Positions 1 to 64,000 of a stretch of DNA of 64,000 bases are shown here, in pieces. The position numbers were made by a program, and so were the translations under genes. This DNA is from Streptomyces sp. NBC_00457 (GTDB taxonomy: Bacteria; Actinomycetota; Actinomycetes; Streptomycetales; Streptomycetaceae), in contig NZ_CP107905.1 in assembly GCF_036014015.1 (NCBI RefSeq), forward strand, positions 6,634,001 through 6,698,000. The letters are read 5' to 3'. Under the pieces are notes generated by a model, which saw only the letters and a list, made by a program, of their open reading frames with translations, had not been told where the DNA came from and did not search any database. Each line of letters opens with the position of its first letter. Position 1 is the stretch's first letter.

Positions 1-1334
1 TCGATCACTGGGATCCCGAGGACGAGACCTTCTGGAACGAGACCGGAGAGAAGGTGGCCCGCCGCAACCTCGTCTTCTCCGTACTCTCCGAGCACATCGG
101 GTTCTCGATCTGGACCCTGTGGTCCGTGATGGTGCTGTTCATGGGCCCCGAGTACGGGCTCACCCCGGCCGACAAGTTCGTCATCGTGTCGATGGCGACG
201 CTGGTCGGCGCGCTCGTCCGGGTCCCCTACACCTTCGCGGTCGCGGTCTTCGGTGGCCGGAACTGGACCATCGTCTCGGCCTCGCTGCTGCTGCTCCCCA
301 CCATCGCCGCCTTCATCGTGATGGAGCCGGGGACCTCGTTCACCACCTTCCTGCTGTGCGCGATGCTCGCCGGCATCGGTGGCGGAAACTTCGCGTCCAG
401 CATGACCAACATCAACGCCTTCTTCCCGCTCAGGAAGAAGGGGTGGGCGCTCGGCCTGAACGCCGGCGGCGGCAACATCGGTGTCCCGGTCGTGCAGCTG
501 GTCGGCCTCGCTGTCATCGGCGCCAGCGGCGGCCCGCGCGTGCTGCTCGGGATCTACATCCCCTGCATCGTCGTCGCCGCGGTCCTCGCCGCGCTGTACA
601 TGGACAACATCTCGTCCGTGAAGAACGACACCGGCGCCGCCAAGGAGGCCGCGAAGGACCCCCACACCTGGATCATGTCCTTCCTCTACATCGGCACCTT
701 CGGCTCGTTCATCGGCTACAGCTTCGCCTTCGGCCTCGTCCTGCAGACGCAGTTCGGGCGTACGCCGCTGGAGTCCGCGTACGTCACCTTCATCGGCCCG
801 CTGCTCGGCTCGCTGATCCGGCCCTTCGGCGGCTGGCTCGCCGACAAGTACGGTGGCGCGCGCATCACCCTGTGGAACTTCGTCGGCATGGCCGCCGCGA
901 CCGCGGTCATCATCTCCGCCTCGATGTCGAAGTCGCTGGCCCTGTTCACGACCGCGTTCATCGCGCTGTTCATCCTGACGGGGCTCGGCAACGGCTCGAC
1001 GTACAAGATGATCCCCGGCATCTTCCAGGCCAAGGCCGCGGCCAAGGGCCTGACCGGTGAAGAGGCCGCCTCCTACGGCCGCCGGCTCTCCGGTGCCTCC
1101 ATGGGACTCATCGGCGCGGTGGGCGCACTCGGCGGGCTCGGCATCAACCTCGCCTTCCGGCAGTCGTTCCTGAGCGTGGGCTCCGGCACCGGCGCCTTCG
1201 TCGCCTTCCTCGCCTTCTACGGCGTCTGCTTCGTGGTCACCTGGGCCGTATACCTTCGCCGCCCGGCCGCGCAGGCTCCGGCCACCGCCACCGCATCGGA
1301 GGCGAAATCGCAGCTCAGCTACGCCGAGGTGTGA
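1..1334 (+). CDS. narK: Nitrate/nitrite MFS transporter NarK family, 5' end cut off
   Basis: Major-facilitator transporter predicted to move nitrate and/or nitrite across the membrane. The reading frame is already open at base 3 and carries a typical pre-TM1 segment (DHWDPEDETFWNETGEK), so the true start lies left of the window and the GTG at 54 is not a credible start. The NarK-family glycine-rich signatures are visible: GIGGGNFASSM followed by NAFFP, and GLNAGGGNIG. About eleven further hydrophobic segments follow and the tail is short and polar. The gene sits just upstream of the nitrate regulator nnaR, which supports an assimilatory role. Family assignment is firm; the direction of transport (uptake versus nitrite export) cannot be read from sequence. 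Confidence 0.93.
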   Translation, partial: DHWDPEDETFWNETGEKVARRNLVFSVLSEHIGFSIWTLWSVMVLFMGPEYGLTPADKFVIVSMATLVGALVRVPYTFAVAVFGGRNWTIVSASLLLLPTIAAFIVMEPGTSFTTFLLCAMLAGIGGGNFASSMTNINAFFPLRKKGWALGLNAGGGNIGVPVVQLVGLAVIGASGGPRVLLGIYIPCIVVAAVLAALYMDNISSVKNDTGAAKEAAKDPHTWIMSFLYIGTFGSFIGYSFAFGLVLQTQFGRTPLESAYVTFIGPLLGSLIRPFGGWLADKYGGARITLWNFVGMAAATAVIISASMSKSLALFTTAFIALFILTGLGNGSTYKMIPGIFQAKAAAKGLTGEEAASYGRRLSGASMGLIGAVGALGGLGINLAFRQSFLSVGSGTGAFVAFLAFYGVCFVVTWAVYLRRPAAQAPATATASEAKSQLSYAEV

Positions 1335-1360
1335 CGTAACACCAGCGACATCCAGTCGAA

Positions 1361-1392
1361 CCGAGCCTGTCACGCACCGTTGACAGGCTCGG
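1361..1392 (+). terminator. Probable terminator of the nitrate transporter
   Basis: Perfect 12-bp inverted repeat CCGAGCCTGTCA (1361-1372) and TGACAGGCTCGG (1381-1392) with an 8-nt loop, 27 nt past the narK stop. No U-tract follows, as is common in Streptomyces. It separates narK from nnaR. Confidence 0.7.
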
Positions 1393-1419
1393 TCGGCATG
1401 CAGGCAGAAGAGCCGAAAT

Positions 1420-1483
1420 GCCTCATGTGAGGTAGCGCCTGATCTGAGGTAGTGCCTGATGTGAGGCAGCGCCTCATGCAGGG
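1420..1483. promoter_or_regulatory. Three tandem 17-bp operator-like repeats before nnaR
   Basis: Three consecutive 17-bp units, GCCTCATGTGAGGTAGC (1420-1436), GCCTGATCTGAGGTAGT (1437-1453) and GCCTGATGTGAGGCAGC (1454-1470), followed by a partial fourth (GCCTCATGCAGGG, 1471-1483). Each unit holds a CCTSA-N2-TGAGG dyad. They end 57 nt before the nnaR start codon. Regularly phased repeats in front of a winged-helix regulator suggest an operator array, probably for NnaR itself; the binder is inferred. A GTAAC-N6-GACAT motif at 1336-1351 is a weak GlnR-box candidate. Confidence 0.55.
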
Positions 1484-1540
1484 CCTGTGGCCTCACCTGG
1501 GTCATACGGTGCGACGACTCGAGTGCGGGACGAGAGTTTT

Positions 1541-2692
1541 ATGTACGAGGAACAGCAGCGACCGGAACACGGACCCCTCGCCGGGTTCACCGTGGGTGTC
1601 ACCGCCGCGCGCCGGGCCGATGAACTCGGGGCACTGCTCCAGCGGCGCGGTGCCGCCGTTCTGCACGCCCCCGCCCTGCGGATCGTGCCGCTCTCCGACG
1701 ACGGTGAGCTGCTCGCCGCCACCAAGGACATCGTCGAGAACGTGCCGGACATCGCGGTCGCGACGACCGCGATCGGCTTCCGGGGCTGGATCGAGGCCGC
1801 CGACGGGTGGGGCCTCGGCGAGGATCTGCTGGACCGGCTGCGCGGCGTGGAGCTGCTCGCGCGCGGACCCAAGGTCAAGGGCGCGATACGGGCCGCCGGG
1901 CTGACCGAGCACTGGTCGCCGTCCAGCGAGTCCATGGCCGAGGTGCTCGACCGGCTCCTGGAGGAAGGGGTCGAGGGGCGTCGTATCGCCATTCAGCTGC
2001 ACGGCGAGCCGCTGCCGGGATTCGTGGAGTCGCTGCGGGCCGCGGGCGCGGAGGTCGTCGGGGTGCCGGTGTACCGGTGGATGCCGCCGGAGGACATCGG
2101 GCCCGTCGACCGGCTGCTCGACGCCGCCGTCTCACGCGGCCTGGACGCGCTCACCTTCACCAGCGCGCCCGCCGCCGCGTCCCTGCTGTCCCGCGCCGAG
2201 GAGCGCGGTCTGCTGGCCGAACTGCTCGCCGCCCTGCACCACGACGTCCTGCCCGCCTGTGTCGGCCCGGTCACCGCGCTGCCGCTCCAGGCCCGTGGCG
2301 TGGACACGGTCTCGCCGGAACGTTTCCGGCTCGGCCCGCTCGTCCAGCTGCTCTGCCAGGAGCTGCCGGCCCGCGCGCGGGCCCTGCCGATCGCCGGGCA
2401 CCGGGTGGAGATCCGGGGCCACGCGGTCCTGGTCGACGGCGAGCTGAAACCCGTACCGCCCGCCGGGATGTCCCTGCTGCGGGCCCTGTCCCGGCGGCCC
2501 GGCTGGGTCGTCGCCCGCGCCGAACTGCTGCGTGCGCTGCCCGGCGCCGGCCGCGACGAGCACGCCGTGGAGACCGCGATGGCCCGGCTGCGTACGGCAC
2601 TCGGGGCGCCCAAACTCATCCAGACCGTCGTCAAACGCGGCTACCGGCTCGCCCTCGACCCGGCCGCCGACGCCAAGTACGCCGACGCCTGA
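1541..2692 (+). CDS. nnaR: NnaR-type regulator: HemD-like domain fused to winged helix
   Basis: 383-residue protein. Residues about 15-260 have the uroporphyrinogen-III synthase (HemD) fold. Residues about 280-375 form an OmpR/PhoB-type DNA-binding winged helix, ending in a typical recognition-helix and wing segment (AMARLRTALGAPKL then VKRGYRLAL). The homologue in S. coelicolor, beside a nitrate transporter, is known as NnaR, which helps GlnR control nitrate and nitrite assimilation genes. ATG 1541 is preferred over the upstream GTG at 1487 because the HemD homology begins shortly after it, although the ribosome-binding site is weak. The tandem repeats at 1420-1483 probably serve autoregulation. 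Whether the HemD domain still makes uroporphyrinogen III (for sirohaem in nitrite reductase) or only senses a tetrapyrrole is unknown. The 3' end overlaps the convergent DUF1772 gene by 52 bp. Confidence 0.88.
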   Translation: MYEEQQRPEHGPLAGFTVGVTAARRADELGALLQRRGAAVLHAPALRIVPLSDDGELLAATKDIVENVPDIAVATTAIGFRGWIEAADGWGLGEDLLDRLRGVELLARGPKVKGAIRAAGLTEHWSPSSESMAEVLDRLLEEGVEGRRIAIQLHGEPLPGFVESLRAAGAEVVGVPVYRWMPPEDIGPVDRLLDAAVSRGLDALTFTSAPAAASLLSRAEERGLLAELLAALHHDVLPACVGPVTALPLQARGVDTVSPERFRLGPLVQLLCQELPARARALPIAGHRVEIRGHAVLVDGELKPVPPAGMSLLRALSRRPGWVVARAELLRALPGAGRDEHAVETAMARLRTALGAPKLIQTVVKRGYRLALDPAADAKYADA

Positions 2693-3177
2693 CGGCCGCG
2701 GCCGTACACGACCAGGGCCCTTGCCAGGAACGCCAGCGCGAGCGTAGACAACACCGCCCGTACCACGTTCCAGGCCACCCACATGTCCTCGAACTCCTCC
2801 CGCGCGACCGACGCCGAAGTGCCGATCTCTGCGAGGCCGTTGTTCAGCGGGATGTTCACCACGACCGTGACGAGGAAGGTGAGGGCGTACGCCGCGAGGC
2901 CCGCCCACACCCACGTCCGGCAGGGCGCCGCGCGCAGCTGCCACGCCGACACAGCCGCCAGCAGCAGCGCCCCCATGAAGCTCAGGAAGAACACGGGGTT
3001 CTGGATCGCCTCGTTCATGTTCCGCATGACCTCGACATACGCCCGGTCATCACTGCGGGCGAGCCCCGGCATCACACCGCAAGCGAAGACATAGAAGGCC
3101 CCGGCGATCAGCCCCATCGCGACCGTGGCCGCACCCAGTACGAATCCAGTGACAGTGCCAGTGCTGTTCTGCGTCAT
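2641..3177 (-). CDS. DUF1772 (anthrone-oxygenase-like) membrane protein
   Basis: 178 residues with four predicted membrane helices (about 10-32, 62-80, 89-110 and 138-158). A conserved polar stretch between helices 1 and 2 (VMRNMNEAIQNP) and a VVNIPLNN motif after helix 3 are typical of DUF1772. Family members include proteins annotated as anthrone oxygenases, but most, like this one, lie away from polyketide genes and their substrate is unknown. ATG 3177 is the first good start. The last 52 bp overlap the end of nnaR in convergent orientation. No operon partner is visible. Confidence 0.8.
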   Translation of the reverse strand: MTQNSTGTVTGFVLGAATVAMGLIAGAFYVFACGVMPGLARSDDRAYVEVMRNMNEAIQNPVFFLSFMGALLLAAVSAWQLRAAPCRTWVWAGLAAYALTFLVTVVVNIPLNNGLAEIGTSASVAREEFEDMWVAWNVVRAVLSTLALAFLARALVVYGRGRQASAYLASAAGSRASR

Positions 3178-3316
3178 GCCTCACAGTCAACGACCCGCAT
3201 CGTGGACGGAACATGCCCCAGACGCGCGTCGGCATACGCAGCCGTCCACGCCGACCCGGTACGAGGGGTTCCGGCGGCGTGAGGGGGAAGGCACTGTAAG
3301 AGGAACGGTTCCCCAA

Positions 3317-3385
3317 CGCCCCCGAAGGGGCGCGGGGCTGTATCGATATGCGGCTCCGCCGCGTGGGCGCGACCAGCCACGACGG
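3317..3385. repeat. Dispersed intergenic repeat, long form
   Basis: A GC-rich hairpin (CGCCCCCGAAGGGGCGCGGGG) is followed by a segment with TATCGATATGCGGCTCCGCC and ends in GCGCGACCAGCCAC. The two ends match the short copies at 29290-29329 and 52331-52370 in reverse complement, but the middle about 30 nt are specific to the long form, also seen at 47260-47330. It fills the space between the divergent DUF1772 and CGNR genes. Confidence 0.8.
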
Positions 3386-3420
3386 CGCGGCAGCCGAACG
3401 CACAGGTGGGTGACAGGCAC

Positions 3421-4032
3421 ATGGCAATGGGTCGTACGGTCACAGACACATCCTCGTCCGCGTACGAGCTCCGTTTCGACGCCGGGCGCATCTGCCTGGA
3501 TCTCCTCGCGACCGCGACCCCGCACCCAGGCGAAAAGCTCGACTCCGTAGAGGTGCTGCACGCCTGGATCACCGGCTCGGGACTCGTCCCGCCGGGCACT
3601 CCGCTCACCCATGCCGACGCCTCCTGGCTGGTCGGCTTCCGTGAACTGCGCGGCCACATCGGCCGGTTGGTGCACGGCAGGCTGTCGCCCACGACACCGC
3701 CGTACGACCGCTCGCTCGCCCGCGTCAACGAACTCGCCCGCACCGCGCCCCCGGCCCCCCGCGCCCTGCGTCGCGAAGACGGCACGCTGGTGCGCGAGTT
3801 GGACCCGCCGGAGTACTCGGCGCTGCTCGGTGCGATCGCCCGGGACACCGTCGAACTGCTCACCGACCCCGTCGCGCGAGCGAGTCTCAGGCAGTGCGAA
3901 GGGGACAACTGCCCCATCGTGTACGTCGACTCCTCCCGGGGCCGCAGGAGGCGCTGGTGCTCCAGTGAGGTCTGCGGAAACCGCGAACGGGTGGCCCGGC
4001 ACCGCCGCCGCGCGGCACTCGCCCGCGCCTAG
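3421..4032 (+). CDS. CGNR zinc-finger protein with ABATE-like N-terminal domain
   Basis: 203 residues. The N-terminal part (about 10-150) matches the ABATE-type domain, starting with a typical FDAGRICLDLLAT segment. The C-terminal 45 residues form the CGNR zinc finger: a first Cys pair in CEGDNCPIVYVD, then WCSSEVCGNRERVARHRRR with the family signature CGNR. Such proteins are thought to be DNA-binding regulators, but ligands and targets are unknown. ATG 3421 follows GGTGGGTGAC; a second ATG lies at 3427. It is transcribed alone, divergently from the DUF1772 gene. Confidence 0.85.
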   Translation: MAMGRTVTDTSSSAYELRFDAGRICLDLLATATPHPGEKLDSVEVLHAWITGSGLVPPGTPLTHADASWLVGFRELRGHIGRLVHGRLSPTTPPYDRSLARVNELARTAPPAPRALRREDGTLVRELDPPEYSALLGAIARDTVELLTDPVARASLRQCEGDNCPIVYVDSSRGRRRRWCSSEVCGNRERVARHRRRAALARA

Positions 4033-4220
4033 CGCCCGTTAAGTTCCGTATGTGAAACGCCCGTCGAAGTGATTTCGACAACACTCCGTGACCCTGCCGC
4101 ATGCCGCCGGCAAAGGCGTCGATCTTGCCAATGTGGCGGGAATGTAAAGACAAGGCGGGGGGAATGTGCGGCCATGTCCCCCCTCGTCACGTCACCACTG
4201 AGAAAACTGTCACGTCACGT

Positions 4221-4248
4221 TGAACACACCGCTGTTGGCTTCCGTACC
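4221..4248 (+). promoter_or_regulatory. Candidate ECF sigma autoregulatory promoter
   Basis: TGAACA (4221-4226), a 16-nt spacer, and CGTACC (4243-4248) lie 48 nt before the sigma-factor start. This resembles the TGAAC...CGT pattern I recall for SigL-type ECF factors of actinobacteria, so the sigma gene may transcribe itself. The assignment rests on spacing and motif only. Confidence 0.4.
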
Positions 4249-4296
4249 GGTTGTGGAGCGACCGACTGGGGGAACCCCCGGACATCGGAGGTGGGC

Positions 4297-4872
4297 GTGC
4301 GCAAGGATTCCGTCGTGGCCAATGAACGTGCATCGAGGGCCCGACATCGCATGTCCCAGCCCTCGGAACCAGATGAGGAGCTGATGCGTGCGCTGTACCG
4401 AGAGCACGCCGGACCTCTGCTCGCTTATGTCCTTCGGCTGGTCGCCGGAGACCGGCAGCGCGCCGAGGACGTCGTGCAGGAGACACTCATCCGTGCCTGG
4501 AAGAACGCCGGTCAGCTCAATCGAGCGACCGGATCTGTACGCCCCTGGCTGGTGACGGTCGCTCGCCGCATCGTCATCGACGGCCATCGCAGCCGGCAGG
4601 CCCGGCCGCAGGAGGTCGATCCGTCGCCGCTGGAGGTCATCCCCGCGGAGGACGAGATCGACAAGGCGCTGTGGTTGATGACGCTGTCGGACGCGCTCGA
4701 CGACCTGACCCCCGCCCACCGGGAGGTGCTCGTAGAGACGTACTTCAAGGGGCGTACGGTCAATGAGGCGGCCGAGACGCTGGGTATACCGAGTGGCACG
4801 GTGCGCTCACGGGTGTTCTATGCCCTGCGATCGATGAAGCTGGCTCTGGAGGAGCGGGGGGTGACGGCGTGA
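4297..4872 (+). CDS. ECF RNA polymerase sigma factor (SigL-like)
   Basis: Extracytoplasmic-function sigma factor of 191 residues. Region 2 lies at about 35-100 (LMRALYREHAGPLLAYVLRL, then AEDVVQETLIRAWKN and RPWLVTVARRIVIDGHR). Region 4 lies at about 130-185 (LTPAHREVLVETYFKGRTV, then a helix-turn-helix GIPSGTVRSRVFYALRSM). GTG 4297 is chosen because GGAGG sits five bases upstream; GTG 4315 and ATG 4351 are alternatives. The stop overlaps the anti-sigma start (TGATG), so the two are co-translated. Its likely role is activation when the membrane-bound anti-sigma partner releases it under redox or envelope stress; that is inferred from the pair's architecture. The gene family resembles mycobacterial SigL/RslA. 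Confidence 0.9.
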   Translation: MRKDSVVANERASRARHRMSQPSEPDEELMRALYREHAGPLLAYVLRLVAGDRQRAEDVVQETLIRAWKNAGQLNRATGSVRPWLVTVARRIVIDGHRSRQARPQEVDPSPLEVIPAEDEIDKALWLMTLSDALDDLTPAHREVLVETYFKGRTVNEAAETLGIPSGTVRSRVFYALRSMKLALEERGVTA

Positions 4873-5699
4873 TGAGTGTGTACGGGGGACATCAGGGATT
4901 CGGCTCGGGTGGTCCGGGTATGTCTGGCCCTATGCAGGGATCTCCGGGCCCGAACGAGCACGAGACCGTCGGCGCCTACGCTCTCGGGATTCTCGACGAC
5001 GTAGAGGCAACCGCTTTCGAGGCACATCTCGCCGGCTGCGAGTGGTGCGCCCAGCAGCTCGACGAACTCGCCGGGATGGAGCCGATGCTGGCAGCCCTCG
5101 CGGACCTGCCCGGCACCGGTACGCCCGCCATCGGCGAGTCGCTGTCGGCCAAGCCCTCCCCGCGGCTCGCGGAGAAGCTGGTCAACGAAGTCGCCGAGCG
5201 ACGCGCCATGACCCGTCGCCGCTCCTTCTACATGGTGGCGGCAGCGGCGGCGCTGATCATCGGCGGTCCGGTCGCCGCGGTGGCGACCACGGCCGGTGAC
5301 GAGGGCACGAGCGGCGGCAACGAGACCTTGGCGGCCAGCCCCGCCAAGGAAGCCTTCGACCACATGTCCGACAAGATCTCGGCGACCGACCCGACCACCA
5401 AGGTCAGCGCCAGCGTCGGCCTGGAGCCGAAGGCCTGGGGCACCCACGCGGTCCTCGAGCTCAAGAACGTCAAAGGCCCTCTGAAGTGCTCGCTCATCGC
5501 CGTCGGCAAGAACGGCGAACGTGAGACGATCACCTCATGGTCGGTCCCGAACTGGGGCTACGGCATCGAGAACGCCAAGACCGAGCAGGCCAGAAACCCG
5601 CTCTACGTCCACGGCGGCGCCGCCTTCGCACCGAACGAGATCGACCACTTCGAGGTCATGACCTTCGAAGGCAAGCGGCTTGTCGAGGTAGACGCGTAG
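4872..5699 (+). CDS. Anti-sigma factor, zinc-binding (ZAS) membrane protein
   Basis: 275 residues. The N-terminal cytoplasmic part carries the zinc-anti-sigma signature H52-x3-C56-x2-C59 (HLAGCEWC) after a typical GAYALGILDDVE helix. A single membrane helix follows at about 119-138 (MVAAAAALIIGGPVAAVATT), then an extracytoplasmic domain of about 135 residues with no Cys pair. ATG 4872 overlaps the sigma stop by one base; the adjacent GTG 4869 is less likely. It is expected to bind and hold the ECF sigma factor at the membrane until a signal, possibly oxidation of the zinc cysteines, frees it. The external domain may sense an envelope signal, but I recognise no ligand-binding motif. Confidence 0.88.
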   Translation: MSVYGGHQGFGSGGPGMSGPMQGSPGPNEHETVGAYALGILDDVEATAFEAHLAGCEWCAQQLDELAGMEPMLAALADLPGTGTPAIGESLSAKPSPRLAEKLVNEVAERRAMTRRRSFYMVAAAAALIIGGPVAAVATTAGDEGTSGGNETLAASPAKEAFDHMSDKISATDPTTKVSASVGLEPKAWGTHAVLELKNVKGPLKCSLIAVGKNGERETITSWSVPNWGYGIENAKTEQARNPLYVHGGAAFAPNEIDHFEVMTFEGKRLVEVDA

Positions 5700-5706
5700 C
5701 TTTCCG

Positions 5707-5758
5707 GGGCCCCCTTCGCGTACCTTTGACGGCTGCCCAGCACGTCAGAAGGGGGCCC
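5707..5758 (+). promoter_or_regulatory. Hairpin that buries the helicase ribosome-binding site
   Basis: Perfect 11-bp stem: GGGCCCCCTTC (5707-5717) with GAAGGGGGCCC (5748-5758), loop 30 nt. The 3' arm contains the Shine-Dalgarno of the helicase and ends one base before its GTG start. It may end transcription of the anti-sigma gene, restrain helicase translation, or both. Confidence 0.5.
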
Positions 5759-5759
5759 G

Positions 5760-8396
5760 GTGGCCGCTCAGGCTCAGCAGGAAACCGCGCTCGACTCCTC
5801 CGCCCAGGATTCCGTACGCGACGACTCCGCGCGCGACCGGGAGATCGGCGTCGAACAGGAACACCTGGACCGGGTGTACCAGCGGCTCGAGGAGAAGATC
5901 CACGAGGCCGAGTTCCTCATGAACGACGCCGCCAAGCGCGGCCAGGTCGGCACGCCCGGCGCACTCGCCGAGCGTGATGCGCAGGTCTTCCGGGCGGGTA
6001 TCCACCTCAGCCGCCTGAACAACGAGTTCGAGGACTTCCTCTTCGGCCGTATCGACCTGCTGCCCGGCAAGGACGGCAAGAAGGGACCCGACGGCGCGTA
6101 CACCGCGGTCGAGCCCGCTGACGGCGCCGTGCGCGACGACGGCACGGCCGACATCGCCGAGACCCTGCACATCGGCCGGATCGGCGTCCTCGACCAGGAC
6201 TACGCACCGCTGGTCATCGACTGGCGCGCCCCGGCCGCCGCGCCTTTCTACCGCTCCACCCCGGTCGATCCGGGCCGGGTGGTACGCCGCCGGGTGATCC
6301 GCTCCAAGGGCCGCCGTGTCCTCGGTGTCGAGGACGACCTGATGCGCCCCGAGCTGAAGGCCACGCTGGACGGCCACGAGCTCCCGGTGATCGGTGACGG
6401 CGCGCTGATGGCCGCGCTCGGTCAGGCCCGCAGCCACACCATGCGCGACATCGTCGCCTCCATCCAGGCCGAGCAGGACCTGGTCATCCGCGCCCCCGCC
6501 GCCTCCGTGACCTACGTCGAGGGCGGCCCCGGCACCGGTAAGACCGCGGTGGCGCTGCACCGGGCGGCGTATCTGCTCTACCAGGACCGGCGCCGGTACG
6601 CGGGCGGCATCCTCATCGTCTCGCCGACCCCGCTGCTCGTCGCGTACACCGAGGGCGTCCTCCCCTCCCTCGGCGAGGAGGGCCAGGTCGCCATCCGCGC
6701 CATCGGCTCCCTCGTCGACGGCACCGAGGCCACGCTGTACGACTCCCCGTCGGTGGCCCGCGCCAAGGGCTCGTACCGCATGCTGAAGGTGCTGCGGAAG
6801 GCGGCGCGGGGGGCGCTGGAGTTCGGCGCAGGCGCCGCGACCGGCCGGGGTGCCGCGACCGACCCGGGTGCCGCGACCGACCCGGGTACCGCCGCGGGCC
6901 CGGCTGCCTCCGGCCATTCCGCCCCCGGTCCTGCCTCCTCCGACCGCCACGGCTCGGGCCGCCTCGCCTCCGGCTCCGCCGCCTCCGGTCCTGCGGCCGC
7001 GGGCCCGGCTGCCTCCGGTCCCGCCGCCTCTGGCCGTCACGGCTCCAATCGTCCCGCCTCCGGTCGTCCCGCCCCCGGCCAGCTCGCCTTCGGCGAGGAG
7101 AGTGACGGGAGCGACGACGCCACGCCCGGACAGAACGGGGCACCCGCCGCGCCGCCCACCCGGCTGCGCGTGGTCGCCTTCGGGCGCCGGCTCGAACTGG
7201 AGGCGGCGGAGCTGGAACGTATCCGCCACGCCGTCCTCAGCGGCACCGCCCCCGTGAACCTGCTGCGCCCGCGCGCCCGCAAGCTGCTGCTCGACGCGCT
7301 GTGGGAGCAGTCCGGCGCCGCCACCCGGCACACCGACCCCGAGCTGGCCGCCGAGCTGCGGTCGTCGTTCGACGAGGACATCACGTCCGAGGACGCCTTC
7401 ATCGCCTTCCTCGACGCCTGGTGGCCGGAGCTCACGCCGAAGCACGTCCTGGCCGCCATGGCCGACGAACGCCGCCTCGGCCGCTGGGCCCGGCGGATCC
7501 TCAACCCCGGCGAGATCCGCAAGGTGGCCCGCTCGCTCAAGCGGAACGGCCACAGCGTGCACGACATCGCCATGCTCGACGAGCTCCAGGCGATCCTCGG
7601 CACCCCCGCCCGCCCCCGCAGGAAGCGCGAGCTGGACCCGCTCGACCAGCTCACCGGGCTCGACGAGCTGATGCCCGTACGCGAGGAGTCGCAGCGCGAG
7701 CGGGCCGAACGGCTGGCGCAGGAACGCGTCGAGTACGCGCACGTCATCGTCGACGAGGCGCAGGACCTCACGCCCATGCAGTGGCGCATGGTCGGCCGCC
7801 GCGGCCGGCACGCCACCTGGACGGTCGTCGGCGACCCCGCCCAGTCCTCCTGGTCCGACCCCGAGGAGGCGGCCGAGGCCCGCGACGAGGCCCTCGGCTC
7901 CCGCCCGCGCCGCCGCTTCCAGCTCACCGTGAACTACCGCAACCCGGCCGAGATCGCCGAGCTGGCGGCGAAGGTGCTGGCGCTGGCCATGCCCGGCTCC
8001 CAGTCACCGAGGGCGGTCCGCTCCACCGGCGTCGAGCCCCGCTTCACCGCCGTCCGCGACTCCCTGAGCCGCACCGTCCGCGAGGAGGCCGCCCGGCTGC
8101 TCGACCGCGTCGACGGCACGGTCGGCGTCGTCGTCGCCATGAACCGGCGCGAGGAGGCCCGCCGCTGGCTCACCGGCCTCGGCGACCGGGTCGTGGCGCT
8201 CGGCAGCCTGGAGGCGAAGGGCCTGGAGTACGACGCGACGATCGTCGTCTCACCCGCGGAGATCGCCGACGAGAGCCCGGCGGGCCTGCGTGTGCTGTAC
8301 GTCGCACTGACCCGGGCCACCCAGCAGCTGACGGTGGTGTCGGGGGACCGGGACGAGCCGGACGCGAACGGGGTTCCGGACCTCCTCCAGGATTGA
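5760..8396 (+). CDS. HelD-type UvrD/Rep superfamily helicase
   Basis: 878 residues. An N-terminal coiled-coil arm (about 20-110) precedes a UvrD-like ATPase: Walker A GGPGTGKTAVALHR near 255-268, Walker B VIVDEAQDLTPMQW near 662, QLTVNYRNP near 722, and the motif VI region ALTRATQQLTVVSG near 850. This is the layout of HelD/HelR proteins, which bind RNA polymerase and remove it from stalled complexes rather than unwind DNA. Residues about 353-455 are an Ala/Ser/Gly/Pro-rich insert with short DNA tandem repeats, placed between the ATPase segments; HelD relatives are generally shorter. I see no rifamycin-associated 19-bp element upstream, so rifamycin induction is not suggested. GTG 5760 has GAAGGGGG just upstream, but inside a hairpin. 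Confidence 0.88.
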   Translation: MAAQAQQETALDSSAQDSVRDDSARDREIGVEQEHLDRVYQRLEEKIHEAEFLMNDAAKRGQVGTPGALAERDAQVFRAGIHLSRLNNEFEDFLFGRIDLLPGKDGKKGPDGAYTAVEPADGAVRDDGTADIAETLHIGRIGVLDQDYAPLVIDWRAPAAAPFYRSTPVDPGRVVRRRVIRSKGRRVLGVEDDLMRPELKATLDGHELPVIGDGALMAALGQARSHTMRDIVASIQAEQDLVIRAPAASVTYVEGGPGTGKTAVALHRAAYLLYQDRRRYAGGILIVSPTPLLVAYTEGVLPSLGEEGQVAIRAIGSLVDGTEATLYDSPSVARAKGSYRMLKVLRKAARGALEFGAGAATGRGAATDPGAATDPGTAAGPAASGHSAPGPASSDRHGSGRLASGSAASGPAAAGPAASGPAASGRHGSNRPASGRPAPGQLAFGEESDGSDDATPGQNGAPAAPPTRLRVVAFGRRLELEAAELERIRHAVLSGTAPVNLLRPRARKLLLDALWEQSGAATRHTDPELAAELRSSFDEDITSEDAFIAFLDAWWPELTPKHVLAAMADERRLGRWARRILNPGEIRKVARSLKRNGHSVHDIAMLDELQAILGTPARPRRKRELDPLDQLTGLDELMPVREESQRERAERLAQERVEYAHVIVDEAQDLTPMQWRMVGRRGRHATWTVVGDPAQSSWSDPEEAAEARDEALGSRPRRRFQLTVNYRNPAEIAELAAKVLALAMPGSQSPRAVRSTGVEPRFTAVRDSLSRTVREEAARLLDRVDGTVGVVVAMNRREEARRWLTGLGDRVVALGSLEAKGLEYDATIVVSPAEIADESPAGLRVLYVALTRATQQLTVVSGDRDEPDANGVPDLLQD

Positions 8397-8455
8397 TCCA
8401 GACGGACTCGAGCGACGGGAATGGCCTTACGGGATCTGTTTGTTAGCCTGGGTGT

Positions 8456-8589
8456 GGCACCGGCCCGATCCAAGCCCCCGGGCCCAACCTTCGTCGCTAC
8501 GAGCGACCACTTGCCGCGAGGCGAGCATGGCGGGTCGGTGTCACTGAATGTGCGAGAGGCTCACGTCACCCTGTGACGTGAGCCTCTTT
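8456..8589 (+). ncRNA. Probable small RNA downstream of the helicase gene
   Basis: A 312-bp gap between the helicase and malic-enzyme genes carries a -10-like TAGCCT (8444-8449) and a very strong terminator hairpin at 8556-8586 followed by TTT. The interval between them has no coding frame but has paired segments such as GTCGCTACGAGCGAC. In S. coelicolor an sRNA named scr2952 is, as I recall, reported beside the equivalent helicase; this would be its counterpart. No good -35 element is visible and the 5' end is approximate. Confidence 0.45.
8556..8589 (+). terminator. Strong intrinsic terminator
   Basis: Perfect 14-bp stem GAGGCTCACGTCAC (8556-8569) and GTGACGTGAGCCTC (8573-8586), 3-nt loop, then TTT. 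It lies 160 nt beyond the helicase stop, which is far for that gene and better placed to end a separate small transcript. Confidence 0.85.
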
Positions 8590-8708
8590 CGCTGTGAACC
8601 GCTGTGAACACAAAGTCCGCAATCCGGGGCGGCTACCAGCTACCCGGCAGTAGGTGCGACGATCGGACGGCATCCAGCGTCACACGGTGAAAGCAGAGGA
8701 AGTCGGCC

Positions 8709-10127
8709 ATGGCAACGGCGCCCAGCGTCTCCTACTCGATGACGGTCCGGCTGGAGGTGCCCGCGAGCGGTACCGCGGTCTCCCAGCTCACCACGGCCGT
8801 CGAGTCCCACGGAGGCTCGGTGACCGGCCTCGACGTGACGGCTTCCGGCCATGAGAAGCTCCGCATCGACGTCACCATCGCGGCGACCTCCACGACACAC
8901 GCCGACGAGATCGTCGAGCAGCTGCGCACCATCGAGGGCGTCACGCTCGGCAAGGTCTCCGACCGTACGTTCCTGATGCACCTCGGCGGCAAGATCGAGA
9001 TGCAGTCCAAGCACCCGATCCGCAACCGTGACGACCTCTCGATGATCTACACGCCGGGTGTGGCCCGAGTCTGCATGGCGATCGCCGAGAATCCCGAGGA
9101 CGCCCGCCGCCTCACCATCAAGCGCAACTCCGTTGCGGTCGTGACGGACGGTTCGGCGGTGCTGGGCCTCGGCAACATCGGCCCGAAGGCCGCGCTGCCC
9201 GTCATGGAGGGCAAGGCGGCCCTCTTCAAACGCTTCGCCGGCATCGACGCCTGGCCGCTGTGCCTCGACACCCAGGACACCGACGCGATCGTCGAGATCG
9301 TCAAGGCGATCGCCCCCGGGTTCGCCGGCATCAACCTCGAGGACATCTCCGCACCCCGCTGCTTCGAGATCGAGGCACGGTTGCGCGAGGCCCTCGACAT
9401 CCCCGTCTTCCACGACGACCAGCACGGCACCGCGATCGTCGTGCTGGCTGCGCTCACCAACGCGCTTCGCGTGGTCGGCAAGGGAGTTGAGAACGTACGC
9501 GTCGTCATGTCGGGCGCCGGCGCGGCCGGTACGGCGATCCTGAAGCTGCTCATCGCCGCGGGCGTGAAGCACGCCGTCGTCGCCGACATCCACGGTGTCG
9601 TGCACGCCGGCCGCGAGGACCTGGTGGCCGCCGCCCCCGACTCGCCGCTGCGCTGGATCGCCGACAACACCAACCCCGAAGGCGTCACCGGCACCCTCAA
9701 GGAGGCCGTGCGCGGCTCCGACGTCTTCATCGGCGTCTCCGCCCCGAACGTCCTCGACGCCGATGACGTGGCCGCCATGGCCGACGGCGCCATCGTGTTC
9801 GCGCTCGCGAACCCCGACCCCGAGGTCGACCCGGCAATCGCCCGTCAGACGGCGGCTGTTGTGGCCACCGGCCGCTCCGACTTCCCGAACCAGATCAACA
9901 ACGTGCTGGTCTTCCCGGGCGTCTTCCGCGGCCTCCTCGACGCACAGTCCCGCACCGTCAACACCGAGATGATGCTCGCGGCGGCGAAGGCCCTGGCGGA
10001 CGTGGTGACCGAGGACGAGCTCAACCCGAACTACATCGTGCCCAGCGTCTTCAACGACAAGGTCGCGGGCGCGGTGGCGGGCGCCGTACGGGAGGCCGCC
10101 AAGGCGGCGGGCGCGACGGCGTCGTAG
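8709..10127 (+). CDS. NAD(P)-dependent malic enzyme with N-terminal ACT domain
   Basis: Oxidative decarboxylation of malate to pyruvate, linking the TCA cycle to pyruvate and NAD(P)H. The 472-residue protein starts with an ACT-like regulatory domain (about 5-85), followed by the malic N-terminal domain (YTPGVARVC at about 115-123, IKRNSVAVVTDGSAVLGLGN) and the NAD-binding domain with a GAGAAG dinucleotide motif near 271-276 (VVMSGAGAAGTAI). Metal-binding acidic residues lie in FHDDQHGTA. ATG 8709 follows AGAGGAAG. ACT domains usually bind amino acids, so allosteric control is likely but the ligand is unknown. It is transcribed alone. Confidence 0.93.
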   Translation: MATAPSVSYSMTVRLEVPASGTAVSQLTTAVESHGGSVTGLDVTASGHEKLRIDVTIAATSTTHADEIVEQLRTIEGVTLGKVSDRTFLMHLGGKIEMQSKHPIRNRDDLSMIYTPGVARVCMAIAENPEDARRLTIKRNSVAVVTDGSAVLGLGNIGPKAALPVMEGKAALFKRFAGIDAWPLCLDTQDTDAIVEIVKAIAPGFAGINLEDISAPRCFEIEARLREALDIPVFHDDQHGTAIVVLAALTNALRVVGKGVENVRVVMSGAGAAGTAILKLLIAAGVKHAVVADIHGVVHAGREDLVAAAPDSPLRWIADNTNPEGVTGTLKEAVRGSDVFIGVSAPNVLDADDVAAMADGAIVFALANPDPEVDPAIARQTAAVVATGRSDFPNQINNVLVFPGVFRGLLDAQSRTVNTEMMLAAAKALADVVTEDELNPNYIVPSVFNDKVAGAVAGAVREAAKAAGATAS

Positions 10128-10398
10128 GCTCGTCGGTGTGTGGCCTGCTGTGAGGATCGCCACGACGGGCCCCGGCGCGTCGCGGAACGCAGGGCCTTTG
10201 GCCGCCGTTTATCGTTGCGGCCAGGCTCGGCCCTCTTTTCGTGTGACTCCCAAGGGTGTTCTCACGACTCCTACGGGTGCCGGATTGGCTTTCCCGCCGC
10301 AGGTAGGGGCAGGATGCCTCCCTGGGCGCGGGGGTCCGATGACGGACCCGGGTCCGGGGAATGTCCGAGGGCCCTGGCAGCATCGACTTCGCAGTGCC

Positions 10399-10421
10399 CG
10401 ATATGCGGCTCCGCCGCGTGG
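10399..10421. repeat. Fragment of the long dispersed repeat in the hup upstream region
   Basis: The 332-bp gap between malic enzyme and hupA has no gene. It holds this copy of the central part of the long repeat (GATATGCGGCTCCGCCGCGT), a 7-bp hairpin at 10199-10223 (TGGCCGC/GCGGCCA), another at 10332-10349 (GGGTCCG/CGGACCC), and presumably the hup promoter, which I cannot place with confidence. Confidence 0.65.
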
Positions 10422-10459
10422 CACGCCTCATACGGCAAGAAGAACACGGGAGTAACAAC

Positions 10460-10741
10460 ATGAACCGCAGTGAGCTGGTGGCCGCGCTGGCCGACCGCGC
10501 CGAGGTGACCCGCAAGGACGCCGACGCCGTTCTGGCCGCGTTCGCCGAGACCGTCGGCGAGATCGTCGCCAAGGGCGACGAGAAGGTCACCATCCCCGGC
10601 TTCCTGACCTTCGAGCGCACCCACCGTGCCGCTCGCACCGCCCGCAACCCGCAGACCGGCGACCCCATCCAGATCCCGGCCGGCTACAGCGTGAAGGTCT
10701 CCGCGGGCTCCAAGCTCAAGGAAGCGGCCAAGGGCCAGTAG
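10460..10741 (+). CDS. hupA: HU-family nucleoid DNA-binding protein
   Basis: 93-residue HU protein, the usual length for the short HU (HupA) of Streptomyces without the Lys-rich tail of HupS. It begins MNRSELVAALADRAEV and carries the beta-arm motif ARTARNPQTGDPIQIPA, with the Pro that intercalates into DNA, and a C-terminal SAGSKLKEAAKG helix. ATG 10460 follows GGGAGTAACA. It bends and compacts DNA during vegetative growth. It is a single-gene transcript ended by the shared hairpin at 10791-10823. Confidence 0.96.
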   Translation: MNRSELVAALADRAEVTRKDADAVLAAFAETVGEIVAKGDEKVTIPGFLTFERTHRAARTARNPQTGDPIQIPAGYSVKVSAGSKLKEAAKGQ

Positions 10742-10790
10742 TGACCTCGCCTGTACACCACGGCCGGTGTACGGCACCTGAGTAACGCCA

Positions 10791-10823
10791 ATGGGGCGGC
10801 CCCTTAACCAGGGGCCGCCCCAT
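10791..10823. terminator. Bidirectional terminator between hupA and murA
   Basis: Perfect 14-bp stem ATGGGGCGGCCCCT (10791-10804) and AGGGGCCGCCCCAT (10810-10823), loop TAACC. It lies between two convergent genes and can end both. Confidence 0.85.
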
Positions 10824-10842
10824 CGTCGTACGAACTGAACTA

Positions 10843-12183
10843 CTACCCGAGCGCCTTGCCCGGCAGTTCCACCTTCGCGCCCAGCTCGCTCAGCTTTTCC
10901 ATGAAGTTCTCGTAGCCGCGGTTGATGAGGTCGATGCCGTGGACGCGGGATGTGCCCTGGGCTGCCAGTGCCGCGATGAGGTAGGAGAAGCCGCCGCGGA
11001 GGTCGGGGATGACCAGGTCGGCGCCCTGGAGCTTGGCGGGGCCGCTGACGACCGCCGAGTGGAGGAAGTTGCGCTGGCCGAAGCGGCAGTTCGAGCCGCC
11101 GAGGCACTCGCGGTAGAGCTGGATGTGGGCGCCCATCTGGTTGAGCGCGGAGGTGAAGCCCAGGCGTGACTCGTAGACCGTCTCGTGGATGATCGAGAGG
11201 CCCGTCGCCTGCGTCAGCGCCACGACGAGCGGCTGCTGCCAGTCCGTCTGGAAGCCCGGGTGGACGTCCGTTTCGAGCGCGATGGACTTCAACTGGCCGC
11301 CGGGGTGCCAGAAGCGGATGCCCTCGTCGTCGATCTCGAAGGCACCGCCCACCTTCCGGTAGGTGTTGAGGAACGTCATCATCGAGCGCTGCTGGGCGCC
11401 GCGGACGTAGATGTTGCCTTCGGTCGCCAGCGCCGCGGAAGCCCACGAGGCGGCCTCCAGGCGGTCCGGGAGGGCCGCGTGGGTGTAGCCGCCGAGGCTG
11501 TCGACGCCGGTGACGCGGATGGTGCGGTCGGTGTCCATCGCGATGATGGCGCCCATTTTCTGCAGGACGCAGATCAGGTCCTCGATCTCCGGTTCCACCG
11601 CGGCGTTGGAGAGTTCCGTGACGCCCTCCGCGAGCACCGCCGTCAGCAGCACCTGCTCGGTCGCGCCGACGGACGGGTACGGCAGCTGGATCTTGGTGCC
11701 GCGCAGCCGCTGCGGAGCCTCCAGGTACTGCCCGTCCGCCCGCTTCTCGATCTTCGCGCCGAACTGCCGCAGCACCTCGAAGTGGAAGTCGATGGGCCGG
11801 CCGCCGATGTCGCAGCCGCCGAGACCGGGGATGAACGCATGCCCGAGGCGGTGCAGCAGCGGACCGCAGAACAGGATGGGGATGCGCGAAGAACCCGCGT
11901 GGGCATCGATGTCGGCGACATTCGCGCTCTCCACGTGCGACGGGTCAAGGACCAGTTCGCCCGGCTCCTCTCCCGGACGGACCGTCACCCCGTGCAGTTG
12001 CAGCAGGCCGCGTACGACACGCACGTCACGGATGTCCGGAACGTTGCGCAGTCGACTCGGCGCGCTGCCCAGCAGGGCGGCGACCATGGCCTTCGGTACG
12101 AGGTTCTTCGCACCGCGGACACGAATCTCGCCCTCCAGCGGAGTTCCGCCGTGGACAAGCAGGACATCGTCGTTGACGGTCAT
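10843..12183 (-). CDS. murA: UDP-N-acetylglucosamine 1-carboxyvinyltransferase (MurA)
   Basis: First committed step of peptidoglycan synthesis: transfers enolpyruvate from PEP to UDP-GlcNAc in the cytoplasm. The 446-residue EPSP-synthase fold has the N-terminal substrate motif GAKNLVPKAMVAALL and the catalytic loop GGCDIGGRPIDFH, whose Cys is the residue attacked by fosfomycin. The C-terminus IDLINRGYENFMEKLSELGA is typical. Start ATG 12183 (MTVNDDVLLVHGG) matches the usual family length; upstream in-frame codons would only add an unrelated tail. The gene is transcribed divergently from yqgE. Confidence 0.95.
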   Translation of the reverse strand: MTVNDDVLLVHGGTPLEGEIRVRGAKNLVPKAMVAALLGSAPSRLRNVPDIRDVRVVRGLLQLHGVTVRPGEEPGELVLDPSHVESANVADIDAHAGSSRIPILFCGPLLHRLGHAFIPGLGGCDIGGRPIDFHFEVLRQFGAKIEKRADGQYLEAPQRLRGTKIQLPYPSVGATEQVLLTAVLAEGVTELSNAAVEPEIEDLICVLQKMGAIIAMDTDRTIRVTGVDSLGGYTHAALPDRLEAASWASAALATEGNIYVRGAQQRSMMTFLNTYRKVGGAFEIDDEGIRFWHPGGQLKSIALETDVHPGFQTDWQQPLVVALTQATGLSIIHETVYESRLGFTSALNQMGAHIQLYRECLGGSNCRFGQRNFLHSAVVSGPAKLQGADLVIPDLRGGFSYLIAALAAQGTSRVHGIDLINRGYENFMEKLSELGAKVELPGKALG

Positions 12184-12433
12184 GTATCTCGCGTTCCGAT
12201 GAGTTGGGCAGGGCCGGACAGACAGAGTAATCGCCGCCGACCCCCCTTCCGTAAGCCCAAGTACCACCCAGCTCCGTCATAGCTCTGTCACAACACGAAC
12301 CGTTCGCAAACGGGCACATGGGGTCACCGGCCGAGTCGTGCGCCCAGGACGCACCTGTGAGCCCTGAGCTGCATTCACTCCCGAACCCCCATTGCCTCCC
12401 CGCGCGAAGGGAAGATGCGGGATCATGTCTGCC

Positions 12434-13006
12434 ATGACCGAGGTGTCCTCGCTCACAGGGCGGTTGCTCGTGGCAACCCCCGCCCTGGCGGACCCGAACT
12501 TCGACCGCGCGGTGGTGCTCCTTCTCGACCACGACGAGAAGGGCTCGCTCGGTGTCGTCCTCAACCGCCCCACCCCGGTGGACGTGGGCGACATCCTGGA
12601 GGGCTGGGCGGATCTCACCGGGGAGCCCGGTGTCGTCTTCCAGGGCGGGCCGGTTTCGCTGGACTCGGCCCTCGGCGTGGCGGTCATCCCGGGCGAGCCC
12701 GCGGCCGGGTACGTGCCGCTGGGCTGGCGCCGGGTGCACGGCGCGATCGGGCTCGTGGACCTGGAGGCCCCGCCGGAACTGCTCGCCTCGGCCCTCGGCT
12801 CCCTGCGCATCTTCGCCGGTTACGCCGGCTGGGGCCCCGGCCAGCTGGAGGACGAGCTGGTGGAGGGTGCCTGGTATGTCGTGGAGTCGGAGCCCGGCGA
12901 CGTGTCCTCCCCGTCCCCGGAAAGACTCTGGCGCGAGGTCCTGCGCCGCCAGCGCAACGAGCTCGCGATGGTCGCCACCTATCCGGACGACCCATCGCTC
13001 AACTGA
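12434..13006 (+). CDS. YqgE/AlgH family protein (UPF0301)
   Basis: 190 residues, full length for the family. Signatures: LTGRLLVATPALADPNFDRA at the N-terminus, GVVLNRPTPVDV, and VFQGGPVSLDSALGVAV near the middle, then FAGYAGWGPGQLEDEL. The function is not firmly known; some homologues influence alginate regulation or envelope processes. ATG 12434 is preferred; ATG 12425 (MSAMTEV) lies three codons upstream and is equally possible. It is followed 29 nt downstream by the DUF3039 gene, probably in one transcript. Confidence 0.9.
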   Translation: MTEVSSLTGRLLVATPALADPNFDRAVVLLLDHDEKGSLGVVLNRPTPVDVGDILEGWADLTGEPGVVFQGGPVSLDSALGVAVIPGEPAAGYVPLGWRRVHGAIGLVDLEAPPELLASALGSLRIFAGYAGWGPGQLEDELVEGAWYVVESEPGDVSSPSPERLWREVLRRQRNELAMVATYPDDPSLN

Positions 13007-13035
13007 GACATGTGAGCTTCAGTACCCTTGGGCCT

Positions 13036-13329
13036 ATGAGCACTCTTGAGCCTGAGACCCAGCCGCAGCGCGGGACTGGTACGGGGACCCTCGTAGAGCC
13101 GACGCCACAGGTGTCCCACGGCGACGGCGACCACGAGCGCTTCGCCCACTACGTCCAGAAGGACAAGATCATGGCGAGCGCCCTCGACGGCACCCCCGTC
13201 GTGGCGCTGTGCGGCAAGGTCTGGGTACCGGGCCGCGACCCGAAGAAGTACCCGGTGTGTCCCATGTGCAAGGAGATCTACGAGTCCATGGGCGCCGGCG
13301 GCGACGACAAGGGCAAGGGCGACAAGTAG
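13036..13329 (+). CDS. DUF3039 small zinc-ribbon-like protein
   Basis: 97 residues. A variable acidic N-terminus is followed by the DUF3039 core: DHERFAHYVQKDKIMASAL, then VVALCGKVWVPGRDPKKYP and CPMCKEIYESM. The three Cys (C-x21-CxxC arrangement) together with a His could hold zinc. The family is confined mainly to actinobacteria and its role is unknown. ATG 13036 lies in the leader ACCCTTGGGCCT without a strong ribosome-binding site. It is probably co-transcribed with yqgE and ended by the hairpin at 13355-13391. Confidence 0.88.
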   Translation: MSTLEPETQPQRGTGTGTLVEPTPQVSHGDGDHERFAHYVQKDKIMASALDGTPVVALCGKVWVPGRDPKKYPVCPMCKEIYESMGAGGDDKGKGDK

Positions 13330-13354
13330 CTCTCCGGACGGTCGTACACAGGTA

Positions 13355-13391
13355 AGGCCCCCAGCGCACGTTTTGTGTGCCCTGGGGGCCT
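13355..13391 (+). terminator. Terminator of the yqgE-DUF3039 unit
   Basis: AGGCCCCCAG (13355-13364) pairs with CTGGGGGCCT (13382-13391); an inner CGCAC/GTGTG helix extends it. It is followed by TTTG. Confidence 0.75.
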
Positions 13392-13435
13392 TTGCGCTGT
13401 CCGCGCGTTGCACAGGGTGCGTTTGCTGGTCACAG

Positions 13436-13451
13436 AGTGGTTGAGACCTCT
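13436..13451. promoter_or_regulatory. DasR-responsive element (dre) of the sugar ABC operon
   Basis: AGTGGTTGAGACCTCT matches 12 of 16 positions of the palindromic dre consensus (ACTGGTCTAGACCAGT as I recall it). It touches a plausible -35 hexamer, so GntR-type DasR bound here would block transcription until aminosugar phosphates release it. The downstream hexosaminidase gene fits this regulon. Confidence 0.65.
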
Positions 13452-13480
13452 TGTGGTCGTGTTCATGCAGTCCCTAGCCT
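13451..13480 (+). promoter_or_regulatory. Candidate promoter of the sugar ABC operon
   Basis: TTGTGG (13451-13456), an 18-nt spacer and TAGCCT (13475-13480) fit a housekeeping-type promoter. The dre at 13436-13451 abuts the -35 box. Confidence 0.45.
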
Positions 13481-13537
13481 CCGGAGTGTTGTGCAGAGCG
13501 AAACCACCATTGCGTATGTTGCAACGCACTCCGGAGG
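13478..13537 (+). promoter_or_regulatory. Inverted repeat whose 3' arm is the ribosome-binding site
   Basis: CCTCCGGAGTG (13478-13488) and CACTCCGGAGG (13527-13537) form a perfect 11-bp stem with a 38-nt loop. The 3' arm includes the GGAGG that serves the ABC lipoprotein gene. Each arm is itself nearly palindromic (CTCCGGAG), so a two-site operator is the alternative reading. Confidence 0.5.
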
Positions 13538-13545
13538 ATCACTCC

Positions 13546-14841
13546 ATGAAGCTCTCCCGCAGACTCCCCGCGCTCCTCCTCGCCGGCCTCGTCGTCACGG
13601 CCTGCGCACCCCAGACGTCCGACAACTCCTCCTCCGACAAGGACGAGAAGACCGGCACGCTGCGGGTCTGGCTCTTCCAGGAGGTCGGCAACCAGCCGAA
13701 GGAGAAGGTCGTCGACTCCGTCGTCACCGCCTTCGAGAAGGAGCACGAAGGCGCGAAGGTCGAGATCGAGTACATCCCGATCGAAACCCGCGCCCAGCGC
13801 GTCAAGGCCGCCTTCAACGACCCCAAGTCCGCTCCCGACGTCATGGAGTACGGCAACACCGACACGGCCGGCTATGTGAAGGACGGCGGACTCCTCGACG
13901 TCACGAAGGAGTTCGGCGACTGGACCGAGGCGAAGGACACCGACCCCACGGCGAAGCAGTCGGTCACGGTGGACGGCAAGGTCTACGGCGCTCCCTTCTA
14001 CGTCGGCGTCCGCGCCCTGTACTACCGCACGGACGTCTTCGACGAGCTGGGCCTGGAAGTCCCCAAGACCATGGCCGAGTTGGCCTCCACGGCCCGTGAG
14101 ATCCGCGCCGCGAAGCCCGAGCTGTACGGCCTGGTCGTCGGCGGCGCCTACACGTACGGCGCGATGCCGTTCATCTGGGCCAACGGCGGTGAACTCGCCA
14201 CCGGCAAGGGCGGATCGTATGCCTCGGCCATCGACAGCGCGGCCGCCCAGAAGGGCATCAAGGCCTACACCTCCCTCTTCGGCGACGACAACTGTCCCGC
14301 CGCCAAGTGCGCCGGCTTCGGCGGCAACGACACGATCACCGCGTTCGCGGCCGGCAAGGCGGGCATGGCGATCGGCGGCGACTTCAGCTACACGGCCGTC
14401 GAGGCGGGCAAGGTGAAGGGCAAGTACGCGGTGGTGCCGCTGCCGGGGGTCGAGGCCGGGTCGATCGCGCCGGCGTTCGCCGGGGGCAACAACATCGGTG
14501 TGCTGAAGTCCACTTCGCATCGGACGCTGGCCGTCGAGCTGATGGAGCAGCTTGCTTCTAAGAAGACGCAGGCGTCGATGTTCGATGCGATGGGGTTTTT
14601 GCCGACCTTCGCGGACGTGCGGAAGCAGGTGGCTGCGGAGGAGCCGTATGTGAAGCCGTTCGCGCAGACGCTGGCTGCGGGGACGAAGTTCGTTCCCGCG
14701 TCGCCTGCGTGGGCGGAGATCGATGCGGCGCTGGTGTTGCCGACGATGTTCCAGGAGGTCGTGAGCGGTAAGAAGGGTGTGGCTGCGGCGGCTGGGGATG
14801 CGGCGAAGAAGATGGACGATGCGTTTGGGTCTGTGGGGTGA
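13546..14841 (+). CDS. Sugar ABC transporter solute-binding lipoprotein
   Basis: 431-residue family-1 extracellular binding protein. A lipoprotein signal peptide (MKLSRRLPALLLAGLVVTAC, lipobox VTAC with Cys20) is followed by a mature domain with LRVWLFQEVGN, PDVMEYGNTDTAGYV and a hinge-type GAPFYVGVRALYYRTDVFDELG segment. ATG 13546 has GGAGG nine bases upstream. It is expected to capture an aminosugar oligomer, most likely N,N'-diacetylchitobiose, because the operon also encodes a cytosolic hexosaminidase and has a dre. From about 14,520 the codon choice shifts to many T- and G-ended codons, unlike the first two thirds of the gene. The stop overlaps the next start (GTGA). Confidence 0.9.
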   Translation: MKLSRRLPALLLAGLVVTACAPQTSDNSSSDKDEKTGTLRVWLFQEVGNQPKEKVVDSVVTAFEKEHEGAKVEIEYIPIETRAQRVKAAFNDPKSAPDVMEYGNTDTAGYVKDGGLLDVTKEFGDWTEAKDTDPTAKQSVTVDGKVYGAPFYVGVRALYYRTDVFDELGLEVPKTMAELASTAREIRAAKPELYGLVVGGAYTYGAMPFIWANGGELATGKGGSYASAIDSAAAQKGIKAYTSLFGDDNCPAAKCAGFGGNDTITAFAAGKAGMAIGGDFSYTAVEAGKVKGKYAVVPLPGVEAGSIAPAFAGGNNIGVLKSTSHRTLAVELMEQLASKKTQASMFDAMGFLPTFADVRKQVAAEEPYVKPFAQTLAAGTKFVPASPAWAEIDAALVLPTMFQEVVSGKKGVAAAAGDAAKKMDDAFGSVG

Positions 14842-15812
14842 CGGCGCCTACCAGCTCGAGGGGCGCGGATCGTTTGCGGGTGCGGGCCGTGGGTGGCTTG
14901 TCGCGCAGTTCCCCGCGCCCCTATGGGAGTCCTCGTCGGCCGAGTTCTAAGGCGCCGTGGCTCTATCTTGCTCCTGCCCTTGTCGTTCTTGGTGGGTTGC
15001 TCGTTTATCCCATCTATCAGCTTGGGCTGATCTCGTTCTTTCAGTACACGCAGGCGCAGGTCAGTGGTGGGGAGCCGACCACCTTCGAGGGGTTCGGGAA
15101 CTACGCGGAGCTGTTCTCCGACTCGCAGTTCTGGCAGGTGTTGCTGGCGACCGTGGTGTTCGCGGCGGCTTGTGTGGTGTCGACGCTCGCTGTCGGGTGT
15201 GCGCTTGCCGTGTTGCTCACTCGGGTGCGGGCCGTGCCTCGGCTGGTGTTGATGCTGGCGGCGTTGGGGGCTTGGGCTACGCCGGCGATCACGGGGTCGA
15301 CGGTGTGGCTGTTGCTGTTCGACCCGGACTTCGGGCCGGTGAACCGGGTGCTGGGGCTCGGGGACTACTCATGGACGTACGAACGCGTCAGTGCGTTCTT
15401 TCTCGTCCTGCTCGAAGTGGTGTGGTGCTCCTTCCCGTTCGTGATGGTGACGGTGTACGCCGGGATTCGGGCGGTGCCCGGTGAGGTGCTGGAGGCGGCC
15501 GCTCTGGACGGGGCCTCGCAGTGGCGTATCTGGCGCTCGGTGCTGGCGCCCATGCTCCGGCCGATCCTCGTGGTCGTCACCATTCAGTCGGTGATCTGGG
15601 ACTTCAAGGTCTTCACCCAGATCTACGTCATGACGAACGGCGGCGGCATCGCGGGCCAGAACCTCGTGCTGAACGTGTACGCGTATCAAAAGGCCTTCGC
15701 GTCCTCGCAGTACAGCCTCGGCTCGGCGATCGGCGTCGTGATGCTGCTGATCCTGCTGGCGGTCACGCTCGTGTACTTGCGGTTGTTGCGCAGACAGGGG
15801 GAGGAGCTGTGA
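14838..15812 (+). CDS. Sugar ABC transporter permease (MalF type)
   Basis: 324 residues, six predicted membrane helices and the binding-protein-dependent permease loop (EAAALDGASQWRIWRSVLAP) that docks the ATPase. The GTG overlaps the stop of the lipoprotein gene. Residues about 19-33 (GGLSRSSPRPYGSPR) are encoded by a copy of the dispersed repeat at 14900-14922, so the N-terminal tail looks like acquired sequence. A later start would remove it, but no good in-frame start with a ribosome-binding site precedes the first helix (WLYLAPALVVLGG). No ATPase gene is in this operon; a shared ATPase such as MsiK is known for many Streptomyces sugar importers. Confidence 0.88.
   Translation: MTAPTSSRGADRLRVRAVGGLSRSSPRPYGSPRRPSSKAPWLYLAPALVVLGGLLVYPIYQLGLISFFQYTQAQVSGGEPTTFEGFGNYAELFSDSQFWQVLLATVVFAAACVVSTLAVGCALAVLLTRVRAVPRLVLMLAALGAWATPAITGSTVWLLLFDPDFGPVNRVLGLGDYSWTYERVSAFFLVLLEVVWCSFPFVMVTVYAGIRAVPGEVLEAAALDGASQWRIWRSVLAPMLRPILVVVTIQSVIWDFKVFTQIYVMTNGGGIAGQNLVLNVYAYQKAFASSQYSLGSAIGVVMLLILLAVTLVYLRLLRRQGEEL
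14900..14922. repeat. Short dispersed repeat inside a permease gene
   Basis: GTCGCGCAGTTCCCCGCGCC plus CCT matches the core of the intergenic copies at 29290-29329 and 52331-52370. Here it lies in frame within the N-terminal coding region of the MalF-type permease. Confidence 0.75.
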
Positions 15813-16654
15813 ATCTCGTACGTGGTCTGGTACGGCGTCCCTGGCGGCTGGCCGCCGAGATGTCGGCGCTGCTGATCGCGGCCGTCGTCGCGTTTCCCCT
15901 CTACTGGATGGTGCTCAGCGCCTTCAAACCGGCCGGAGAGATCGAGTCGACCGAGCCGCGGCCGTGGACGCTGGCGCCCTCGCTGGATTCGTTCCGGCGG
16001 GTCTTCGGACAGCAGGAATTCGGCCGCTACTTCGTCAACAGCCTTGTGGTGGCCTGCACCGTCGTGGTCGCCTCGGCGCTCATCGCGTTTCTCGCCGCGA
16101 CCGCGGTGACACGATTCCGCTTCCGTTTCCGGACCACCCTGCTGATCATGTTTCTGGTGGCCCAGATGGTGCCTGTGGAGGCGCTGACGATCCCGCTGTT
16201 CTTCCTCATGCGGGACTTCGGTCAGCTGAACACGCTGGGCTCGCTGATCCTGCCGCACATCGCCTTCTCGCTGCCCTTCGCGATCTGGATGCTGCGGGGG
16301 TTCGTGAAAGCCGTTCCAGAGGCGTTGGAGGAGGCCGCGTACATCGACGGGGCGAGCCGGGCGCGATTCCTGTGGCAGATCCTTTTCCCGCTGGTCTTCC
16401 CGGGGTTGGTGGCCACCAGCGTGTTTTCCTTCATCTCGGCCTGGAACGACTTCCTGTTCGCCAAGTCCTTCATCATCAGCGACACCTCCCAGTCGACCCT
16501 CCCGATGGCCCTGCTGGTCTTCTACAAGCCGGACGAGCCGGACTGGGGTGGTGTGATGGCGGCGTCCACGGTGATGACCATTCCGGTACTGATCTTCTTC
16601 GTGCTCGTGCAGCGACGGCTGGTGTCGGGGCTGGGCGGAGCGGTAAAGGACTGA
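15809..16654 (+). CDS. Sugar ABC transporter permease (MalG type)
   Basis: 281 residues with six membrane helices and the conserved EAA loop (EALEEAAYIDGASRARFLWQ). It pairs with the upstream permease to form the channel. GTG 15809 overlaps the upstream stop (GTGA) and has GGGGGAGGAG just before it. A typical FPLYWMVLSAFKP follows the first helix and AWNDFLFAKSFI lies before the last. Codon use returns to the C-rich pattern. The stop is separated from the hexosaminidase start by one base. Confidence 0.92.
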   Translation: MNLVRGLVRRPWRLAAEMSALLIAAVVAFPLYWMVLSAFKPAGEIESTEPRPWTLAPSLDSFRRVFGQQEFGRYFVNSLVVACTVVVASALIAFLAATAVTRFRFRFRTTLLIMFLVAQMVPVEALTIPLFFLMRDFGQLNTLGSLILPHIAFSLPFAIWMLRGFVKAVPEALEEAAYIDGASRARFLWQILFPLVFPGLVATSVFSFISAWNDFLFAKSFIISDTSQSTLPMALLVFYKPDEPDWGGVMAASTVMTIPVLIFFVLVQRRLVSGLGGAVKD

Positions 16655-16655
16655 C

Positions 16656-18287
16656 GTGACTGAGACCGACGTGACTGAACTGATTCCGGCACCTCACCAC
16701 ATGGAGCGGACCGAACGCTTCTACGAACTCGGCGACGACTTCGGGATCGAGGCCGGCCTGGGCACCGAGGGCACCGCGCGATGGCTGCGCGCGACGCTCG
16801 GCGCGGCGACCGGGCTCGCGCTGCCGCCCAAGGAGGGGGGCCAGTACGACGTCCTCCATCTGTCCGTCCGGCCCGGCCTCGACGCCGAGGCCTACCGCCT
16901 CGTCGTCGCCCCCCATGGCGTCCACATCCAGGGCGGCTCGCCCGCCGGTGTCTTCTGGGGCGCACAGACGCTGCGCCAGCTTCTCGGCCCGGACGCCTTC
17001 CGGCGTGCGCCCCTTCCCGGCCGTACATGGCGGCTGCCCCTGACGGAGATCCGGGACGCCCCCCGATTCCGCTGGCGCGGCCTCATGCTCGACGTGGCCC
17101 GGCACTTCATGCCCAAGGACGGTGTCCTGCGCTACCTGGATCTGATGGCAGCCCACAAACTCAACGTCTTCCACTTCCATCTGACGGATGACCAGGGCTG
17201 GCGCATCGAGATCAAGAAGTACCCCCGGCTCACGGAGGTCGGCTCCTGGCGGGCCCGCACGAAATTCGGCCACCGGGCCTCGCCGCTGTGGGAGGAGAAG
17301 CCGCACGGGGGCTTCTACACCCAGGACGACATCCGGGAGATCGTCGCGTACGCCGCCGAGCGGCATATCACCGTCGTCCCCGAAATCGACGTACCGGGAC
17401 ACTCGCAGGCCGCCATCGCCGCGTACCCGGAACTCGGCAACACCGACGTCATCGACACGACCTCCCTCACGGTCTGGGACAACTGGGGCGTCTCTCTGAA
17501 CGTACTCGCACCCTCTGACAACACCCTTCGCTTCTACGAGGGGGTGTTCGAGGAACTGCTGGAGCTGTTCCCTTCCGAGTTCATTCACATCGGCGGCGAC
17601 GAATGCGCCAAGGAGCAGTGGCGGGAGTCGCCCTTCGTCCAGGCCCGCATCAAGGAACTCGGGCTCGCGGACGAGGACGGACTGCAGTCGTGGTTCATCG
17701 GGCACTTCGACCGGTGGCTCTCCGCGCGCGGGCGCAGGCTCATCGGCTGGGACGAGATCCTGGAGGGCGGCCTGGCACCGGGCGCCGCGGTGTCGTCCTG
17801 GCGCGGCTACGCGGGCGGAATCGCCGCCGCCCGGGCAGGTCACGACGTCGTCATGTGCCCTGAACAGCAGGTGTACTTGGACCACCGCCAGGACGGGGGT
17901 GCGGACGAGCCGGTCCCCATCGGCTACGTCCGCACCCTGGAGGACGTCTACCGGTTCGAACCCGTTCCACCCGAGCTGACGCCGGAACAGACCCGGCACG
18001 TCCTCGGGACGCAGGCCAACGTGTGGACCGAGGTGATGGAGGACCACGCGCGCGTGGACTACCAGACGTTCCCCAGGCTCGCGGCCTTCGCCGAGGTGGC
18101 CTGGAGCGTCGGCCTGCCCGCCCCCGCGGAACGGGACTTCGCCGATTTCGAGCGGCGGATGGCCGTCCACTACCGGCGACTTGACGCCCTGGGAGTCGCC
18201 TACCGGCCGCCTGCCGGGCCGTTGCCGTGGCAGCGGCGGCCGGGTGTGCTGGGCCGTCCCATCGAGGGGGCGCCGCCGAACAGGTAG
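16656..18287 (+). CDS. Cytosolic beta-N-acetylhexosaminidase (GH20)
   Basis: 543 residues, no signal peptide. Family 20 architecture: a small GH20b-like N-terminal domain (about 10-135) and a TIM barrel from RGLMLDVARHFMPK. The catalytic pair is D315-E316 in HIGGDECAKEQW; further barrel motifs are HFHLTDDQGWRIEIK and QANVWTE. It splits GlcNAc from chitobiose-type oligomers by substrate-assisted catalysis. Since it is cytosolic and follows the ABC permeases by one base, it probably cuts the imported oligomer, feeding GlcNAc into the pathway that uses the nag genes at 56-59 kb. The operon's DasR site agrees. Confidence 0.93.
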   Translation: MTETDVTELIPAPHHMERTERFYELGDDFGIEAGLGTEGTARWLRATLGAATGLALPPKEGGQYDVLHLSVRPGLDAEAYRLVVAPHGVHIQGGSPAGVFWGAQTLRQLLGPDAFRRAPLPGRTWRLPLTEIRDAPRFRWRGLMLDVARHFMPKDGVLRYLDLMAAHKLNVFHFHLTDDQGWRIEIKKYPRLTEVGSWRARTKFGHRASPLWEEKPHGGFYTQDDIREIVAYAAERHITVVPEIDVPGHSQAAIAAYPELGNTDVIDTTSLTVWDNWGVSLNVLAPSDNTLRFYEGVFEELLELFPSEFIHIGGDECAKEQWRESPFVQARIKELGLADEDGLQSWFIGHFDRWLSARGRRLIGWDEILEGGLAPGAAVSSWRGYAGGIAAARAGHDVVMCPEQQVYLDHRQDGGADEPVPIGYVRTLEDVYRFEPVPPELTPEQTRHVLGTQANVWTEVMEDHARVDYQTFPRLAAFAEVAWSVGLPAPAERDFADFERRMAVHYRRLDALGVAYRPPAGPLPWQRRPGVLGRPIEGAPPNR

Positions 18288-18558
18288 CCGAACAGGTAAG
18301 GGCGCACGCATGGGAACACGCATGGGAACAGGTCAGGGAAAAGCCCTCAAGTGTCACCGAAGAGTGGCAATTCGCGCGCACGGTTGATGTCGTGCGAAAA
18401 CGGACCATCTCGCTGGTGAGGGGGGCGAATGCCTCCTAGCGGACCCCCGCGTTCGGGCCCTGCGAAGATGTGCCAGAGTTGCCACGTCCGCCCTGTCAGC
18501 ACGTACCGTACGGCAACACAGGTGGGACCAGGTGGGGCAGCGGGAAGGGGCAGCCGGT

Positions 18559-19452
18559 TTGACCACGAGCGCACCGCAGGCGGCGCAGGCCGTCACGCTG
18601 CCTACGACGCTGGACGAGGCCGTGGCGGCCCTCACGGCCATGCCCGCCGCCGTTCCCGTGGCCGGCGGCACCGACCTCATGACCGCCGTCAACTCCGGGC
18701 AGCTCAGGCCCGCCGCACTGGTGGGCCTCGGCAAGATCAGCGAGATCCGCGGCTGGCAGTACCTCGACGGGCACGCGCTGCTCGGCGCCGGCCTCACCCA
18801 TGCGCGCATGGGCCGCCCCGACTTCGCCGCCCTGATCCCGGCGCTCGCCGCCGCGGCGCGCGCGGCGGGCCCACCGCAGATCCGCAACGCGGGCACCCTG
18901 GGCGGCAACATCGCGACGGCCGCCCCCACCGGGGACGCGCTTCCCGTACTGGCCGCCCTGGAGGCGACGCTGATCATCGCGGGCCCGGGCGGAGCCCGCC
19001 GGGAGATCCCGGTGTCGCACCTGCTGGCCGGTGTGGAGATGCTGCGCGGCGGCGAACTCATCGGGTACGTGCGCGTGCCCCTGCTGCACGCCCCGCAGGT
19101 CTTCCTCAAGGCCACCGGCCGCACCGGCCCCGGCCGCGCGGTCGCGTCGGTCGCGCTGGTCCTCGACCCCGCCCGGCGCGGAGTGCGGTGCGCCGTCGGT
19201 GCCATAGCGCCGATGCCGCTCAGGCCCCTGGACGCCGAGCAGTGGGTCGCCCGGCTGATCGACTGGGACAACAGCCGCGCGATCGTCCCCGAAGCGCTGG
19301 CCGCCTTCGGGGAGTACGTCGCCGCGGCCTGCATCCCCGATCCGGTCCCGGCCGAGGACGGCTCCGTACAACAGCTTCCGCCCGCCGTACTGCACCTGCG
19401 GCGCACCGTCGCCGCGCTGGCCCGACGAGCACTGGGGAGGGCGCTGTCGTGA
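18559..19452 (+). CDS. Molybdenum hydroxylase FAD-binding subunit (XdhB/CoxM type)
   Basis: 297 residues. The FAD-binding motifs are intact: VAGGTDLM near 33-40 and RNAGTLGGNIATAAPTGD near 111-128. The CO-dehydrogenase flavoprotein C-terminal domain is present (VALVLDPARRGVRCAVGAIAPMPLR). It would pass electrons from the Fe-S subunit to NAD or another acceptor. TTG 18559 is chosen because GGGAAGGGG precedes it by 8 nt; GTG 18532 is the alternative. It is first in a tightly coupled operon (its stop overlaps the next start). The upstream gap of 271 nt (18288-18558) holds no recognisable gene or operator. Confidence 0.88.
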   Translation: MTTSAPQAAQAVTLPTTLDEAVAALTAMPAAVPVAGGTDLMTAVNSGQLRPAALVGLGKISEIRGWQYLDGHALLGAGLTHARMGRPDFAALIPALAAAARAAGPPQIRNAGTLGGNIATAAPTGDALPVLAALEATLIIAGPGGARREIPVSHLLAGVEMLRGGELIGYVRVPLLHAPQVFLKATGRTGPGRAVASVALVLDPARRGVRCAVGAIAPMPLRPLDAEQWVARLIDWDNSRAIVPEALAAFGEYVAAACIPDPVPAEDGSVQQLPPAVLHLRRTVAALARRALGRALS

Positions 19453-21272
19453 CCGACGACCAGCACGGAGAGGGCACGCCCCAGAGCGGCAGCCGCTGGG
19501 ACCCGCTGCCCCAGGGCGACTACGACGACGGCGCCACCGCCTTCGTGAAACTCCCCGAAGGGGGCATCGACGCCCTCCTGGCCTCCGCCGACAGCCCGCT
19601 GGCCGCGCCCGGCCACGGCTATGTGCCGCCGCAGATAACGGCCGACCCCGCGGGGACCGACCCCGCCCCCGGCGGCTGGCCGGCGCCCGCCGAACCCGTG
19701 CAGTGGCCCGACCCGAACGCGGTACCCCAGGACACCGGGAGCGACCGGTTCTCGTACAACCCGGGGGCGACCGGGCAGTGGAACTTCGGGACCGTCGATG
19801 GATCGGCGGGATCGGCGGAGCACACGGCAGCGGCGCCGGGCCACGATGTGACCGGGCAGTGGTCGATCCCGGTCGCCGGAGGCGAGCTTCCGGACGAATC
19901 GGGCGAGTTCACCACGTCGTCCCTGGTCGAGCAGTGGGGCGGCACACCGCCGGCCACACTCCCCGGCGGCGCGGCCGCTCCCTGGGCGACGGAGGCCGCC
20001 GGGCAGCCGTGGGCGCGGGACGCGGCGAACACCGCGCCTCCCGCCGACGCCGCGGTGGACGCACCCGGCCAGACGCACGGCGAGGTGTCCGCGCAGGCGT
20101 ACACGAGGCCACACCCGGGGACTCCGGCGCAGCAGCACGGGGGCGCTCCCGCCCGGCCGCACGCGGACGCTCACGGGGAACGCGCGGCACAGCCGCACGC
20201 GGAGGAGTACGGGGAACGCGCGGCTCAGCCGCACGCGGAGGAGTACGGAGAGCGCGCGGCTCAGTCGCACGCGGACGCTCGTGCCCAGCAGCACCCTGAA
20301 CTCCATGCCTCGCAGGACCCTGAACTCCACGCCCCGCAGCACGACGAGGCACCCGCCCGGCCCGCATCCGACGGGGCCCACGACCGACAGTCCGCGGACG
20401 GAACCGCCGTAGCGGACTCACTGAGCGCGCACGAGAGAGCCGTAGCCGCCGCACAGGCCGCTCAGAGGGCCCGTGAGGCAGCCCAGGCGGCCGAGGATGC
20501 CCAGGGGGCCGCAGAGGCCGCTGAGAGGGCCGTGGAGCGTTCCGGGGAGCCCGAGCCGGAGCGGGGCTCGGAGCCGGAGTCGCGTGCCGACGCGGAGGCC
20601 GGTGAGGAGTCCGCCGGAGCCGAGGCCCAGGACGAGGCGCCCCCGCCGCCCGGCGAGGAGCACCCGCTCGCCTCGTACGTCCTGCGCGTCAACGGCGTCG
20701 ACCGGCCCGTCACCGACGCCTGGATCGGCGAATCGCTGCTGTACGTCCTGCGCGAACGGCTCGGCCTCGCCGGTGCCAAGGACGGCTGCTCGCAGGGCGA
20801 GTGCGGCGCGTGCAACGTCCAGGTAGACGGCCGGCTCGTCGCCTCCTGCCTGGTGCCCGGGGTCACCGCGGCCGGCAGCGAGGTCCGTACGGTCGAGGGC
20901 CTCGCGGAGGAGGGCCACCCCTCCGACGTGCAGCGGGCGCTCGCCCGGTGCGGCGCGGTGCAGTGCGGCTTCTGCGTGCCGGGCATGGCGATGACCGTGC
21001 ACGACCTGCTGGAGGGCAACCCGGCGCCGACCGAACTCGAGGCCCGCCAGGCGCTGTGCGGCAACCTGTGCCGCTGCTCCGGCTACCGCGGCGTCCTGGA
21101 CGCCGTCAAGGAAGTCGTCGCCGAACGCGAGGCGCACCGCGCCGCCGACGCTGAGACGGACGCGAACGAGGCACGTATCCCGCACCAGGCGGGCCCGGGA
21201 GCCGGCGGCGTCAACCCGTCGGCGTTCGAGCCGCACGACCAGGCGTACGGACAGGACGGAGGCCCGGCGTGA
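19449..21272 (+). CDS. Molybdenum hydroxylase 2Fe-2S subunit with about 400-residue disordered extension
   Basis: 607 residues against about 160-200 for the family. The enzyme part is C-terminal, about 405-565: a plant-type [2Fe-2S] loop with Cys447, Cys452, Cys455 (CSQGECGACNVQVDGRLVASC is spread over 447-467) and a second cluster domain (QCGFCVPGMAMTV, then CGNLCRCSGYRG). All cluster cysteines are present. The first 400 residues are low-complexity, acidic and Pro/Ala-rich, with two TGQW motifs (about 116 and 140), three tandem GERAAQPHAEEY units (243-278) and an Ala/Arg/Glu helix (about 335-370). GTG 19449 overlaps the upstream stop and no internal start with a better site is evident, so the extension is probably translated. 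Its role is unknown. Confidence 0.85.
   Translation: MTDDQHGEGTPQSGSRWDPLPQGDYDDGATAFVKLPEGGIDALLASADSPLAAPGHGYVPPQITADPAGTDPAPGGWPAPAEPVQWPDPNAVPQDTGSDRFSYNPGATGQWNFGTVDGSAGSAEHTAAAPGHDVTGQWSIPVAGGELPDESGEFTTSSLVEQWGGTPPATLPGGAAAPWATEAAGQPWARDAANTAPPADAAVDAPGQTHGEVSAQAYTRPHPGTPAQQHGGAPARPHADAHGERAAQPHAEEYGERAAQPHAEEYGERAAQSHADARAQQHPELHASQDPELHAPQHDEAPARPASDGAHDRQSADGTAVADSLSAHERAVAAAQAAQRAREAAQAAEDAQGAAEAAERAVERSGEPEPERGSEPESRADAEAGEESAGAEAQDEAPPPPGEEHPLASYVLRVNGVDRPVTDAWIGESLLYVLRERLGLAGAKDGCSQGECGACNVQVDGRLVASCLVPGVTAAGSEVRTVEGLAEEGHPSDVQRALARCGAVQCGFCVPGMAMTVHDLLEGNPAPTELEARQALCGNLCRCSGYRGVLDAVKEVVAEREAHRAADAETDANEARIPHQAGPGAGGVNPSAFEPHDQAYGQDGGPA
20175..20282 (+). repeat. Three 36-bp tandem repeats within the Fe-S subunit gene
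   Basis: Units at 20175-20210, 20211-20246 and 20247-20282 encode GERAAQPHAEEY, GERAAQPHAEEY and GERAAQSHADAR-like sequence. DNA identity between units 1 and 2 is nearly complete, which suggests recent duplication by slippage. Confidence 0.85.
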
Positions 21273-23578
21273 GCAACGAAGCCGCCACCGCGACCACGGC
21301 CGCGGAGGCAGCCCCCGCCCCCGAGGAGATCCCGCACGGCCTCGGCGTGTCCTTGCACCCCGCCGACGCGGGCGCCAAGACCGAGGGCACGTTCCCGTAC
21401 GCGGCCGACCTGTGGGCCGAGGGCCTGCTCTGGGCCGCCGTCCTGCGCTCACCGCACCCGCACGCGCGCATTGTGTCGATCGACACGTCCCACGCGCGCG
21501 AGATGCCCGGCGTCCGCGCCGTCGTCACCCACGAGGACGTGCCCGGCGCACCCCGGTACGGCCGGGGCAGCGCCGACCGCCCGGTGTTCGCCTCCGAGGT
21601 CGTACGCCACCACGGCGAACCCATCGCCGCCGTCGCCGCCGACCACCCCGACACCGCGCGGATGGCCGCGGCGGCCGTCACCGTCGAGTACGAAGTACTC
21701 GACCCGGTGACGGATCCGGAACAGGCCTTCGAGGCCGAGGCGCTGCACCCCGACGGCAACCTGATCCGCCACATCCCGCTGCGCCACGGCGACCCGGACG
21801 CGGCCGGCGACATCGTCGTCGAGGGCCAGTACCGCATCGGCCGCCAGGACCCGGCGCCCATAGGAGCCGAGGCGGGTCTCGCGGTGCCGCGACCGGACGG
21901 CGGCGTCGAGCTGTATCTGGCGTCCACGGACCCGCACAGCGACCGCGACACGGCCGCCGCCTGCTACGGCCTGGAGCCCGACCGCGTGAAGGTCGTCGTC
22001 ACCGGCGTGCCCGGCGCGACCGCCGACCGTGAGGACCAGGGCTTCCAACTCCCGCTGGGCCTGCTGGCGTTGAAGACCGGCTGCCCGGTCAAACTGACCG
22101 CCACGCGCGAAGAGTCCTTCCTGGGCCACACCCACAGGCATCCCACGTTGTTGCGGTACCGCCACCACGCGGACGCCGAGGGCAAGTTGGTGAAGGTCGA
22201 GGCGCAGATCCTGCTGGACGCGGGCGCGTACGCGGACACCTCCTCGGAGGCGCTGGCCGCCGCGGTGTCCTTCGCCTGCGGCCCGTACGTCGTCCCGAAC
22301 GCCTTCATCGAGGGCTGGGCCGTACGCACCAACAACCCGCCCTCCGGTCACGTACGCGGAGAGGGCGCCATGCAGGTCGCCGCCGCGTACGAAGCCCAGA
22401 TGGACAAGCTGGCGAAGAAGCTCGGCGTCGACCCGGCGGAGCTGCGCCTGCGCACCGCGCTCGCCACGGGCGACGTCCTGCCGACCGGCCAGACCGTGAC
22501 ATGCCCCGCACCCGTGGCGGAGTTGCTCCAGGCGGTACGGGACTTCCCCCTTCCCGCGCTCCCCAAGGACACGCCCGAGGAGGACTGGCTGCTGCCCGGC
22601 GGCCCCGAAGGCGCGGGCGAACCGGGCGCGGTGCGCCGGGGAGTCGGCTACGGCCTCGGCATGGTCCACATGCTCGGCGCGGAGGGCGCGGACGAGGTCT
22701 CCACGGCGACCGTCAAGGTCCATGACGGAATCGCCACCGTCCTGTGCGCGGCCGTCGAGACCGGCCAGGGCTTCACCACCCTCGCCCGGCAGATCGTCCA
22801 GGAGACACTCGGCATCGACGAGGTGCACGTCGCCCCCGTCGACACCGACCAGCCACCGGCGGGCGCGGGCTGCCGGGGCCGCCACACCTGGGTGTCCGGC
22901 GGCGCGGTGGAGCGCGCGGCGAAGATGGTCCGCACGCAACTCCTCCAGCCCCTGGCCCACAAGTTCGGCATGTCCACGGAGCTGCTGCAGATCACCGACG
23001 GCAAGATCACGTCGTACGACGGAGTCCTGTCGACCACCGTCACCGAGGCGATGGACGGCAAGGAACTGTGGGCCACCGCCCAGTGCCGCCCCCATCCGAC
23101 GGAACCTCTGAACGAAGCCGGACAGGGCGACGCCTTCGTGGGGCTCGCCTTCTGCGCGATCCGCGCGGTCGTGGACGTCGACATCGAACTCGGCTCGGTA
23201 CGGGTCGTCGAACTGGCCGTAGCCCAGGACGTGGGTCGCGTCCTGAACCCCGCCCAGCTGACGGCACGAATCGAAGCGGGCGTCACACAGGGCGTGGGCA
23301 TCGCGCTGACGGAGAACCTGCGCACGGCACGCGGCCTGATCCGCCACCCCGACCTCACGGGCTACGCCTTGCCGACGGCCTTGGACGCGCCCGACATCCG
23401 CATCGTGAAACTGGTCGAGGAACGCGACGTGGTCGCCCCCTTCGGCGCGAAGGCCGCCAGCGCGGTACCGGTGGTGACGTCCCCGGCGGCCATCGCCTCC
23501 GCCGTCCGCGCCGCGACGGGCCGCCCCGTCAACCGCCTCCCGATCCGCCCGCAGGCCGCGGTGGTGACCGGCCAGTGA
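21269..23578 (+). CDS. Molybdenum-cofactor subunit of xanthine dehydrogenase family, active site altered
   Basis: 769 residues, full length for the molybdopterin subunit (XdhA/PucD type). The overall alignment is clear: TREESFLGHTHRHP, NNPPSGHVRGEG and PFGAK near 724-728. Several cofactor and catalytic motifs differ from the family. The usual GGAFGGRED loop reads VPGATADRED (247-256). The FRGFG motif reads VRGEG (362-366). The GVGEPP segment, whose Glu is the catalytic base in xanthine dehydrogenase (bovine Glu1261), reads AASAVP (729-734), so that Glu is Ala732. Substrate and even activity are therefore uncertain. GTG 21269 overlaps the Fe-S subunit stop, and the stop overlaps the 42-aa gene. 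Confidence 0.88.
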   Translation: MSNEAATATTAAEAAPAPEEIPHGLGVSLHPADAGAKTEGTFPYAADLWAEGLLWAAVLRSPHPHARIVSIDTSHAREMPGVRAVVTHEDVPGAPRYGRGSADRPVFASEVVRHHGEPIAAVAADHPDTARMAAAAVTVEYEVLDPVTDPEQAFEAEALHPDGNLIRHIPLRHGDPDAAGDIVVEGQYRIGRQDPAPIGAEAGLAVPRPDGGVELYLASTDPHSDRDTAAACYGLEPDRVKVVVTGVPGATADREDQGFQLPLGLLALKTGCPVKLTATREESFLGHTHRHPTLLRYRHHADAEGKLVKVEAQILLDAGAYADTSSEALAAAVSFACGPYVVPNAFIEGWAVRTNNPPSGHVRGEGAMQVAAAYEAQMDKLAKKLGVDPAELRLRTALATGDVLPTGQTVTCPAPVAELLQAVRDFPLPALPKDTPEEDWLLPGGPEGAGEPGAVRRGVGYGLGMVHMLGAEGADEVSTATVKVHDGIATVLCAAVETGQGFTTLARQIVQETLGIDEVHVAPVDTDQPPAGAGCRGRHTWVSGGAVERAAKMVRTQLLQPLAHKFGMSTELLQITDGKITSYDGVLSTTVTEAMDGKELWATAQCRPHPTEPLNEAGQGDAFVGLAFCAIRAVVDVDIELGSVRVVELAVAQDVGRVLNPAQLTARIEAGVTQGVGIALTENLRTARGLIRHPDLTGYALPTALDAPDIRIVKLVEERDVVAPFGAKAASAVPVVTSPAAIASAVRAATGRPVNRLPIRPQAAVVTGQ

Positions 23579-23703
23579 CGGCCCCCGACCCAGGTCCACC
23601 GCGATACGAACCACCGCCCAGCGCAGGGAAATTGCTGGTGTGGGCGCTGGTGTTCGTGTTCGCGGCGGTGGTGGTGGTGCTGGGCGGTATCTACTTCGCG
23701 TGA
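23575..23703 (+). CDS. 42-residue single-helix membrane peptide coupled to the Mo subunit
   Basis: GTG 23575 overlaps the Mo-subunit stop (GTGA), the same arrangement as the other joints of this operon. The peptide has a Pro-rich cytoplasmic N-terminus (MTAPDPGPPRYEPPPS) and one strongly hydrophobic helix (VWALVFVFAAVVVVLGGIYF) to the end. It matches no family I know. Translational coupling implies that it is made in step with the hydroxylase and might dock it, or another partner, to the membrane. Confidence 0.72.
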   Translation: MTAPDPGPPRYEPPPSAGKLLVWALVFVFAAVVVVLGGIYFA

Positions 23704-23914
23704 CCGGCCCTTCTGACCGGCTGTCCTGACCGGCTGTGTGCGACGCAACAGCCTTGGCGTTGCCGGGCTGCGGGCCGTTGTCAGTGGTGCGGCGTAGTGT
23801 TCTGGATGTGGGGACGGCGGGGGTTGTGACCGCGCTGGTACGACGGCTGCGGTCTGTGGTGCCGATCCGCGCCCCGCTCGGGGACTGAACGACCTTTCAT
23901 GCACGGGGGATTCC

Positions 23915-24778
23915 ATGAGCACGACCAGCGTGACTTGTATCGCGGCGACTGGCCTGACCGAGGGCGAGCCGGATCCGTTCGGGGTGGATGCGCCGCCGGG
24001 CCATGGGGTCTGGGGTGACGCGGGACAGGAGCAGTGCCTCGGGCAGCGGGTCGCCGAGCCGGACTTGTGCCTCCGGCAGCCGGGTGGCGATGAGCTGCTG
24101 TCGCTCGCCGAGCTGCGCCAGGAAGGCCGGCTGCGCACGCTGGTGCGATTCGCGTCGGCGGCCGATGAACTGGCCCGACTGCGCCACGAGTTCGCGGCCT
24201 ACGCGGGACGCTTCGGGCCGGGCGCGGTGGCGGAGGCCTCCCGCCGGCTGCTGGCCGTCTGGGAGGAGGGGACAGGCACTGCGATGCCGGCGTTCCGCAG
24301 CATGGGCGCCCTGATCCGCCCCCTCGCCTGGATCGCCGAGCCCGGCAGCGGCCTCGCACTCGACCTGCCGCCACGGCTGCTGGACGAGGAGTTCGGCACC
24401 GCATCGATCGTCCGCTTCGAGGACGTCGACTTCCCCACGGCCCTCACCCACGAACCCACCCGCCGCTTCCTCCGCGACGTGGGCCTGCCCGAAGAGGCCA
24501 CCCGGTTCACCCTGGACACGGACGTCCCCCCACGAACCCTCGCCGAGTACGCCACGGACGAGCGCGACGGCGACCTCGTACTCCCGCCCGGCACGGCCCA
24601 CCTGATACGCCTCGGCCACATCGCGGACGACACCAGCCTCGTGATCGACGGCGCGACGGGGACGGTCCTGTACTGGGCCGAGGGGGACGCGCTGCCGAGT
24701 CCTCTCAACACGGACCTCTCCACACTGGCGTTCACTCTGTGGCTGCTGCGGCGCGAAGAGAACCGAGACGGGAACTGA
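23915..24778 (+). CDS. SUKH-4-like immunity-family protein
   Basis: 287 residues. The second half (about 150-280) resembles SUKH-4 domains: VRFEDVDFPTALTHEPTRRF, FLRDVGLPEE, then a LIRLGHIADDTSLVIDGATG strand and a C-terminal FTLWLLRR helix. SUKH proteins are mostly immunity partners of polymorphic toxins, but no toxin gene is nearby, and in Streptomyces such genes are often solitary. The N-terminal 140 residues are unassigned. ATG 23915 follows GGGGGATTCC. The preceding gap (23704-23914) shows no clear element; a possible 20-codon frame at 23826 is not convincing. Confidence 0.7.
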   Translation: MSTTSVTCIAATGLTEGEPDPFGVDAPPGHGVWGDAGQEQCLGQRVAEPDLCLRQPGGDELLSLAELRQEGRLRTLVRFASAADELARLRHEFAAYAGRFGPGAVAEASRRLLAVWEEGTGTAMPAFRSMGALIRPLAWIAEPGSGLALDLPPRLLDEEFGTASIVRFEDVDFPTALTHEPTRRFLRDVGLPEEATRFTLDTDVPPRTLAEYATDERDGDLVLPPGTAHLIRLGHIADDTSLVIDGATGTVLYWAEGDALPSPLNTDLSTLAFTLWLLRREENRDGN

Positions 24779-24790
24779 GCCGGACCTTCT

Positions 24791-24865
24791 TGGAGGCCGT
24801 GGCGGGAATTGAACCCGCGTAACTCGCTTTGCAGGCGAGCCCCTCAACCACTCGGGCACACGGCC
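24791..24865 (-). tRNA. tRNA-Cys (anticodon GCA)
   Basis: Cloverleaf on the minus strand: 7-bp acceptor GGCCGTG/CACGGCC, anticodon stem CTCGC/GCGAG around loop CTGCAAA, T-arm with GGTTCAATTCC, discriminator T and encoded CCA. The U73 discriminator is the expected identity element for tRNA-Cys. Confidence 0.96.
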
Positions 24866-25051
24866 TTGCTTCGTGTGTCGACCGTAGGGCGCTGTGGGGG
24901 AGGGGCTCAAGGGAAGCGGGGGTGGTGCAACGGGACTGCCATGCCGCGTTCATGAAACGGGGCGTGGGGGGCGGTCGTACGACCAAGGGCTGAGGTGGGG
25001 CCGTTCTCTCGACAGGGGTCAACGTGGGGTGTGGCCCTTACGCTGGCGACC

Positions 25052-26674
25052 ATGACCGCCCTCGAACCGAGCGACACCGACGTTGCTGATCCCGACGGCT
25101 CCTTGTCGGGCGCCGAGCGCGACGAGACCGTTCTGAGCCGTTCCTACCGTGCGCTCAGTGTCGGGATCGTCTCCGTCGTGCTGCTGATCGCCTTCGAGGC
25201 GACCGCTGTCGGGACGGCGATGCCGGTGGCGGCGCGGGAGTTGGACGGGGTGTCGCTGTACGCGTTCGCGTTCTCGGGGTACTTCACGACGAGCCTGTTC
25301 GGCATGGTGCTCTCCGGTCAGTGGTCGGACCGGCGAGGGCCGCTCGGGGCGTTGACCACGGGTATCGCTTCCTTCGCGGCCGGTCTGCTGCTGTCCGGCA
25401 CGGCGGGCGCGATGTGGCTGTTCATCCTGGGGCGGGCCGTGCAGGGGTTCGGCGGCGGGCTGGTGATCGTCGCGCTGTACGTCGTCGTGGGCCGCGCTTA
25501 TCCAGGGCGGCTGCAGCCCGCGATCATGGCGGCGTTCGCGGCGAGCTGGGTCGTGCCGTCGATCGTCGGCCCGCTCGCGTCGGGCGCGGTGACCGAACAC
25601 CTCGGCTGGCGCTGGGTGTTCGTCGGCATCCCGGTGCTCGTCGTCTTCCCGCTGGCGCTTGCACTGCCGCAGATACGGCGGCGGGCGGCGGGGCCGGTGG
25701 ATGGTTCGGGGAGTGGTCGGGCCGGCGGCTCGGTGGGCGGTCCCCTGGGCGGTCCGGCGGATGGTTCCGCGGACGGTTCCCGGGGCGGTTGGGCGGCCCG
25801 TCCCCTGGGCGGTTCGGTGGGCGACACCGTGGGTGGCACCGTGGGCCGCTCGGTGTCTGAAAAGCCTGCGCGGGTGCGCCGGACGGCCTCCTTCGATCGG
25901 CGTCGTATTCGGCTCGCACTCGGGATCTCGCTCGGGGCGGGGCTGTTGCAGTACGCCGCGCAGGATCTGCGGTGGTTGTCGGTGGTGCCCGGCGTGGTGG
26001 GTGCCGCGCTGCTGGTGCCGGCTGCTCTGGGGCTGTTGCCGCGCGGTACGTATCGGGCGGCCCGTGGGCTGCCGTCCGTCGTGTTGTTGCGCGGGGTGGC
26101 CGCGGGCTCCTTCATCGCTGCCGAGTCGTTCGTGCCGTTGATGCTGGTCACCCAGCGGGGGCTGTCGCCGACGCTGGCCGGGTTCTCGCTCGCGGCGGGT
26201 GGGGGGACGTGGGCGCTGGGGTCGTGGGTGCAGTCGCGGGCGCGGATGGCGCCGTACCGGGAACGGTTGATGACGCTCGGGATGGTGCTGGTGGCGGCCG
26301 CGATCGCCGCCGCGCCGAGCGTGCTGATCGAGTCGGTGCCGGCCTGGACCGTTGCCGTCGCCTGGGCGGTGGGCTGCTTCGGCATGGGGCTGGTGATCTC
26401 CTCCACGAGTGTGCTGTTGCTGAAGCTCTCCGCCCCCGAGGAGTCCGGCACCAACTCCGCCGCCCTCCAGATCTCCGACGGCCTCTCCAACGTCCTCCTC
26501 CTCGCGGCGGGCGGCGCGGCTTTCGCGGCGCTGGGTGGCGGCACGGTGTCGCATGCGGCGACGGAGGCGGCCGGTGCGGGGTCGCATCCGGCCGCGTTCG
26601 CCGCGGTGTTCTTGCCGATGGCGGGGGTGGCCTTGGTGGGGGCATGGGTGACAACGCGGCTGCGGGCCGCCTGA
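25052..26674 (+). CDS. MFS drug-efflux-type transporter (DHA2-like)
   Basis: 540 residues with about 14 predicted helices. Early motifs include FEATAVGTAMPVAARELDG (drug/H+ antiporter motif C-like position) and SDRRGPLGA, the loop 2-3 motif A. It probably exports a small molecule in exchange for protons. Residues about 210-270, in a cytoplasmic loop, are a Gly/Ser/Pro/Val-rich insert made of repeated CTGGGCGGT-type DNA words, absent from ordinary family members. ATG 25052 is chosen because the family-like sequence begins after it; the ribosome-binding site is weak. Codons are often G-ended, as in the IclR gene downstream. Confidence 0.85.
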   Translation: MTALEPSDTDVADPDGSLSGAERDETVLSRSYRALSVGIVSVVLLIAFEATAVGTAMPVAARELDGVSLYAFAFSGYFTTSLFGMVLSGQWSDRRGPLGALTTGIASFAAGLLLSGTAGAMWLFILGRAVQGFGGGLVIVALYVVVGRAYPGRLQPAIMAAFAASWVVPSIVGPLASGAVTEHLGWRWVFVGIPVLVVFPLALALPQIRRRAAGPVDGSGSGRAGGSVGGPLGGPADGSADGSRGGWAARPLGGSVGDTVGGTVGRSVSEKPARVRRTASFDRRRIRLALGISLGAGLLQYAAQDLRWLSVVPGVVGAALLVPAALGLLPRGTYRAARGLPSVVLLRGVAAGSFIAAESFVPLMLVTQRGLSPTLAGFSLAAGGGTWALGSWVQSRARMAPYRERLMTLGMVLVAAAIAAAPSVLIESVPAWTVAVAWAVGCFGMGLVISSTSVLLLKLSAPEESGTNSAALQISDGLSNVLLLAAGGAAFAALGGGTVSHAATEAAGAGSHPAAFAAVFLPMAGVALVGAWVTTRLRAA

Positions 26675-26678
26675 TTCC

Positions 26679-26707
26679 GGTACCACAGTGGCCCCAAGGG
26701 TGGTACC
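26679..26707. promoter_or_regulatory. Operator-like inverted repeat of the RHH-Doc toxin-antitoxin pair
   Basis: GGTACCAC (26679-26686) and GTGGTACC (26700-26707), 13-nt spacer, ending 8 nt before the antitoxin start. Ribbon-helix-helix antitoxins usually repress their own operon through such palindromes. Confidence 0.6.
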
Positions 26708-26715
26708 GTTTTGGT

Positions 26716-26919
26716 ATGGCTATGAATCTTCGTCTGCGTGACGACCAGCAGGAGGCGCTCAAGCTGCGTGCCGAGGAGGAGGGACGCAGCATGCACGCCA
26801 TAGTGCTTCAGGCGATCGACCGGTATCTGGAGCAAGAGGCCGACCGGGCCACGGTCCGTCGCCTGGGGGCGAAGTACGCAGCGGGCCACGCCGACCTGCT
26901 GCGGAGGCTGGGGGAGTAG
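26716..26919 (+). CDS. Ribbon-helix-helix antitoxin of a Doc-type system
   Basis: 67 residues. The N-terminus MAMNLRLRDDQQEALKLRAE followed by GRSMHAIVLQAIDRYLEQ is a classic RHH fold (beta strand, then two helices) for DNA binding; the C-terminal tail (TVRRLGAKYAAGHADLLRRL) should wrap around the toxin. The toxin gene starts immediately after the stop. It would neutralise Doc and repress the operon at 26679-26707. Confidence 0.85.
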   Translation: MAMNLRLRDDQQEALKLRAEEEGRSMHAIVLQAIDRYLEQEADRATVRRLGAKYAAGHADLLRRLGE

Positions 26920-27306
26920 ATGAAGTACCTCACGGTCCAGGAGGTCCTGGACCTGGCGGAGCTGGCGTGCGGGGAGCAGACGCAGGTCGCCGTACGTGAC
27001 CTGGGTCTGCTCAGCTCGGCCGTCCATCGCCCCCAGTCGCAGATGTTCGGCGTCGAGGCGTACACGGACCTCTTCGAGAAGGCTGCCGCGCTGTTTCAAT
27101 CGCTGGCTGTGAATCATCCTCTGGTGGACGGCAACAAGCGCATGGCGTGGATGTGCACCGTCGTCTTCCTCGACTTCAACGGTACTGAGATGCTCGACGT
27201 CGATCAGGACGAGGCGTACAAGCTCGTCATCGAGGTGGCATCCGGCGGCCTGGAGGACGTGGGGCTGATCGCCCTCCGCTTGAGGGCGCTGCACGAGGCC
27301 ATGTGA
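26920..27306 (+). CDS. doc: Doc-type toxin (Fic fold)
   Basis: 128 residues with the Doc/Fic active-site signature HPLVDGNKRMAW (His66, Asp70, Lys73). Doc toxins phosphorylate EF-Tu and stop translation, in contrast to the AMP-transferring Fic proteins whose motif is HPFxxGNGR. The Lys in NKR fits the kinase-like Doc type. The start ATG directly abuts the antitoxin stop. The motif is intact, so the toxin is probably functional. Confidence 0.88.
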   Translation: MKYLTVQEVLDLAELACGEQTQVAVRDLGLLSSAVHRPQSQMFGVEAYTDLFEKAAALFQSLAVNHPLVDGNKRMAWMCTVVFLDFNGTEMLDVDQDEAYKLVIEVASGGLEDVGLIALRLRALHEAM

Positions 27307-27423
27307 CCTCGGTCCCATCCAAGGCAACCCCGGCACAGTCCGCCCGTTGGCGGAAACCCGGCGCCGGTAGGGTGGCCCGGTTGTCATACCCAGCCGAGCC
27401 GCCCGACCCCTTCACCGGAGACC

Positions 27424-29223
27424 GTGACTACCACCGCCGCCAGCTCCTCGTCGTCGCATCACCTGTCACCCGCGTTCCCCGGCCGCGCCCCCTGGGGTAC
27501 CGCCAGCAAGCTGCGTGCCTGGCAGCAAGGGGCGATGGAGAAGTACATCCAGGAGCAGCCGCGTGACTTTCTGGCCGTGGCGACGCCCGGTGCCGGAAAG
27601 ACGACGTTCGCGCTGACTCTGGCGTCGTGGCTGCTGCACCATCACGTCGTGCAGCAGGTGACCGTCGTCGCGCCGACCGAGCATCTGAAGAAGCAGTGGG
27701 CGGAGGCCGCGGCACGTATCGGGATCAAGCTCGACCCGGAGTACAGCGCGGGGCCGCTCGGCAAGGACTATCAGGGTGTCGCGGTCACGTACGCCGGTGT
27801 CGGCGTGCGGCCCATGCTGCACCGCAATCGCGTCGAGCAGCGCAAGACTCTCGTCATCCTCGACGAGATCCATCACGCCGGTGACTCCAAGTCCTGGGGT
27901 GAGGCCTGCCTGGAGGCCTTCGAACCGGCCACCCGCCGGCTCGCGCTCACCGGTACGCCGTTCCGGTCCGACACCAACCCCATCCCCTTCGTGGCCTACG
28001 AGGAGGGCAACGACGGGATCCGGCGCTCCGCCGCCGACTACACGTACGGCTACGGCTCCGCCCTCTCCGACGGCGTCGTCCGGCCCGTCATCTTCCTCTC
28101 CTACAGCGGCAACATGCGGTGGCGCACGAAGGCCGGTGACGAGGTCGCCGCCCGGCTCGGCGAGCCCATGACCAAGGACGCGGTCAGCCAGGCCTGGCGC
28201 ACCGCCCTCGATCCGCGTGGCGAGTGGATGCCGAGCGTGCTGCGCGCCGCCGACCAGCGGCTGACCGAGGTCCGCAAGGCCGTCCCGGACGCGGGCGCGC
28301 TCGTCATCGCGTCCGACCAGGACTCGGCGCGTGCGTACGCCAAGCTCATCCGCGAGATCACGGGCAGGAAGGCGACGCTCGTCCTGTCCGACGACGCCGG
28401 TGCGTCCGGCCGGATCGACGAGTTCAGCGGCAGCAACGACCGGTGGATGGTCGCGGTCCGGATGGTGTCGGAAGGCGTCGACGTGCCGCGGCTCGCGGTC
28501 GGGGTGTACGCCACGACCATCTCCACGCCGCTGTTCTTCGCGCAGGCCGTCGGCCGTTTCGTACGGTCCAGGCGGCGCGGCGAGACGGCCTCGGTCTTCC
28601 TCCCCACCATCCCCGACCTCCTCACTTTCGCCAACGAGATGGAGGTCGAGCGCGACCACGCCCTCGACAAGCCCAAGAAGGAGGGCGAGGAGGACCCGTA
28701 CGCCGAGGAGGAGAAGCTTCTCCAGGAGGCCGAGCAGCAGCAGGACGAGGACACCGGCGAGCAGGACCAACTCCCCTTCGAGGCGCTGGAGTCCGACGCC
28801 GTCTTCGACCGAGTCCTGTACGACGGCGCCGAGTTCGGCATGCAGGCCCACCCCGGCAGCGAGGAGGAGCAGGACTACCTAGGTATTCCTGGGCTGTTGG
28901 AGCCCGACCAGGTGCAGATGCTGCTGCAGAAGCGGCAGGCCCGGCAGATCGCGCACAGCCGTAAGAAGCCGGACTCCGAGGCCGACCTGCTCGAACTGCC
29001 CGCCGAGCGGCGGCCGGTGGTCAGCCACAAGGAGATGATGGAGCTGCGCAAGCAGCTCAACACGATGGTGAGTGCGTACGTTCACCAGAGCGGCAAGCCG
29101 CACGGGGTGATTCATACGGAGTTGCGGCGCGTGTGCGGTGGGCCGCCGAGCGCGGAGGCCACGGCGGGGCAGCTGCGGCAGCGGATCGCGAAGGTGCAGG
29201 AGTGGGCCACGCGGATGCGGTGA
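27424..29223 (+). CDS. SF2 DEAD/DEAH-box helicase, restriction-enzyme R-subunit-like
   Basis: 599 residues. Walker A TPGAGKTTFA near 56-65, DEAH-type box ILDEIHHAG near 147, motif III LTGTPFRSD near 175, and motif VI QAVGRFVRSRRRG near 375. The C-terminal part (about 405-599) is acidic, coiled and unassigned, with an EEEKLLQEAEQQQDED stretch. Similar proteins are single-copy and conserved in streptomycetes; no methylase or nuclease gene is adjacent, so a defence role is not supported here. GTG 27424 follows ACCGGAGACC. The upstream 117 bp may hold its promoter. Confidence 0.88.
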   Translation: MTTTAASSSSSHHLSPAFPGRAPWGTASKLRAWQQGAMEKYIQEQPRDFLAVATPGAGKTTFALTLASWLLHHHVVQQVTVVAPTEHLKKQWAEAAARIGIKLDPEYSAGPLGKDYQGVAVTYAGVGVRPMLHRNRVEQRKTLVILDEIHHAGDSKSWGEACLEAFEPATRRLALTGTPFRSDTNPIPFVAYEEGNDGIRRSAADYTYGYGSALSDGVVRPVIFLSYSGNMRWRTKAGDEVAARLGEPMTKDAVSQAWRTALDPRGEWMPSVLRAADQRLTEVRKAVPDAGALVIASDQDSARAYAKLIREITGRKATLVLSDDAGASGRIDEFSGSNDRWMVAVRMVSEGVDVPRLAVGVYATTISTPLFFAQAVGRFVRSRRRGETASVFLPTIPDLLTFANEMEVERDHALDKPKKEGEEDPYAEEEKLLQEAEQQQDEDTGEQDQLPFEALESDAVFDRVLYDGAEFGMQAHPGSEEEQDYLGIPGLLEPDQVQMLLQKRQARQIAHSRKKPDSEADLLELPAERRPVVSHKEMMELRKQLNTMVSAYVHQSGKPHGVIHTELRRVCGGPPSAEATAGQLRQRIAKVQEWATRMR

Positions 29224-29289
29224 CGCTGGGCGCTGTGCCTGAGCCGGTTTTCCGGGGCCGACCTGTCGTACTTCGGCTGCAGGTCGTTC

Positions 29290-29329
29290 GTGGCTGGTCG
29301 CGCAGTTCCCCGCGCCCCTTTGGGGCGCG
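29290..29329. repeat. Dispersed intergenic repeat, short form
   Basis: Begins GTGGCTGGTCGCGCAGTTCC and ends in the hairpin CGCCCCTTTGGGGCG. It lies in the 375-bp gap between the SF2 helicase and the IclR gene, which holds no gene I can support. A GACGGAGCC-type AT-poor leader and the IclR ribosome-binding site are the only other marks. Confidence 0.8.
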
Positions 29330-29598
29330 CATACCACCGCAAATCAAAGTAGTCCGTACCGGCACGTGACCGGATTCTGGACGGAGCCTTCCGCTCAGCG
29401 GACTCCCTTCGCTACTGTCCCGCTACGCACACGCCCCGTGGCAGCGCCGCCGCGGAGCGCAGCCGTGAAGCGACGCGGTTCGGACAGTCGGTCCGGGCCG
29501 CCGACCGATCGGCGGCCTCTGAAGCGCGTCACCGACGGGACTCGGTGACGCATCTGCCGCGAGGGGGCCGTCGACCTCACCACTAAGGAGTGGGCGTC

Positions 29599-30240
29599 GT
29601 GACCGCGGAGACCTCCCAGACGCTCGACCGGGGACTGCGTGTCCTCAAGCTGCTGGCCGACACGGACCACGGGCTGACCGTCACCGAGCTTTCCCACAAA
29701 CTGGGCGTGAACCGGACCGTGGTGTACCGGTTGCTCGCCACGCTTGAGCAGCATGCACTTGTACGACGTGACCTGGGCGGACGTGCCCGGGTCGGGCTCG
29801 GGGTGCTGCGGCTGGGGCGTCAGGTGCATCCGTTGGTGCGGGAGGCGGCGTTGCCCGCTCTGCGGTCGCTGGCCGAGGACATAGGCGCGACCGCGCATCT
29901 CACGCTGGTGGACGGGGCGGAGGCGTTGGCCGTCGCGGTCGTCGAGCCGACGTGGACCGACTATCACGTGGCGTATCGGGCGGGGTTCCGGCATCCGTTG
30001 GACCGGGGGGCCGCGGGCAAGGCGATCCTCGCCGCGCGGCAGCGGACGGTGGCGGAGCCGGGGTTCACCCTGACGCACGGAGAATTGGAGGCGGGGGCGA
30101 GTGGGGCCGCGGCGCCGTTGATCGGGGTGACCGGGGTCGAGGGGAGTGTGGGGGTCGTGATGCTGGCGGATGCGGTGCCGGAGCGGGTGGGGCCGCGGGT
30201 GGTGGATGCGGCGCGGGAGGTTGCGGAGGCGTTGCGCTGA
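29599..30240 (+). CDS. IclR-family transcriptional regulator
   Basis: 213 residues, shorter than typical (about 250). An N-terminal winged helix (LDRGLRVLKLLADTDHGLTVTELSHKLGVN as domain 5-70) precedes an IclR effector domain with RAGFRHPLDRGAAGKAIL. GTG 29599 has AAGGAG eight bases upstream. The effector is unknown. No catabolic genes flank it; the nearest downstream gene is a protease, so its targets are probably elsewhere or itself. Codon use is strongly G-ended. Confidence 0.88.
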   Translation: MTAETSQTLDRGLRVLKLLADTDHGLTVTELSHKLGVNRTVVYRLLATLEQHALVRRDLGGRARVGLGVLRLGRQVHPLVREAALPALRSLAEDIGATAHLTLVDGAEALAVAVVEPTWTDYHVAYRAGFRHPLDRGAAGKAILAARQRTVAEPGFTLTHGELEAGASGAAAPLIGVTGVEGSVGVVMLADAVPERVGPRVVDAAREVAEALR

Positions 30241-30363
30241 CCGGCGTTTCAACGAGGTGCGGTGGGGCTGGGCGCGGTGGGGTGGGTCGCTTGCCCGGCG
30301 TGGTGGCTGAGGTGGGGGTGGGTCGCGCAGCCCGGCGCTGACGGGGTGCCGCCTGCGCCCACC

Positions 30364-30490
30364 CGTGCCGCCCCAGGCGGCACGACTGCCCGCAGGCTGC
30401 GGCATTCGGGGACGGGCTGCTGGGTGGGCGCCGCCCTTGCGGCACGCATGCCCGCAGCTAGGGCAGCGGCACGCACGCCCGCAGCTACGG
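30364..30490. repeat. Hairpin and three 25-bp repeats between iclR and the Lon-like gene
   Basis: The 306-bp gap has no gene. CGTGCCGCC/GGCGGCACG (30364-30384, 3-nt loop) could end the iclR transcript. Three related units of the type GCGGCACGCATGCCCGCAG occur at 30377-30402, 30439-30463 and 30466-30490. Confidence 0.6.
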
Positions 30491-30546
30491 CGGTGTACGT
30501 GCTGCCCTCAGTCACCACCCCGAACCCCGCCCGTTAGATTGATCCC

Positions 30547-31341
30547 GTGTTCCTCTCTCGTCTCACGCGCCCGCAGGCCCTGGTGGTCTGTGCTCTGCCT
30601 GTCGTCGGTCTGGTCGGGGCGGCGGTGTTCGCGCCGCTGCCGTTTTCGTTGACGCAGCCGGGGCTGACCGCGGATGTGCTGGGGGAGAACCGGGGGACGC
30701 CGGTGATCACGATCTCCGGGGCGCCGGCTCGGGACACGAGCGGGCAGCTGCGGATGACGACGATCGAGGCGACGAACCCGGATACGAACGTCTCGCTCGG
30801 GGATGTGATCGACTCGTGGTTCCGTACGGACCGGGCGGTCATGCCGCGCGACTCGGTCTATCCGAGCGGTGAGAGCGTCAAGGAGATCGAGCGGCACAAC
30901 ACGGAGCAGATGCGCGCGTCGCAGGACGCGGCGACCGAGGCCGCGCTGAACTATCTCGACCTCAGCGACAAGAACGTCAAGGTCACCTTGAGGCTCGCCG
31001 ACGTCGGCGGCCCCAGCGCCGGGCTCCTGTTCTCCCTCGGCATCATCGACAAGCTCAACGGAAACGGCAGCGGCGGCGACCTCACCGGCGGTCGTAGCGT
31101 CGCCGGCACGGGGACGATCGAGGCCGACGGAACGGTCGGCGCGGTCGGCGGTGTCGCCCTGAAGACGCAGGCCGCGCGGCGCGACGGGGCGACCGTGTTC
31201 CTGGTTCCGAAGGACGAGTGCGGCGACGCGGAGTCGGAGCTGCCGGAGGGGCTGCGGCTGATTCCGGTGACCACGCTCAAGGGTGCGGTCAGTGCGCTGG
31301 TGGCGTTGGAGACGGGGAAGGGCTCGGTGCCGAGCTGCTGA
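30547..31341 (+). CDS. Lon-like Ser-Lys protease (S16), membrane-anchored
   Basis: 264 residues. An N-terminal uncleaved signal or anchor (about 10-30, ALVVCALPVVGLVGAAVFA) leads to an external S16 domain. The catalytic Ser157 lies in GGPSAGLLFSLGIID and the Lys at about 206 in GGVALKTQAARRDG, the spacing of Lon proteases. It lacks the AAA+ module and, unlike YlbL-type relatives, I see no clear PDZ domain, though residues 40-130 are unassigned and may hold a degenerate one. It would cleave proteins outside the membrane. GTG 30547 is the likely start; the ribosome-binding site is weak. Confidence 0.82.
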   Translation: MFLSRLTRPQALVVCALPVVGLVGAAVFAPLPFSLTQPGLTADVLGENRGTPVITISGAPARDTSGQLRMTTIEATNPDTNVSLGDVIDSWFRTDRAVMPRDSVYPSGESVKEIERHNTEQMRASQDAATEAALNYLDLSDKNVKVTLRLADVGGPSAGLLFSLGIIDKLNGNGSGGDLTGGRSVAGTGTIEADGTVGAVGGVALKTQAARRDGATVFLVPKDECGDAESELPEGLRLIPVTTLKGAVSALVALETGKGSVPSC

Positions 31342-31365
31342 GGCCCGCCCCTGCTATTCCGTAGG

Positions 31366-31806
31366 TCAGAGGTTGTCGTCCTCCAGGGGGTGCTGCCAGC
31401 GCAGGCCGGGGAAGCGGGCGAATCCCCGGTCGGCGGAGTAGAAGGTGGAGCCGGACTCGATGGCGAGGGCCGCGAGGTAGGCGTCCGGAACGAGATTGCC
31501 GCGAGCTCCTACTCTGCGGCAGAGTCGGTCGAAGATCTCCCAGTGCCGGGGGCCTTCGTGGAGGGGCGTGGTCACGGGCGCTTCACGGATGGCTTGCAGG
31601 AAGTCCAGTGCGTCGGCTGAGGTGACGGGCCGCGGGAAGATGCGCGGGTGGGTGACCAGACGTACGAATCCGCTGGCCACCATGGCGTTGTAGGCCACCG
31701 GCTCATCGCCCCGCAGCCGCTCGATCAGCCACTTCTTGTACGGCTCGTGTTCCTTGGCTTCCTCACGGAAGGCATATACGAGCACGTTCACGTCGCAGAA
31801 GATCAC
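31366..31806 (-). CDS. vapC: VapC-type PIN-domain toxin
   Basis: 146 residues. PIN-domain acidic residues are visible: Asp4 in IFCDVNVLVYAF, Glu and Asp in DAYLAALAIESG and the C-terminal YSADRGFARFPGLRW. VapC toxins are metal-dependent ribonucleases that cut tRNA or rRNA. GTG 31806 overlaps the antitoxin stop (GTGA), confirming a two-gene operon. All catalytic residues appear intact. It converges with the Lon-like gene with only 24 bp between stops and no clear terminator. Confidence 0.88.
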   Translation of the reverse strand: MIFCDVNVLVYAFREEAKEHEPYKKWLIERLRGDEPVAYNAMVASGFVRLVTHPRIFPRPVTSADALDFLQAIREAPVTTPLHEGPRHWEIFDRLCRRVGARGNLVPDAYLAALAIESGSTFYSADRGFARFPGLRWQHPLEDDNL

Positions 31807-32042
31807 TCGATGCCGTCCATGATGTCGAGGAGCGCGGCATTGTTGTCGAGATCGACTCCCGGGCGTAGACCGCCCAGGTCGGCGCTGGGCAGGTTGACGA
31901 TGTTCTTCGCCGCCGCCACATCCCGCGCGAACGACGCCCGCAACGCATCCTCTATCACCGCACTGACTGTGACGCGCCTGCGGGCGGCCCGCAGTTTGGC
32001 TTCCTGAAGCAGGTCCTCGGAGAGGTCGACCGTTGTCCTCAT
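31803..32042 (-). CDS. vapB: VapB-type antitoxin
   Basis: 79 residues. An N-terminal ribbon-helix-helix (MRTTVDLSEDLLQEAKLRA, then VTVSAVIEDALRASFAR) and a C-terminal acidic and hydrophobic tail (LDNNAALLDIMDG) to bind VapC. ATG 32042. It would repress its own operon, most likely at the palindrome 32064-32075. Confidence 0.87.
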   Translation of the reverse strand: MRTTVDLSEDLLQEAKLRAARRRVTVSAVIEDALRASFARDVAAAKNIVNLPSADLGGLRPGVDLDNNAALLDIMDGIE

Positions 32043-32063
32043 GCACCAAAGCGTAAGCAGACT

Positions 32064-32075
32064 GCATCATGATGC
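32064..32075. promoter_or_regulatory. Palindromic operator of vapBC
   Basis: Perfect 12-bp palindrome GCATCATGATGC, 22 bp before the vapB start codon on the minus strand, the expected place for an autoregulatory VapB site. Confidence 0.55.
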
Positions 32076-32151
32076 GCCAGGGTGAATCACTGATGGGCGG
32101 GCTTGACCCTTCCCTTGGATCCCCGCCCCGCCTTGGATCCCCACCCCCGCC

Positions 32152-33114
32152 CTACCCCTCCTTCACGAACCCCTCCTCCACCATCCAGTCCAACGCCACC
32201 TGATGCGGATCCTCCCCCGCCACATCCACCTTCGCGTTCAGCTCCTGCGCCACCGCGTTGTCCAACCGCCTGGTGATCGGGTCGAGGACGTCCGCGATCG
32301 CCGGGTACTCCTTCAGCGTCTTGGAGTTGATCGAGGGTGCGGCGTTGTAGTTGGGGAAGAACTTCTTGTCGTCGCGCATCACCACCAGGTTCATGGACTT
32401 GATGCGCCCGTCGGTGGTGAAGACCTCCCCGAAGGTGCAACTGCCCTTCACCGCCTGCGTGTAGATGATCCCGGTGTCCATCTGCGTGATGTTGCCGGCC
32501 GGTACGTCCATGCCGTAGGCCTTCTGCATCCCCGGCAACCCGTCCGCCCGGTTCGCGAACTCGCCCTCCACGCAGAGCGTCACCGCGCCCGGGTCGGACT
32601 TGGACAGGGCGGCCACGTCGGAGAGGGTCTTGGTGCCGTACTTCTTGAAGTTGGCCTGGTTCATGGCGAGGGCGTATGTGTTGTTGAGCGCGGCCGGCGG
32701 CAGCCAGGTGAGCCCATTCTTCGCGTCCGCGTCCCGCACCGCCGCCCACTGTTTCTGCGGGTCGTCGATGGGCTCGCTGTTGCCGAGGTAGGTGATCCAG
32801 GCGGTGCCCGTGTACTCGTACATCCCGTCCGCGTCGCCGCCCTTGACCGCCTCGCGGGCGCCGACGGAGCCCTGGATGCCGGTGCGGTCGAGCACGTCCG
32901 CGCCGGCCGCCTCGAAGGCGATGCCCATGATCGCGCCGAGGATCAGCTGCTCGGTGAACTCCTTGGAGGTGACGGTGAGGTCGGCGCCCTTGAGTGGCTC
33001 GCCCTGGCCGATGGAGCCGGGGCGGACATCGTCCACCATCGGCGAACCGCTCGTCAGCCCGCAGCCACTCACCATGACGGCCACAGCCAGCACCGCGCAC
33101 AGCCGCCGCCTCAT
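32152..33114 (-). CDS. Glycine betaine/choline ABC transporter binding lipoprotein
   Basis: 320-residue OpuAC-type binding protein. The lipobox VMVSGCG follows a short basic and hydrophobic signal (MRRRLCAVLAVAVMVSGC). The family signature LTVTSKEFTEQLILGAIM and the aromatic-containing EYTGTAWITYLGN are clear. It delivers an osmoprotectant to the two permeases upstream. ATG 33114 overlaps the permease stop (ATGA), so it is the last gene of the four-gene operon. A short GC-rich direct repeat (CTTGGATCCCC, twice) lies after the stop. Confidence 0.9.
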   Translation of the reverse strand: MRRRLCAVLAVAVMVSGCGLTSGSPMVDDVRPGSIGQGEPLKGADLTVTSKEFTEQLILGAIMGIAFEAAGADVLDRTGIQGSVGAREAVKGGDADGMYEYTGTAWITYLGNSEPIDDPQKQWAAVRDADAKNGLTWLPPAALNNTYALAMNQANFKKYGTKTLSDVAALSKSDPGAVTLCVEGEFANRADGLPGMQKAYGMDVPAGNITQMDTGIIYTQAVKGSCTFGEVFTTDGRIKSMNLVVMRDDKKFFPNYNAAPSINSKTLKEYPAIADVLDPITRRLDNAVAQELNAKVDVAGEDPHQVALDWMVEEGFVKEG

Positions 33115-33968
33115 GTCCCCACCTCCAACCCCCGCGGCCGCAGCAGCAGTTCGGCCAGCGAGGCCAGCCAGTCCACCAGCAGGGCGAGTACGACCGTGAG
33201 GATCGAACCCAGCATCAGCACGGGCATCCGCTGGTTGGTGATACCGGTCGTGATCAGTACGCCCAGCCCGCCGCCCCCGCCGAACGTCGCCAGCGTCGCC
33301 GTACCGACGTTCAGGACGAGCGCCGTCCGCACGCCCGCCAGGATCAGCGGGACCGCCAGAGGCAGTTCGACGCGGGAGAGCACGCCGAGCGGGGACATGC
33401 CGATGCCGCGGGCGGCCTCCAGCAGGCTCGGGTCGTTGGCCTTCAGGCCGGCGATCGTGTTCGACAGCACGGGCAGGACGGCGTAGATGATCATGCCGAT
33501 CAGGGCCGCCCTCCGGCCGATGCCCAGCCAGATCACCAGCAGGGCGAGCAGGCCGATCGCGGGTGTCGCCTGGCCCATGTTGGCGAACGCCATCGCCACC
33601 GGGGTCGCCTTCCGGAACGCCTTGCGGGTGAGCAGGATGCCCAGCGGGATCGCGATGATCAGCACGAAGAAGGTGGAGATCGCCGTGAGTTGGATGTGCT
33701 CCCAGAGCAGTTTGGACACCTCGCCGTCCGCCAGCGCGTTCTCGGAGAGGGGGTCCAGGTCGGCCTGCTCGAACCACAGCCAGGTCGCCAGCAGCACGGC
33801 GATGAGGACGACCGGCAGGAAGGTGAGCTTCTGCCAGCCGATCCGGCGCCGCGGCACCGCCCGTGGCGGCGGCGGTTCCTGGTCGCCGGGGGCCTCGCCC
33901 TCGTCCCGGAAGGCGTGCCCCCTGACCTCGTGCTCGCCCTCGGGACGCCGGTCGGCGGAGGCGGCCAC
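33111..33968 (-). CDS. Osmoprotectant ABC transporter permease 1
   Basis: 285 residues. A cytoplasmic charged N-terminus (about 1-45) precedes six helices; the EAA-like loop is SLLEAARGIGMSPLGVLSRVELPLAVP. GTG 33968 is chosen because GAGGAG lies just upstream; GTG 33983 (which overlaps the ATPase stop) is the alternative and would add five residues. It forms the channel with the second permease at the start of the operon. Confidence 0.88.
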   Translation of the reverse strand: MAASADRRPEGEHEVRGHAFRDEGEAPGDQEPPPPRAVPRRRIGWQKLTFLPVVLIAVLLATWLWFEQADLDPLSENALADGEVSKLLWEHIQLTAISTFFVLIIAIPLGILLTRKAFRKATPVAMAFANMGQATPAIGLLALLVIWLGIGRRAALIGMIIYAVLPVLSNTIAGLKANDPSLLEAARGIGMSPLGVLSRVELPLAVPLILAGVRTALVLNVGTATLATFGGGGGLGVLITTGITNQRMPVLMLGSILTVVLALLVDWLASLAELLLRPRGLEVGT

Positions 33969-33979
33969 GCCTTCTCCTC

Positions 33980-35240
33980 TCACGCCTTCTTCTCCCCTCC
34001 GACGCCTTCCTGCTCGGCGTGCGTCTGCTGGGCCCGGATCTCCTCCAGTTCGTGCTGGTGCTCCATGGCGTCCAGCCGGTCGGCCTCCAGCAGCTCGTGC
34101 ACGGAGTTGATCAGCGTCTCCATGTCGACGACGCCCGTGTACTCGCCGCGCCGCCCGGTCACGGCCACCCGGCCCGCGCTGTCCGTCAGCACCGCCTCCA
34201 GCGCGTCCCGCAGGGTCGCGTCCCTGGTCACCGTGTCGTGCACGAGCGTGCCCGCCCGCGCCAGCGAACCCTTGGCCCGCATCATGTCGCCGCGCCGCAG
34301 CCACTTGTACGGCCGCCCGCGCTTGTCGAGCAGCAGGACCTCGTTCGTGCCGCTCGTCCGCAGCCGGTTGAAGATCTGCTGGAGCGGATCGTCGACGGTC
34401 GCGGTCGGATAGTCGGTGATCTCCACATCCCGTACGCGGGTGAGGTTCAGCCGCTTCAGCGCCGCCCCGGCGCCGACGAACCCGGAGACGAAGTCGTCGG
34501 CCGGGTTGGTGAGGATCGCCTCCGGGGTGTCGAACTGGGCGATGTGGGACCGTTCGCGCAGCACGGCGATGCGGTCACCGAGCTTGATCGCCTCGTCGAA
34601 GTCATGGGTGACGAAGACGATCGTCTTGTGCAGTTCGTGCTGCAGCCTGATCAGCTCGTCCTGGAGGTGATCGCGGGTGATCGGGTCGACCGCGCCGAAC
34701 GGCTCGTCCATCAACAACACCGGCGGGTCCGCCGCCAACGCCCGTGCCACGCCCACGCGTTGCTGCTGACCGCCGGAGAGCTGACGCGGATAGCGGCCGT
34801 GGAACTCGCCCGGGTCGAGCCCGACCAGGTCCAGCATCTCCTCCACCCGCGCTCTGATCCGCGCCTTCGGCCAGCCGATCATCTTCGGCACCAGCGCGAT
34901 GTTCTGGGCGACCGTCATGTGCGGGAAGAGACCGGACGCCTGGATGGCGTACCCGACGTTGCGGCGCAGCTTCACCGGGTCCATGTCGGTGACGTCCTCG
35001 CCGTTGATGCGGATGCGTCCGCCGGTCGGTTCGATCAGCCGGTTGATCATCTTGAGCGTCGTGGACTTCCCGCAGCCGGAGGGCCCGACGAAGATGACGA
35101 TCTCGCCCGCCTTGATCTCCATGTTCACGCTGTCGACGGCCGGCTGCGGGGCGCCCGGATACCGCTTGGTGAGGTTCTCCAGCTCGATGGAGGCACCGGA
35201 GGTCGCCTTCTCGGCTACGGAGGTATCGGCCACGGAGGTC

Positions 35241-35248
<8 letters not shown>
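33980..35248 (-). CDS. Osmoprotectant ABC transporter ATPase with CBS domains
   Basis: 422 residues. Walker A GPSGCGKST near 55-63, signature QLSGGQQQRVGVARAL near 152, Walker B VLLMDEPFGAVDP. The C-terminal region (about 270-395) has two CBS-like domains, one ending GRVAVTGRRGEYTGVVDMETL; in OpuA-type transporters these sense ionic strength. GTG 35248 overlaps the upstream permease by 8 bp. A coiled acidic tail with Gln and Glu (EHQHELEEIRAQQTHAEQE) is unusual but common in streptomycete copies. Confidence 0.92.
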
Positions 35249-37792
<2,544 letters not shown>

Positions 37793-37801
37793 CCAGGAGA
37801 A

Positions 37802-39220
37802 CTATGCAGGCAGGGGCTCGTCGGCCGGCAGGTCGCCGAGCCCCCGCAATGCCTCCCGTGCCGTAGGAACCCGCCACGGCGAGAAGTGCGGGTTGATCCG
37901 CAGGGCCTCCTGAAGGTGCCGCCGGGCGGGCCCATACAGCTCCAACTCGCCCTCGATCATGCCTCGGTGATACGCGTACAGGGCACTGCGCACCCCACCC
38001 CCGTGCTTCTCGTCCGTCGCCCGCGCCGCGAACTTCAGTGCCTCCTCGTGCTGCCCGGCCCGGTGCAGCGCCCACCCCAGCGCGTCGGCCACGGCGATAC
38101 CGGGCTGGCGCTGCCACTCGGCGCGCAGTCGCCGTACCGCCGCCTCCGGGTCCCCGTGGTCCGCCTCGAACTGCCCGAGGACCAGCTCCTCGTCGGCCCC
38201 GCCCGCCGCCGCACTCCGCACCCGCTCCCGCAGCAGCTCGTACTGCACACGCGCGGCCTGATCGAGCCCCAGCGACTCGTACAACTCGCCCAGTTCCAGG
38301 GCGTATTGCGGCAGTGGCTGCTTGGCGAGGGCCATCTGGTACGCGTTCAGCGCCTCCGGCGTCCGCCCCAGCGCCGCCAGCGCCCGCCCCTGCCCGGCCT
38401 GCGCGGCCCGCTGGTCGGGGTCGAAACGGACCGCCTCCTGGAAGTGCCGCAGCGCGACCTCGAGGTCCCCGCGCTCGAATGCCAGCTGCCCGCCCCGCTC
38501 CAGATACGCGGCCCTCTCGGCGGGCGCCTCGGCTCCGGCCGCCGCGTCGGCCAGCGCGGCGGCGGCGTCCTCGCGCCGGCCGTGGTCGCGGTAGACGGCC
38601 CCGGCCCGCGCGAGGGCGGCGGGCCCGGAGTGCAGCTCCAGCATCCGGTCCAGCGTCCGCTCGGCCGCCTTGTGATCGCCAAGCCCCGTATAGGCGTCGA
38701 TGAGCACCGGATACGTCGTCCAGCGCTTCGCGTCCAGCTCCAGCGCGGCCTGCCCCCACTTCCGCGCCGCCGGAAAGTCCCGCCGCGCGTTCGCCAGCGC
38801 CGCCATCCCGGTCAGCGCCTCCACATTCCCCTCCGCCCGCGTCCGCAGCGAGGTCCGCAGCGCCTGCTCGGCCCGCGGGAAGTAGGACGGCTCCGCGATC
38901 CGCCGCCCCTGTTCGACGTACGCCGTCCCGAGCACCGCCCAGGACCGCGCGTCCTGGGGATGCGCCCGCACTCGCGCCTCGTGCTCGCCGATCAGCGCCG
39001 CCAGGCCGGGCAGCGCGGCCGGCACCCCGGAACCGACCGCCGTCAGCGCCTGCGCCCCCGGCGCCGGAGCCGGAGCCCGCGATTCCGGCCGTTCCCCGGG
39101 CAGCAGCATCAGCACCACACCGAGTACGGCGCACGCGGCGACGGCCGCGAGCGGCACCCAGCGGGCAACAGGCTTGCGCACCTCGGCCGGCGCTTCCTCG
39201 TGGTTCCCCATGGCGCTCAC
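37802..39220 (-). CDS. TPR-repeat membrane-anchored protein
   Basis: 472 residues. One membrane helix near the N-terminus (WVPLAAVAACAVLGVVLMLLP, about 21-41) is followed by a linker and at least seven TPR-like repeats (from about 92), for example SWAVLGTAYVEQGRRI, LARAGAVYRDHGRREDAAAA, and LRHFQEAVRFDPDQRAAQAG. It probably serves as an extracytoplasmic scaffold. The partner is unknown. Start is GTG 39220 or ATG 39211 (MGNHEEAP); neither has a strong ribosome-binding site. Confidence 0.82.
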   Translation of the reverse strand: MSAMGNHEEAPAEVRKPVARWVPLAAVAACAVLGVVLMLLPGERPESRAPAPAPGAQALTAVGSGVPAALPGLAALIGEHEARVRAHPQDARSWAVLGTAYVEQGRRIAEPSYFPRAEQALRTSLRTRAEGNVEALTGMAALANARRDFPAARKWGQAALELDAKRWTTYPVLIDAYTGLGDHKAAERTLDRMLELHSGPAALARAGAVYRDHGRREDAAAALADAAAGAEAPAERAAYLERGGQLAFERGDLEVALRHFQEAVRFDPDQRAAQAGQGRALAALGRTPEALNAYQMALAKQPLPQYALELGELYESLGLDQAARVQYELLRERVRSAAAGGADEELVLGQFEADHGDPEAAVRRLRAEWQRQPGIAVADALGWALHRAGQHEEALKFAARATDEKHGGGVRSALYAYHRGMIEGELELYGPARRHLQEALRINPHFSPWRVPTAREALRGLGDLPADEPLPA

Positions 39221-39309
39221 TGTGCGTCAACACGACGACCCCATTCCCGCACCCGAAGCCTTGTGCGGACGGGGTTCACACCGATGGCCCCGGGTGCGAA
39301 CCTGTGATC

Positions 39310-40710
39310 ATGAGCCGTATCGAAGCGCCGCGTGACGAAGTGACCGGCAACCTTCTCGACCGCCTGCTCAGCGGCCTGCCCGCCGAGGCCGTCCTCAGCG
39401 ACCCCGACGTCACGGCCGCCTACGCCAACGACATGGCCAGCTTCTGCCCGGCCGGCGCGCCCGCCGTCGTCGTACTGCCGCGCACGGTCGAAGAAGTGCA
39501 GCACGTCATGCGCATCGCCACCGAACTGCGCGTCCCGGTCGTCCCGCAGGGCGCCCGCACCGGCCTGTCGGGCGCGGCGAACGCCTCCGACGGCTGCATC
39601 GTGCTGTCCCTCATCAAGATGGACCGCATCCTCGAGATCAACCCGGTGGACCGTATCGCCGTCGTCGAACCCGGCGTCATCAACGCCGCCCTGTCCCGCG
39701 CGGTCGGCGAACACGGCCTGTACTACCCGCCGGACCCCTCCAGCTGGGAGATGTGCACGATCGGCGGCAACATCGGGACGGCGTCGGGCGGACTGTGCTG
39801 TGTGAAGTACGGGGTCACCGCCGAGTACGTCCTCGGCCTGGATGTCGTCCTCGCCGACGGGCGGCTCATGACCACCGGCCGCCGCACGGCGAAGGGCGTC
39901 GCCGGGTACGACATGACCCGCCTGTTCGTGGGCTCGGAGGGCTCGCTGGGCATCGTCGTACGGGCGGTCCTGGGGCTGAGGCCGCAGCCGCCGCAGCAGT
40001 TGGTGCTGGCGGCCGAGTTCGCGTCCGGGGCCGCCGCGTGCGATGCGGTGTGCCGGATCATGGCGGGCGGGCATGTGCCGTCCCTCCTCGAACTGATGGA
40101 CCGCACGACGGTGAAGGCCGTCAACGACCTGGCGCACATGGGACTGCCCGAGTCGACGGAGGCGCTGCTGCTGGCGGCCTTCGACACCCCGGACCCGTCC
40201 GCCGACCTCGCCGCCCTCGGCGCGCTCTGCGAGGCGGCCGGCGCCACCCAGGTCGTACCGGCGGACGACCTGGCCGAGTCGGAACTCCTCCTCCAGGCAC
40301 GGCGGTTGTCGCTCACCGCCCTGGAGGCGGTCAAGGGCACGACGATGATCGACGACGTGTGCGTGCCCCGCTCGCGCCTCGGCGACATGCTCGAAGGGAC
40401 CGAGCGGATCGCCGAGAAGTACCAGCTCACCATCGGCGTCGTCGCCCACGCCGGCGACGGCAACACACACCCGACCGTCTGCTTCGACGCCCAGGACCCC
40501 GACGAGTCCCGCCGGGCCCGCGAGTCCTTCGACGAGATCATGGCGCTCGGCCTGGAACTCGGCGGCACGATCACCGGCGAACACGGCGTGGGCGTGCTCA
40601 AGAAGGAGTGGCTGGCCCGCGAGATCGGCCCGGTGGGGGTGGAGATGCAGCGGGCGGTGAAGTCCGTCTTCGACCCGCTGGGCATCCTGAACCCGGGCAA
40701 GCTCTTCTGA
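39310..40710 (+). CDS. FAD-linked oxidase (glycolate/D-lactate dehydrogenase type)
   Basis: 466 residues. FAD_binding_4 domain (about 45-185: VVPQGARTGLSGAANAS, then CTIGGNIGTASGGLCCVKYG) and the FAD-oxidase C-terminal domain (about 220-460) with HAGDGNTHP and GGTITGEHGVG, whose His and Glu are typical of GlcD and D-lactate dehydrogenases. It would oxidise a 2-hydroxy acid. No iron-sulfur partner (GlcF) is adjacent. ATG 39310 follows a GTG at 39304; the short leader suggests a leaderless or weak start. Confidence 0.9.
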   Translation: MSRIEAPRDEVTGNLLDRLLSGLPAEAVLSDPDVTAAYANDMASFCPAGAPAVVVLPRTVEEVQHVMRIATELRVPVVPQGARTGLSGAANASDGCIVLSLIKMDRILEINPVDRIAVVEPGVINAALSRAVGEHGLYYPPDPSSWEMCTIGGNIGTASGGLCCVKYGVTAEYVLGLDVVLADGRLMTTGRRTAKGVAGYDMTRLFVGSEGSLGIVVRAVLGLRPQPPQQLVLAAEFASGAAACDAVCRIMAGGHVPSLLELMDRTTVKAVNDLAHMGLPESTEALLLAAFDTPDPSADLAALGALCEAAGATQVVPADDLAESELLLQARRLSLTALEAVKGTTMIDDVCVPRSRLGDMLEGTERIAEKYQLTIGVVAHAGDGNTHPTVCFDAQDPDESRRARESFDEIMALGLELGGTITGEHGVGVLKKEWLAREIGPVGVEMQRAVKSVFDPLGILNPGKLF

Positions 40711-40729
40711 CCTACGAGTTCTCCTACGG

Positions 40730-41161
40730 TCACTGGGCGAGCAGCTGATCGAGCGCGTCGTCGATTCCCAGCTGCTCGCCCTCAGTCCCCGGGGGCACCA
40801 CCCGCAGCGTGCGCTCGAGCCAGGCTGAGACCTGGGCGGCGGGCGCCTGCAGCAGGGCGTCCCCGTCGGGTGAACTCAGCGCCATCAGGACGACGCTGCG
40901 GCCCTCGGCCTTCGTGGGCCACACCCGTACGTCCCCGTAGCCGCAGGGCCGGAACACGCCCTCGACGAGGAGCTCACGGGCGAACGTCCAGTGCACGGGG
41001 GCATCGGAGGTGATGTGGAAGGAGACGCGGACGGCGTACGGATCGTCGCTGCGGAAGCTCAGCCGGGCCGGGACCGGGATGCTCCGCTCCGGCGACAGGA
41101 TGAGCCTCAGCTCCAGCTCCCGCTCTACCACGCTGTACATAGGGCGTGTTTCCTCTCTCAT
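40730..41161 (-). CDS. ssgG: SsgA-like sporulation protein SsgG
   Basis: 143-residue SALP protein, a family found only in morphologically complex actinobacteria. Typical segments: SIPVPARLSFRSDDPYAVRVSF, VHWTFARELLVEGVFRPCGYGDV, and VVLMALSSPDGDALLQAPA. In S. coelicolor SsgG (SCO2924, beside the FAD oxidase) helps place sporulation septa correctly. The assignment to SsgG rather than another SALP rests mostly on gene order. ATG 41161 is supported by GAGGAG; ATG 41140 is the alternative. The gene marks the organism as a sporulating Streptomyces. Confidence 0.85.
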   Translation of the reverse strand: MREETRPMYSVVERELELRLILSPERSIPVPARLSFRSDDPYAVRVSFHITSDAPVHWTFARELLVEGVFRPCGYGDVRVWPTKAEGRSVVLMALSSPDGDALLQAPAAQVSAWLERTLRVVPPGTEGEQLGIDDALDQLLAQ

Positions 41162-41417
41162 TGTCGCTCCTCATGTCGCTCTCGTGGGCCCTGGCGTGGG
41201 CCCGTACGAGTGGAGAGAGGGGAGGGCCGGAACCATTACGCGGGTTCCCGTAACTTTTTTCGCGGAGCGGCGTCGCTTGGCTCCGGGTCGTGTGAAGTAC
41301 GTGTACGAGGTTGCCCGGAAAGGGGTGGGTCCTACGGGACGGGCGGTGGTTGTTGCGCCGGTCTGGTAGATGTTGGAGGCCCCCAGTTGACCCCCGAGCA
41401 GATACGGGACGACGGAC

Positions 41418-43031
41418 ATGAGCGCCCCAACCCCGGCCCCAGGTGACGACAGGCCCCGCGAGGGCTACTACCCGGACCCCTCCATTCCCGGATATGTCCG
41501 GTACTGGAACGGCACCTCCTGGGTTCCGGGCACCAGCCGTCCGGCCCCCACGGACGGCGAGCCGCTCGCCCCGCCGACCGGCGAAGACCCGGCTTCGGCG
41601 CAGGTCGAGGAGACGGGCCCGCACTTCTTCGACGAGGAACCGGCGGGTGCGTCGGGCGCCCCCAGTCCGGGCGACGCCCAGTACGGCAGCCGGCCCGAGC
41701 CGGCGTCCGCGTGGGGCGCCGACCGTTCCCGGCAGACCGGCTTCGGCGGCGACCAGGACCGCCGTGTCTCCTGGGGCGCCGGGCAGGACGCCGACCCGAG
41801 GGTGCCCGCCGAGCCCCAGGCGCAGCCGGACGGCCAGGCCACCGCCCGCGCGGAGGGCGCGGCGACCATCCCGCCCGCCGAGTCGGACGGCGTCGCCTCC
41901 GGCAACACGTTCGTCTTCCGCCGGCCGACACCCGGACCCGGCGCGACGGCCGCGTCCGCGAGCCCCGGCCCCGACGAGGCCCCCGACGGCACGATGAAGT
42001 TCCGCGCGCTCTCCCCGCGCACCCCACAGCAGACCAGGGGAGCGGGGGCGCAGAGCGGGGGCACAGCCGGAACGAACCCGAGCGGAACCGGTTCTGCCGG
42101 GACGGGGACGCCGAGTGGTGGCTCCGGGACGCCCGGGTTCGGCGCCCAGGGCTCGGGCGGTGCGGCTGCGTCGGCCGGTGGTGCCCAGGCGTCCGCCGCT
42201 CCGGCCTCCTCCGCGCCCGCCGCCGAGCCTTCCTCCGGCACCCCCGGAAGCCCGGGCTTCGGCGCCGGAAAGGCCGCCGCCGCCCGTGCCTCGGCCGTGC
42301 AGCAGCCCGCCACACCCGCCGCGGCCACGCCCGCCCCCACCGCCCCCCAGCAGCCGTCCCCCGCCATCCCGCAGCAGTCCGGCGCTCCTCAGTCCGCCAC
42401 GCCCCTGACGAGCGGCCCCGGTGGCGGGCAGCCCTCCTGGGCGCAGCAGGTGCACCGGCTCGCCGGAGTGCCCGGCGAGGAGCAGCCCGTGGCGCCCTGG
42501 AAGCCGCCGGTGGAGGACATCTTCCAGGCGGCCGCCAGGCGCCAGGCGTCGGCCCGTCCGGCCGGGCTCGGCAAGCGGCTCGCCGCCCGGCTCGTCGACA
42601 CCCTCGTGCTCGCAGCCGTCACCTCCGTCGCCGCCGTCCCGCTCGGCACCAAGGCGATGGACCACGTCAACGAGAAGATCGACGCGGCCAAGCTCTCCGG
42701 CGAGACCGTCACCGTCTGGCTGCTCGACGGCACGACATCGGTGTATCTCGGCATCGTGCTGGCCGTCCTGCTGCTCTTCGGTGTCGCCTACGAGGCGCTG
42801 CCCACCCACAAATGGGGCCGCACCCTCGGCAAGAAGCTGCTCGGTCTGGACGTGCGGGACATCGAGGGCCACGAGCCCCCGTCGTTCGGCGCGGCCGTCC
42901 GCCGCTGGCTCGTCTACAGCGTGCCCGGCCTGCTCGTCGTCGGTGTGGTGGGCGTCATCTGGGGCCTGTTCGACCGGCCCTGGCGCCAGTGCTGGCACGA
43001 CAAGGCGGCGCATACGTTCGTCGCCGGATGA
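41418..43031 (+). CDS. RDD-family membrane protein with DUF2510 domain and long linker
   Basis: 537 residues. The N-terminal DUF2510 motif (PREGYYPDPSIPGYVRYWNG then WVPG) is about 13-43. A low-complexity Ala/Pro/Gly/Ser linker follows (about 45-365), then an RDD domain (about 390-535) with three helices: the first begins RLAARLVDTLVLAAVTSVAA with the family Arg and Asp, and the others follow LGKKLLGLDVRDIEG. The function is unknown; RDD proteins have been linked to transport or stress. ATG 41418. The second RDD gene follows 88 bp later. Confidence 0.87.
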   Translation: MSAPTPAPGDDRPREGYYPDPSIPGYVRYWNGTSWVPGTSRPAPTDGEPLAPPTGEDPASAQVEETGPHFFDEEPAGASGAPSPGDAQYGSRPEPASAWGADRSRQTGFGGDQDRRVSWGAGQDADPRVPAEPQAQPDGQATARAEGAATIPPAESDGVASGNTFVFRRPTPGPGATAASASPGPDEAPDGTMKFRALSPRTPQQTRGAGAQSGGTAGTNPSGTGSAGTGTPSGGSGTPGFGAQGSGGAAASAGGAQASAAPASSAPAAEPSSGTPGSPGFGAGKAAAARASAVQQPATPAAATPAPTAPQQPSPAIPQQSGAPQSATPLTSGPGGGQPSWAQQVHRLAGVPGEEQPVAPWKPPVEDIFQAAARRQASARPAGLGKRLAARLVDTLVLAAVTSVAAVPLGTKAMDHVNEKIDAAKLSGETVTVWLLDGTTSVYLGIVLAVLLLFGVAYEALPTHKWGRTLGKKLLGLDVRDIEGHEPPSFGAAVRRWLVYSVPGLLVVGVVGVIWGLFDRPWRQCWHDKAAHTFVAG

Positions 43032-43119
43032 CATGTACTCCAGAAGGACCAGTTGATTTCGTACTCCGGACGGCCGCTCGCCGGATGCGGAGCCGGAAAG
43101 TTCGCGGTCGACTCGGGCC

Positions 43120-43749
43120 ATGAGCAGCGAACCGCCCCCCGGCTCCGGCCAGCAGCCGCCGGAAGACGACCCGTTCAGGAAGCAGCCCCCGCCAGAACAG
43201 GGATCGGGCTCGCCGTACAACGCTCCGCACGGCGGCGCCCAGCCCCCGCCCTACGGCGGTGACCCCTACGGCGGCGGCTCGTACCCGAGTGATCCGCTCG
43301 CCGGTATGCCCCCGCTCGCCGACAGCGGCAGACGCACGCTCGCCCGCATCATCGACCTGATCCTCGTCGGGGTCGTCGTCTGGCTGCTCACCTGGGGCTT
43401 CGGTGTCAGCGAGTACGACGTCAACTCCGATGAGGTGGAGTACGGCAAGTCGTTCGCGCAGTCCGCGGTCGCCGCCGTGCTCTACATCGCCTACGACACC
43501 TTCATGATGGCCAAGACCGGGCAGACCCTGGGCAAGAAGTGGCTGAAGATGCGCGTGGCCAACCTCGACAACGGCTCCACGCCTTCGGTGCAGACGATGC
43601 TGGTGCGGTCGCTGGTGCTGTGGATCCCGTTCGCCTTCTGCTGCGCCTGCATCTGGACCGCGATCTCGGGCGGCGTGAGCTACTTCGACAAGCCGTACAA
43701 GCAGGGCCTGCACGACAAGGCGGCCAAGACGGTCGTGGTCACCGCCTGA
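43120..43749 (+). CDS. RDD-family membrane protein
   Basis: 209 residues. A Pro/Gly/Gln-rich N-terminal tail (1-65, with PPYGGDPYGGGSYP) precedes an RDD domain with three helices: RRTLARIIDLILVGVVVWLL, then TLGKKWLKMRVANLDNG and a C-terminal HDKAAKTVVV. The paired RDD genes probably function together. ATG 43120 has the leader GACTCGGGCC. It is ended by the shared hairpin at 43762-43798. Confidence 0.88.
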   Translation: MSSEPPPGSGQQPPEDDPFRKQPPPEQGSGSPYNAPHGGAQPPPYGGDPYGGGSYPSDPLAGMPPLADSGRRTLARIIDLILVGVVVWLLTWGFGVSEYDVNSDEVEYGKSFAQSAVAAVLYIAYDTFMMAKTGQTLGKKWLKMRVANLDNGSTPSVQTMLVRSLVLWIPFAFCCACIWTAISGGVSYFDKPYKQGLHDKAAKTVVVTA

Positions 43750-43761
43750 CGGCACGACGAA

Positions 43762-43798
43762 CGACCGGCGGGCCCGCGCATCACGGGCCCGCCGGTCG
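43762..43798. terminator. Bidirectional terminator
   Basis: Perfect 15-bp stem CGACCGGCGGGCCCG (43762-43776) and CGGGCCCGCCGGTCG (43784-43798) with loop CGCATCA, between the RDD gene and the convergent small membrane gene. Confidence 0.85.
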
Positions 43799-43823
43799 TA
43801 CGTACGAGATCAGGCTGCGAGGT

Positions 43824-44093
43824 TCAGGCAGCCTTGCCGGAGTTCACCGGTACGCGCTCCGGCGTCGTGGTGGGGGCCTCGGCCGATGGCGCGGCGGTCG
43901 CGCTCGGCTTCGGCAGGGGAACCGTCATGGCGACCAGGAGCCCGAGAGCGAGCGCGGCGACGGCGATGACCGCGATCCCCACACCTGAACTCGTCTGTGA
44001 CAGCAGCAGCATGGCGAGGGTCGAGAAGATCACGGTGCATGAACCGTAGGCGAGCTGTGCGGCGGTGGGTCGGGGCGCAGTCGGACGAGGCAT
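43824..44093 (-). CDS. Small two-helix membrane protein
   Basis: 89 residues: two hydrophobic segments (about 15-32 and 37-56, GVGIAVIAVAALALGLLVAM) and a Pro/Ala/Thr-rich C-terminal tail. I do not recognise the family. It is expressed alone from the gap shared with the metalloprotease gene. ATG 44093 follows GAGGACAC (minus strand). Confidence 0.7.
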   Translation of the reverse strand: MPRPTAPRPTAAQLAYGSCTVIFSTLAMLLLSQTSSGVGIAVIAVAALALGLLVAMTVPLPKPSATAAPSAEAPTTTPERVPVNSGKAA

Positions 44094-44315
44094 GGCAATC
44101 GTGTCCTCGGAAATGGGGGTGAGAAGGGGCGCCGGCCTGGCATTACGTCGGTTTCCGGGCGAGCCGCCAACCGACTCTAATCGCAGGGATGCCCGAGTGG
44201 AACGAACGGTAAGCGTGACCTAACCAACAGTATCGGTGCATGGGGGGCGCATCGAGTCACACCGTCCAGCAAGTGGACGGACCCACGCGCCCGCTAGGAA
44301 GGCCCCAGTAATGCA

Positions 44316-44335
44316 CTTGACTTGCTCAAGTCAAG
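44316..44335. promoter_or_regulatory. Perfect palindrome before the M6 protease gene
   Basis: CTTGACTTG, CT, CAAGTCAAG: 9-bp arms, 129 bp upstream of the protease start. The 370-bp gap (44094-44463) is noticeably A+T-richer here than its surroundings and must hold promoters for both genes; related half-sites TAGTCAA and CACTTGA lie at 44360-44378. The binder is unknown. Confidence 0.5.
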
Positions 44336-44463
44336 GTCTGTCTTTTCAGTTCAACCTCTAGTCAAATGTCGTCACTTGATTACACGCGTCTCTCACGCGC
44401 ACGCGGACCTTCCATGACCCCAGGAGCCCCTTCCGTGTGCCCGGACGCGGGGGAGGATCTCAA

Positions 44464-46815
44464 GTGACCAGAAGACCCTGGACGTTCAGAGCCGCGGCCA
44501 CGACCGTCGCGCTCGCCGCGGCCACCGCCACGATCTCGGCTTTCACCGTGGCACAGGCCGACACCGCCGCGGAGCCGGCCGCCGTGAACCGGCACGACCC
44601 GCAGCCTGCCAAGCAGGCCGACGAGCAGGAGCACGACCTCGACGGCCCGTTCACCAAGACCCAGGAGGCGCAGCGCCAGGAGGCCCTCAACCAGGTCCTC
44701 TCCGGCGACGCCCAGGTCAAGGAGCGCGACGGCTCCAAGGTCGTCCAGCTGAAGAGCAAGAAGGGCGACAGCAAGTACGTAGAGCTGGGCCGCGAGAAGA
44801 CCGACAAGATCTTCACGATCCTGGTCGAGTTCGGCGACCAGACGGACCCCCGCTACGGCGGCACGCCCGGCCCGCTGCACAACCAGATAGCCGAGCCGGA
44901 CCGTGCGCAGGACAACAGCACGGCCTGGCAGGCGGATTACAACCAGGAGCACTTCCAGGACCTGTACTTCGGCGAGGGCACCGCCTCGATGAAGACCTAC
45001 TACGAGAAGCAGTCCTCGGGCCGCTACTCCATCGAGGGCGAGGTCGCCGACTGGGTCAAGGTCCCCTACAACGAGGCCCGTTACGGCTCCAACAAGTGCG
45101 ACCCCGACAACTGCGCCTGGTTCGCGGTGCAGGACGGCGTGACCGCGTGGGCCGCTGGGCAGAAGGCGGCCGGCAAGACCGACGCCGAGATCAAGGCCAA
45201 GCTCGCCGAGTACGACCAGTGGGACCGCTACGACTTCGACGGCGACGGCGACTTCAACGAGTCCGACGGCTACATCGACCACTTCCAGATCGTGCACGCC
45301 GGTGAGGACGAGTCCGCGGGCGGCGGCGCACAGGGCGAGGACGCGATCTGGGCCCACCGCTGGTACGCCTTCGGCACCGACGCCGGCGCCACCGGCCCCG
45401 ACAACAACAAGCTCGGCGGCACCCAGATCGGCAGCACCGGCATCTGGGTCGGCGACTACACCATCCAGCCGGAGAACGGCGGACTCGGCGTCTTCGCCCA
45501 CGAGTACGGCCACGACCTCGGTCTGCCGGACCACTACGACACCTCCGGCGGCGGCGAGAACTCCACCGGCTTCTGGACCCTGATGTCCTCCGGCTCCTGG
45601 CTCGGCACCGGCAAGGACACCATCGGCGACCTGCCGGGCGATATGACCGCCTGGGACAAGCTCCAACTCGGCTGGCTCGACTACGACACGGCGAAGGCCG
45701 CGACGAAGTCGAAGCACAAGCTGGGCCTCGCCGAGTACAACACCAGGAACAAGCAGGCCCTCGTGGTCACGCTCCCCGAGAAGGCGGTCACCACCGAGGT
45801 CGTCGCCCCCGCCGAGGGCGCGAGCCAGTGGTGGAGCGGCAGCGGCAACGACCTCCGCAACACCCTGACCCGCTCCGTGGACCTCACCGGGAAATCGTCG
45901 GCGACGCTGACCCTCGACGGCTTCTACGACATCGAGAAGGACTACGACTACCTCTACACCGAGGTCTCCACCGACGGCGGCGCCAAGTGGACCCCCGTGG
46001 ACGGCACGGTGGACGGTCAGGCCATCCCGCGTGACGGCAGCGGCAACCCCGCCCTCACCGGCTCGGTCGACGGCTACAAGAAGCTGTCGTACTCCCTCGA
46101 CGCGTACGCGGGCCAGAACATCCAACTCCGCTTCCGCTACTACTCCGACGGCGGCGTGGCGCTCAAGGGCTTCGCGGCCGACGCGATCACCCTGACCGCC
46201 GACGGCAGCCCGCTCTTCACCGACAACGCCGAGACGGCGGACGCCGCGTGGACCGCGACCGGCTTCTCCCGCATCGGCGCCGCGTTCACCAAGAAGTACG
46301 CGCAGTACTACATCGCCGAGAACCGCCAGTACGTGTCGTACGACAAGACCCTCAAGGTCGGCCCGTACAACTTCGGCTTCTCGACGACCCGTCCGTCCTG
46401 GGTGGAGCACTTCCCGTACCAGAACGGCCTGCTGATCTGGAAGTGGGACACCTCCCAGGCGGACAACAACACCAGCCAGCACAAGGGCACCGGCCTGCTC
46501 CTCCCGGTCGACGCCCACCCGACGGCGATGAAGTGGTCCGACGGCACGCTGATGCGCAGCCGCATCCAGTCGTACGACTCGCCGTTCAGCCTCTACCGCA
46601 CGGACGGTCTGACGCTGCACAACGCGGGCGTGCAGACCAAGATCCCGTCGAAGAAGGGGGTGCCGGTCTTCAACGACCACACCAGCACCTACTACGACGA
46701 GAGCACCCCGCTCGCGGGCGTCAAGATCACTGACACCAACACCAAGATCAAGATCGTCAAGGAGGCCAAGGACGGCTCGACGATCTCGCTCGAAGTCGGC
46801 CCCGCGGTGAAGTAG
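44464..46815 (+). CDS. Secreted M6-family metalloprotease (immune inhibitor A type)
   Basis: 783 residues. Signal peptide (MTRRPWTFRAAATTVALAA... cleaved near AQA-DT at about 35), propeptide, then the M6 catalytic domain with zinc site His346, Glu347, His350 in FAHEYGHDLGLPDHYD. A VPYNEARYGSN and YDFDGDGDFNESDGYIDHF (calcium-binding-like) precede it. The C-terminal half has beta-sandwich segments like those in InhA. It is exported by Sec or Tat (RRPWTF is a weak Tat-like start) and degrades extracellular protein. GTG 44464 has GGGGGAGGATC upstream. Known homologues in Streptomyces are developmentally controlled. Confidence 0.93.
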   Translation: MTRRPWTFRAAATTVALAAATATISAFTVAQADTAAEPAAVNRHDPQPAKQADEQEHDLDGPFTKTQEAQRQEALNQVLSGDAQVKERDGSKVVQLKSKKGDSKYVELGREKTDKIFTILVEFGDQTDPRYGGTPGPLHNQIAEPDRAQDNSTAWQADYNQEHFQDLYFGEGTASMKTYYEKQSSGRYSIEGEVADWVKVPYNEARYGSNKCDPDNCAWFAVQDGVTAWAAGQKAAGKTDAEIKAKLAEYDQWDRYDFDGDGDFNESDGYIDHFQIVHAGEDESAGGGAQGEDAIWAHRWYAFGTDAGATGPDNNKLGGTQIGSTGIWVGDYTIQPENGGLGVFAHEYGHDLGLPDHYDTSGGGENSTGFWTLMSSGSWLGTGKDTIGDLPGDMTAWDKLQLGWLDYDTAKAATKSKHKLGLAEYNTRNKQALVVTLPEKAVTTEVVAPAEGASQWWSGSGNDLRNTLTRSVDLTGKSSATLTLDGFYDIEKDYDYLYTEVSTDGGAKWTPVDGTVDGQAIPRDGSGNPALTGSVDGYKKLSYSLDAYAGQNIQLRFRYYSDGGVALKGFAADAITLTADGSPLFTDNAETADAAWTATGFSRIGAAFTKKYAQYYIAENRQYVSYDKTLKVGPYNFGFSTTRPSWVEHFPYQNGLLIWKWDTSQADNNTSQHKGTGLLLPVDAHPTAMKWSDGTLMRSRIQSYDSPFSLYRTDGLTLHNAGVQTKIPSKKGVPVFNDHTSTYYDESTPLAGVKITDTNTKIKIVKEAKDGSTISLEVGPAVK

Positions 46816-46936
46816 TCAACGTTCTCGCAGGTCAGAGCATGATTCGGCGGCAGCCCCTGGCGGGTTGCCGCCGATCGTGTTTAGGTGCGTCCTGTGATTC
46901 TCTTATTGACACCGCTGGGAACGGGGAAGTGACTGA

Positions 46937-47287
46937 ATGGCCGTAGGAGGTTTCTGCAGACTGCCGTCCGGCAGCGTGGTGGTGGCGTTGAACCTGCCCA
47001 GTCCCACCGTCGACGGCACGGGCTGTGTACGTGTCCTGGTACACGCCCAGAACCGGGCCCGCGCCCTGACCAGGCTCCGCAACCTGGGCATGCGCGCGGT
47101 CTACCTCCGCGGCAACGCGGCCCCACCGACCCCGGACGAGATCACCGCGGTCCTCCACCACCCCGACGGCCTGATATGGCGCACGGCCCCGGACGACGGC
47201 GTACCGGTCCTGACACAGGAGCTGTGGCATCCGATCAGGGCTCTGAGAAGGGGCTCGAAAGCGCCCCAAAGGGTCGCGGGGCTGTAA
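46937..47287 (+). CDS. Hypothetical protein, 116 aa, C-terminus formed by dispersed repeat
   Basis: The N-terminal 95 residues look like a genuine small globular protein (SGSVVVALNLPSPTVDGTG, then RVLVHAQNRARALTRLRNLGM). I do not know the family. The last residues (KAPQRVAGL) and the stop codon lie inside the long dispersed repeat at 47260-47330, so the native C-terminus may have been altered. ATG 46937 follows GGGGAAG at 14 nt. It is single and divergent from nothing. Confidence 0.65.
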   Translation: MAVGGFCRLPSGSVVVALNLPSPTVDGTGCVRVLVHAQNRARALTRLRNLGMRAVYLRGNAAPPTPDEITAVLHHPDGLIWRTAPDDGVPVLTQELWHPIRALRRGSKAPQRVAGL

Positions 47288-47330
47288 TCGATATGCGGCT
47301 ACCGCCGCGCGGGCGCGACCAGCCACAACG
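47260..47330. repeat. Dispersed intergenic repeat, long form
   Basis: Runs from GCGCCCCAAAGGG through GGGGCTGTAATCGATATGCG to GCGCGACCAGCCAC, the same plan as the copy at 3317-3385. It provides the stop of the 116-aa gene and separates it from pncA. Confidence 0.8.
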
Positions 47331-47385
47331 GACCCGCAGGCGGTGGACGGCCGATCGAGGCAGTGCCCACGGAGCGCACAGCTCC

Positions 47386-47970
47386 CTAGACGACCGGCTT
47401 GCCCGAAAGCTCCACGCCCGCCTCCCGCAGCTCCTCCAGCGCCCGTTCCGTGGTCTCCTCGCCGACCCCCGCGGTCAAGTCGAGCAGCACCTGCGTACGG
47501 AACCCCTCCCGCGCCGCATCCAGCGCGGTGGCGCGCACGCAGTGGTCGGTCGCGATGCCCACCACGTCCACCTCGGTGACCTCGCGGGCGCGCAGCCAGT
47601 CCGCCAGCGGCACCCCGTTCTCGTCGGCGCCCTCGAAGCCGCTGTACGCCGCCGAGTACGCCCCCTTGTCGAACACGGCGTCGACGGCGCCGGAGGCGAC
47701 GGCGGGCGCGAAGTTCGGGTGGAAGCCCACGCCCTCCGTGCCGGCGACACAGTGCGCCGGCCAGGAGTGGACGTAGTCGGGGTTGCTGGCGAAGTGTCCG
47801 CCGGGTGCGATGTGGTGGTCGCGCGTGGCCACCACATGCCGGTAGCCGGCGGGCGCCTGCCCGATCAGCTCGGTGATGGCGGCGGCCACATCGGCACCCC
47901 CGGCCACCGCGAGGCTGCCCCCCTCGCAGAAATCGTTCTGCACGTCTACGACGATCAAGGCGCGGCGCAT
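47386..47970 (-). CDS. pncA: Nicotinamidase/isochorismatase family (PncA)
   Basis: 194 residues. Catalytic triad visible: Asp8 in IVVDVQNDFCEGG, Lys in VFDKGAYSAAYSGFEG, and Cys in GIATDHCVRATALDA, with zinc ligands in DHHIAPGGHFASNP and HSWPAHCV. It converts nicotinamide to nicotinate for NAD salvage, also activating pyrazinamide. The downstream partner, nicotinate phosphoribosyltransferase, is next door but is separated by 128 bp. Confidence 0.95.
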   Translation of the reverse strand: MRRALIVVDVQNDFCEGGSLAVAGGADVAAAITELIGQAPAGYRHVVATRDHHIAPGGHFASNPDYVHSWPAHCVAGTEGVGFHPNFAPAVASGAVDAVFDKGAYSAAYSGFEGADENGVPLADWLRAREVTEVDVVGIATDHCVRATALDAAREGFRTQVLLDLTAGVGEETTERALEELREAGVELSGKPVV

Positions 47971-48098
47971 GGTGGGTGTCCTTCGACTATGGGGTCGGGT
48001 GGATCAGGTGCGGGCCCGCCGGTGTGAAGTTACGAGCCTAGAGACTGGGAGGGCCCTAGGGGAGGGGGCATTTCAGGGCTTGCGCCGGTGCGCCACCT

Positions 48099-49445
48099 CT
48101 AGCTACCCGAGCGCCCGTGCACGTACTCGGTCGGAATCACGGGTTCCCCCCGGGACAGCTGCGTAGCGGACAGCGGCAGATTCGCGCGGGCGGCCATGTG
48201 CCGGTCGCGCGGGACGTCCAGCGATTCACGTGCGACCACGTCACCGCCCTTGACCAGCTCCACGAGCAGCTGCCGGCCGGCCAGCTCGCCGGGGACCGGT
48301 CCGGTGCCGACGACCTCGGCCTCGGCGACCCCGTCCTCGTCCAGCCGTCGAGCGGCCCACTTGCGGCCGCCGATGGACGTTTTGCCTCCGCTGGACTTCT
48401 TCGCGACCGGGACCAGGGGTTCCTTCGGGTCGGCGGACTCGGCGCGGGCGACCAGTTTGTAGACCATCGAGCACGTGGGATGGCCGGATCCCGTCACCAG
48501 CTGGGTGCCGACGCCGTACGCGTCCACCGGCGCCGCCGCCAGCGAGGCGATCGCGTACTCGTCCAGGTCCGAGGTGACGATGATCTTCGTGTCCCGCGCG
48601 CCCAGCTCGTCCAGCTGCTGCCGCACCCGGTGCGCGACCAGCAGCAGATCCCCGGAGTCGATCCGCACGGCACCCAGCTCGGGCCCGGCGACCTCCACCG
48701 CCGTACGGACGGCTTCGGTGACGTCGTACGTGTCCACCAGCAGCGTCGTGTTCCGGCCCAGCGAGTTCACCTGGGCCTGGAAGGCGTCCCGCTCGCGGTC
48801 GTGGAGCAGGGTGAAGGCGTGCGCGGAGGTGCCGACGGTCGGGATGCCGTAGCGGAAACCGGCGGCCAGGTCGGAGGTGGTCGTGAAGCCGCCGACGTAC
48901 GCGGCGCGGGCGGCGGCCACGGCCGACAGCTCGTGGGTGCGGCGGGCGCCCATCTCGATCAGGGGCCGGTCTCCGGCCGCCGCCGACATCCGGGACGCCG
49001 CCGCGGCCACCGCGGAGTCGTGGTTGAGGATCGACAGGATCACGGTCTCCAGCAGCACGCACTCGGCGAAGGAGCCCTCGACCCGCATGATCGGCGAGCC
49101 CGGGAAGTACACCTCGCCCTCGGGGTAGCCCCAGATGTCACCGCTGAAGCGGTAGCCGGCGAGCCACGTGAGGGTCTCCTCGTCGACGATCCCGTTCTCG
49201 CGCAGAAAGCCGAGGACGTCCGCGTCGAAACGGAAGTTCTCCACGGCGTCCAGCACCCGTCCGGTGCCCGCGACGACGCCGTAGCGCCGTCCCTCGGGCA
49301 GCCGCCGGGTGAAGACCTCGAACACGCTCCGCCGCTCGGCGGTGCCCGCCCTCAGCGCGGCCTGCAGCATCGTCAGCTCGTACTGGTCCGTGAAGAGCGC
49401 CGTCGAGGGAACATCCACCGGCAGCCCAAGGTCCGCTGTGTCCAT
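48099..49445 (-). CDS. pncB: Nicotinate phosphoribosyltransferase
   Basis: 448 residues, full length. FTDQYELTMLQAAL at the N-terminus, FEVFTRRLP, EMGARRTHELSA (catalytic His region), RIDSGDLLLVAHRVR and the nucleotide-binding GVGTQLVTGSGHP. It makes nicotinate mononucleotide from nicotinate and PRPP. ATG 49445. The palindrome at 49469-49483 may regulate it in response to NAD status. Confidence 0.95.
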   Translation of the reverse strand: MDTADLGLPVDVPSTALFTDQYELTMLQAALRAGTAERRSVFEVFTRRLPEGRRYGVVAGTGRVLDAVENFRFDADVLGFLRENGIVDEETLTWLAGYRFSGDIWGYPEGEVYFPGSPIMRVEGSFAECVLLETVILSILNHDSAVAAAASRMSAAAGDRPLIEMGARRTHELSAVAAARAAYVGGFTTTSDLAAGFRYGIPTVGTSAHAFTLLHDRERDAFQAQVNSLGRNTTLLVDTYDVTEAVRTAVEVAGPELGAVRIDSGDLLLVAHRVRQQLDELGARDTKIIVTSDLDEYAIASLAAAPVDAYGVGTQLVTGSGHPTCSMVYKLVARAESADPKEPLVPVAKKSSGGKTSIGGRKWAARRLDEDGVAEAEVVGTGPVPGELAGRQLLVELVKGGDVVARESLDVPRDRHMAARANLPLSATQLSRGEPVIPTEYVHGRSGS

Positions 49446-49468
49446 GACTGAGGATGATACCCCCCATC

Positions 49469-49483
49469 TCGTCAGTCTGACGA
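49469..49483. promoter_or_regulatory. Palindrome before pncB and clpS
   Basis: TCGTCAG-T-CTGACGA, 7-bp perfect arms, 24 bp upstream of pncB. This resembles NAD-regulon (NrtR-type) sites in form; the assignment is tentative. Confidence 0.45.
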
Positions 49484-49555
49484 TTTACAGTCGATCGGGC
49501 TCGATCGCAGGGCGCATTTGTGCGACCACCCCCCTCCGGTGGCAGCATGGGCCAT

Positions 49556-49864
49556 GTGACGTCACCCGCGCCCGTAGAGATCGAACGCCCCGAGTCGGCG
49601 GAGGAGGTCTTCGCCGTACCCGAGCCGGACGTCCCCTGGGTCACGATCGTGCACAACGACCCGGTCAACCTCATGAGCTACGTGACGTATGTCTTCCAGA
49701 CGTACTTCGGCTACTCGAAGGACAAGGCCACCAAGCTCATGCTCGACGTCCACCACAAGGGCCGGGCGGTCGTCTCCAGCGGGACCCGCGAGGAGATGGA
49801 ACGCGACGTGCAGGCGATGCACGGCTACGGTCTGTGGGCCACCCTCCAGCACGACCGGAAATGA
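49556..49864 (+). CDS. clpS: ATP-dependent Clp protease adaptor ClpS
   Basis: 102 residues. The ClpS core binds N-degrons: [16 protein letters not shown] (Asp in the pocket) and [18 protein letters not shown]. It brings substrates with destabilising N-termini to ClpAP/ClpCP. GTG 49556 is preferred; ATG 49547 adds three residues. The DUF2017 gene follows, as in other streptomycetes. Confidence 0.94.
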
Positions 49865-49934
49865 CCCGAACTCACAGGCAGGACCGGACGTGAACCGAAC
49901 CCGCTCGCAGGACCGGAAGTAGCGAACTCACTTC

Positions 49935-50537
49935 ATGCCAGGTCAATTCGAACCGCTCCCCGGCGGCGGCGCGGCCGTCGCACTCGACGACGTCGAGATC
50001 TCCATCATCCGGTCGCTGGCCGTCCAGCTCCTGGAGCTCATCGGCCCCGGTCCCGGCGAGGACAGTACCGAGGACCCGCTGGCCGAGCTGTTCGCCGAGG
50101 GCCCGAGCGAACCGCCCGCCGACCCGGTCCTCAAGCGGCTCTTCCCGGACGCCTACAGCGACCCCGAGGGCACGCCGCAGACCGAGGAGGCCGCGGAGCA
50201 GAAGGCGTACTCCGCCGAGTTCCGCCGCTACACCGAGAACGACCTGCGCGCCGGCAAGCGCGAGAACGCCCTCGCGGTGATCCGGTCCCTGGACGCGCTG
50301 CGCCCCGTCGACGAGGGCGGGGCGGTCCTCAAGCTGTCCGACGGAGAGTCCCGGCAGTGGCTCAGCGCCCTCAACGACCTGCGCCTGGCGATCGGCTCCC
50401 GGCTCGACATCACGGACGAAGAGGACACCGACCTCCTCTACCGGCTGCCGGACGAGGATCCGCGCAAGCCGATGGTGATGGCGTATCTGTGGCTGGGCGG
50501 GCTCCAGGAGACGCTTGTCTCCACACTCATGCCCTGA
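49935..50537 (+). CDS. DUF2017 family protein (conserved clpS neighbour)
   Basis: 200 residues. DUF2017 core: ISIIRSLAVQLLELIGP near 18, an acidic middle, and PRKPMVMAYLWLGGLQETLV at the C-terminus. Always near clpS in actinobacteria. Its role is unknown but may be tied to protein turnover. ATG 49935. It and clpS are probably co-transcribed (70-bp gap). The 329-bp gap that follows (50538-50866) has no gene: it holds a 7-bp hairpin GACCGGC/GCCGGTC near 50757 and a GTGA-N7-TCAC dyad at 50699-50713. Confidence 0.88.
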   Translation: MPGQFEPLPGGGAAVALDDVEISIIRSLAVQLLELIGPGPGEDSTEDPLAELFAEGPSEPPADPVLKRLFPDAYSDPEGTPQTEEAAEQKAYSAEFRRYTENDLRAGKRENALAVIRSLDALRPVDEGGAVLKLSDGESRQWLSALNDLRLAIGSRLDITDEEDTDLLYRLPDEDPRKPMVMAYLWLGGLQETLVSTLMP

Positions 50538-50866
50538 ATGTGACGGAATGTGGCGGTGCTTTGTTCGCTCAGCGGACGCTCAAATCCGAATAACGATCCC
50601 GTCACCGTAGCGGCGATGTATGCACCTCCTGAGTGCCCTTTGTCCGCTTCTCTTTGTGCTGTGCGCCACATCCCGCACAGGTGATCAACAAGGCGACCGT
50701 GATAAATCTTCACGACCGCCCGGTGAACGCCATCCATTGTTCCGCCGGGTGCGCCACCGACCGGCAGACCGCCGGTCAGGCACAACGCTCCAGCAGTCCG
50801 GGGGGATCGAGACCCGATCCGAGGCCGACGAAGGCCCGGGTCGGCATGGAGAAAGGCGCACCACAC

Positions 50867-52288
50867 ATGACCTCCGCCCAGGTCAGCACCGAGACCCCGG
50901 AAGAGGGGTACGAGCGCGGGCTCGGCAGTCGCCAGGTCCAGATGATCGCGATCGGCGGCGCCATCGGCGTCGGCCTGTTCCTGGGAGCCGGGGCGAACAT
51001 CGCCAAGGCCGGCCCCAGCCTCATCCTCATGTACGCCATCGCCGGCGTCATCATCTTCTTCATCATGCGGGCGCTCGGCGAGCTCCTGCTCTACCGCCCG
51101 GTCTCGGGCTCCTTCGCGGAGTACTCCCGCGAATTCCTCGGCCCGTTCTTCGGCTACTTCACCGGCTGGACGTACTGGCTGATGTGGGTCGTCACCGGCA
51201 TGGCCGAGCTGACGGCCGCCGCGATCTACGTGAACTACTGGTTTCCGTCGATCCCGCAATGGGTCACGGCGCTGGTCTTCCTGATCGTCCTGTTCGCGGC
51301 CAACCTGATCTCGGTCAAGCTGTTCGGTGAGATCGAGTTCTGGTTCTCGATGGTCAAGGTGACCGCGCTGATCGGCATGATCGTGATCGGTCTCGGCGTG
51401 CTCACCTTCGGTTTCAGCGCCGCCGGCGACACCGCCGCGGTCTCCAACCTCTGGGCCTTCGACGGCTTCTTCCCCAAGGGCGTCGGCTCGTCCCTGATGA
51501 CCCTGCAGGGCGTCATGTTCGCCTACCTCGCGGTCGAACTGGTCGGTGTCACGGCCGGCGAGTCCGAGGACCCGGAGAAGACCCTCCCCAAGGCGATCAA
51601 CACCCTGCCCTGGCGTATCGCGCTGTTCTACGTCGGCGCGCTCACCGTCATCCTGTGCGTGGTCAAGTGGACCGAGTTCGCGGAGGGCGTCAGCCCCTTC
51701 GTGAAGGCCTTCGCGGTGATCGGCATCCCGGCCGCCGCCGGCATCGTCAACTTCGTCGTCCTGACCGCCGCCCTGTCGTCCTGCAACTCCGGCATGTACT
51801 CCACGGGCCGCATGCTGCGGAACCTCGCCGACAGCGGTGAGGCACCCAAGGTCTTCAGCAAGCTGTCGTCGACCAAGACCCCCGCCTTCGGCATCCTCAT
51901 CTCCGTGCTCTTCATGGGCATCGGCGTGATCCTCAACTACGTCGTCCCGGAGAAGGCCTTCGGCTACGTCACCTCGGTGGCGACCGCGGCCGGCATCTGG
52001 ACCTGGCTGATGATCCTGATCAGCCACGTCCTGTACCGCCGCGCGGTGGTCGCGGGCCGTCTGCCCGCATCCTCCTTCCCGGCCCCGGGCGGCGCGGTGT
52101 TCTCCTACGTGGCCATCGCGTTCCTGCTCTTCGTCACCGGCCTGATCGCGTACGACGCCGACTCCCGCGTCTGCCTGTACGTCATGGCCGGCTGGGCCGC
52201 CGCGCTGGGTGTCGGCTGGGCCGTACTGAAGTCGCGGAACCCGGAGGTCGCGCAGCGCCGTGAGCCGGACCTGGAGAAGGTCGGCTGA
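50867..52288 (+). CDS. Amino-acid permease (APC superfamily)
   Basis: 473 residues, twelve predicted helices. Family motifs: GSRQVQMIAIGGAIGVGLFL near the N-terminus, GPSLILMYAIAGVIIFFIMRALGEL, and SSCNSGMYSTGRML. Sequence style is that of the AnsP/GabP/D-serine group; the substrate is not set. ATG 50867 is chosen (MTSAQVSTETP); ATG 50846 is possible. Ended by the strong hairpin at 52397-52433. Confidence 0.9.
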   Translation: MTSAQVSTETPEEGYERGLGSRQVQMIAIGGAIGVGLFLGAGANIAKAGPSLILMYAIAGVIIFFIMRALGELLLYRPVSGSFAEYSREFLGPFFGYFTGWTYWLMWVVTGMAELTAAAIYVNYWFPSIPQWVTALVFLIVLFAANLISVKLFGEIEFWFSMVKVTALIGMIVIGLGVLTFGFSAAGDTAAVSNLWAFDGFFPKGVGSSLMTLQGVMFAYLAVELVGVTAGESEDPEKTLPKAINTLPWRIALFYVGALTVILCVVKWTEFAEGVSPFVKAFAVIGIPAAAGIVNFVVLTAALSSCNSGMYSTGRMLRNLADSGEAPKVFSKLSSTKTPAFGILISVLFMGIGVILNYVVPEKAFGYVTSVATAAGIWTWLMILISHVLYRRAVVAGRLPASSFPAPGGAVFSYVAIAFLLFVTGLIAYDADSRVCLYVMAGWAAALGVGWAVLKSRNPEVAQRREPDLEKVG

Positions 52289-52330
52289 GAACTCGGCGGG
52301 TTGAGGCTGTCTGCCGGCTGCGGGTCTGTT

Positions 52331-52370
52331 GTGGCTGGTCGCGCAGTTCCCCGCGCCCCTTTCAGGGGCG
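52331..52370. repeat. Dispersed intergenic repeat, short form
   Basis: GTGGCTGGTCGCGCAGTTCC followed by CCGCGCCCCTTTCAGGGGCG, almost identical to 29290-29329, between the permease stop and its terminator. Confidence 0.8.
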
Positions 52371-52396
52371 TTGCCGCTCGGGTGAGTCCGGAATGT

Positions 52397-52433
52397 GGGC
52401 CACCCCGTACCATCCCTCGGTACGGGGTGGCCC
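52397..52433 (+). terminator. Strong terminator of the permease gene
   Basis: Perfect 15-bp stem GGGCCACCCCGTACC (52397-52411) and GGTACGGGGTGGCCC (52419-52433), loop ATCCCTC, followed by TTCTGCTT. It ends 20 bp before the JAMM peptidase start. Confidence 0.85.
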
Positions 52434-52453
52434 TTCTGCTTATCCTGCTGGAC

Positions 52454-52876
52454 ATGCTGACCATCACCCAGGACCTCGTCGACCGGATCGTCGCCCACGC
52501 GCGCAAGGACCATCCCGACGAGGCGTGCGGCGTGATCGCGGGCCCGGCGGGCTCGGACCGCCCCGAGCGCTTCATCTCCATGCTGAACGCGGCCATGTCG
52601 CCCACGTTCTACGAGTTCGACTCCGGCGACCTGCTCAAGCTCTACCGCGAGATGGACGACCGCGACGAGGAGCCGGTGGTCATCTACCACTCCCACACGG
52701 CGACCGAGGCCCACCCCTCCCGCACGGACATCTCGTACGCCAATGAGCCCGGCGCGCACTACGTCCTCGTGTCGACGGCGGACACGGACGACCTCGGCCC
52801 GTTCCAGTTCCGCTCGTTCCGGATCGTCGAGGGCGAGGTGACGGAAGAGGAGGTCAGGGTGGTGGAGGCGTACTGA
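52454..52876 (+). CDS. JAMM/MPN+ metallopeptidase (Mec-like)
   Basis: 140 residues. Complete JAMM zinc site: His79, His81, Ser89, Asp92 (YHSHTATEAHPSRTD) and Glu in DEACGVIAG. The M. tuberculosis counterpart Mec frees cysteine from the CysO sulfur carrier. The downstream carrier and CysM genes make the same role likely here. A TATCCT (52441-52446) lies 7 bp before the ATG, so the mRNA is probably leaderless. Confidence 0.92.
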   Translation: MLTITQDLVDRIVAHARKDHPDEACGVIAGPAGSDRPERFISMLNAAMSPTFYEFDSGDLLKLYREMDDRDEEPVVIYHSHTATEAHPSRTDISYANEPGAHYVLVSTADTDDLGPFQFRSFRIVEGEVTEEEVRVVEAY

Positions 52877-52966
52877 TCTCGTACCGATCTCGTACTGCGG
52901 ATGAAATGTGTCCGGAAGGTGAGATCACATTCCAGGAAGCGGACCGGGAATCGATACGATGACCCC

Positions 52967-53062
52967 ATGGTTTTCCACGACGTGAGCGAAAAGACGCCGG
53001 GCACGCTGCTCGTGGCGCGGCTGCACGTCGACCTGTGCAGGCTCGCCAGCGCCATCTGTTGA
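52967..53062 (+). CDS. Probable leader peptide of the cysteine operon, 31 aa
   Basis: ATG 52967 encodes a 31-residue peptide with the sequence LLVARLHVDLCRLASAIC at its end, the R-x-H-V-D-L-x-R pattern of actinobacterial putative leader peptides found before sulfur genes. Cysteines at 24 and 31 (last codon). TACGAT at 52955-52960 lies 6 bp upstream of the ATG, so the message is probably leaderless. It ends 120 bp before the sulfur carrier. Ribosome stalling at Cys codons could couple operon expression to cysteine supply; the mechanism is inferred. An overlapping 8-codon frame at 52959 is not supported. Confidence 0.72.
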   Translation: MVFHDVSEKTPGTLLVARLHVDLCRLASAIC

Positions 53063-53182
53063 CGCCGACCCCTGCCGCCGTACGGCCGTGAGCCGCGGCG
53101 CCGCACACACGCACCACACCTTGCCGTATCTGCGCTGCCGCGCGTCCGACGACAGACTTTCTCCCGACAGGAGCCCTGAGCC

Positions 53183-54411
<1,229 letters not shown>

Positions 54412-54418
54412 GGCTCGC

Positions 54419-54868
54419 TCACGTCGCCAGGTGACGGACCTGGTCCCACAGGACCGGGTCCACCACCCCCACCCGTCGCCGGAAATCCCCCATCGGCACG
54501 TCACGCAACTCGTCCGTCTCCAAAAAGCTCGCGCGCCCCTGCGCATCGCCGACGGCCCCCGGCGGCAAGGGAATCACCCCGGCCCGCTCGTCGTGATACT
54601 TGCTGGTGATCTTCGCGACGGTCGCCCGCCGCCCCCGCACCGAGAGCACCAGACACGGCCGGTCCTTACCCCCCGGCCCGTCCTCGAACGGCACGCTCGC
54701 CCACCAGATCTCCGCAGGCTGCGGCCGCGCCACCACCCGCCCGCCCGGCCGCCCCGGCGGCCGCGTCCTGCGCCCCCGCGGCCCACGCCGCCCCCAGCCG
54801 TCGACGAGCGCGGCGACCAGCGCGAGCAGTACCACCGCCGCGAGCGCGAGCCACCAGGACGTATCCAT
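54419..54868 (-). CDS. Membrane-anchored PemK/MazF-like protein without antitoxin
   Basis: 149 residues. An N-terminal helix (SWWLALAAVVLLALVAALVDGW, about 3-25) and an Arg/Gly/Pro-rich linker (about 26-50) lead to a PemK-like barrel: PAEIWWASVPFEDGPGGKDR, PCLVLSVRGRRATVAKITSKYH. Free MazF toxins are about 110 residues and soluble, so the membrane anchor is unusual. No antitoxin gene is adjacent. ATG 54868 is the best start. It may be a tamed member with a different role. Confidence 0.8.
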   Translation of the reverse strand: MDTSWWLALAAVVLLALVAALVDGWGRRGPRGRRTRPPGRPGGRVVARPQPAEIWWASVPFEDGPGGKDRPCLVLSVRGRRATVAKITSKYHDERAGVIPLPPGAVGDAQGRASFLETDELRDVPMGDFRRRVGVVDPVLWDQVRHLAT

Positions 54869-55084
54869 ACGACAGACGGTACCGGCGCGCACCCACCGCC
54901 GCGCGCCCTTCTCACCCGGCACACGCTCCCCACTTCGAGCCGAACCGGTGACACCACAGGTGAGTTCGCCCACAACAGCCCTTGGCGGAGGAGCGACCGG
55001 AGGTTTTGCGCCTTACGCTCGACGGACCGCACGACCCCCGACGCAACCCCATTGTCAATTCCCGCCAGCGGAGGTTTCTGCTTC

Positions 55085-55837
55085 ATGAAGCTCACCGTCG
55101 TCGGCTGCTCGGGGTCGTTCCCGTCCGCGGAATCGGCCTGCTCGAGCTACCTCGTCGAGGCCGACGGCTTCCGGCTGCTTCTCGACCTGGGCAACGGTGC
55201 CCTGGGCGAGCTGCAGCGCCACTGCGGTCTCTACGACCTTGACGCGATCTTCCTCAGCCATCTGCACGCCGACCACTGCATCGACATGTGCGCGTACTTC
55301 GTCGCGCGCTACTACCGCCACGACGGCGGCCGCTGCGACCCGCTCCCCGTCTACGGACCCGAGGGCACGGAACACCGGCTGACCACCGCCTACGCGGACA
55401 CCCCCTCGGCCTCCTCGATGAGCGAGGTCTTCGACTTCCACACGGTCAAGCCGTCCACCTTCGAGATCGGCCCGTTCACGGTGCACACGGAACGCGTGGC
55501 CCATCCGGTGGAGGCGTACGGCATCCGCGTCGAGCACGACGGGAAGTCCCTGACGTACTCCGGCGACACGGGCGTCACCCCGACGCTCGACGAACTCGCC
55601 CGCGACACCGACCTGTTCCTGTGCGAGGCCGCGTTCACGCACGGCAAGGAGAACATCCCCGACCTGCACCTCAACGGCCGCGAGGCGGGTGAGACGGCGG
55701 CCCAGGCAGGCGCCCGCCGCCTCGTCCTCACCCACATCCCCCCGTGGACCGACCCCCGGATCAACCTGGCCGACGCCCGCGCGGTGTACGACGGACCGGT
55801 GGAACTGGCGGCGCCGAGGGTGTCGTACGAGATCTGA
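55085..55837 (+). CDS. MBL-fold metallo-hydrolase (RNase Z-like)
   Basis: 250 residues. Metal motif HLHADHCIDM (HxHxDH) at about 59-68, a second His in VAHPVEAYGIRV, Asp in YSGDTGVTP and a final His in LVLTHIPPW. RNase Z-like fold but without the exosite, so the substrate is unknown; cyclic nucleotide or sulfur-ester hydrolysis is possible. ATG 55085; its own transcript begins in the 216-bp gap after 54868. Confidence 0.87.
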   Translation: MKLTVVGCSGSFPSAESACSSYLVEADGFRLLLDLGNGALGELQRHCGLYDLDAIFLSHLHADHCIDMCAYFVARYYRHDGGRCDPLPVYGPEGTEHRLTTAYADTPSASSMSEVFDFHTVKPSTFEIGPFTVHTERVAHPVEAYGIRVEHDGKSLTYSGDTGVTPTLDELARDTDLFLCEAAFTHGKENIPDLHLNGREAGETAAQAGARRLVLTHIPPWTDPRINLADARAVYDGPVELAAPRVSYEI

Positions 55838-55847
55838 GTTTCGATAC

Positions 55848-55890
55848 ATGAGAAGGCTCCCGGAGCGCGATGCTCCGGGAGCCTTCTCAT
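55848..55890. terminator. Bidirectional terminator between MBL gene and nagE2
   Basis: Perfect 19-bp stem ATGAGAAGGCTCCCGGAGC (55848-55866) and its complement (55872-55890), loop GCGAT. Ends two convergent genes. Confidence 0.88.
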
Positions 55891-55904
55891 GGGGCTGGAG
55901 GGGC

Positions 55905-57176
<1,272 letters not shown>

Positions 57177-57256
57177 AAGTTCCTCCATTGGGGCATGGCG
57201 CCGCCCAGGTACATGGGAAGGGGGACGGCGGCGTCTCTATGCCACGCGGAATACCA

Positions 57257-57289
57257 CGTGGTCTACACCACTCAGTGGTGTAGACCTGT
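57257..57289. promoter_or_regulatory. Pair of DasR-responsive elements of nagE2
   Basis: CGTGGTCTACACCACT (57257-57272, 12/16) and AGTGGTGTAGACCTGT (57274-57289, 13/16). The shared core GGTCTACACCACT/AGTGGTGTAGACC is a perfect 13-bp inverted repeat with one base between. Two dre sites before nagE2 are known in S. coelicolor. Confidence 0.85.
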
Positions 57290-57330
57290 TGTAGCACGGT
57301 GAAGGGCGCATAAGGAACCCACGATTCCCA

Positions 57331-58626
57331 CTAGACCTTGGTGACGTCCTCCACCTCCTCCTCCGGTTCCCGCCCCGGAGTCTTCAAATCGAACTTCGTG
57401 ATCGCGAAGCGGAAGATGACGTAATAGACGACCGCGAAGCACAAACCGATCGGGATGATCGCCCAGGGTTTCGTCGCGAGGTTCCAGTTGATCACGTAGT
57501 CGATCAGGCCGGCCGAGAAGCTGAAGCCGTCGTGGACCCCGAGGCCCCAGGTCACCGCCATCGAGACACCGGTCAGCACGGCGTGGACCGCGTACAGCAG
57601 GGGCGCGATGAAGAGGAACGAGTACTCGATCGGTTCCGTGATGCCGGTGACGAAGGAGGTCAGCGCCACCGACAGCATCAAGCCGCCGACCTCTTTCCGG
57701 CGGCTCGGCTTGGCGCAGTGCGTGATGGCGAGGGCCGCGGCCGGCAGGGCGAACATCATGATCGGGAAGAAGCCCGAGGTGAACTGGCCCGCGTCCGGGT
57801 CGCCCGCCAGGAACATGTTGATGTCGCCGTGCACCACCGTGCCGTCCGGCCTGGTGTACGTGCCGAACTGGAACCAGATGGGCACGTTCAGGAACTGATG
57901 CAGACCGATCACCAGCAGCGCCCGGTTGGCGACACCGAACACACCCGCGCCCCACGCGTCCAGATCGCTCATCCAGTCGCTGAAGTCCTCCAACGCGTCA
58001 CCGACCGGCGGCCAGACCCACAGACACAGCACCGCGAACACGAGCGCCACGAACGCCATGATGATCGGGACGAGACGCCGCCCGTTGAAGAAGCCGAGCC
58101 AGTCCACCAGCTTCGTGCGGTGGAACCGCTGCCAGAAGAAGGCCGTCAGCAGGCCGATGACGATACCGCCGAAGACGCCCGGGTTCTGGTACTCGTACGC
58201 GCTCACCATCCCGTCGGGCGTGCTGCAGCCGATGTTGGTGATCTCCTCGGTCCCGTCCGGGCAGTCCTCCGGGAACGCGCGCAGCACGTTGTAGTAGACG
58301 AGGAACCCCGCCACCGCCGCCAACGCCGTCGAACCGTCCGCCTTCTTCGCCATGCCGATGGCCACGCCGACGCAGAACAACAAGGGCAGCCCGAGTGAGC
58401 CGTCGAGCAGCGCGCCGCCCGCGCTGCCCATCACCTTCGAGACGTTGTCCCAGCCGAGCCCGTCCTCGCCGAACACATCAGGCTGCCCAAGGCGGTTGAG
58501 GATGCCCGCGGCCGGCAGGACCGCGATGGGCAACTGAAGACTGCGGCCCATCTTCTGCAAGCCCTGGAACAGACTGTTCCAACGGGTGCGGACAGGGCTG
58601 GCGGCGGCGGCGCTGTCGGAACTCAT
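57331..58626 (-). CDS. nagE1: PTS N-acetylglucosamine permease EIIC paralogue (NagE1)
   Basis: 431 residues, closely related to NagE2 across the membrane domain (QLPIAVLPAAGILNRLGQPD, SFVTGITEPIEYSFLFIAPLL). It carries an extra hydrophilic loop (CPDGTEEITNIGCSTPDGMV, about 155-175) with two Cys not in NagE2. In S. coelicolor NagE1 is not needed for GlcNAc growth and may move another amino sugar. ATG 58626 follows GAGGGGCGTCC. Divergent from nagF with one shared dre. Confidence 0.92.
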   Translation of the reverse strand: MSSDSAAAASPVRTRWNSLFQGLQKMGRSLQLPIAVLPAAGILNRLGQPDVFGEDGLGWDNVSKVMGSAGGALLDGSLGLPLLFCVGVAIGMAKKADGSTALAAVAGFLVYYNVLRAFPEDCPDGTEEITNIGCSTPDGMVSAYEYQNPGVFGGIVIGLLTAFFWQRFHRTKLVDWLGFFNGRRLVPIIMAFVALVFAVLCLWVWPPVGDALEDFSDWMSDLDAWGAGVFGVANRALLVIGLHQFLNVPIWFQFGTYTRPDGTVVHGDINMFLAGDPDAGQFTSGFFPIMMFALPAAALAITHCAKPSRRKEVGGLMLSVALTSFVTGITEPIEYSFLFIAPLLYAVHAVLTGVSMAVTWGLGVHDGFSFSAGLIDYVINWNLATKPWAIIPIGLCFAVVYYVIFRFAITKFDLKTPGREPEEEVEDVTKV

Positions 58627-58642
58627 GGACGCCCCTCGGTAA

Positions 58643-58658
58643 GGTGGTGTAGACCAGT
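58643..58658. promoter_or_regulatory. DasR-responsive element shared by nagE1 and nagF
   Basis: GGTGGTGTAGACCAGT, 13 of 16 positions of the dre consensus, between the divergent genes 17 bp upstream of nagE1 and 119 bp upstream of nagF. Confidence 0.82.
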
Positions 58659-58776
58659 TGACGGACGGTTCCGCTGTCGTGGTCGCCATCATTCGGCACG
58701 TACGACATGACCGCTCGCAAAGATGGGCCAACTGTGGGTTACTGCGACAAAGCGGTTCGGATCAGGGAGAAACAAC

Positions 58777-59010
58777 ATGGCCACCAAGGCTGAGAAGATC
58801 GTTGCCGGGCTGGGCGGCATCGACAACATCGAAGAGGTCGAGGGCTGCATCACCCGCCTGCGCACCGAGGTCCACGACGCCTCCCTCGTGGACGAGGCAG
58901 CCCTCAAGGCGGCCGGCGCACACGGCGTCGTCAAGATGGGCACGGCGATCCAGGTCGTCATCGGCACCGACGCGGACCCGATCGCGGCGGACATCGAAGA
59001 CATGATGTGA
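58777..59010 (+). CDS. nagF: PTS N-acetylglucosamine EIIB (NagF)
   Basis: 77 residues. Phospho-Cys motif [12 protein letters not shown] near 22-33, [15 protein letters not shown] free EIIB that carries phosphate from EIIA-Crr to the NagE permeases. ATG 58777 follows AGGGAGA. Confidence 0.94.
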
Positions 59011-59050
59011 GCCCGCCGCTCACCGGCGTGCGCACCCCCGCTCACTGACG

Positions 59051-59081
59051 AGGGGCTCTTCCCGACGCGGGAGGAGCCCCT
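59051..59081 (+). terminator. Terminator of nagF
   Basis: AGGGGCTCTTCCCG (59051-59064) and CGGGAGGAGCCCCT (59068-59081) form a 14-bp stem with one G-U pair and an ACG loop. Confidence 0.82.
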
Positions 59082-59090
59082 TCCGCATTG

Positions 59091-59266
59091 AGGGCCGGCC
59101 GTCAGACTCCCGCCTGCCGAGCGGCGTCTGGCACGCACGCTCGCCGCGTTGCCGAACCGCCCACGTGGCTCCGCCACGAGGGCGCTCCGGCGCCTTGCGA
59201 TCGCACGCACCAGACGCCGCTCGGCCCGCCCTCCGGGCGGACGCCGGGAGTCTGACGGCCGGCCCT
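59091..59266. repeat. 176-bp long inverted-repeat element before rph
   Basis: Outer 22-bp arms (59091-59112 and 59245-59266, AGGGCCGGCC... inward) are perfect inverted repeats. A second pair, CCGAGCGGCGTCTGG (59117-59131) and its complement (59210-59224), lies inside, with bulges of 4 and 20 nt; the centre has GTGGCTCCGCCAC. No target-site duplication or coding frame is visible. It ends 18 bp before the rph start. Confidence 0.75.
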
Positions 59267-59284
59267 ACGGCTAGGCTCAACGCC

Positions 59285-60022
59285 ATGTCTCGAATCGACG
59301 GCCGCACCCCCGAACAGCTCCGCCCCGTCACCATCGAACGTGGCTGGAGCAAGCACGCCGAGGGCTCCGTCCTCGTCTCCTTCGGCGACACGAAGGTCTT
59401 CTGCACCGCCTCCGTCACCGAAGGAGTCCCGCGCTGGCGCAAAGGCAGCGGCGAGGGCTGGGTCACCGCCGAATACTCCATGCTGCCCCGCTCCACCAAC
59501 ACCCGCGGCGACCGCGAATCCGTCAAGGGCAGGATCGGCGGCCGTACGCACGAGATCAGCCGCCTCATCGGCCGCTCACTGCGCGCCGTCATCGACTACA
59601 AAGCGCTCGGCGAGAACACCATCGTCCTCGACTGCGACGTCCTCCAGGCCGACGGCGGCACACGCACCGCAGCGATCACCGGCGCCTACGTTGCCCTGGC
59701 CGACGCCGTCTCCTGGGCCCAGGGCAAGAAGCTGATCAAGGCCGGCCGCCAGCCCCTCACCGGCACGGTCTCGGCGGTCTCCGTCGGCATCGTCGGCGGC
59801 ATCCCGCTCCTCGACCTCTGCTACGAAGAGGACGTCAAGGCCGAGACCGACATGAACGTCGTCTGCACCGGCGACGGCCGCTTCGTCGAGGTCCAGGGCA
59901 CCGCCGAAGCCGAACCCTTCGCCCGGGACGAGCTCAACGCCCTGCTCGACCTGGCCGTTTCCGGCTGCACGGAACTCGCTGTCCTCCAGCGCAAGGCACT
60001 TGATACCGTCCTCGAAAAGTAA
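59285..60022 (+). CDS. rph: Ribonuclease PH
   Basis: 245 residues, phosphorolytic 3' exoribonuclease that matures tRNA 3' ends. Signatures: [55 protein letters not shown] and [24 protein letters not shown] 59285. TAGGCT (59271-59276) lies 8 bp upstream, so the transcript may be leaderless. It begins a small cluster with the lipoprotein and rdgB. Confidence 0.97.
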
Positions 60023-60167
60023 AGGACGCACCAAGACAGCAGGCAGCCGCGGGCAACCCCACAGCCCGGCCTCGCGTCACTACGGGTACGGGCGCACGGT
60101 TTGCCACTGTGCGCCCGGCCAAGTAACGGGGGGCCTTCCGAGCCCTGCGCCAGGGAGGAAACGAACC

Positions 60168-60569
60168 ATGGCCGTGAGCCGTAGCCGTCGTCCGCGCATA
60201 GCCATCGTCGCCGCCGTCGCGGCCGTCGGGCTGACAGTCGGACTCACCACCGGCTGCGACGCCGTCAACAAGGCACTGGACTGCGTCCAGACCGCCGACG
60301 CCATCGCCGACAGCGTCACCGACCTCCAGCAGGCCGTGGAGAGCGCCGCCAACGACCCGACCCAGCTCGAGGAGTCCCTCAACTCCATCGACAAGAACCT
60401 CGACAAGATCGGCGACAAGACCGACAACGCCGACGTCAACAAGGCGGTGGACGACCTCCAGCAGGCCGTCACCAACGTCCGTGACGCCGTCAAGAACGGC
60501 GACGAGACCCCCGACATCAGCCCGGTCACCGACGCGGCCGGCGAACTGACGAAGGTCTGCACGCCGTAA
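60168..60569 (+). CDS. Small helical lipoprotein
   Basis: 133 residues. Signal (IAIVAAVAAVGLTVGLTTGC, lipobox TTGC) then two long heptad-like helices (ADSVTDLQQAVESAANDPTQ, and AVDDLQQAVTNVRDAVKN). No family known to me. ATG 60168 with AGGGAGG. Lies between rph and rdgB, a usual place in streptomycetes. Confidence 0.85.
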   Translation: MAVSRSRRPRIAIVAAVAAVGLTVGLTTGCDAVNKALDCVQTADAIADSVTDLQQAVESAANDPTQLEESLNSIDKNLDKIGDKTDNADVNKAVDDLQQAVTNVRDAVKNGDETPDISPVTDAAGELTKVCTP

Positions 60570-60602
60570 GACACGGTCGGCCGGGCCGGGATACTGGACG
60601 CC

Positions 60603-61205
60603 ATGACCCGCCTGATCCTCGCCACCCGCAACGCCGGAAAAATCACCGAACTCAAGGCGATCCTCGCCGACGCAGGCCTGCCCCACGACCTCGTCGGCGC
60701 GGACGCCTACCCCGACATCCCCGACGTCAAGGAAACGGGCGTCACCTTCGCCGAAAACGCCCTGCTGAAGGCCCACGCCCTGGCCCAGGCAACGGGCCTG
60801 CCCGCCGTCGCCGACGACTCCGGCCTGTGCGTCGACGTCCTCAACGGAGCGCCGGGCATCTTCTCCGCCCGCTGGTCCGGCCGCCACGGCGACGACCGCG
60901 CCAACCTGGACCTCCTGCTCGCCCAGCTCTCCGACATCCCCGACGAACACCGCGGCGCCCACTTCGCGTGCGCGGCGGCGCTCGCGTTGCCGGACGGGAC
61001 GGAGCGCGTGGTCGAGGGGCAGCTGCGGGGCGTGCTCCGGCATACGCCGGTCGGCACGAACGGCTTCGGCTACGACCCGATTCTCCAGCCGGAGGGGGAG
61101 ACACGGACGTGCGCCGAGATGAGCGCGGAGGAGAAGAACGCGATCAGCCATCGGGGGAAGGCGTTCCGGGCGCTGGTGCCGGTGGTTCGGGAGCTGTTGG
61201 GCTGA
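60603..61205 (+). CDS. rdgB: Non-canonical purine NTP pyrophosphatase (RdgB/HAM1)
   Basis: 200 residues. Removes dITP, XTP and similar damaged nucleotides. Motifs: LILATRNAGKITELKAIL, GVTFAENALLKA, ADDSGLCVDVLNGAPGIFSA, and TPVGTNGFGYDPI near the C-terminus. ATG 60603. The rph-rdgB order is conserved across actinobacteria. Downstream is tRNA-Leu on the other strand. Confidence 0.96.
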   Translation: MTRLILATRNAGKITELKAILADAGLPHDLVGADAYPDIPDVKETGVTFAENALLKAHALAQATGLPAVADDSGLCVDVLNGAPGIFSARWSGRHGDDRANLDLLLAQLSDIPDEHRGAHFACAAALALPDGTERVVEGQLRGVLRHTPVGTNGFGYDPILQPEGETRTCAEMSAEEKNAISHRGKAFRALVPVVRELLG

Positions 61206-61209
61206 ATAC

Positions 61210-61296
61210 TGGTGCGGCCGGAGGGACTCGAACCCTCACGGGAGTTACCCCACTGGGACCTAAACCCAGCGTGACTGCCAATTCCACCACGGCCGC
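61210..61296 (-). tRNA. tRNA-Leu (anticodon TAG)
   Basis: Class II tRNA on the minus strand: acceptor GCGGCCG/CGGCCGC, anticodon loop TTTAGGT, long variable arm TGGGGTAACTCCCG, T-arm GGTTCGAGTCC, encoded CCA. Confidence 0.96.
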
Positions 61297-61338
61297 CCGA
61301 TGATGCTGCCCGGTCATGCTACTGGCCGGGCAGCACGG

Positions 61339-61806
61339 TCAGATCCCCAGATCCTTGATGATCTTGGCCACGTGCCCCGTAGCCCGCACGTTGTACAGCG
61401 CCCGCTCCACCTTGCCCTCCTCGTCCACGATCACCGTCGATCGGATGACGCCCATATAGGTCTTGCCGTAGTTCTTCTTCTCGCCGTAGGCGCCGTAGGA
61501 CTCGATGACGGTCTTCTCGGGGTCCCCGACCAGCGTGACCTTGAGGTTTTCCTTCTCGCGGAACTTGGCGAGCTTTTCGGGGGCGTCGGGGGAGATGCCG
61601 ATGACGTCGTAGCCGGCGCCGGTCAGGAGTTCCAGGTTGTCCGTGAAGTCGCAGGCCTGCTTCGTGCAGCCGGGGGTCAGGGCGGCCGGGTAGAAGTAGA
61701 CGATGACCTTGCGGCCCTTGTGGTCGGACAGGGAGACCTCGGTGCCGTCGGCGTCGGGGAGGGTGAAGGCGGGGGCGGTGTCCCCGGGCTGCAGTCGCTC
61801 AGTCAT
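61339..61806 (-). CDS. bcp: Thiol peroxidase, Bcp/PrxQ-type peroxiredoxin
   Basis: 155 residues. The peroxidatic Cys lies in YPAALTPGCTKQACDF with the resolving Cys five residues later, as in the atypical two-Cys PrxQ group. It reduces hydroperoxides using thioredoxin. ATG 61806. TACTCT (minus strand, 61820-61815) lies 8 bp upstream, so the mRNA is probably leaderless. Confidence 0.94.
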   Translation of the reverse strand: MTERLQPGDTAPAFTLPDADGTEVSLSDHKGRKVIVYFYPAALTPGCTKQACDFTDNLELLTGAGYDVIGISPDAPEKLAKFREKENLKVTLVGDPEKTVIESYGAYGEKKNYGKTYMGVIRSTVIVDEEGKVERALYNVRATGHVAKIIKDLGI

Positions 61807-61901
61807 TCCGCCAGAGTAACGGGGGGTCCTGACAGTGCGGTCGGCGTAAGAGCTGACAGACTGTCCGGAACAGCGCAGCACCAGACTTCGGAGGCCGTAC
61901 G

Positions 61902-62231
61902 GTGGCGGACACCTCGGACACCAGAACCCCGGCGCAGATCGAGGCGGACATCAAGCATCGCCGTGACGTGCTGGCCGAGACGCTCGACGAGATCGGGGTG
62001 CGGGTGCATCCCAAGACGATCGTCGGGGACGCCAAGGCCAAGGTCGTCTCCAATGTCGATCGCACCCTCGGCCGGGCCTATGTGAGCGTCAATCGGGTCG
62101 TGAGCGATGTGAAGGGGCAGTTCGTTGATCACAAGGGTGCGCCTCGGCTCGAGCGCATCGTGCCCGTCGCTCTCGTCGCCGTCGGGCTCGTGGGGCTGCT
62201 GGCCCTGGGCAGCCGACGCCGTAAGGGCTGA
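61902..62231 (+). CDS. DUF3618 membrane protein
   Basis: 109 residues. DUF3618 N-terminus (TPAQIEADIKHRRDVLAETLDEI) and a C-terminal membrane helix (IVPVALVAVGLVGLLALGSRRRKG). A small actinobacterial family of unknown role. GTG 61902. Divergent from bcp; followed by the GroES-like gene. Confidence 0.88.
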   Translation: MADTSDTRTPAQIEADIKHRRDVLAETLDEIGVRVHPKTIVGDAKAKVVSNVDRTLGRAYVSVNRVVSDVKGQFVDHKGAPRLERIVPVALVAVGLVGLLALGSRRRKG

Positions 62232-62274
62232 CCCGGCGGCTTACGGACGGGTCGAAGGCAGGTAGGTTCGGGGC

Positions 62275-62631
62275 GTGAGCGCCAACAGTAACGAGCACAG
62301 CACCCAGGACGACAAGCTGCCCATCCGGATGCTGCACGACCGTGTACTCGTGCGGCAGGAGACCGGTGAGGGCGAGCGGCGGTCGGGCGGGGGCATCCTG
62401 ATTCCCGCCACTGCGGCGGTCGGGCGGCGGCTGGCCTGGGCCGAGGTCGTCGCGGTGGGGCAGAACGTACGGACCGTGGAGCCGGGCGACCGGGTCCTGT
62501 ACGACCCGGAGGACCGGGCCGAGGTGGAGGTGCGCGGCATCGCCTACGTGCTCATGCGCGAGCGCGATCTGCATGCCGTGGCCGCGGACCGCTTCGAGGG
62601 ATCCGAGGACTCCACGGGGCTGTACCTGTAG
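62275..62631 (+). CDS. GroES-like (Cpn10) paralogue
   Basis: 118 residues, Cpn10 fold: LPIRMLHDRVLVRQETGEGE, SGGGILIPATA, AEVVAVGQNVRTVEPGDRVLYDP. It lacks a groEL neighbour; the mobile loop (ERRSGGG) is shorter than in GroES. GTG 62275. A second co-chaperone of unknown partner, common in streptomycetes. Ends with the hairpin at 62645-62673. Confidence 0.87.
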   Translation: MSANSNEHSTQDDKLPIRMLHDRVLVRQETGEGERRSGGGILIPATAAVGRRLAWAEVVAVGQNVRTVEPGDRVLYDPEDRAEVEVRGIAYVLMRERDLHAVAADRFEGSEDSTGLYL

Positions 62632-62644
62632 AACAACGGCTTGT

Positions 62645-62673
62645 GGGGCTGGTGGCCCGTCGTCACCAGCCCC
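62645..62673. terminator. Terminator
   Basis: GGGGCTGGTG (62645-62654) and CACCAGCCCC (62664-62673), 9-nt loop; between the GroES-like gene and the convergent PBP gene. Confidence 0.75.
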
Positions 62674-62693
62674 TGCTTAATTCGCTGAAAGAG

Positions 62694-64000
62694 TCATTCA
62701 CTGAAGAGCGGTGGGTCCCCGCCCGCCGACGTCCCCTCCGTCGTGTCACCCGTGCCACCCGTGTCGCCGCCCGTCGTGTCACCCGTCGTCCCGCCGGTCG
62801 ACGTGTCGCCCGTCGTACCGCCCGTGGTCGTGTCGCCCGTCGTGCCGCCGTCGGTCGTGGTGCCGTCGGTGGTGGTGTCTCCGGTGGTGCCCCCGTCGGT
62901 TGTCGTGCCGCCGGTCGTCGTGCCGCCCGTGGTGGTCGTGCCGCCGTCGGTCTGGCCCTGGGTGTCCTGGCCGCCGGTGGTGGTGCCGTCCGTGGGGCGG
63001 CCGGTGGTCGCGTCGTCGGTCGGGGCCTCCGGGTCCGGGTCGGCGGGCGGCTCGCCCGTCGGCGTTTGCGGTTCGTTCGCGCCCTCCTGGAGCTGGAGGT
63101 CGAAGTCGTTGACCGGGGTGCCCTTCAGGGCGTCCTTGGTGAACTGGGCCCAGATGTCGGCGGGCGCGCCGCCGCCGTTGATACGGGGCTCGCCCATCGC
63201 GCCGTAGAGGGGCTTGTGCGCGGCCGTGACCGGGTCCTGGCCCATGACGGAGACGACCGTCGCCAGGTCGGGGGTGTAGCCCGCGAACCAGGCGGCCGTG
63301 TCCTCCTCCGCGGTGCCGGTCTTGCCCGCCGCCGGGCGGCCGGCGGCCTGGGCGGCGGTGGCGGTGCCGTTGTCGACGACGCTCTGCAGCATCGATGTCG
63401 TGGTGTCGGCGGCCTCGCGGGTGACGACCTGCCGGGTGGACCGCTTGGGCAGGTCCACGACGTCCGCGCCGTCCTTGGTGATCTTGTTGATCAGCGTGTA
63501 CGTGCCGTGCTTGCCGTGGTTGGCGAGTGTCGCGTAGGCCTCCGCCATGTCGAGGACGCTGGCGGTGGCCGGGCCGAGGGCGATGGACGGGGTGGCGGTC
63601 AGGTCGGGGGTGGTGCCCGGGATGCCGAGGTCGACCGCGGTCTGGCGGACCTTGTCGGGGCCTACGTCGACGGCCAGCTGCGCGTACACCGAGTTGACGG
63701 ACTTGTCGGTGGCGGTGCGGACGGTGATGTCGCCGTAGTTGACGTCGTCCTCGTTCTCGGGGGCGTAGGCGCCGCTCCAGCCTTGTACGGGGCGTTCGCT
63801 GGTGCCGTCGTAGACCGTGTTCGGGGTGATGGGGCGGCCGTCCTGGGTGACGGACTCGTTCTCGACGGCGGAGGTGAACACGAACGGTTTGAAGGTGGAG
63901 CCGACCTGGAAGTCGCGGCGGGTGGCGTTGTTCGTGTACTGCTTCACGTAGTCGATGCCGCCGTACATGGCGACGACCTTGCCGGTCTTGGGTTCGACGG
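62694..64000 (-). CDS. Class A penicillin-binding protein, C-terminal part (5' end beyond window)
   Basis: The frame is open to the right edge of the window. Transpeptidase motifs: SxxK in VGSTFKPFVF, SVNSVYAQL (SxN) and KTGTAEEDTAAW (KTG). A C-terminal tail of about 110 residues is made of Thr, Gly and Asp repeats such as GGTTTDGGTTGDTTTDG, in about 12 loose copies, ending GDPPLFSE. The enzyme polymerises and cross-links peptidoglycan; the tail is external. The true start cannot be seen. Confidence 0.9.
   Translation of the reverse strand, partial: VEPKTGKVVAMYGGIDYVKQYTNNATRRDFQVGSTFKPFVFTSAVENESVTQDGRPITPNTVYDGTSERPVQGWSGAYAPENEDDVNYGDITVRTATDKSVNSVYAQLAVDVGPDKVRQTAVDLGIPGTTPDLTATPSIALGPATASVLDMAEAYATLANHGKHGTYTLINKITKDGADVVDLPKRSTRQVVTREAADTTTSMLQSVVDNGTATAAQAAGRPAAGKTGTAEEDTAAWFAGYTPDLATVVSVMGQDPVTAAHKPLYGAMGEPRINGGGAPADIWAQFTKDALKGTPVNDFDLQLQEGANEPQTPTGEPPADPDPEAPTDDATTGRPTDGTTTGGQDTQGQTDGGTTTTGGTTTGGTTTDGGTTGDTTTDGTTTDGGTTGDTTTGGTTGDTSTGGTTGDTTGGDTGGTGDTTEGTSAGGDPPLFSE

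Follow-up and report, generated by a model that had tools for sequence, protein, structure and literature searches.

A conserved xanthine oxidase-family complex of Streptomycetaceae with a dismantled molybdenum site: a probable pseudoenzyme

Solved enzymes related to the complex described here, such as the alpha subunit of 4-hydroxybenzoyl-CoA reductase (1RM6) and the D. gigas aldehyde oxidoreductase (1SIJ), carry the catalytic Glu (in ASEG and GVGE, respectively) and the GGxFG loop, unlike the altered Streptomyces protein. The active paralogue in the same genome (G000:C1:2608333-2610651), a PucD-type xanthine dehydrogenase, has the same fold, and in both loci the genes for the FAD, [2Fe-2S], and large subunits lie together. 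However, XdhC, a xanthine/uracil-type permease, and PucR are encoded near the active paralogue but not near the altered locus, and the altered protein differs from PucD-type enzymes in its missing Glu, its changed loops, and a tail on its [2Fe-2S] subunit. In Carbonactinospora thermoautotrophica, a homologue (P0122, at locus L045) with 55-58% identity shares the synteny with AlgH-like, MFS, and helicase genes as well as a long [2Fe-2S] tail, but it retains the Glu (GAGEPP), GGAFG, and CO_deh_flav_C; this homologue may be catalytically active, but on a substrate other than xanthine. At the C. thermoautotrophica loci L045 and L232, RGHG and GQRGD replace RGFG and GGRED.

Forms of such enzymes that lack the molybdenum cofactor (Moco) have also been described. 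In R. capsulatus, the xanthine dehydrogenase of an xdhC mutant contained no Mo cofactor while retaining Fe-S and FAD (PMC2997495, in excerpt). The human AOX1 G1269R structure (6Q6Q) is Moco-free (PMC6487702, in excerpt), as is, going by its entry title, the CODH structure 1FFU. The fold persists in all three, together with Fe-S and FAD in the R. capsulatus enzyme; however, these are impaired or cofactor-deprived versions of active enzymes, whereas the altered Streptomyces complex is an evolved state. Among titles and the opening parts of abstracts of open-licence PMC papers, no inactive or Moco-free bacterial xanthine oxidase-family complex of this kind was found.

The altered locus lies in a 64-kb stretch of Streptomyces DNA, referred to here as the window, with the following features:

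12392..13006, + strand: AlgH-like (DUF179) gene, the 5' synteny anchor
18559..19452, + strand: FAD subunit, with a likely TTG start at 18559 inferred from alignment (the listed ORF begins at 18532)
19449..21272, + strand: [2Fe-2S] subunit, 607 aa, an N-terminal tail followed by two [2Fe-2S] domains
21269..23578, + strand: large subunit with a dismantled Mo site, GTG start, 769 aa, no stop inside
23575..23703, + strand: 42-aa ORF of membrane type with one hydrophobic stretch, GTGA-coupled to the large-subunit gene
24995..26674, + strand: MFS transporter, a synteny anchor in part of the families
27424..29223, + strand: DEAD/ResIII-type helicase, the 3' synteny anchor

The first-pass annotation of this DNA described the operon as fully translationally coupled, and GTGA overlaps at 19449-19452 and 21269-21272 bear this out. 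A third, at 23575-23578, leads from the large-subunit stop into the 42-aa ORF, which was missing from the earlier list. The start of the [2Fe-2S] gene overlaps the FAD stop likewise in 68/69 named Streptomyces loci where both genes were read. Of the 80 named Streptomyces loci, 27 have the motif of the 42-aa ORF (YEPPPxxGKLLxWxLxF...VVVLGGVYF-like) within 600 nt, and it was not found within that distance in the other 53. Directly after the operon lies a SUKH-4 immunity-type gene (23915-24778, + strand) that is absent beside the operon at some of the compared loci. The minus strand of the window holds long overlapping frames in which no nameable gene was found; such opposite-strand frames are usual in high-GC DNA.

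By descent, the large subunit is filed in the xanthine oxidase family: Ald_Xan_dh_C, MoCoBD_1, and MoCoBD_2 all score well over their Pfam cut-offs in the 769-aa ORF, giving the three-domain large subunit and the family fold, and the operon encodes, at the sequence level, two [2Fe-2S] clusters with eight Cys ligands. The best NCBIfam match is PucD (TIGR03196) at 652.2 bits, under the equivalog cut-off of 783.65. In alignments with solved enzymes, GVGELP of the D. gigas aldehyde oxidoreductase falls on AASAVP, placing Ala732 at the position of the catalytic Glu, and FRGYG falls on VRGEG, placing Glu365 at the Phe/Tyr/His position of the RGxG loop. With residue roles as in bovine XDH, position 365 is that of the substrate-stacking Phe in active enzymes. 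The GGxFGx position reads PGATAD (P248-G-A-T-A-D-R-E-D256), the RGxG loop reads R363-G-E365-G, and further changes include RGRH and R667 in place of Gln. The three motif changes first reported (PGATADRED for GGAFGGRED, VRGEG for FRGFG, and AASAVP at the GVGEPP site) were thus found again, and what defines a functional Mo-hydroxylase, the catalytic Glu of GxGE(x)P and the GGxFG and SxSR loops around the Mo-pterin, is lacking. We therefore class the protein neither as a functional molybdenum hydroxylase nor as PucD. Low AlphaFold pLDDT in the cofactor loops (71 at residues 191-200, 70 at 251-260, and 66 at 531-540) was considered as a sign of a disordered pocket and rejected: the Glu-bearing Carbonactinospora protein, modeled with the same 90 sequences, dips alike (65, 52, and 61), so these values are no evidence for disorder.

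The changes are fixed across the family. They were tabulated in 151 Streptomycetaceae orthologue rows (71 plus the best 80 of 582 relatives, with two partial rows and the duplicate of the window set aside; 150 are unique) and in 48 active-type rows (the active paralogue plus other families), a grouping made after the motif table had been seen and with the eroded Catenulispora rows kept separate. Position 732 is Ala in 149 and Ser in two of the 151 rows, and Glu in 48/48 active-type rows. Position 365 is Glu in 151/151, compared to Phe in 48/48; position 248 is Pro in 150 of 151, compared to Gly in the 48; and position 667 is Arg in 151/151, compared to Gln in the 48. Of the columns that do not vary among the active-type rows (177), 38 are altered in >90% of the 151 rows, including 732, 248, 251, 365, 537, and 667. 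The reported absence of the catalytic Glu therefore holds clade-wide (0/151 rows with Glu); in the altered rows no new Glu appears in any column within 8 of position 732, and none of the 48 active-type rows shares the altered residues. A protein-database search with the altered protein gave, for the Glu column in the 120 matches listed of 477, 98 Ala, 5 Ser, 14 gaps, and 3 others, with no Glu; the same search with the Carbonactinospora protein (120 listed of 206) gave 115 Glu, 4 gaps, and 1 Arg.

At the genus level, all 295 genomes searched have a match at E<=1e-100, and the altered gene is present in 293, as assigned by best E-values among the matches listed, where the active paralogue never scores better than about 1e-181 in Streptomycetaceae. 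The two exceptions (G008 and G050, in 740 and 1770 contigs) show the active paralogue only. In an order-level draw that has many genomes in common with this set, the altered gene was found in 375/376 Streptomycetaceae genomes, the exception (G576) being in 770 contigs. Median NG86 dN/dS against the window was 0.096 for the large subunit (85 pairs), 0.162 for the FAD subunit (74), and 0.197 for the C-part of the [2Fe-2S] subunit (83), the 85 loci searched including that of the active paralogue itself. The large-subunit gene is under strong purifying selection. Identity to the copy in the window's genome was compared between the altered and the active protein in 22 other genomes: the altered protein had the higher value in 6 and the lower in 10 (the gap reaching 7 points), and in 6 the two were equal (altered/active: G122 98/96, G207 95/95, G192 91/84, G218 87/92, G492 82/89, G418 70/73); the altered protein thus diverges at about, but not exactly, the pace of the active xanthine dehydrogenase of the same genomes. 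The earlier claim that the operon is not decaying is upheld by its intactness, its presence in nearly all genomes, and the low dN/dS. Two marks of a pseudoenzyme are found here: the catalytic motif is missing clade-wide, and the gene is intact under purifying selection.

The best reading of these data is a clade-wide pseudoenzyme complex of the xanthine oxidase family that is hydroxylase-dead, probably Moco-free, and retained for redox relay or sensing through its FAD and [2Fe-2S] clusters, with a probability of about 0.58. Its parts differ in strength: in our judgement hydroxylase activity has very likely been lost, the complex probably lacks Moco, and a redox rather than purely structural role, favored by the cysteines, is reasonably likely. 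The ancestor, probably a xanthine dehydrogenase of PucD type encoded among purine-degradation genes, would have given rise to a lineage, leading to Streptomycetaceae and the Catenulispora family, in which the large subunit lost its Glu and its molybdopterin loops were rebuilt or lost while the fold was retained, and the small subunit would have kept both [2Fe-2S] clusters. The mature complex would most likely contain FAD and two [2Fe-2S] clusters, without the molybdenum cofactor, and would transmit or report electrons, the former Mo subunit now offering a scaffold or a surface for docking. A tether to a partner would be provided by the long tail of the [2Fe-2S] subunit, joined in some species by the small membrane protein; this tethering, like electron flow and the sensing or relay role, is our inference. 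The more specific proposal, that Streptomycetaceae and the Catenulispora family carry in their core genome a tail-tethered, Moco-free FAD/[2Fe-2S] redox relay or sensor that has discarded the metal site and kept the electron wire, is tentative, at somewhat less than even odds. If the reading is correct, the complex would be a natural example of the electron-transfer half of a molybdoenzyme working without the active site, and a core complex lacking an assigned role would gain testable ones. Many of the database matches that bear a name are listed as 'xanthine dehydrogenase family protein molybdopterin-binding subunit', a label that would be misleading, were the complex Moco-free, for a gene of almost every Streptomyces genome examined.

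Syntenic relatives suggest where the complex came from. The order AlgH-like, FAD, [2Fe-2S], large subunit, MFS, helicase, IclR is common, wholly or partly, to Streptomycetaceae (f1), Carbonactinospora (f2), the Catenulispora family (f3, named through P0242), and a locus (L243) of another actinobacterial family (f11). L243 has all canonical motifs and adjoins uricase, HIUase, allantoicase/OHCU decarboxylase, and DUF6986 genes (L243:2512-13593), a purine-catabolism neighborhood of the kind associated with PucD equivalogs and absent from the window; therefore the ancestral job was probably purine degradation. In the Catenulispora family, rows of the Catenulispora type read GGADTHRED, RGGG, and VGDL, with Asp at the Glu position, while other rows lack GGxFG, mostly read PWPGG, and have Arg there. 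No Glu occurs among the 42 matches of this family listed, one sequence ending before the site, and position 365 is Gly in the rows read. The Gln before CGFC is Pro or Gly in 7/7 loci of the family, and the eight cluster Cys are retained in 7/7. On these motifs, the Mo site appears more eroded in the Catenulispora family than in Streptomycetaceae. A careful tree, which carries a long-branch warning, places the two families on one side of a 100/100 branch, opposite Carbonactinospora, f11, and the active rows, and a second analysis agrees with the grouping. Loss of the Glu may thus have had a shared origin in the two families rather than occurring twice independently, subject to the same long-branch warning.

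Whether Moco reaches the complex bears on the main reading from two sides. Twenty genomes were examined, namely 16 with this gene as their single match plus G192, G202, G145, and G148, and in five of them (G272, which is one contig, G043, G214, G113, and G135) the altered protein is the only MoCoBD_2 protein. XdhC_C was over cut-off in 0/5 of these single-member genomes vs 15/15 of the others; G272 has one sub-threshold match (21.3 bits vs a cut-off of 29.7). The altered genes of the five contain no stop and read RGEG, with Ala at 732 in four and Ser in G272; the [2Fe-2S] motifs are present in all five. The FAD gene could be read in three of them, since in G113 and G135 the contig stops short of it. 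Motifs and identities suggest that the five stem from about three lineages and so do not count as five independent events. Survival of the altered operon in these genomes suggests that the complex does not depend on XdhC. XdhC is also missing beside the window locus, the nearest of the seven copies in that genome being >2 Mb away, but 4/11 other Mo-subunit loci of the genome likewise have none close by, so this absence alone is weak evidence. On the other side, MoaC is present in the five single-member genomes, and thus Mo-MPT can be made. R. capsulatus xanthine dehydrogenase made in E. coli without XdhC had Mo-MPT inserted, with most of the sulfur ligand missing (PMC2997495, in excerpt), indicating that XdhC is not strictly needed for insertion. 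Loss of MoaC was tried as a test for Moco and was uninformative, MoaC being present in 291/295 genomes and the four without it being 79-93% complete.

Much of the pterin side also remains in Streptomycetaceae. Gln500 is kept in 144/150 and Gln193 in 133/150 unique rows, Arg363 and Arg538 in 150/150, and the Gln before CGFC in 86/87, so Moco binding is possible; changes on the cofactor side include the SxSR serine, Gln to Arg at 667, and loss of Gln193 in 17/151 rows. Our confidence was set slightly lower because so much of the pterin side remains and because the five genomes are not independent.

In the strongest alternative, the protein is an active enzyme of migrated chemistry that still binds Moco, with Glu365 serving as a base or a ligand to act on a new substrate or in a new reaction. 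Glu365 in 151/151 rows, Glu255 in 149/150 unique rows, and nearly fixed His361, His539, and Arg667 do resemble a rebuilt pocket, and fixation of new residues such as Glu365 and Arg667 could mean just that; Moco synthesis, as judged by MoaC, is present as well. However, the rows read from the Catenulispora family have Gly at 365 and the family has lost most of the site, the cofactor loops changed together, and five genomes retain the gene without XdhC, which leaves this alternative unlikely. The first-pass annotation had offered both another substrate or cofactor chemistry and an electron-transfer or sensory complex: the latter stays among the favored readings, while the former is made less likely by the cofactor-side changes, the Catenulispora erosion, and the five XdhC-less genomes.

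The partner subunits bear on a second alternative, also improbable, in which the complex is a purely structural or regulatory pseudoenzyme whose clusters and FAD only stabilize the fold and whose action consists of partner binding. Each of the eight [2Fe-2S] ligand Cys is kept in 86 or 87 of 87 Streptomycetaceae rows (one row being gapped), and their retention despite erosion elsewhere argues against this alternative, since a structural role might tolerate cluster loss. The FAD subunit retains AGGTDLM and TLGGN and matches FAD_binding_5 at 139.6 bits (Pfam). However, no Pfam match to CO_deh_flav_C was found in it at E up to 1, whereas the domain is recognized in the FAD subunits of the active paralogue, L243, and Carbonactinospora. 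The initial statement that both subunits keep all binding residues therefore stands for the eight Cys and the two FAD motifs but not for this domain, whose divergence weakens the claim of a redox-active FAD and fits the structural alternative.

The tail fits that alternative too, being long and bearing conserved motifs. It comprises about 400 N-terminal residues of the [2Fe-2S] subunit, encoded from 19449 to about 20700 in the window, is of low complexity (disorder being judged from composition), and evolves fast apart from the short motifs ATAFVKLPEGG, SPLAAPGHGYVPP, TGQWSIP, and ESGEFTTSSL. Because of it, the subunit spans 479-992 aa in 69 named Streptomyces loci, and the whole protein extends to 1786 residues in L239. 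Only a short tail, or none, is seen in the Catenulispora family, in the family of L243, in the active paralogue, and in two deep Streptomycetaceae genera, and none of the Streptomyces motifs was seen in the long tail of Carbonactinospora. A search for the motifs elsewhere in the same genome gave no convincing second copy (best other match E 0.053). Two extra Cys adjoin the second [2Fe-2S] cluster in most Streptomycetaceae, one 5 residues before the CGFC cysteine (80/87 rows) and one 4 residues before the first LCRC Cys (85/87). They are absent in the Catenulispora family (7 rows), Carbonactinospora (1), and active (3) rows, and vary independently in a few genera; the pair may be a redox switch.

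The complex might instead be a catalytically silent companion to the cell's active xanthine dehydrogenase. The common fold and the identity of about 44% between the two proteins would suggest this, but co-occurrence largely refutes it: 16/295 genus genomes retain the gene with no second match at E<=1e-100 (12 of the 16 were rechecked at 1e-30, all near full length), and the five single-member genomes have no other family member at all, making it very improbable.

Locus order also connects the operon to S. coelicolor. There, SCO2944 and SCO2945 are sugar permeases (PMC4852450, in excerpt), and the window order of solute-binding protein, permeases, GH20, FAD, [2Fe-2S], and large subunit matches, so that SCO2942-2940 are taken as the operon and SCO2940 as the large-subunit gene. 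Protein data exist for 886 S. coelicolor genes, one of which is SCO2940, its annotation reading 'xanthine dehydrogenase, putative'; it is also one of nine called as changing between growth and stationary phase only by combined analysis (PMC3770449, in excerpt). The SigmaE promoter of SCO2939 (29 letters; PMC6767563, in excerpt) was tried as a lead and rejected as too weak, its best match in the 80 named loci having 6 mismatches and lying 3' of the gene in L211.

A decaying pseudogene or assembly artifact, for which one might cite the splitting of the gene into two overlapping pieces in G119, G171, and G224, is hardly tenable given its presence in 293/295 genomes, a dN/dS of about 0.1, and the protein data for SCO2940, the identity of which rests on locus order. 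The active paralogue is also in two pieces in G119 and G171, though not in G224, which suggests assembly indels. Separately, the large-subunit gene of the active xanthine dehydrogenase has another copy, in two overlapping pieces, at G173:C9:737631-739999.
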